From a virus: a stretch of 21,401 nucleotides of DNA. Shown here one piece after another: positions 1-21,401 of the stretch (its first letter is position 1; each line of letters opens with the position of its first letter). The translations under genes were made by a program, and so were the position numbers. Location: the IMG/VR virus record IMGVR_UViG_3300043137_000180, positions 1-21,401 of that record; one strand, written 5' to 3'. Below the pieces are notes generated by a model. The model was not told the origin of the DNA. It ran no database searches and saw only the letters and a list, made by a program, of their open reading frames with translations.

Positions 1-1
1 C

Positions 2-2029
2 CCCGCGCCAACAGGTCTGATAGTAACGACGGACAAGACGAACACCATCCTCATGTGGGACGCGTCTCTATTCGACCAATACTCACAGACTGAGATATGG
101 CGTTCGGTGTTCAACAACCTGAGCACCGCTGAGCTTGTCGGCTCGACCAAGGGCAACACATACACAGACGGTTTGCCTGAAGCTGGGACTGGGTACTACT
201 ACTGGATTCGTGACCTCGCGTACAACTTTCTCGCGGGGCCTTTCAATGATGTAAACGGTGCAGGTACAAACCTTGGTCCAAGTTCGGTCGCGGTAACTTC
301 TGTTTTTGTTGACGCGGATGTTGACATTTACTGGCCCACTCCCGTAAGTAACCTCTCTGTAGCGTTGTACCGCATTGAAGTGTTCATTGGGACATGGCAG
401 CTGTTGGACATCGTATCGGGCAACGCGTACCGGTTCAAAGCAACATGGCTCGGCGAACGCCAGTTCCGCATTATTGCCATTGACATCAATGACAACGAGG
501 GCCCAGCGTCACCGTTCTCTGTCACTGTGGTGGGGCATACTGCTCCAGCTGCCACAAATACCTTCGACGGCGAAAACATTGTGCTGACGTGGAACGCAAG
601 CACTGGATCGCTGCCTGTTGACTACTATGAGGTGTACGACACTTCGGTCTCCACGGCCAACTTGCTGTCCCGCCAGTATTCGACGGTGTACCGCAACAAG
701 GTTCTGTGGCTCAACAAGACTTACGTAATTCGTGCGGTGGACACTGCGGGCAATGCTGGTACCGCACGGTCTGTTCCTGTAACTGTGGCCACGGGCACTA
801 TAGACACACTTGTGCCGGAGACAATCGACAACAACGTGTTGTTGCGCTGGACGGCTACTGCGGGTTCTTTGCCCATCCTCACGTACTCTCTGCGACGTGG
901 CGCTACATGGCTTACCTCTACTGACATCGGTAACAAGTCGGGCGGGTTTACCACGGTGTTTGAGGCCCCTCAGACCATCACGAACTTTACATACTGGCTC
1001 GCAGCCATAGACACGGCGGGCAACTACGGCACGCCTATTAGTACCACAACGACTGTGTCGCAGCCGCCAGACTACGTGTTGGCTACCAACTTCCAGTCTA
1101 CATTCTCGGGCACCAAAAACAATGCGGCTGCGGACCCCGCAGGTGGTTTGGTTCTCCCGGTCAACCTGACCGAGACATGGGCAACGCACTTCTCCGCTCG
1201 TTCGTGGGCCACGCCTGACGCCCAAGTGGCGGCTGGCTATCCTGTGTTCGCTCAGCCCGGCGTTACCACTGGGTACTACGAAGAAGTCTTTGACTACGGC
1301 GCTACGCTGGCGGCCATGAAGGTGACGATCTCGTACTTGTTGACAGCCATCGCAGGTACGCTGAATTCTGCCGTGACAATTACCACAGCACAAAACTACA
1401 ACCCAACAACTGACGTAATGTCTGGCAACGTACAGACATTTTCTGGCGCACAAGCGTACTCGACCAACTTTCGGTACGTGAAGTTCCGCATCACCGTCAC
1501 GGCAACGGATGACAAAGGCATCGGACTGCTGACAAACCTAGCTGTTAAGCTCGACACGAAGTTGAAGACGCAGACAGGAACGATTACTGCCGTTTCTGAC
1601 CAGACATCAGGAACATATTCTCAGGCAGGCACCGTAATTACAATAACGTCCACTTCACATGGGCGTATAACTGGTCAAGAAGTGCGGTTGGATTTCAGCA
1701 CTGGCGGTGCTGTGAGCGGGGCCTACGTTGTTACATCGTACACAGCTAATACGTTTACTGTGACAGCGTCCAGCGCCACTACAAGCGGGAACGTAACCGT
1801 GAACAACGCGGGCACCATTGTGTACTTCACAGAAGACCGCACCAGCACTGGCACCAAGGTTTTTATTGACGTAGAATCCATTACGGTAGCTGCCAACAGC
1901 ACAACCCCGCTGTTTCCTGTGTACGACTTTACTGACACGTACAACCCACTTAGCTTCAAAGTGCTGCTTTTCAACTCATCGGGGACGCGCGTGTCAGGCG
2001 CTGTGAGTTACCAAGTTCGAGGATATTGA
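2..2029 (+). CDS. Phage tail protein with fibronectin type III repeats (5' end outside window)
   Basis: The frame is open from base 2 (reading PAPTGLIVTT) into the first ATG at 53, so the gene begins upstream and ATG 53 is not its start. Four FN3-like beta-sandwich units follow in series, at roughly nt 2-270, 280-540, 541-790 and 790-1060. The last two carry the hallmark AVDTAGNAG / AIDTAGNYG strand. After them comes a beta-rich C-terminal region typical of phage tail proteins, interrupted at about nt 1570-1800 by a module starting around TSTSHGRITGQEV. The protein ends in YQVRGY. FN3 arrays are common in gpJ-like host-specificity or central tail proteins, so a role at the tail tip or in receptor contact is likely but inferred. 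The tail-fiber cassette starts one base after its TGA. The central-fiber or J-like identity cannot be settled without the missing N-terminus. Confidence 0.75.
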   Translation, partial: PAPTGLIVTTDKTNTILMWDASLFDQYSQTEIWRSVFNNLSTAELVGSTKGNTYTDGLPEAGTGYYYWIRDLAYNFLAGPFNDVNGAGTNLGPSSVAVTSVFVDADVDIYWPTPVSNLSVALYRIEVFIGTWQLLDIVSGNAYRFKATWLGERQFRIIAIDINDNEGPASPFSVTVVGHTAPAATNTFDGENIVLTWNASTGSLPVDYYEVYDTSVSTANLLSRQYSTVYRNKVLWLNKTYVIRAVDTAGNAGTARSVPVTVATGTIDTLVPETIDNNVLLRWTATAGSLPILTYSLRRGATWLTSTDIGNKSGGFTTVFEAPQTITNFTYWLAAIDTAGNYGTPISTTTTVSQPPDYVLATNFQSTFSGTKNNAAADPAGGLVLPVNLTETWATHFSARSWATPDAQVAAGYPVFAQPGVTTGYYEEVFDYGATLAAMKVTISYLLTAIAGTLNSAVTITTAQNYNPTTDVMSGNVQTFSGAQAYSTNFRYVKFRITVTATDDKGIGLLTNLAVKLDTKLKTQTGTITAVSDQTSGTYSQAGTVITITSTSHGRITGQEVRLDFSTGGAVSGAYVVTSYTANTFTVTASSATTSGNVTVNNAGTIVYFTEDRTSTGTKVFIDVESITVAANSTTPLFPVYDFTDTYNPLSFKVLLFNSSGTRVSGAVSYQVRGY

Positions 2030-2030
2030 C

Positions 2031-2864
2031 ATGGCTGACCACAACAAACCGCTCTCGTCGAGTACGTATGCCAACTTTGTATCGGAGTTGGACGCTCGCC
2101 TTGACGACCTTACAGTTGGGCTTGACCCTGCGGTCGTAACGCCCACCAACTTGGCCACCAATGCCATTCGCTGGAACAGCGCGTCGGCTAAGTGGCAAAA
2201 ATGGAGCGGTACTACATGGGGCGATCTGTCTGCGCTCTACGGCATCAACATCTCCGGCAACGCGAACTCGGTTAACAACGGTGTATATACAAACGTCTCC
2301 TACGCTAATCCTGTATGGATTACGTCCATCGCGGGTTCCAAAGTTGACGGAGACATCACCGGCAAAGCTGCTACGGCTGCAAAACTTGTACCCGGCGCGA
2401 ACATTAACGGTCAGCCATTTGACGGCAGTGCTGCGATCAACGTAAACGTCAACAACTCCCTCACGTTTAATAACTCTGGCTCTGGCGCGGCAAGTGGTAC
2501 TACGTTTAACGGCAGCTCGGCCCGCACGATCTCATACAACACGGTCGGGGCTCCATCGACTTCTGGCACAGGCGCTACCGGTACTGGTTGGGATATTTCA
2601 ATCAACGGTAATGCTGGTTCAGCGTCCGTCCCTGCTGGTGGCGGGTCGTTTATTACGACGCTTAATATTGCTAGCCAATCGGTGACGAGCGCGACTAACG
2701 CCACGAACTCCACGAACGCTAGCAAACTTCTCACTACGAACTTTACAGTCGAAGAGTCCGGTGGTAAGTTGCTGTTTAAATACGGTTCGACTGTAATCGC
2801 GTCAATGACATCAGCAGGCCTATTTACAGCGCTCAACAACGTCAAAGCTGGCGGCACACCGTAA
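2031..2864 (+). CDS. Tail fiber protein (277 aa)
   Basis: The ATG at 2031 lies one base after the upstream TGA and follows a GAGG ribosome site at good spacing. The protein is rich in Asn, Ser, Thr, Gly and Ala and has the low-complexity beta-repeat look of phage fiber shafts. The N-terminal part (MADHNKPLSSSTYANF, then a Trp-rich stretch near residues 46-66) may be the virion-attachment region. The middle contains the recurrent fiber motif AAKLVPGANINGQPFDGSAA (about residues 115-135), common in tail fibers of phages of Gram-negative bacteria. The C-terminus (TVIASMTSAGLFTALNNVK) is also a frequent fiber ending. The gene directly downstream encodes a separate gp53-like tip domain. It probably forms a trimeric fiber that contacts the host surface. 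Fiber identity is secure by composition and context; receptor and fold are not. Confidence 0.8.
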   Translation: MADHNKPLSSSTYANFVSELDARLDDLTVGLDPAVVTPTNLATNAIRWNSASAKWQKWSGTTWGDLSALYGINISGNANSVNNGVYTNVSYANPVWITSIAGSKVDGDITGKAATAAKLVPGANINGQPFDGSAAINVNVNNSLTFNNSGSGAASGTTFNGSSARTISYNTVGAPSTSGTGATGTGWDISINGNAGSASVPAGGGSFITTLNIASQSVTSATNATNSTNASKLLTTNFTVEESGGKLLFKYGSTVIASMTSAGLFTALNNVKAGGTP

Positions 2865-2874
2865 GGGGGAACAC

Positions 2875-3222
2875 ATGGCAGCAACACTTACAACCAACGG
2901 CGTAGAATTTAGCGATGGGACATCACAAACCACCGCAGGTACATGGAGCCAATCGTTGGCTGGATACCGTAAACTTCCAGACGGCACTCTTTTGCAGTGG
3001 GGCTACGGTACCTATGTCACTAACACTGTCTTTAAGGCTGAAACATTTCCGATCGCGTTTCCTAACCAGTGCCGGGTGGTGAACATAGTTTTAGAGTACT
3101 CAAACCCAGCATACGCGACGATACTTAACCCATCGTCTTTGCCGTCCACTACTGGTTTTGAGCACTTCACGTTTAGTAACCCGTCGGGTATTCCGTTCCG
3201 TTGGTTCGCTATTGGGTACTAA
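2875..3222 (+). CDS. Stand-alone gp53-like tail fiber tip domain (115 aa)
   Basis: The start ATG at 2875 is preceded by a GGGGGAA ribosome site, ten bases after the stop of the fiber gene. The first 22 residues (LTTNGVEFSDGTSQTTAG) match the connector usually found inside fiber shafts. The rest fits the gp53-like C-terminal fiber domain: GYRKLPDGTLLQWGYG (about residues 30-45), then FPIAFPNQC and a final FRWFAIGY strand. In many phages this domain is the C-terminus of a long fiber; here it is its own small protein in a different frame from the fiber gene. It is probably a receptor-binding tip or trimerisation cap acting with the upstream fiber and the downstream Tfa-like chaperone. The domain assignment is from memory of the consensus, not from a search. 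Confidence 0.75.
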   Translation: MAATLTTNGVEFSDGTSQTTAGTWSQSLAGYRKLPDGTLLQWGYGTYVTNTVFKAETFPIAFPNQCRVVNIVLEYSNPAYATILNPSSLPSTTGFEHFTFSNPSGIPFRWFAIGY

Positions 3223-3231
3223 GGAGTAGGC

Positions 3232-3561
3232 ATGTTTTTCTCTAAATCAAATCTTAGTTTTTATACTCCCGAAGTTCACGGCAACAGCATGCCACTGGAC
3301 GCTGTTGAAATACCCGACGCTCTGTACTTTGAAATTCTTCATGGTCATGCGACTATGGGAAAAGAAATTGCGGCGGACGAGAATGGTTTCCCAGTACTTA
3401 CTGAACCGAAACCACTGCCGCTACCGCTTGCAATGGCGCGTCGCGCTTCTTACCCACCGATTGAAGATTACCTCGACGCCGTGGTCAAAGGCGACCAAGC
3501 GCAGATCGACGCTTACGTCGCAGCATGCTTGGCTGTGAAAGCTAAGTACCCTAAGTCCTAA
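3232..3561 (+). CDS. Tail fiber assembly protein (Tfa-like chaperone)
   Basis: A strong site (TAAGGAG) precedes the ATG at 3232, overlapping the stop of the upstream gene. The N-terminus MFFSKSNLSFYTPEVHG followed by NSMPLDAVEIPD is characteristic of the Tfa family: an aromatic-rich start, then HG, then a PxDAVEI segment. Next comes a Gly/Asn turn (ADENGFPVL), and the C-terminal RRASYPPIEDYLDAVVKGD is shared by many phage tail-assembly proteins. Tfa proteins help fold and trimerise tail fibers and sometimes remain on the tip. The position directly after a fiber and a gp53-like tip fits that job. At 109 aa it is shorter than the Mu/lambda-type proteins of about 175-195 aa, so it is a compact version. 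Confidence 0.8.
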   Translation: MFFSKSNLSFYTPEVHGNSMPLDAVEIPDALYFEILHGHATMGKEIAADENGFPVLTEPKPLPLPLAMARRASYPPIEDYLDAVVKGDQAQIDAYVAACLAVKAKYPKS

Positions 3562-3562
3562 C

Positions 3563-3949
3563 ATGCCCTACGCTTTCCTGAACCCTGATGGCACCATCCG
3601 AGACGTGGTGCGCAAGCTCGCGCCTTACATGAAGGTGGGGGACGGTGAGCGCATCGTGGGGTACAACCCACCTGACATTGACACCAGTCTGTTCTCCGCC
3701 GTCCCAGTGTCCCCAGTGCCAGACGCGCAGGAGGAAGTTACCTTCGACGTGCAGCCGTTGCCTGACGATACCGTATGGCCTTCGGTACGTGCACAGCGCG
3801 ACACGCTCCTCACTCAGTCTGATTGGACACAGATGCCTGACGTAGCGATGCCAACCAAAGAAGCATGGGCGCAGTATCGTCAAGCCCTGCGCGACATCAC
3901 ACAACAGCAAGACCCGCATAACATCGTCTGGCCAACACCACCACAATAA
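3563..3949 (+). CDS. Phage tail assembly chaperone-like protein (128 aa)
   Basis: The ATG at 3563 is one base after the preceding stop, with no good ribosome site, so translation is probably coupled. Residues 73-126 match the phage tail assembly chaperone-like domain seen at the end of many tail genes: WPSVRAQRDTLLTQSDWTQM, then an AWAQYRQALRD helix, and finally the WPTPP tail. The N-terminal part (YAFLNPDGTIRDVV, VGDGERIVGYNPPDIDTSL) is the small beta module that often precedes this domain. It likely assists fiber or tail assembly with the Tfa-like protein. The name reflects family annotation and gene order; a chaperone activity is not shown by the sequence itself. Confidence 0.7.
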   Translation: MPYAFLNPDGTIRDVVRKLAPYMKVGDGERIVGYNPPDIDTSLFSAVPVSPVPDAQEEVTFDVQPLPDDTVWPSVRAQRDTLLTQSDWTQMPDVAMPTKEAWAQYRQALRDITQQQDPHNIVWPTPPQ

Positions 3950-3964
3950 GCCATAATATGCGCT

Positions 3965-4432
3965 ATGCTCAATAACGATTCTCCCACGACAGAACCGGAT
4001 CGCTTGCAATGGTTTGCTGGCGATAAAGACGCGCTTGATCTGTACGAGCGCCTTGTCTACGCCATTCACGCGTGGGATGATTTAGTTGACCAAGATAAGC
4101 CTGTGAACGTCAACGACATGGTCGCGAACCTGTTCTTGTACATCCCACAAAACCCAGTTTTCCGCCGCTACGAAGGTGAGCTTCGCGCTCTTTTTATGAC
4201 AGGTATGGTTGGTTACATGGCTGCGAACGCAATGGAAAAATCGGGCAACGAGCACAAGCTGGAACTCGCCCACTACCTGCGTTACACCATCATTAACATG
4301 GGTGTGTTTCTCATCACAGTATTCAACGGACCCGCTCGGGCAGCAGTTATTTTGGAAGAAGCTGCGATGACGATGATCCCCGAACGGTTGGCCGATTATG
4401 TAAAGGAGCACTCCGATGCTGATACGCACTAA
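3965..4432 (+). CDS. Conserved phage protein of unknown function, all-helical, with DDxxD-type motif (155 aa)
   Basis: I recognise this as a protein type recurring in phage genomes but know of no function. It starts at ATG 3965 after a 15-base gap with a weak ribosome site. It looks all-helical. The striking part is AIHAWDDLVDQDKP (residues 33-46), an acidic DDxxD-type cluster (D38, D39, D42, D44) at the end of a helix. Further on are NEHKLELAHYLRY (95-107) and a hydrophobic helix TIINMGVFLITVF (108-120) that could touch membrane but is short. The C-terminus overlaps the next gene by 17 bases. Its position between tail-fiber assembly and internal-protein genes suggests a virion or assembly role. 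The DDxxD arrangement resembles metal-binding helices of isoprenoid-synthase-fold enzymes, but that is a resemblance only. Confidence 0.6.
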   Translation: MLNNDSPTTEPDRLQWFAGDKDALDLYERLVYAIHAWDDLVDQDKPVNVNDMVANLFLYIPQNPVFRRYEGELRALFMTGMVGYMAANAMEKSGNEHKLELAHYLRYTIINMGVFLITVFNGPARAAVILEEAAMTMIPERLADYVKEHSDADTH

Positions 4433-5486
4433 ATTTGATGGTTATAAGCCTTGCGGCCACCGCGTCCTTCCGTTTGATATTGGTGGTGACTCCCCCGCAC
4501 CTCCAGACTACTCTGCGATGGCGAAAGCTACAGAGCGGGGCATAGACGTAGCTGAGAAACTTAGCACGCGACAGATGGACTTCGCCCAGAAGCAGTACGA
4601 GGAGCAAAAGCCATATCTGCAAAATGTTGCGGATACTCTCGTTGCAGCGCAAAAACAGCAGACCGAGCAAGGCAAAGAATACTACGACTACAACGTCAAT
4701 ACGTTCCGTCCGCTCGAAAAAGGGCTAGTCGCTGACGCTGAGAGGTTCAACACTGAGTCGTACCGCGAGCAGCTGGCCCAGAAAGCCGCAGCCGACGTGC
4801 AGCAGGCGTTCCAAGGTGCGCAAGGTGTTTCCATGCGCGAAGCCACCCGCCGTGGTATCAATCCAAACTCTGGCGCGTTCGGTGCCGCTTCAAACGCCAA
4901 TGCTCTGAAACTAGCAGCCGCTACCGCTGGGGCGCAGACTGGCGCACGCTCGCAAGCTGAACAAACAGGCTGGGCTCGCCGCCTTGACGCTGCTGGCCTC
5001 GGTCGTAACTTGGCTGGTGCATCGACCGCCGCCTACTCTGGCGCTACAAGCGCGGGAACAGCAGGTGCCAATACATCCATGGCCGCAGGCAACCAATACA
5101 GCAGCGCGTTCGGCCAAGGCGCTGGTTACGCAATGAGTGGTGCGCAGATGGGCATCCAAGGTGCTGGCAACATCCTCAGCGCTCAGGGTAGCGCTTACAA
5201 CACTGGCATCAACGCACGTGGCGAGATGATGGGTGCTTTGTTGGGTGCTGGTGCAACTGCATACTCTGACCGTCGCCTCAAGGAAGACATCAAGCTCATT
5301 GGTGTTGACGAGCGCACTGGCTTGAACCTATATGAGTTCACATACAAAAACGGTTCAGGCGACAAGTACGTTGGCGTAATGGCCGACGAAGCCAAGGCCA
5401 AATACCCAGAAGCTGTATTCACAATGCCTGACGGCTTTGATGCAGTCAACTACGAAGTGCTCGGTATCGAGTTCAAGAAAGCATAA
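4416..5486 (+). CDS. Probable internal virion protein with C-terminal Peptidase_S74-type domain (356 aa)
   Basis: The ATG at 4416 follows an AAAGGAG site at seven-base spacing and overlaps the previous gene by 17 bases. Residues about 30-110 form a charged, Gln/Glu/Lys-rich helical region. Residues about 120-280 are rich in Ala, Gly, Ser and Asn with no clear fold. The last 73 residues (284-356) begin with SDRRLKEDI and continue through YEFTYK and YVGVMADEAKAKYPEAV. This is the Peptidase_S74 / intramolecular-chaperone signature, in which classical members self-cleave just before the Ser of the SD pair. Such domains usually sit on tail spikes and fibers. Here the carrier is an Ala/Gln-rich helical protein followed by two large ejection-type genes, so an internal or DNA-injection protein is more likely than a fiber. 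Whether it cleaves itself is unknown. Confidence 0.65.
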   Translation: MLIRTKFDGYKPCGHRVLPFDIGGDSPAPPDYSAMAKATERGIDVAEKLSTRQMDFAQKQYEEQKPYLQNVADTLVAAQKQQTEQGKEYYDYNVNTFRPLEKGLVADAERFNTESYREQLAQKAAADVQQAFQGAQGVSMREATRRGINPNSGAFGAASNANALKLAAATAGAQTGARSQAEQTGWARRLDAAGLGRNLAGASTAAYSGATSAGTAGANTSMAAGNQYSSAFGQGAGYAMSGAQMGIQGAGNILSAQGSAYNTGINARGEMMGALLGAGATAYSDRRLKEDIKLIGVDERTGLNLYEFTYKNGSGDKYVGVMADEAKAKYPEAVFTMPDGFDAVNYEVLGIEFKKA

Positions 5487-5496
5487 GGAGTACGCT

Positions 5497-7170
5497 ATGG
5501 GATGGGCATCAGGTTTACAAGCCGGTATACAGCTCGGCAATGCTTTTAAGCAAGGGCAAGAACGCCGCCGCATGGAAGAAATCCAGCAGGCTACCCCCGA
5601 AGCATCACAGGGCTATACAGCTGAGCAAGGCGCTCAGCTGGAAGCTATGGCTAAAGCCATCAACCCAGAGACAGGTCGTCCGTACTACCAAGTCAGCGCT
5701 GGCGAAGGTGGCAACTACACGGTTACGCCGGACTTCACAGAGTCTCAGCGCCCTGTGGGGCTCACTGGCACTCCCACTGAGAACGCGCCTATTGCCTATG
5801 ACCAGCAGCGTGTGACCAACTTCCTTGGTAAACGCTATGAAGGCGAGCTAGCCCCTGAACGTGTTGAAGGCTTGCGTACTCGTGCTATGGCCGAAGCAAC
5901 GGCGGACCCACGCCTGCGCCAGCAAATGCTCATGGAAGCTACTCGTGCTGAACGTGAAGCACAAGAAGCGCCTTTGCGCCTGCAAAGTCTGCAACAGGGT
6001 GTCACACTCGGAGGCGTGCAGCTCACTGCTGCGCAACGCGCCGAAAAAACGGCAGCCGCGAATGAGCAAGCTGACGTAGCCTTAGCAGAAATGCGGGCCA
6101 AGGGCACCCCAATCAATTCCCAGTCTCTCGCTGAGTTGGCGAAAAGCACCGGAGCTGATTACAACAACCTGTTGAAAAATGAGTTGAACCAACTGGGGTT
6201 TAACGAAAAGACCGCAGCTGTAGAGATGAAGAACTTGTCTAAAGAGTGGAGCCGAGCTGCACTTGGCGGTACTGCTTCAATCAACAAATTCTTGACCGAC
6301 AAGTTTGACCCTGACAAAAACGACAACGTCACGCCAGAGCTGGTGCAGACCAAGAATGGTTACGTCGTCATGTATGGTGACAAAGTCCTCAGCAACTACG
6401 GCACGCACAAAGACCTGAACACGGTTATCGCACAAGTTCACGGGATGATTAACGACGACCCCCTCGGTACGTTGAAATCTCTTGCGGCAATCAAAGCTAG
6501 CGATGCCAGCGCGAACTACCATAACGCAGCTACTGGTCTTACCGGCCTAAAGGCTGATGCGTTTAAAAACGAGCAGGCTGGTCGTACTGAAGCATCCAAG
6601 ATTGCGGCTGATTTTGACGCTTTACCTCTTGACAAGCAGAACGGCCCTGAAGGTCTTGCGCTCAAGAATAAGTTCAACATGGCTAACGCCAAAGCAGGCG
6701 GACAGATTTCTCTCGGCGTGCAAGCGCGACCCGGCCAACTTATGTCGGACGTTGAAAAAGCCAACCTCGCTGAGTACTACAAGTGGGAAAACGATGACCG
6801 CAACGCGCGTCTGCCGCAGGCTGAAAAGGACAAAAAGGCCACGCGCATGGGCGTGTATCAGTTTGCCAATCCAACAGCAAATACCGTGCAATCTGGTCTA
6901 GGTAGTAACCCGTATGGTGGTAGCGGAGTAGCTTCTCCATCAGCGAAAAACCAGACTGCCAACACGCGACAAACTCCTACGATCCCTGCACTTTCGTCAG
7001 AGAATACACGCATACTTGGCCCTGCTGGTAACGCTGGGTTTAACGTAGAATTGCTGGACGGCACCACGCGTACCATGTCCCCCAGCGATTTAGAGGCTAT
7101 GGGCTATAAATTTCCCAACGGAACTGGTCTCCAGCGTCCTTGGTACGCGGACTTAATGCCACGCCGATAA
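5497..7170 (+). CDS. Probable internal virion / ejection protein (557 aa)
   Basis: The ATG at 5497 is chosen because it follows a clear AAGGAG site that overlaps the upstream stop; an in-frame upstream TTG would lie inside the preceding gene. The N-terminus (MGWASGLQAGIQLGNAFKQG) is a glycine-dotted helix typical of phage internal proteins. It is followed by long Ala/Glu/Gln/Lys-rich helices, notably residues 100-200 with many Arg/Glu pairs. The C-terminal 100 residues are Pro/Ser/Asn/Gly-rich and end in a small DGTTRTMSPSDLEAMGY segment. There is no signal peptide, clear transmembrane helix or enzyme motif. Size, composition and position directly before the 1973-aa protein fit the podovirus pattern of consecutive internal (ejection) proteins. 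The precise function is unknown. Confidence 0.6.
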   Translation: MGWASGLQAGIQLGNAFKQGQERRRMEEIQQATPEASQGYTAEQGAQLEAMAKAINPETGRPYYQVSAGEGGNYTVTPDFTESQRPVGLTGTPTENAPIAYDQQRVTNFLGKRYEGELAPERVEGLRTRAMAEATADPRLRQQMLMEATRAEREAQEAPLRLQSLQQGVTLGGVQLTAAQRAEKTAAANEQADVALAEMRAKGTPINSQSLAELAKSTGADYNNLLKNELNQLGFNEKTAAVEMKNLSKEWSRAALGGTASINKFLTDKFDPDKNDNVTPELVQTKNGYVVMYGDKVLSNYGTHKDLNTVIAQVHGMINDDPLGTLKSLAAIKASDASANYHNAATGLTGLKADAFKNEQAGRTEASKIAADFDALPLDKQNGPEGLALKNKFNMANAKAGGQISLGVQARPGQLMSDVEKANLAEYYKWENDDRNARLPQAEKDKKATRMGVYQFANPTANTVQSGLGSNPYGGSGVASPSAKNQTANTRQTPTIPALSSENTRILGPAGNAGFNVELLDGTTRTMSPSDLEAMGYKFPNGTGLQRPWYADLMPRR

Positions 7171-7186
7171 ACAATTTGGAGCTGCG

Positions 7187-10100
7187 ATGGCTATTTTCTC
7201 TCTGAACGAACTCCGCGCGGCAGCGCCGCCTGAGTTACAGAACTTGTCTGACGACGCACTCCTGCGGGATTACAGCCAGCGAGTCGGCAAGAGTTTTGAA
7301 GAGACAGCTGATTACTTCGGGTTTAAGCCACGCGGTACACTGGCTGAGATGGGCCGCCAAGCAGTTGGCGGTGCTGTCGTTGATCTGCCAAAGATGGTCG
7401 GTCAAGGATTGCAGTACACCGGTGTCGCACCCGAATTAGGCCGTGAGATGGCGCAGTCCGCTGAAGAGCGTGCTGTTGACTATGTGCCTGATATGCGTGG
7501 TCGTGGCCTCGTTGGCCAAGCTGGTGTTCTCGGTGCCCGTGGCCTCGCGCCTATGGCTCCTGCTATCGCAGCGAGCATGTTGCCCGGCGGTCAATTCGCC
7601 GCTCCTGTTGTCGCCGCTGGTTTGTTCGGTACGTCGTCTGCGCAAGAGACCTACGAAAAAATACTGAGCGAAACTGGTGACAAACAGGCTGCCACTGACG
7701 CTGCTCGCCGTGTCGGCTTGATCCAAGGCCCGCTGGAAGGTGCGGCTACCGCCGTAGGTCTACGCGCGGCCAAAGGTATCGCACCAGTCCTTGGTATTGG
7801 TGAAAAAACAACAGCTGGCGTCGCCGCTGGCTTAACTGATACAGCGGTTGCAAAGCCGTTCCTCAAGGGCATGGCGGTCAACGCCGTAGTCCAACCCGGA
7901 ACTGAAGTCGCTCAAGATTTGGGCACTTACGCAGTTGAGCAAGCCTACGGTGCCAAAGCAGAAGACCCATACGAAATCGCCAAGCAGTCTGCTTTAGGCG
8001 GTGCTGGTCTGACAATGATTCTCGGCCCTTTGTCGCTGGGCGGCCATGTTGCACGTTCTCGCAAAGCCGAAGTCTTGCAAGCCGCGTTGAGTCAAGATGC
8101 CCCTGCTGAAGTCCGCGCTCAAGCTACCAATGCCGTGATGGCAGAAGCCCGCCGCCAAGGTGTGTCGGAAGCCGATGTAGGCGCATGGTTCGAGCAGCAA
8201 CTCGCTGTTGAAAAAGAGTTTAACGACCGCGTCAAGCAGGACGCGCTTACCCGCACAGTTGACCTGATGGGCACCCAAGCCCAAGAGCTGCCGTTCATGC
8301 AAGAGCCACAGGCTTTCTCGTCACTCGACCAGCAGCGCAATTTTGAGCAGGGCATGTCTGGTGTTGACTTGCAGACCCCGTTCTCATCTGTCGAGCAACA
8401 GCGCGGATTCGAGCAAGACCTGATGGGCATCCGTGACCGCAAAGTAGAAGAAGTCGGTCAGCAGTACCAAGACTTGGTTGGACAGAAAGCGTCTGGCCTT
8501 ATGGCTGCTCAAGACGCCGGTCAAGAGTTCCAGCAGTTGCAGGCTCGCAAAGAAAGCGGCCTAGCCGCTGCTACGCAAGCTGGCGATGAGTTTCAAGAGC
8601 AACGTGTTGCTCGCCTCAAGCAGCAATTTAACATTGAAGACATTGGCCAAGAGTGGCAAAAACTTGCCGCTGAATTGCCTCAGCCTATCAGCACTGGTCT
8701 CTCGAAGGGACAACGTCAGGCATTGCTCGGCCCCAAAGGCAAGCGTCTCAAGCAGACCTCAACACCATTCGTCGCACAAGAACAACAAGCTCCTATGTCG
8801 GCGTCACTGCTGCCACAAGCTCCTGTGTTCTCATCGTCAATCTTGCCACAAGAGGCTGCACCCTCAAGCCAGCTTTCTGACCGCCCAGTTTCTCCTATCG
8901 GTGCCGCAAGCGCCGTTCAGCCAACTACGCCGGTCGTAGTTGGCGCTTCTTCTAAAGGTACCGTAAGTGGCACTCAAACCGCTCAAACCGTCCAAGCAAA
9001 AGCGCAAGGACAAGAACTTTCCCCCGCAGAATCCGCTCAACTGAGCAAACTGCTCTCGGACGCTGACAATGAAACCATCGGTGATGTACTGCCCGCCTCG
9101 GTGAAGTCTAGCGGCAAAGCAGTGCCCGGTCGCACAAGCATCGACCAGTCTGGCCTCAAGCGTATTCGTGACGCCTTGGTGCTCGGCAAAGAAGTCGCTG
9201 ACGAGAAGACTGGTCAGATCGTTGACGCTCTGCGCAACTTCGCCAACTCATACAAGGTCTACTCTGACCAAGGTGGTCAAGCCCTGTCGCGCCGCAACAA
9301 GATCGCCAAGCGCAGCACCGCCGCTCAGTTTGCTGACGAGCAGTCTTCTGCCATTGAGATGCAGGCAGCCAACGTGCAAAACGCACTGGCCGAGCTGGGC
9401 ACCGCCGTCGGCGGCAACGCCAAAGACATCGAAGCCGTTGTGCGCCTCGTCAAAGACATGGTGCAGGGCAAGCTGGCTTCCCCCGGCAGCACTAAAAAGA
9501 AAACCCGCGATGAGTTGAAGAAACTCGACACCATGCTGTCGCAAGCGTGGGCAGCAGCCAAGCGTGAAACGCTTATGGGCAAAGAGCCTGATATGGCTGA
9601 CATCCGCACTGGGGCTATCCGTGGCTCCATCGAAGTCAAGGGCAAAGGCAAGATGCCTACGCTCGTCAAGGTCGCTAAAGAAGGTATCAACGCTGGCAAA
9701 GACGCCGGAGTCCTTAAAGGGTTGCCAGCAATACTGCAATACATGCGAACCAATGGCACCCCCATGGAGCGTGCTTTGGCTTTGGCCCTGCGCGAGTCAA
9801 TCGTTGGCAGCGAAAGCGACATCAAGCTGGTGTTCACAAAAGACGGCAAGCCCCGCTTCGACCCAGCCACCAATACGGTGTACCTGAGCGAAGAAGAGTC
9901 CCCAGAGGTCATCTTGCACGAGGCGTTCCACGCCGCGCTGCAATCGTTCGTCTACAAGAACCCCAACCACCCTGCCGTGGTACAGCTCAAGAAATCCCTC
10001 AAGTCCGTCATCGGATTTAAGGGCGAGCTCACTGGCAAAGCATTGGAAGTTCAGAACTTGCTCAAAGGCTTGGTGGCCAAAGGCAACGAGCTGGACGCTG

Positions 10101-13100
10101 TGCTCGAACTGGTCTCATACGGCAACACGCTCGCTGAGTTCCGCAAGGCACTTCAGGGTATGAAGTCCGACAAGAACATCCCCAAGACTTTCTTGGAGTC
10201 CGTCAACAGCGCTTGGGCGGCTATCAAGCAAATCGCGTCTCGTCTGTTGGGTGGCAAACGCTCTCTGGCAAATGACGTGCTTGAGTCGTCGCTGGAACTG
10301 CTTGAGAAGGCGCAGAAGCAAACTGCTGTCACTGGCCAAGGCCAAGTGCTCGAAGCCGCCGTGACGACTACCAAGCCAGTCAGCGACGCCAAAGCCGCCG
10401 AGGTACTGGGTGTGAGTGAGCAGGACTTCAGCCGCTGGAACAAATCCAACGCTGTCCAACTCGATGCTACCCAACGTGCGTTTGAGATGGTGGGCTGGAG
10501 TGAAGCTAACGCCAAGAAGTTCTTTGGCGCTGCTGGCAACAAGACTCGTGCGTTCATCAGCAAGAACTTTCCCGGTGCTGAAATCGTCTTGGGCTTGATT
10601 AACTCTCGCTACAACGTGAGCGAGTCTGTGTCCAAAATCATGGACAACTTCAAGCTCAATAAAGGCATCGGCTACCAGTACGCTGAGGACTTGGCCAACG
10701 TAATCTCTCGCCGCCCAGCAGAGGATGTCAACGCCCTGTTCGCGTACCTCGACGGTGACAAGAAGGCGCTGGACAAGTTGCCTGACGCCATGAAGCTCAA
10801 GGCTGTTGCTGACAAGCTCAAGAGCTGGTTCGACATGTACGTGGCTGAGTTGACCCCCGTCGAGCAACGGTACTTCCAAAGCCGTAAGTTCACAGAGACT
10901 TTGCTCTTCCCCGAGCGCACTGAGCAGGTTGCTGGTTCTACGTTCGGTCTCGGCAAAATCAATGAGGTGCTGGGCTTGAAGCGCGAAGGCGAGACTGAGC
11001 TCGACCAGAACTGGTTCCAGAAAGACGACAACGGCGACCTCGTGGTTGACGGTGACGCATACCGTGTATTTGAGGTGAACCGCCTGTCGGCCAAGGGCGG
11101 CATGATGCCCGCTGGCTTTATGTCTGCTGCACGCTTTGCAGAACTCGGTGGTATGAACCCCATGGGCTTCACGGTGGACACGTCACGCAAGTGGCTGTTT
11201 GAGGGCATGAAGGACGGCAAATACTCTTTCGTGACCAACACCACCGCCAAGGACAAGATCGCTAACGAGAAGGCTGACGACGTAGCCAACGCCCTGCGCA
11301 ACACCATTGCTGCACTGGCCAACAACTACTCCAGCAAGCACTTCATCAAGTCCATCAACGACATGGGCCGTGGTGACAACTCGCACGCTCAGGTGGCTTT
11401 CGACAGCCTCGACGATGTGAACGCTATGCTCAACAAGGGCATCACAGACCCCAAGGACAAGGTTGTCATCACAGACACCATGGTGCTCAAGGCATCGCAC
11501 GAGATTTCTCGTTCACCACAGACCAGCGCTCTCTACCGCCAATCTGGCACATGGGTGCAGCTGCCTGACTCCAACGTGTACGGCGACCTCGCTGGCAAGA
11601 TCATCCCCGGCCCCGTATGGAACGCCATGGGTGACATGGCCGATCGTCAGCCCATCGTGAACTGGCGTGCTGCCAACAACACCATGCGTTGGTTTAAGAA
11701 GTCCAAGACTGTGTGGAACTTCGGCACCCACGTTACCAACACTGCGTCCAACGTGACCATGGCGATGACCCATGACATCTCGTTTGGCACCATGCGCGAC
11801 GCTGCAAAGATTCTGGCCAAGTACGAAGCCAACCCCAAGTCGTTGACCAAGCAAGAGCTTGAGTTGATGATGGCTTTCCGTGACTCTGGTGCCATGCTGG
11901 CCGACTACTCCAGCGCTGAGGTGAAGGAAGCCCTTTACAAAGCCCACGAGGCAAACCTGCGCGGTGGTGAAGACATCTCTGTGATGCGTCGTGTCGGCGG
12001 ATGGCTCGGTATGGAAAAGTCTAAGGCTGATTGGTTGCAAGCCCAAGCCAAGAAGCTGGGTAAGGGTGCAGATCGCCTCGACGACCTGTCATCGCAAATG
12101 TACGCCGCTGAAGACAACATCTTCCGTATGGCTGCTTTCTTGAAGACAGCTGGTGCCCTGCAACAGCGTGCTGGATTGAAGACTCCCACAGAATACATGA
12201 TGCGTGAAGCTGGCCTATTCGCTCGCAAGGCGTTCGGTGACTATGACATCGACTCCAAGGCCGTGAAGATCGCCCGCCAGACAGCGATGCCGTTCATTTC
12301 TTGGTTCTACGCCATGGCACCCGTCATCGGTCGTATCGCCGTGTATGAGCCATGGAAGCTGGCCAACGTGATGATGGCCTACATGATTCTGGAAGCTGCC
12401 ATGGGCGGCGCGGCTGGCGGTGATGACGAGGAACTGCGTAAGCAGGGGCCAGAGTCTGTACGTGAGCGCATGTTCGGCTCAGTGGGGCCATACATGAACA
12501 TCCGCATCCCGTTCATGGGTGATGAAGAGAACCCCGTGTACTACAAACTCGGTGATTACTTCCCCATGGCGTCGTTCACGCGCGGCCTGCCCAACGGCAT
12601 GATGGGCCAGTCGTGGATTCCTGCATCGCTGACACCTAGCGGCCCGTTCGTGAGCGGCATCTTGGGTCTGGTGGGCGGCGTTGACCCCTACACCGGCAAG
12701 TCGTTGCATAAGCCCACTGACACCGAGTTGCAGAAGCTGTGGACAAGCACCAAGTTCGCCTATGACACAGCGACAATCCCGCTCATCAACAGCCGCAACA
12801 TCAGCAAGGTGGACGACATCATCGAAGGCAAGACTGGCATCACTGGCAAAGAGCCATCCAGCTTACCGATTGCCCGCGCGTTCGGCATGAAGTTTTACGA
12901 CTTCAACGTCACTGAGCAGGCGGCTATCAACGAAATGGTGGTCAAGCGTATCGGCAAAGACTTCAAGTCCGCGATGACCTCAGCCAAGCGCGACGAGTAC
13001 CGCAAAGCGTACCCAGACTACGAAGCCCTTGACGAGAAACTCGAAGAGTTGCGCACCCGTATGGACAAAGAAATCATCAAAGCCCGTGGCGGCGCGGAGG

Positions 13101-13108
13101 AAGAATAA
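7187..13108 (+). CDS. Giant internal virion protein, polyvalent-protein type, with zincin-like motif (1973 aa)
   Basis: The ATG at 7187 follows a GGAG site. The N-terminal 300 residues are Ala/Gly-rich and mildly hydrophobic, as in proteins ejected with DNA. Residues 377-491 hold six copies of a roughly 21-residue Gln-rich repeat. Residues 500-620 are a Pro/Gln/Ser linker. An HExxH motif, HEAFH, lies at 911-915 in the context SPEVILHEAFHAALQSF, as in zinc metallopeptidases found in large polyvalent proteins. The C-terminal half (from about 1500) contains NWRAANNTMRWFKKSKTVWN, a helix-rich body and an AMPFISWFYAMAPVIG segment. Near the end LPIARAFGMKF (1893-1903) resembles the PLxRFG motif of very large phage proteins. 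I infer a protein packaged in the capsid and ejected early. Protease activity is untested, and the third zinc ligand is not identified. Confidence 0.7.
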   Translation: MAIFSLNELRAAAPPELQNLSDDALLRDYSQRVGKSFEETADYFGFKPRGTLAEMGRQAVGGAVVDLPKMVGQGLQYTGVAPELGREMAQSAEERAVDYVPDMRGRGLVGQAGVLGARGLAPMAPAIAASMLPGGQFAAPVVAAGLFGTSSAQETYEKILSETGDKQAATDAARRVGLIQGPLEGAATAVGLRAAKGIAPVLGIGEKTTAGVAAGLTDTAVAKPFLKGMAVNAVVQPGTEVAQDLGTYAVEQAYGAKAEDPYEIAKQSALGGAGLTMILGPLSLGGHVARSRKAEVLQAALSQDAPAEVRAQATNAVMAEARRQGVSEADVGAWFEQQLAVEKEFNDRVKQDALTRTVDLMGTQAQELPFMQEPQAFSSLDQQRNFEQGMSGVDLQTPFSSVEQQRGFEQDLMGIRDRKVEEVGQQYQDLVGQKASGLMAAQDAGQEFQQLQARKESGLAAATQAGDEFQEQRVARLKQQFNIEDIGQEWQKLAAELPQPISTGLSKGQRQALLGPKGKRLKQTSTPFVAQEQQAPMSASLLPQAPVFSSSILPQEAAPSSQLSDRPVSPIGAASAVQPTTPVVVGASSKGTVSGTQTAQTVQAKAQGQELSPAESAQLSKLLSDADNETIGDVLPASVKSSGKAVPGRTSIDQSGLKRIRDALVLGKEVADEKTGQIVDALRNFANSYKVYSDQGGQALSRRNKIAKRSTAAQFADEQSSAIEMQAANVQNALAELGTAVGGNAKDIEAVVRLVKDMVQGKLASPGSTKKKTRDELKKLDTMLSQAWAAAKRETLMGKEPDMADIRTGAIRGSIEVKGKGKMPTLVKVAKEGINAGKDAGVLKGLPAILQYMRTNGTPMERALALALRESIVGSESDIKLVFTKDGKPRFDPATNTVYLSEEESPEVILHEAFHAALQSFVYKNPNHPAVVQLKKSLKSVIGFKGELTGKALEVQNLLKGLVAKGNELDAVLELVSYGNTLAEFRKALQGMKSDKNIPKTFLESVNSAWAAIKQIASRLLGGKRSLANDVLESSLELLEKAQKQTAVTGQGQVLEAAVTTTKPVSDAKAAEVLGVSEQDFSRWNKSNAVQLDATQRAFEMVGWSEANAKKFFGAAGNKTRAFISKNFPGAEIVLGLINSRYNVSESVSKIMDNFKLNKGIGYQYAEDLANVISRRPAEDVNALFAYLDGDKKALDKLPDAMKLKAVADKLKSWFDMYVAELTPVEQRYFQSRKFTETLLFPERTEQVAGSTFGLGKINEVLGLKREGETELDQNWFQKDDNGDLVVDGDAYRVFEVNRLSAKGGMMPAGFMSAARFAELGGMNPMGFTVDTSRKWLFEGMKDGKYSFVTNTTAKDKIANEKADDVANALRNTIAALANNYSSKHFIKSINDMGRGDNSHAQVAFDSLDDVNAMLNKGITDPKDKVVITDTMVLKASHEISRSPQTSALYRQSGTWVQLPDSNVYGDLAGKIIPGPVWNAMGDMADRQPIVNWRAANNTMRWFKKSKTVWNFGTHVTNTASNVTMAMTHDISFGTMRDAAKILAKYEANPKSLTKQELELMMAFRDSGAMLADYSSAEVKEALYKAHEANLRGGEDISVMRRVGGWLGMEKSKADWLQAQAKKLGKGADRLDDLSSQMYAAEDNIFRMAAFLKTAGALQQRAGLKTPTEYMMREAGLFARKAFGDYDIDSKAVKIARQTAMPFISWFYAMAPVIGRIAVYEPWKLANVMMAYMILEAAMGGAAGGDDEELRKQGPESVRERMFGSVGPYMNIRIPFMGDEENPVYYKLGDYFPMASFTRGLPNGMMGQSWIPASLTPSGPFVSGILGLVGGVDPYTGKSLHKPTDTELQKLWTSTKFAYDTATIPLINSRNISKVDDIIEGKTGITGKEPSSLPIARAFGMKFYDFNVTEQAAINEMVVKRIGKDFKSAMTSAKRDEYRKAYPDYEALDEKLEELRTRMDKEIIKARGGAEEE
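8315..8659 (+). repeat. Six-copy ~21-residue protein repeat inside the giant virion protein
   Basis: Counting residues of the 1973-aa protein, the pattern hydrophobic-(G/E/D)-(Q/D)-(Q/E)-x-x recurs with its second position at 381, 403, 424, 445, 466 and 487. The steps are 22, 21, 21, 21 and 21 residues. Examples are LDQQRNF, VEQQRGF, VGQQYQ, AGQEFQ, AGDEFQ and IGQEWQ. The third to fifth units also share K-x-SGL between repeats (434-438 and 455-459). Twenty-one residues equals three heptads, so a continuous Gln-rich helical or coiled-coil rod is likely. At the DNA level the copies have diverged, so this is an old internal amplification. Confidence 0.8.
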
Positions 13109-13371
13109 TGGCGACCAAAGATTCACGACTAGCGCGTGCAGGTGTGGCGGGCTTCAACAAGCCCAAGGCCACCCCCAGCCATCCGACCAAGAGCCACGTC
13201 GTCGTGGCCAAGGTAGGTGAGCAGGTCAAGACGATTCGTTTTGGCCAGCAAGGTGTTAAGGGCAGCCCTGACGGGTCTGCTCGCAACGAGGCGTTTAAAG
13301 CCCGCCATGCGGGCAACATCGCCAAAGGCAAAATGTCAGCCGCCTATTGGGCCGACAAAGTTAAATGGTAA
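13108..13371 (+). CDS. Small basic conserved phage protein, FKARHxxNIAKGKMSAAYWADKVKW type (87 aa)
   Basis: The start overlaps the stop of the giant gene by one base (TAATG) and is preceded by GGAGG, so it is translationally coupled to it. The protein is strongly basic. After a Pro/Lys N-terminus (AGFNKPKATPSHPTKSH) come a beta-like segment VKTIRFGQQGVKG (about 39-52) and the ending FKARHAGNIAKGKMSAAYWA, then DKVKW. I recognise this ending from many unrelated phage genomes, always as a small uncharacterised protein. I know of no function. The basic charge and position behind internal virion proteins would fit DNA binding in the particle, but that is inference. Confidence 0.65.
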   Translation: MATKDSRLARAGVAGFNKPKATPSHPTKSHVVVAKVGEQVKTIRFGQQGVKGSPDGSARNEAFKARHAGNIAKGKMSAAYWADKVKW

Positions 13372-13380
13372 GGAACCACC

Positions 13381-13527
13381 ATGGCAACGAAGAAAATGAA
13401 CCCATTCGGTAAAGGCGAATCCAAGAAGATGGAAGCTGCCGAGAAGAAAATGGCCCCCACCAAAAAAGGCTACGCCAAGATGGAAGCTAAATTCGAGCCC
13501 GGCATGCACAAGGCCAAGAAGAAGTAA
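13381..13527 (+). CDS. Lys/Met-rich small protein (48 aa), last gene of the virion arm
   Basis: The ATG at 13381 has an AAGGA site overlapping the upstream stop. The product is 48 residues, of which 15 are Lys and 6 Met, with KKM repeated three times and a KAKKK C-terminus. The clear ribosome site, tight spacing and in-frame stop that exactly abuts the opposite gene argue that it is real despite its size. No domain is recognisable. Similar Lys/Met-rich peptides occur near structural genes of other phages. Possible roles are DNA neutralisation in the capsid or a minor virion component, both inferred. Confidence 0.55.
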   Translation: MATKKMNPFGKGESKKMEAAEKKMAPTKKGYAKMEAKFEPGMHKAKKK

Positions 13528-13534
13528 TTACTTC
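13521..13534. repeat. Perfect 14-bp palindrome spanning the convergent stop codons
   Basis: GAAGTAATTACTTC reads identically on both strands. Its centre is exactly the junction between the TAA of the + strand 48-aa gene (13525-13527) and the TAA of the - strand HNH gene (13530-13528). It does not extend further in either direction. Part of the symmetry follows from both genes ending in a codon of the GAAG/TAA type. Confidence 0.6.
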
Positions 13535-13779
13535 ATCCCCGCATTGCGTGTGCGGGCAAAGGAGCGGTTGACGGACTTGGGCACTACACGCAGGTTGCTA
13601 GCTCCGTTACCGCCGCCTTTGGCAATGGGCGTCTTGTGGTCTACGTCCTTGCCGTCACCCTTGTGAACTACGCCCTTCTTCTCCAACGTAGCACGCGCGG
13701 CGTTGCGCTTTGCACGGTTGGCGATCTGGGCTGGCTTGCCTTGGTAGTTGGCGTATTCCTGTTTGTAGTCACGTGGCAT
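13528..13779 (-). CDS. HNH endonuclease (83 aa)
   Basis: The ATG follows an AGGA site at seven-base spacing. The N-terminus MPRDYKQEYANYQ and a basic helix (about 17-34) lead into a compact HNH core: DVDHKTPIAKGG (D47, H48), then NGASNLRV (N62) and SVNRSF (N71). This is the pattern of small free-standing phage HNH nucleases. It is a metal-dependent DNA endonuclease, either assisting genome packaging or processing or acting as a homing-type element. All expected core residues are present, so it looks intact. It is the last gene of the leftward arm and its stop touches the stop of the rightward arm. With no terminase nearby in the window, a packaging role is possible but unproven. Confidence 0.8.
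   Translation of the reverse strand: MPRDYKQEYANYQGKPAQIANRAKRNAARATLEKKGVVHKGDGKDVDHKTPIAKGGGNGASNLRVVPKSVNRSFARTRNAGMK
13538..13556. terminator. Weak candidate stem-loop at the convergent junction
   Basis: CCCGCA (13538-13543) pairs with TGCGGG (13551-13556) around a seven-base loop, giving a 6-bp GC-rich stem just past the last + strand gene, within the 3' end of the HNH gene. Neither strand has a T-tract after it, so it is not a canonical intrinsic terminator. It is recorded because two operons collide here and some termination signal is expected. Confidence 0.3.
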
Positions 13780-13788
13780 GGTTAATCC

Positions 13789-14229
13789 TCAGTAGAGACC
13801 TTTAAGGTCGGGTGGGGCGTAGTTCGGGCCCTTGGCTATTTTGCCATGCTCGTCGAAGATTGGCTTGCCATCTGCATTGTATTTTGACCAGTTGCTGCTG
13901 TTGACACGGTTGATCGCCTCAACGATGTTCATCTTCGCGCAGTGACCAACCCCCACGCCGGTAACGACCTGATCTGCAAGTGAGTCCAACAACTCTTTGC
14001 GGTTGTCGATCTGCATCTTCACCACGCCTTTTTTCAGCCCGTTGGCCAGCTTTTCCAGCGTGAACATCATGGTCGCGTAGTCTTCGGCGTCTTCGTCCAA
14101 GAACGCAAAGGACACAGAGTCGAGTCCCTCGATGAACTCTTCGATGTGGCAGCCGAACTGCACGGCTAAGTTGTCTTCTGTTGGGTGTGGACGAGCACGC
14201 TCGTGCCAGATTTTGATGATGTCATTCAT
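13789..14229 (-). CDS. MazG-like nucleotide pyrophosphohydrolase (146 aa)
   Basis: The ATG at 14229 overlaps the primase-helicase stop as ATGA, implying coupled translation. A longer in-frame GTG start at 14337 would overlap the upstream gene by 112 bases and is rejected. The sequence has the all-alpha NTP pyrophosphohydrolase signature: EEFIE at residues 30-34 (EExxE), then ELLD at 79-82 (ExxD) and a further D86. The C-terminal SSNWSKYNADGKPIF and KGPNYAPPDL are typical of phage and bacterial relatives of phosphoribosyl-ATP pyrophosphatase. Such enzymes hydrolyse (d)NTPs to monophosphates and may clean non-canonical nucleotides or alter the alarmone pool. Close linkage to primase-helicase fits a nucleotide-pool role in phage DNA synthesis. 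Substrate cannot be read from sequence. Confidence 0.75.
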   Translation of the reverse strand: MNDIIKIWHERARPHPTEDNLAVQFGCHIEEFIEGLDSVSFAFLDEDAEDYATMMFTLEKLANGLKKGVVKMQIDNRKELLDSLADQVVTGVGVGHCAKMNIVEAINRVNSSNWSKYNADGKPIFDEHGKIAKGPNYAPPDLKGLY

Positions 14230-17192
14230 GCTGCTTCTGCTCCTAAAACTGCGAGGGTTACTTTGCTTTGTGGGCGTGAGTTGGTGCCCGTCAAACTCTC
14301 TATGAATCGTGGGTGGTTGAGGTTCAGCACAACGCACTGCATCTGGCCGGGCGCATGCTTGGGACAGCCCTTGAACAGCGTAATACGTTCGCGGCGCTTA
14401 ATCAGCGCACCCTCATTTTCCAGTGCCCGCTCGATGCGGTCTAAGCCGTCGTTCTTGTGCTTGAGCCATGTGCGCAGACGTTCTGCACTGATGGATACGC
14501 AGCTGCCCGGCATGATCTGAGTCGTCGCGTCGTACACAATCCTGACACGCGCCACGGCACGCTCTGGGGCTGGCAATACAACCTGCTCGACGCCACTGGC
14601 GTACTTCTCTTTGCACTCAACCAGCTGGTCGTTGTGCTCTGCCAAGAACTGGCCGATGGTATCGAACACGTCAACCTTGTTGTCTTCAGCGAGTTGACGA
14701 GTGGCTTTGACGCGCTCAATCAGGTACTGGATGGTGGCTTTGATGTCGAACGGGAACAGGCCCAAGGCTTGACCAATGCGGCCCATGCCCCATGCAGAGA
14801 TGATGGCCGTGCGGTAGAAGCGCTCCTGCGGCTCGAACAGAAACCCGAAGGTCTTGACGAACGAGGCTTCAGCCAGCTTCCACACTTCCTCTTGGCCACC
14901 ACGTGCAATCACCACCTCGACCAGCTCGGGGAAAGCCCAGCCGTTGTTCTTGGCCATGATGTCGAAGAAGTCGTAGCCATCGCTCTTGCCATCCGCGCGG
15001 GTCTCAACGAATGTGCGGTCATGCTGTGGCAACTCCAAGCAGCGGGCCTTCAGCGGGTCATTGCCAGCCTGTGCGCCCTCGAACTTCTGGTGCAGTGAGA
15101 TGTTGGTGGTCACGAGTGTTGGGCCAGCCCATGTCGCGGGCTTACGCAGCTCACGCTCTTTGGTCATGGCGTTCTTCTCACGGCCTTGGCTCAGGATGTA
15201 GGCCATGTCAGCGATGTTGGAGTCGTCCGCAGTGGTCAACTCGTCGATCGTGCAAGGCAGGTGGTTCAGCACGCCGCGTATCTTGTACATGGCGTTGGAC
15301 GTGTCAGTCTGGCTCAGGAACAACTCTTTGGGGTTGCCGATCAAACTGTTCGCTGCGATGAGCGCTAGCGTCTTGCCTGTCGTTGTCTCTGGCGAGTAAA
15401 TGGACACCACGCATGTAGCGTTGCCAGCAGCGTTGCCGATGATGCCAGCTGTAGCCAGCAGCACAGCAGAGCGCAGCGTGTCGGTGCCCGGACGGTCGAG
15501 CATGGCCATGCCACGCACCCACTCATCGCGGTCGCCGTGAGGGGCGATCTTGTCTTTGAAGTCCGCCGCTGGGCCGCGCAAGCGCAGGTCTGAAACACCG
15601 TGTGCATGGCCGAGCACTGAAGCCCCGCACATGAACGAACCGTCTTCCTGCCAACCGAACGCCACGTAGTCAAGCCCTGTGGGAGCCTGCTGCTGCACCA
15701 TCGTCAAGTAATCCATCAAGTAACTCCTCACCTTCTCATATTGGCCAGCATGCTTCATGTAAATCTGGCGGTTGAGCAAGAACGTGGTGAACTCTTTGCC
15801 GACAGTGGCGAGCACCACCATCTCGTGTTCTTCCTCTTTCCAGCCCGTCATTGGGTATTTCACAATCAGCTTGAACGCTGACTTGCGGCTTTCTGGGTCG
15901 TTGTACATCCCAGTGATGTGCATCTCATAGGGGCTGACCAGATCGAACTCAGTCACCTCTTGCGCCACGTCGTTGCCGTTTGCGTCGGTGCTCGTGATCT
16001 CGGTCTTGACCTCACGGAACACTTGGCCGTTGTTGACCACGTAGCCCTTGGGCAGCTTGAATTCCTTGGTCTCGCCTTCTGGGGTCTCGATCTTGGTCTC
16101 AGTCACCACAGACAGCTGGGCTGGGCTGGTAATCTTCCCCTTGCTAGGACAGCCTTCGCAGCCTGCACTGCACAGCTGCTCGAACTTGGCACAGGTTGTT
16201 GGGCCCGTACCGTTCCAGCCGTTGATCTTGGCCATGTTGGCGTCGAGGTCGAAGTCAGGGTGCCCGCCAGCAATCTTGATGACAGCATCGGCCACGTCAG
16301 TTGCATGCTTGGCCAAGCCAAGGGATGCACGCCACAAGGGCTCTTCGACTTGGCGGCCAGCTGCGTCGAGCAAACCACCTGACTCGATCAACGCATGCAC
16401 TTGGTTGCAGCGCATGGCCACAGCATCAATCAGCACATCGTTGGAGTTCAGCACCGCGTCCATGATGGACGACTTCTTGCCAGAGCGACCAACGTGGGCT
16501 GGGCGAGACACCTGAGCCACTTTACCGATCCACTGAGACAGGATTGGTTTCAGGTCACGAGGGTCGTAGTCTGGGCAGTCACGCTTGCACTCGACGGGCT
16601 TCCACGGCTGTTGCTTCTTGTGGTGTGTGCCCACTGGGCGGAGCACCATCGAAGGGTCGTGAATCTTGCTGGTGTCGATCTGCACACCGTTCTCTTCGAG
16701 CGCGAGTCTGAGAGCTGTTGAGAGCTTTACCCAGTCAGCGTTCTTGATCGCCATGGTTAGCGGCCAGTAGCAGTGGATGCCTTTGCCTGACGAGATGACC
16801 ATGGGGGCTGGCATGCCGATAACCTTGAGCGCCGCAGCCATCACAGTCCAACCCTCTTTCTGGGTTGCGTAGGGCTTGTCTGGGCCGATGTCTAAGTCCA
16901 GTGCTAGAGCCTTGAACCATGTGGCCTGCTCTTGCTTTCGTGACCACTTCGCGCGGCCAGCTGAGTCAGTGAATGAGTGTCCGGCAAACGTGCCGACAGT
17001 GTAGTAAACGGTTGTTGTGGGTTCGATGTCCCACTTGGAGATTGCATTGACAGCGTCGTCGATGTTGGCAAATGAGCCACGGTTCCAGAAAATGCCACGA
17101 GGATTTTGTCCCGATGGGTCTGGCTTGTGTGTGCAGATAACCAATTCGTCGGTCTGGGCAACTATGCGAGTAAGAAAGTTTTTTGTGTCCAA
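14226..17192 (-). CDS. Primase-helicase (AEP-type primase fused to DUF927-like helicase), TTG start (988 aa)
   Basis: The N-terminal part looks like an archaeo-eukaryotic-type primase: catalytic DLD at residues 99-101 (LALDLDIG), SGKGIH at 135-140, and VLRPVGTHHKK at 183-193. A cysteine cluster C334, C341, C345, C348 (ending GCEGCPSKGKI) looks like a zinc ribbon between domains. The C-terminal half resembles DUF927-type helicases. It has Walker A SPETTTGKT (600-608, K607), with Pro in place of the usual first Gly. Walker B is in LPCTIDELT, and a sensor Asn is in LVTTN. It should prime and unwind phage DNA. The start is TTG at 17192: an in-frame TAG lies four codons upstream and an AGGGG site sits six bases before TTG. 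A terminator hairpin precedes it. No polymerase is present in the window. Confidence 0.8.
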   Translation of the reverse strand: MDTKNFLTRIVAQTDELVICTHKPDPSGQNPRGIFWNRGSFANIDDAVNAISKWDIEPTTTVYYTVGTFAGHSFTDSAGRAKWSRKQEQATWFKALALDLDIGPDKPYATQKEGWTVMAAALKVIGMPAPMVISSGKGIHCYWPLTMAIKNADWVKLSTALRLALEENGVQIDTSKIHDPSMVLRPVGTHHKKQQPWKPVECKRDCPDYDPRDLKPILSQWIGKVAQVSRPAHVGRSGKKSSIMDAVLNSNDVLIDAVAMRCNQVHALIESGGLLDAAGRQVEEPLWRASLGLAKHATDVADAVIKIAGGHPDFDLDANMAKINGWNGTGPTTCAKFEQLCSAGCEGCPSKGKITSPAQLSVVTETKIETPEGETKEFKLPKGYVVNNGQVFREVKTEITSTDANGNDVAQEVTEFDLVSPYEMHITGMYNDPESRKSAFKLIVKYPMTGWKEEEHEMVVLATVGKEFTTFLLNRQIYMKHAGQYEKVRSYLMDYLTMVQQQAPTGLDYVAFGWQEDGSFMCGASVLGHAHGVSDLRLRGPAADFKDKIAPHGDRDEWVRGMAMLDRPGTDTLRSAVLLATAGIIGNAAGNATCVVSIYSPETTTGKTLALIAANSLIGNPKELFLSQTDTSNAMYKIRGVLNHLPCTIDELTTADDSNIADMAYILSQGREKNAMTKERELRKPATWAGPTLVTTNISLHQKFEGAQAGNDPLKARCLELPQHDRTFVETRADGKSDGYDFFDIMAKNNGWAFPELVEVVIARGGQEEVWKLAEASFVKTFGFLFEPQERFYRTAIISAWGMGRIGQALGLFPFDIKATIQYLIERVKATRQLAEDNKVDVFDTIGQFLAEHNDQLVECKEKYASGVEQVVLPAPERAVARVRIVYDATTQIMPGSCVSISAERLRTWLKHKNDGLDRIERALENEGALIKRRERITLFKGCPKHAPGQMQCVVLNLNHPRFIESLTGTNSRPQSKVTLAVLGAEAA

Positions 17193-17198
17193 ATCGTG

Positions 17199-17203
17199 CC
17201 CCT
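17199..17203 (-). promoter_or_regulatory. Ribosome binding site fixing the TTG start of the primase-helicase
   Basis: On the - strand AGGGG is followed by CACGAT and then TTG at 17192. The in-frame TAG at 17204-17202 overlaps this site, so no start further upstream is possible, and no ATG follows until well inside the primase domain. Confidence 0.65.
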
Positions 17204-17205
17204 AG

Positions 17206-17235
17206 ATGAAAAATCCCCCGACCTAAGTCGGGGGA
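17206..17235 (-). terminator. Rho-independent terminator between the ssDNA-binding candidate and the primase-helicase
   Basis: TCCCCCGAC (17214-17222) and GTCGGGGGA (17227-17235) form a perfect 9-bp stem with a CTAA loop. Read on the - strand, the stem is followed directly by TTTTT (17213-17209) and CATC. This is a textbook intrinsic terminator for leftward transcripts, 19 bases past the stop of the ssDNA-binding candidate and about 14 bases before the primase-helicase ribosome-site and start region. On the + strand no T-tract follows, so it acts in one direction. Confidence 0.85.
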
Positions 17236-17253
17236 ACTGTTGCCGAGATTCTA

Positions 17254-18162
17254 TTACTCGTCGAACAGGGAGTCGAGCTTCGCGGCCAATTCATCCGATG
17301 CTTTTACTGGTGCAACGGTTGGTTTGGCACTCACTGGTTTCGCTTGGATCGGCGCGGGACTACCTTCTTCCTCATAGGCATCGTCCACAGATTGTTGCGC
17401 TGGCGCAACAGGAGCAGCGATTGCGGCCTTTGCAGCGGGGGCTGCGAGGGCTGGGCCAGCAGACGTAGGTGCGATCTGGCGGGTAGCCACTTTCACTGGG
17501 TCGCTGTCAATCAGTGCATCAACGCGGGCGATCGCCTTCTCAGGCACGTAGCCCTTCTGCTTGAACGTGATCTTGGGGAAGCTGGCTTGGTCGTCGAAGC
17601 CCAACTCAGTCACTGCCTCTTCTGGGCCAATGCCGTAGTTGCCGAGCTCTTTGAAGTATTCACGCAGGGCTTTCATGCCGCTGACAGGCACAGTCAAGCT
17701 ATACACCTTGGTGGGGTCAGCAGCTGCTACGACAGCGAGGTGGCGCTGGTCAGCGCACATCTTCGACTTCGCACCGGAGGGCAGAATCTTGGAGCCGAGC
17801 ACGTTGTTCGGGCAGTCAGCGCAGCCATTGTGCACAGGTGCTGTCACAGATGCGTCAGGCTTCAGGCCATCGTTTGACCAGCAATCTGGGCGGATGTTTT
17901 CAGCTGATGCGTCGAACGCCTTGGCGTAGAACACCTTGGACACGCGAGGATTGGCACCCACGATGATAGTATCGAGCGTGACACCGACTGTGGTCTCAAC
18001 GCCGTCTTCGTTCAAGCGATAGCGACCAGCACGGATGCTGATGCGCGGGATGCTTGGGCCGTCAGAGACGATGGCCGAGGCGACAGCTGACTTGGTACCA
18101 GCTTGTTGACGGGCAGCGATACGTGCTGCGATGTGTGCGGGGACGGTTGCGATATTGCTCAT
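17254..18162 (-). CDS. Candidate phage ssDNA-binding protein with zinc-binding cysteines (302 aa)
   Basis: The ATG at 18162 follows AGGAG at six-base spacing. I do not recognise a named family. Residues 36-220 look like a compact beta-rich domain (ISIRAGRYRL, TTVGVTLDTIIVGANP) that contains four cysteines, C94, C114, C117 and C136, within HNGCADCPNN and KMCADQRH, probably binding zinc. Residues 225-285 are an Ala/Pro-rich flexible linker, and the protein ends with an acidic tip, KLDSLFDE. A structured core, flexible linker and acidic C-terminus, sitting next to primase-helicase, is the plan of phage and bacterial ssDNA-binding proteins. T4 gp32 also has a zinc site inside its OB fold. The assignment is an inference from architecture and context. 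A strong terminator follows the gene. Confidence 0.55.
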   Translation of the reverse strand: MSNIATVPAHIAARIAARQQAGTKSAVASAIVSDGPSIPRISIRAGRYRLNEDGVETTVGVTLDTIIVGANPRVSKVFYAKAFDASAENIRPDCWSNDGLKPDASVTAPVHNGCADCPNNVLGSKILPSGAKSKMCADQRHLAVVAAADPTKVYSLTVPVSGMKALREYFKELGNYGIGPEEAVTELGFDDQASFPKITFKQKGYVPEKAIARVDALIDSDPVKVATRQIAPTSAGPALAAPAAKAAIAAPVAPAQQSVDDAYEEEGSPAPIQAKPVSAKPTVAPVKASDELAAKLDSLFDE

Positions 18163-18165
18163 AGG

Positions 18166-18549
18166 TTACTCCTGTGGTTGAGCTTTGGGGGGACGCATGG
18201 CATGAACCACTGCGCGAAAAATAAAGTCTTTGGCTTGCTGCTCTTTAGGCAGCAACTCGAACGGGGTGATGCACGGGTGGGTCTTGAGCGCGGCGGATTT
18301 AAACTCACCGTACAACCAACCCTCAGCGAGCTTCTGTGCCATCCAGCTTTCATGGCTGGCTTCAGGGCCCACGTCGTTAAACAAGTGAAGATCGACACCC
18401 ATCAGGGCGCTTCTCTTTTGCCAGTCCTCAGCCTCTTCCCATGCAGGCTGGCTTGTGTCGCCAAGGGCTTCGCAGTACCCACGGTTGACTTCATGGCATA
18501 CACGAGCAATGTGCTCTTTGTACGCCTGAATCGTTTCTTCCTCAGTCAT
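18166..18549 (-). CDS. RyR-domain protein (127 aa)
   Basis: The start at ATG 18549 has an AAGGA site eight bases upstream. A longer GTG start at 18591 would run into the preceding gene. Nearly the whole protein is one RyR domain: ARVCHEVNRGYCEALGD (15-31), then SHESWMAQK (65-73), EGWLYGE (76-82), and the signature KTHPCITPFELLPKEQ (89-104) followed by KDFIFRAVV. The domain is named for ryanodine receptors but is widespread in bacteria and phages as small stand-alone proteins of unproven function. Here it sits between a coiled-coil protein and the ssDNA-binding candidate, with gaps of only 3-4 bases, so it is co-expressed with replication genes. Ligand sensing or interference with host defences are reasonable guesses only. 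Confidence 0.8.
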   Translation of the reverse strand: MTEEETIQAYKEHIARVCHEVNRGYCEALGDTSQPAWEEAEDWQKRSALMGVDLHLFNDVGPEASHESWMAQKLAEGWLYGEFKSAALKTHPCITPFELLPKEQQAKDFIFRAVVHAMRPPKAQPQE

Positions 18550-18553
18550 TAAG

Positions 18554-18946
18554 TTAGTCCTTTGCTTGCGCTTTGCGCAGATTGAAAACACGCGTCGATG
18601 AAAAATTCACCCCGGGTGGGGGTGCGCCGTTTGCCTCGATGTAACTCTTGACTCCGGTCTTAGATGCACGGGACTCGACCATGTCCCAAGCATTGTGTTC
18701 TGCACAAAAGCGGAAGAACTCTTCACGAGAACCCACTGTTGCTGTGTTGTGTGTTGACCAGTAACCTGTACCGGACGGCGTCTTGATGGTGTCGAGACCA
18801 TCTTCTTGCGCCTTGGCTGTGATCCAGTTTTCCAACGTCACCAGCTTCTCTGTCAACTTGGCTTTCTCAGCCTTGTGCACGCGCTCCAGCTCGTCAATGG
18901 CTTTTCGTACTTCGAGATATTTCTCGACTGCGATCTCATAGTTCAT
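18554..18946 (-). CDS. Conserved phage protein with N-terminal coiled coil (130 aa), function unknown
   Basis: The ATG at 18946 has an AAGGAG site that overlaps the upstream stop. Residues 1-50 are a charged heptad-type helix (VEKYLEVRKAIDELERVHKA, then a Lys/Glu continuation), likely a coiled coil. Residues 52-70 (DTIKTPSGTGYWST) and the C-terminal segment (SRASKTGVKSYIEA, then APPPGVNFSSTRVFNLRKA) form a small alpha/beta part. I recognise this layout from hypothetical proteins near recombination and ssDNA-binding genes of other phages, but no function is known to me. There are no catalytic motifs, cysteine clusters or membrane segments. It probably works with the SNF2 helicase or the downstream ssDNA-binding candidate as an oligomeric accessory factor, by context only. 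Confidence 0.6.
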   Translation of the reverse strand: MNYEIAVEKYLEVRKAIDELERVHKAEKAKLTEKLVTLENWITAKAQEDGLDTIKTPSGTGYWSTHNTATVGSREEFFRFCAEHNAWDMVESRASKTGVKSYIEANGAPPPGVNFSSTRVFNLRKAQAKD

Positions 18947-18957
18947 ACGTAACTCCT

Positions 18958-20511
18958 TTACTCTTCGTCACTGTTGATGCCTTGCACCAAATTCAAAAAC
19001 TCCGCGAGTGTGTTTTTCTTCGCGCGGAGCCTGCGGTATAGCTCTGCCTCGAAGCCGGTGGCCCAGATGTGCCACACAGACGTTTTGCCAGTTGTAGTCA
19101 ACCGGCGAATCCTTGCATTGGCCTGCTCGTACATTTCAAGTGAATAAATAGGTGCAAACCAAATGATGTCCTTAGCCCGTGTCAGCGTCAAACCGTGCGC
19201 AGCAACCTTGGGGTGGGCCAACAAAATCTGCGGCCTGTCCGTGTGCTGGAAGTCGTTGAATATCTGGTCACGGTCTTTCTTGCTCGTGTCTCCATTAACC
19301 ATGGCAACGTCGAAACCATCTGCGGTCAGCTTCTGCTGAAGCCAAACTTGCACACCCTTGAGTGGCACGAAGATGATCGCTTTGTCGCCGATCTCTGTGA
19401 GTAATTCCGTGAGGGTATTATACCGCTCCGAGGCATCTATGACAAGCGTAGAGCTCTCACCGTAAACGACACCACACGAAATCTGCAACAGCTTACTCAG
19501 CATCACCGCAGTGTTTGCAGCAGTGACTTCACCACCAGAGAAAATCGTGACCGCGTGGTCTTTCATCTCCTTGAACGCCTTCTCCTGCTGCTTAGTCAGC
19601 GTGGTCTTGCGGCCAACGAAGTTGGTGTCTGGCAAGTCCTTGCACTCATCAAGCGAGTAGCGGATCGACGGCTGCAATACCTTGCGGCATGTATCCAACG
19701 CATCGGGGCGCGACATCCACTTGAACGTCGTCACCTTCTGCATCACCAAGTCCTTGAACGTGGTGAAACTCTTGGGGCATGTCGGCGAGTCAACGAGTCG
19801 AGCCAACGTCCATGCGTCAGCAGGCGTCTGCGAGATCGGTGTGCCCGTCAACAACCACAGCCATGGCTGGTGCTTCTGCATCCACTTGGCGAATATCTTG
19901 TAGCGTTGTGAGCTGGGTGACTTCAGCGCGGTCGCCTCGTCGTAGATCACCACGTCGAACCCATTGAGCTCGGCGGCCATGTTCGAGAAGCCATCATGGT
20001 TGATGATGACGTACTGCACGCCCGGTGTCGCCAACAGATCAATACGCTTTTGCTTCGTACCCGTGCATACAACGAACGAGCGATGCGGCAGGTGATGCTT
20101 GAGCTCGCGGCCCCACACCACCTTCACGGTAGACAGCGGAGCGATGATGAGCACCTTACGTGCAACGCCTTCGTCCAGCAAGAAGTCGGCAGCCCACAGC
20201 GAACTGATGGACTTGCCTGTGCCCGGCGCGTTCAAACACAACGCACGTTTGTGCATGGTGAGAAAAGCTGCGGTACCCTTCTGGTGATCCATCGGCTGAA
20301 AGCGTCCGGGCCAGCTGTAGTACTCCATGATGGGTGCAGGCACATTGAACCCGAGGTTCTTCAGCACCATCGACTCATCCACACCGTAAGGCATGGCCAG
20401 CATCTCTTCACCGTTGTGGGTGAACTTCTTTGCGTGTGGGATCACCTGCGCAACAGCGTCGTTCTCGCTGCTGTTGATGATGATCTTGCGCTTGTCAGGA
20501 ATTACTAGCAT
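18958..20511 (-). CDS. SNF2-type DEAD/DEAH-box helicase (517 aa)
   Basis: This is an ATP-driven DNA translocase of superfamily 2. The motifs appear in order: Walker A APGTGKS (95-101), motif Ia VLIIAPLSTVKVVW (120-133), a DEAT variant of the DEAH box at 191-194, motif III LTGTP (221-225), and in the second RecA-like lobe IIFVPLKGVQVWL (379-391), LLAHPKVAAHGLTL (430-443, motif V) and QANARIRR (463-470, motif VI). At about 500 residues it is the compact phage form without accessory domains. Its ATG lies 17 bases inside the VRR-NUC gene. Phage SNF2 proteins commonly neighbour VRR-NUC and Cas4/RecB-like nucleases and are thought to serve recombination, replication or genome protection. Catalytic residues look complete. 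Confidence 0.85.
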   Translation of the reverse strand: MLVIPDKRKIIINSSENDAVAQVIPHAKKFTHNGEEMLAMPYGVDESMVLKNLGFNVPAPIMEYYSWPGRFQPMDHQKGTAAFLTMHKRALCLNAPGTGKSISSLWAADFLLDEGVARKVLIIAPLSTVKVVWGRELKHHLPHRSFVVCTGTKQKRIDLLATPGVQYVIINHDGFSNMAAELNGFDVVIYDEATALKSPSSQRYKIFAKWMQKHQPWLWLLTGTPISQTPADAWTLARLVDSPTCPKSFTTFKDLVMQKVTTFKWMSRPDALDTCRKVLQPSIRYSLDECKDLPDTNFVGRKTTLTKQQEKAFKEMKDHAVTIFSGGEVTAANTAVMLSKLLQISCGVVYGESSTLVIDASERYNTLTELLTEIGDKAIIFVPLKGVQVWLQQKLTADGFDVAMVNGDTSKKDRDQIFNDFQHTDRPQILLAHPKVAAHGLTLTRAKDIIWFAPIYSLEMYEQANARIRRLTTTGKTSVWHIWATGFEAELYRRLRAKKNTLAEFLNLVQGINSDEE

Positions 20512-20806
20512 TTAAGGCCACCCACGCTTTGAACTCCAGCACCCATAGATCGACGTTCGTTTCTCTCACGATCCATACTTCCGCACCTGCGTGCGTCGCC
20601 GCATTGATCTCACGGTTCTGGTTAGCAGTTGTGACACCTTTTCCAAACTTAGTTTCAACAGCAAATGCGTGACCATTAACGCACCCAACAAAGTCAGGAA
20701 TACCAGACCTACCAAAGCCATTAGCAGGTGGCATAAACCACCAACACCTTTCAGTGTCTTTGAGGACAGCTTTGACAATCTTCTTGACATCTTCTTCTTT
20801 CTTCAT
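20495..20806 (-). CDS. VRR-NUC domain nuclease (103 aa)
   Basis: The start overlaps the upstream nuclease stop as ATGA, with an AAAGG site before it. The protein is essentially a minimal VRR-NUC (PD-(D/E)XK) domain: GRSGIPDFVG (32-41, catalytic D38), then AVETKFGKG (49-57, with E51 and K53 as the ExK pair) and a conserved Q63 in ANQNREI. The short helix before the core carries the usual Trp/Pro segment (WWFMPPANGFG). Phage versions of this size probably act on branched or flapped DNA, like the eukaryotic FAN1 nuclease domain, but only as partners of other proteins. It is sandwiched, with overlaps on both sides, between a RecB/Cas4-like nuclease and the SNF2 helicase, so a combined DNA-processing unit is likely. 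Confidence 0.85.
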   Translation of the reverse strand: MKKEEDVKKIVKAVLKDTERCWWFMPPANGFGRSGIPDFVGCVNGHAFAVETKFGKGVTTANQNREINAATHAGAEVWIVRETNVDLWVLEFKAWVALNASNS

Positions 20807-21401
20807 CGCTTACCTTTCAGTCGTGCGTCAGGGCAGAACCCTTTCGCTGGGCACCATGGGCACAGGCCCGATGGCTTGGTCTTGAACACGCCGAGGTCAA
20901 TCACCTCTTGCACCATATCGAATCGTGGCTCCAGTGCACGCCACAGCGCGCCAAGGTAGCGGCGCTCATACTTCGCGTTTGTCACCTCGTCGAACTTCAA
21001 CCAGATGAACGATGTCTTCACGGTGTTTACCTGTGGGTAATGCCACATCACCATGGCTGCGAACAACTGCAACTGTGTTGGGTTCTCTTTCACTTTGCCT
21101 GTCTTGTAGTCAAGGCAGTACGCGGTGTCACCGTCAACGACCAGCACGTCAGCGATGGAGCGAATCCACACGTCTTTGGCGAACCAGTCAACGGGCTGCA
21201 ACTGACGGTTAACAGCCATCTGATGCTCGAACAACTTCTCACCGTTGCGTGACGTTATCTTCTGCACCAGTGGGCCCCAGCGCTCAAGTGATTGTTTGCT
21301 CTCAAGCGAATCCTCCAGCGCGATACATGCCTCAGTAGCTTCTTTGCCAGCAACCATCGCATTGCCGTAGGCTTCGAGCACTTTGTGCACACGGTCGCCA
21401 T
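20803..21401 (-). CDS. RecB/Cas4-like PD-(D/E)XK exonuclease (5' end outside window)
   Basis: The frame stays open to the window edge, reading GDRVHKVLEAYG at the border. The His of that stretch fits the conserved G-x-x-x-H motif of the RecB family, so the real start lies beyond 21401 and the in-frame GTG at 21390 is not it. Counting from that GTG, the nuclease core is I79-A-D81, then CLDYKTGK with D94-x-K96, followed by QLQLF (106-110), a match to the QxxxY-like helix. The C-terminus has LCPWCPAKGFCP with C177, C180 and C186, three ligands of the iron-sulfur cluster of Cas4/AddB-type nucleases. The fourth Cys is expected in the missing N-terminus. It is likely a DNA exonuclease for recombination or end processing, coupled by ATGA to the VRR-NUC gene. 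Confidence 0.75.
   Translation of the reverse strand, partial: GDRVHKVLEAYGNAMVAGKEATEACIALEDSLESKQSLERWGPLVQKITSRNGEKLFEHQMAVNRQLQPVDWFAKDVWIRSIADVLVVDGDTAYCLDYKTGKVKENPTQLQLFAAMVMWHYPQVNTVKTSFIWLKFDEVTNAKYERRYLGALWRALEPRFDMVQEVIDLGVFKTKPSGLCPWCPAKGFCPDARLKGKR

Follow-up and report, generated by a model that had tools for sequence, protein, structure and literature searches.

Gene content of the locus

The source DNA, referred to here as the window, is an entire IMG/VR virus record of 21,401 bases. On its forward strand, a giant gene (7187..13108) encodes a 1973-aa protein of the ejection/polyvalent type, to which relatives with the same MAI start could be aligned from end to end. Upstream of this gene, tail-fibre and tail-fibre-assembly genes are followed by genes encoding a 356-aa and a 557-aa protein. 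The 356-aa protein (4416..5486, forward strand) was classed as virion structural or DNA ejection-like from its matches to phrog_8003 (6e-40) and to phrog_4287, a DNA ejection protein (9e-10). The 557-aa protein (5497..7170, forward strand) had no PHROG match and is, by its position only, a possible second ejection protein. Replication genes were found on the opposite strand. Distant relatives of the window's primase-helicase-like protein occur in Pseudomonas phage Rollin and in the RHph_TM27A group of Rhizobium phages, the latter also carrying the zincin described below in a 2307-aa protein. By analogy, the 356-aa, 557-aa and giant genes together are reminiscent of ejection cassettes with three members, of which T7 genes 14-16 are an example. 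Because of this cassette, and because solved relatives are named internal virion or ejection proteins, the giant protein is probably carried in the head and injected along with the DNA.

The C-terminal end of the 356-aa protein, SDRRLKEDIKLIG...YVGVMADEAK, looks by eye like the tail of an intramolecular chaperone (peptidase S74). An 87-aa gene (window 13108-13371) abuts the giant gene; it matched phrog_7595 (3e-34), and a weak match to part of the minor head / DNA pilot family was recorded for it.

Searches of Pfam, PHROGs and PDB sequences with the whole 1973-aa protein returned nothing useful, and no match was found among the named phages searched with it. Pfam Ribosomal_S7 and the remaining sub-threshold matches were set aside as chance. 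No segment of strong hydrophobicity came up in a hydropathy scan of the protein (threshold, a mean above 1.5 across 19 residues), and helicity was examined for residues 836-1055 only. The genome contigs scanned with the zincin domain described below also gave no match.

A conserved HExxH motif in the giant protein

An earlier note on this DNA had placed a HEAFH motif at residues 911-915 of the 1973-residue protein, and the translation of the reading frame bears this out, with the surroundings of the motif reading TVYLSEEESPEVILHEAFHAAL. HEAFH (9917..9931, forward strand) is the sole HExxH of the protein, in which H911 and H915 are putative zinc ligands and E912 the putative base. The protein is histidine-poor, and from its composition (11 histidines, 128 glutamates) approximately 0.004 HExxH motifs would be expected in 1973 residues.

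Six relatives from the viral collection aligned over their full or nearly full length, and HExxH was kept in 6/6. A second search, using the domain alignment and two peptide patterns lying outside HExxH, returned 58 loci, and in all those inspected HExxH was located behind a [FY]DPxxNT signature. After duplicates and truncated copies were dropped, 45 non-redundant domains remained, with 20-94% identity to the window domain. Ten residues were invariant across these (45/45), namely D892, P893, N896, T897, H911, E912, H915, L934, E974 and F985. The first four belong to the signature before the active site, which reads FDPATNT in the window (residues 891-897; 9857..9877, forward strand). Silent variation was seen in the codons for the catalytic residues, with E912 in the close family being encoded by GAG in 14 cases and GAA in 16; selection, and not just a recently shared ancestor, therefore accounts for the constancy of these residues. 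A structural metal site could be another cause of the conservation of the HExxH residues.

The earlier note had also argued that the motif is more than sequence noise, and this held, as H911, E912 and H915 are unchanged in 45 relatives retrieved without use of the motif. That HEAFH is an accidental HExxH in a helical protein thus has a negligible probability in our estimation. Such accidents do exist, since T7 gp16 carries HERLH at 559, which the zincin profile did not match when gp16 was taken as a control; against an accident here stand the unbroken conservation across 45 diverse domains, the invariance of a further glutamate elsewhere in the domain, and the matches of family and fold.

That glutamate, E974, lies in an E974-x10-F985 motif (10106..10141, forward strand) and is the putative third zinc ligand. 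The sequence around it reads ELDAVLELVSYGNTLAEF, and in the distant group the stretch aligned to it is like SLDEFVAEAFSNPDF, with the E-x10-F spacing constant; the same spacing occurs in PhiM1 gp48 and in 9sfn_G. In the model described below, E974 falls on a later predicted helix (model residues 133-142). E974 is the best candidate for the third metal ligand. E968 and D970 were considered for this role and dropped, as both vary in the distant group.

Family and fold of the zincin-like domain

The zincin (MPTase) domain comprises residues about 845-1045 (9719..10321, forward strand) and is supported by the alignment of 45 relatives, phrog_2206, the model and the match to the C1 domain of N4 vRNAP. 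When excised, the window domain matched phrog_2206 (virion RNA polymerase) with an E value of 2.5e-8, a match that was absent with the uncut 1973-aa protein. The same family was matched by 29/45 domain members at the threshold used. No polymerase module was matched by the 1973-aa protein in Pfam, PHROGs or PDB sequences; the MPTase domain is all that it has in common with the vRNAP family. Against the PDB, the 45-domain profile matched 9sfn_G, an internal virion protein (3.5e-7), for which no publication was found, and weakly the PhiM1 ejection protein gp48 (8vb2; 0.03).

Modelling with 7 sequences first gave a weak result (pLDDT 69), for which the PDB structure search was not significant. The model from 45 sequences had a mean pLDDT of 80.8, and its elements followed one another as expected: helices, then three strands, then the helix with HExxH and the helix with the glutamate. 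H911 and H915 both lie within one predicted helix (71-89, model numbering) after three short strands, which agrees with the single helix on which the earlier note's proposal depended. Plain Foldseek with this model was not significant. A second-look aligner placed N4 vRNAP 2136-2364, a stretch of the C1 domain, first, with Z 9.4 and an rmsd of 4.1 over 179 residues; its second row scored 5.2. Classical zincins (selecase, abylysin, lethal factor) appeared only in lower rows at Z 3-5, and 8s5f, a non-protease HExxH enzyme, was among the low-scoring rows at Z 3.1.

The likeness to zincin domains of polyvalent phage proteins that the earlier note had seen is thus upheld by the conservation, the profile matches, the structural match to N4 vRNAP and the adjacent ART-PolyVal domain in relatives. 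Together these give strong support to reading the HEAFH region as a zincin-like MPTase within a polyvalent/ejection protein of a phage.

A cargo slot behind the domain and probable exchange of modules

Directly C-terminal to the zincin domain, 9/30 close-family members carry a slot of 180-324 residues. In the other 21/30, the window included, the slot comprises 18-20 residues without cargo, and the active site is kept in all. The empty slot of the window spans residues about 1046-1062 (10322..10372, forward strand), where relatives carry ART-PolyVal or another domain. The ADP-ribosyltransferase domain ART-PolyVal (PF18760) was recognized in 8/9 inserts (E 7e-15 to 4e-27), and the ninth, in L025, matched no Pfam family at E 0.01. 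Two disparate activity domains in one polypeptide are therefore present in the relatives bearing ART-PolyVal; the zincin is the only domain recognized in the window protein, and no polyvalent Pfam domain was found in the whole proteins.

Behind the slot, the C-terminal module of the window protein (residues 1063-1973; 10373..13105, forward strand) appears from pairwise identities to have been exchanged independently of the zincin module. The DNA identity of L002 and L005 is 83% before the slot and 95.6% after it; L007 and L027 share 97% identity in the zincin and 50% after it, and L004 and L007 share 53% and 89%, respectively. Unequal rates by themselves do not account for signs that are opposite in different pairs, so recombination is the likely cause, and the cargo slot is also a border between modules.

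It was also noted that the domain in the slot of L025 (L025:5648-6145) is a different one and contains SGHEGRHRARALKEAGY. As a pattern only, the ART-PolyVal inserts of L005, L007, L010, L033 and L041 keep the strand-1 histidine (V-[YF]-HGT). The same five inserts read GFFF at a position where the others read GAYF or GFYF, again as a pattern only, and their expected active-site tyrosine may have been replaced by phenylalanine.

Proposed mechanism and alternative explanations

We propose that HEAFH forms the catalytic centre of a zinc metallopeptidase domain of zincin fold, a homologue of the N4 vRNAP MPTase (C1), and that its carrier is the largest of the ejection-type proteins in a tailed phage. 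In this mechanism, H911, H915 and E974 would bind Zn2+ and E912 would act as general base, and the zinc peptidase would enter the cell together with the phage DNA. The domain is quite probably catalytic. It is likely, too, that the giant protein as injected contains a zincin domain with an active site, the exact substrate lying outside this claim. Of the roles considered, the most likely is that it processes injected proteins of the phage itself, in cis on the giant polypeptide or in trans on partners, during or after ejection; to this we assign slightly less than an even chance. As N4 vRNAP, the nearest studied relative, is reported to be packaged unprocessed (PMC5512222), processing before packaging is disfavoured. 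Both self-processing of phage proteins and cleavage of host targets had already been named as options in 2017 (PMC5512222). An active protease that may enter early in infection and either mature ejection proteins or cut a host factor, as the earlier note had inferred, thus agrees with published predictions.

The option of a host target, in which the injected zincin acts as an effector and cleaves a protein of the host early in infection (e.g. a defence, envelope or transcription factor) while self-processing is absent or incidental, we consider rather unlikely. The adjoining ART-PolyVal effector in relatives makes the protein a plausible effector carrier, and the active site is retained even where there is no cargo to release, as would suit such an effector. 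No target is known, however, and the domain is common to the N4 virion polymerase and several ejection proteins, which a job in the ejection machinery fits equally well or better. A domain that does not cut at all, serving as a structural metal-binding fold for packaging or refolding or having a HExxH oxygenase-like fold, is unlikely. N4 vRNAP is of full length on reaching the cell despite its domain, the region of which is needed for encapsidation (PMC5512222), and the N4 authors mention non-protease HExxH enzymes, one of which is the low-scoring 8s5f. Yet E912, which the binding of a metal does not require, is just as constant as both histidines (45/45), and an exclusively structural site is disfavoured because the loss of E912 would be tolerated somewhere in so diverse a set.

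Cargo immediately C-terminal to the zincin in 9/30 members would fit a protease that serves solely to free the neighbouring effector (ART-PolyVal). This is very improbable given the 21/30 members, the window among them, that combine an empty slot with an intact active site; because these versions without cargo keep the site, the zincin is unlikely to be only a release device for ADP-ribosyltransferase cargo. Alongside the self-processing that we prefer, it is conceivable, if doubtful, that in a family of giant ejection proteins the zincin stays in place beside a slot whose effectors are exchanged, and that the protease, intact even where the slot is empty, acts on something else as well, for instance the ejection apparatus itself. 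In that arrangement, the ADP-ribosyltransferase or other cargo would be swapped at the border right behind the protease, an idea that we hold to be just as speculative.

Comparison with known systems

A zincin-like MPTase in a phage polyvalent/ejection protein is of a kind already predicted (Iyer et al. 2017), and MPTase-ART fusions have been published (PMC5512222). In the polyvalent MPTase layout, HExxH lies on one helix and a glutamate on the next, with variable inserts between them (PMC5512222). The window protein shares with these proteins the HExxH helix with a later glutamate helix, and it likewise is a large phage protein in a late-gene cassette beside virion genes. Their ART-PolyVal PF18760 neighbours are found in relatives of the window protein, whereas in the window itself a second effector domain was unrecognized. 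A limited literature check did not turn up a description of this pattern, in which the protease is constant, the effector in the slot next to it is exchanged, and the protease is independent of the cargo.

The C1 domain of the N4 virion RNA polymerase gp50 (residues 2124-2375; PDB 9pnt) is zincin-like, with HELVH at 2228, and the presence of HExxH was noted by its authors. Both N4 vRNAP and the window protein have a large C-terminal region after the zincin, but identity is only ~17%, the RNA polymerase module is absent from the window protein, and a whole-protein profile gave no match to N4. As in the window, HExxH is followed by E-x10-F in the PhiM1 tetrameric ejection protein gp48 (8vb2) and in 9sfn_G, which are experimentally known virion proteins and are shorter (1263 and 1337 residues). 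The words protease, peptidase and HEXXH are absent from the PhiM1 gp48 paper, and our matches suggest that some structurally solved ejection proteins, e.g. that of PhiM1, may hold an unremarked peptidase-like domain.

The targets, if any, of MPTase domains in injected phage proteins have been a standing question since the 2017 prediction. The giant-protein family offers a natural comparison, with the same protease occurring with and without an adjacent effector, and it supplies clear residues to mutate as well as a related isolated phage, Rhizobium phage RHph_TM27A. The EVB29_085 product of this phage (2307 aa, hypothetical protein) matched the domain profile and carries HEATH plus EEFVAEAFSNPAF; outside the zincin, the whole-family profile gave no match to it. 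The primase-like protein of RHph_TM27A is also a distant relative of that in the window.

The giant protein of Pseudomonas phage Rollin was not counted among the relatives, as it has HEMGH at 1052 and the zincin profile was unmatched there. The existing annotation of this protein (OR577172.1 15452-22006, L069), oligopeptide transporter (OppA), looks mistaken. A 2704-aa relative (L058:2002-10113) carries two HExxH zincin-like motifs (HEITH and HEVTH) together with LPD39 and DarB-like regions.

Follow-up and report, generated by a model that had tools for sequence, protein, structure and literature searches.

A described relative of the protein studied here is RyDEP, the 138-aa gp78 of Mycobacterium phage DyoEdafos. 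According to the main text of a May 2026 preprint (PMC13232231), RyDEP hydrolyzes the Thoeris signals 2′- and 3′-cADPR to ADPR and defeats Thoeris. It adopts the Repeat12 fold with a pocket consisting of H75, W78, H100, and D117, of which H75 and D117 are the catalytic pair, and Q54 was mutated as an active-site residue. The same text covers eight phage homologs, described as highly conserved in sequence; six bind 2′/3′cADPR, two show no binding, and none cleaves. Homologs from a Ruegeria phage (H4) and a Pectobacterium phage (H7) are reported as nanomolar sponges that prefer 3′cADPR and defeat Thoeris in vivo. A second described family, Acb4 (PF13876), is an anti-CBASS sponge with 3′3′-cGAMP as its published ligand in the main text of its own preprint (PMC11722364). 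In a literature search that covered mostly journals open without subscription, partly at the level of abstracts, we found no other paper that assigns a function to a phage RyR protein. The original prediction held that phage proteins of this type lack any known function; the publication of RyDEP has overtaken that statement. The protein described below is of an already known kind and adds a member to a family with a published function.

The window, meaning the entire 21,401-base IMG/VR record, contains a single RyR match. The gene lies on the minus strand from an ATG at 18549 to a stop codon that ends at 18166 and encodes 127 aa, with its assignment based on Pfam PF02026, a structure model, and sequence comparison. 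Reading 18166–18549 on the plus strand yields no RyR protein. A likely Shine-Dalgarno sequence, AAAGGA (18558–18563, minus strand), is positioned 8 bp 5′ of the ATG within the 3′ end of the upstream gene. Because this is a good ribosome site, a longer, GTG-started reading of 141 aa is unnecessary and was ruled out. When compared with four relatives, the gene gave dN/dS values of 0.08–0.18, about 0.1, and is therefore a working gene under purifying selection. Several relatives (L005, L009–L014, L044, and L068) appeared to carry internal stops; these were traced to tblastn read-through beyond the true stop, and the genes are unbroken. A PADLOC scan of six proteins, including the RyR protein, returned nothing for the latter.

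The match to PF02026 scored 41.4 bits, above the cut-off of 27.4, and spans residues 62–108 only, and PHROG families with no assigned function cover residues 8–126. We modeled the protein as a monomer with AlphaFold2 from a 44-row alignment, which gave a pLDDT of 92.0 and four helices (residues 3–28, 42–57, 62–75, and 102–118). The best match among solved folds was human RyR3 Repeat12 with AMP-PCP (9l91; Z 10.0, 123 residues, rmsd 3.0), with the alignment running from residue 4 to 126. Next came 6uhi, a Bacteroides/human Repeat12 chimera, at Z 9.8, and the first unrelated fold followed at Z 6.1. Helical folds can give middling Z scores by chance, yet the assignment is settled because the sequence match to 6uhi has an E value of 5e-19. 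The RyDEP structure, 35tm, whose sequence is that of DyoEdafos gp78, was absent from the fold-search results, which drew on a structure library to April 2026; it matched the window protein by sequence with an E value of 1.6e-8. The original prediction had placed a RyR-domain protein of 127 aa at these positions and proposed that the domain takes up the whole chain with its signature residues intact. The Pfam score and the model agree on the first point, with the strand being minus, and the model and its Repeat12 alignment bear out the second, such that the protein would be one RyR domain from end to end. The last point holds as well: the ligand residues named for RyDEP are all present, as H66, W69, H91, and D108 (RyDEP H75, W78, H100, and D117, respectively).

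These four residues are unchanged in all of the best 80 IMG/VR relatives and do not vary in the 44-row alignment, which includes RyDEP. Our 80-relative sets are the best of 108 and of 172 candidates, and counts from them apply to the branch around the window and not to phages in general. Among 17 RyR proteins from named phages, again with RyDEP, both His residues occur in 17, and Trp and Asp in 16 each. The RyR protein of Pectobacterium phage phiA41 carries Arg at the position of the pocket Trp. While the fold and ligand pocket are shared with RyR3 Repeat12 (Z 10), the latter is a tandem repeat within a giant calcium channel of animals, whereas the phage protein has the size of a single repeat and presumably dimerizes. 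A member of the RyDEP family would be expected to form a homodimer via helices 1 and 4; ours was modeled as a monomer. Since human Repeat12 structures hold AMP-PCP, ADP, and ATP, the pocket is a general adenine-nucleotide site, and the window protein could be a sponge for something other than 2′/3′cADPR, for instance a different ADP-ribose derivative made by another type of Thoeris, or a nucleotide signal of CBASS or Pycsar. The two homologs with no 2′/3′cADPR binding (main text of PMC13232231) and the several signals targeted by the sponge families that neighbor RyR genes (main text of PMC11722364) are in keeping with such a ligand. However, all four cADPR-contact residues (H, W, H, and D) are intact, and we regard a different nucleotide as unlikely.

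The next comparison concerns whether the signal would be bound or cut. Like the window protein, RyDEP is a small single domain of the PF02026/Repeat12 type with an H/W/H/D pocket, and its catalytic pair is preserved as H66 and D108, as would be expected if the window protein were a glycosidase that cuts 2′/3′cADPR to linear ADPR. The two proteins, however, are only 26% identical in our alignment, and they differ at the position of Q54. This position is Gln in 12 of 12 RyDEP-clade rows; in the window protein it is S47 or A48, owing to a one-residue slip between two alignments. One Pectobacterium and one Ruegeria phage RyR protein that we examined also have no Gln there, although these may differ from the proteins tested in PMC13232231. 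We infer that Q54 is the residue dividing enzyme from sponge. When 89 distinct domain sequences were placed on a tree, 10 of them formed the RyDEP clade, which split off with support of 100/100, and the window protein fell outside it with the remaining rows, including the Pectobacterium and Ruegeria phage proteins; the branch that holds it has 71 rows. The group of eight to which it belongs is firmly supported (100/97), in a tree that is built on a short alignment and has several long branches of unsure placement.

NAPRTase (PF04095), a marker of NARP1, was found in 4 of 11 RyDEP-clade records, one of them DyoEdafos itself, where this NARP1-like gene is the partner of the glycosidase. It was found in none of nine window-type records, which are fragments or uncertain in completeness. 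No Adps/Namat-type genes of NARP1 were present among ten window proteins scanned with Pfam, and thus no NARP1 genes were found beside the RyR gene. Because Q54 is absent, the protein lies outside the RyDEP clade, and NAPRTase is missing from all nine window-type records, we predict from these sequence comparisons that the protein is a sponge and not an enzyme. Together with the published result that none of the eight homologs cleaves (main text of PMC13232231), this leaves glycosidase activity improbable. On the tree, the window protein shares its side with RyR proteins of Ruegeria and Pectobacterium phages, which may differ from H4 and H7, and it is ∼49–58% identical to such proteins, none of those compared having Gln at Q54. 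Unlike the window protein, the Pectobacterium phage proteins are extended at the N terminus; in L160 and L161 it is ∼65 aa long, and in L160 it has no Pfam match. Some deposited names in this family seem mistaken, including “Anti-CRISPR protein” for a RyR-domain protein of Pseudomonas phage D14S (L166:2986–3858) and “alanyl-tRNA synthetase” for other Pseudomonas phage copies.

The RyR gene sits in a replication operon that lies on the minus strand throughout. Reading in the direction of transcription, a PD-(D/E)XK exonuclease (20803–21390; Pfam and PHROG) is followed by a VRR-NUC-like endonuclease (20495–20806; PHROG endonuclease at 1.3e-12, Pfam below cut-off), a SNF2-type DNA helicase (18958–20511; Pfam and PHROG), and a 130-aa gene (18554–18946). 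The RyR gene comes next, then a 302-aa gene (17254–18162) that matches only PHROGs with no function, and a primase/helicase-type protein with DUF927 (14226–17192, start uncertain; Pfam and PHROG). The tight packing noted in the original prediction is evident, with gaps of 4 bp to the 130-aa gene and 3 bp to the 302-aa gene. Its names for these two neighbors, a coiled-coil protein and a probable ssDNA-binding protein, did not find support, as neither has a Pfam match above cut-off. The PHROG label of the 130-aa gene, “minor head protein,” looks wrong for a gene in a replication operon. The nearest named phages are only 22–35% identical at two operon genes and are therefore too distant to name a host.

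The 130-aa and 302-aa genes form the left and right edges of a slot for a single gene. We measured the space between the two genes in the 80 IMG/VR loci that best match the 302-aa gene. The slot was empty (2–7 bp) in 48 loci and held RyR in 12, Acb4 in 4, and other genes in 16. The four Acb4 occupants belong to Phage_gp49_66 (PF13876), two by Pfam and all four by a home-made HMM. Grouping these loci by their 302-aa gene at a 95% identity level gave 45 groups, of which 28 were empty, eight held other genes, four RyR, and three Acb4. The two remaining groups were mixed, one with empty slots and other genes and one with RyR, empty slots, and other genes. In the latter, L090 and L094, which carry RyR, differ from L089, which is empty, by the insert; on the upstream side the 127 bp that are available show 100% identity, and on the downstream side identity is 99% over 2,000 bp. 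L091 has a 78-aa gene in the slot, and its flanks match those of L090 at 96.8% and 99.5% identity. Because 48 of these 80 loci have nothing in the slot, among them phages whose flanks are 99% identical, the RyR gene is dispensable; it is accessory cargo that is gained and lost.

A short direct repeat marks both edges of the insert. One copy (18553–18574, minus strand) is at the upstream slot edge in the tail of the 130-aa gene and the other (18165–18186, minus strand) is in the tail of the RyR gene. The copies match at 18 of 22 positions, and none of 200,000 random operon pairs was as good; the other gene ends of the operon match the repeat at 6–10 of 22 positions. Some likeness is expected, since the repeat holds a ribosome site and a stop. 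Recombination between the copies is a plausible, if unproven, way into and out of the slot. In three distant phages (L047, L048, and L062), RyR is 71–73% identical to the window gene and stands ahead of the same downstream gene. Since the helicase is only 39% and the downstream gene 34% identical in these phages, the comparison suggests that the RyR gene moved between lineages.

We next considered which genes accompany RyR elsewhere. Among the 80 best IMG/VR RyR loci, Acb4 was fused to RyR or within 203 bp of it, always on the same strand, in 21 loci, corresponding to 16 of 51 non-redundant groups. For full-contig HMM searches, we left out L003, whose gene is identical to that of the window, which gave 50 non-redundant RyR records. 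All 50 matched RyR, and the searches returned 15 hits to Acb4, 3 to Tad2, and 11 to the Acb2/Tad1 hairpin (10 over cut-off). Nearly all of these 29 sponge-family hits are close to the RyR match, 27 at no more than 600 bp, and 28 share its strand. When hits were placed at random, a mean of 3.0 came within that distance, with a maximum of 10 in 20,000 trials that are not independent, since the records are related to each other. An over-cut-off Acb4, Tad2, or Acb2/Tad1 match is found within 600 bp of RyR in 22 of 50 records; the sub-cut-off Acb2/Tad1 hit in L049 counts among the 29 hits and not among these 22. Three families occur in a row as Acb2/Tad1, RyR, and Acb4 (L026 and L031), as Tad2, Acb4, and RyR (L057), and as Tad2, RyR, and Acb4 (L021). 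Acb4-RyR fusions are encoded by Salmonella phage Det7 (gp42), Vibrio phages 1.151.O and FGH, and records L055, L070, and L054, and one 267-aa open frame joins an Acb2/Tad1 hairpin to RyR (L074:1316–2116). No Acb4, Tad2, or Acb2/Tad1 was found in the contigs of the closest relatives of the window (L004, L005, L007, and L012). From the Acb4 side, RyR lies within 4 kb in 4 of 80 loci, all of them fusions close to the query; hence, the association is strong only when RyR is the starting point and weak in the reverse direction. Three fusions, L172:2449–3321 (Det7 gp42), L164:2671–3327, and L165:2671–3339, are annotated as hypothetical or “ryanodine receptor,” and Salmonella phages SFP10, SeTs-2, and Mansal have proteins that match Det7 gp42 over its full length.

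The main text of the RyDEP preprint (PMC13232231) makes no mention of Acb4 and that of the Acb4 preprint (PMC11722364) none of RyR; the only paper we found in which both appear is unrelated. Judged from main texts, we found no earlier description of the slot, of the clustering of RyR with three other sponge families, or of the fusion proteins.

A role outside anti-defense, such as an ATP/ADP sensor or a part in phage NAD+ metabolism or replication, would suit the placement of the gene in a replication operon and the binding of adenine nucleotides by the domain in animals. Against it stand the 48 of 80 best related loci that do without a gene in the slot, some with 99% identical flanks, and the clustering of RyR genes with sponge families, and we consider such a role highly improbable. 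Instead, the published binding by six of eight homologs, the intact pocket, and the clustering with sponge families support a sponge. The guess in the original prediction of a protein that sequesters a ligand such as an ADP-ribose derivative and counters defense agrees with these gene neighborhoods and with the homolog data in the main text of PMC13232231.

We therefore favor, as the probable explanation, that the gene encodes a sponge-type member of the RyDEP family directed against Thoeris, which binds 2′/3′cADPR without cutting it and is carried as swappable cargo. The protein would bind cADPR with a preference for 3′cADPR, dimerize, and not cleave, and the host would have Thoeris. On infection, the Thoeris TIR enzyme would make a cyclic ADP-ribose signal from NAD+. 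The RyR protein, made from the phage replication operon and probably dimeric, would bind 2′- or 3′-cADPR such that the Thoeris effector stays off, with the signal probably left uncut. Its gene is cargo in a single-gene slot flanked by two core genes of the operon, with gain and loss possibly via the short edge repeats.

In our view, the surroundings of the gene matter more than the window protein itself, as three sponge families are clustered with or fused to RyR. The clustering and fusions back the claim of the preprint (main text of PMC13232231) from genomics alone and predict proteins that block two immune signals. L090 and L094 versus L089 are natural matched phages that show the RyR gene to be cargo and suggest a comparison of its benefit. 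Acb4 is unrelated to RyR, with a different published ligand (3′3′-cGAMP; main text of PMC11722364), yet it occupies this slot at 4 of the 80 best related loci and elsewhere is fused or adjacent to RyR. The slot may thus be a plug-in site for anti-signal genes at which RyR (cADPR) and Acb4 (cyclic dinucleotide) alternate as interchangeable modules of sponge cassettes, a proposal that could as readily prove wrong as right. If it holds, Acb4-RyR and Acb2/Tad1-RyR fusions should disarm Thoeris and CBASS together, and the 78-aa slot occupants should be new anti-defense families.

The slot also offers a route to further anti-defense genes, by way of the proteins that occupy it in place of RyR or Acb4. 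A 78-aa family that starts with MKR in L091 and ends with DSNP replaces RyR in L091, L095, L096, L097, L127, L131, and L151, and we regard it as a candidate anti-defense gene; only 10 relatives were found in IMG/VR. In L084, a protein of this family is next to RyR. A second family of 78–87 aa, starting with MSKPDIG in L126, occupies the slot in L126, L128, L129, L130, and L154. The occupants of 63–87 aa have no Pfam match above cut-off and no PHROG match. The slot of L083 holds an HNH_3 endonuclease with an AP2-like part, as expected of a homing-type gene.
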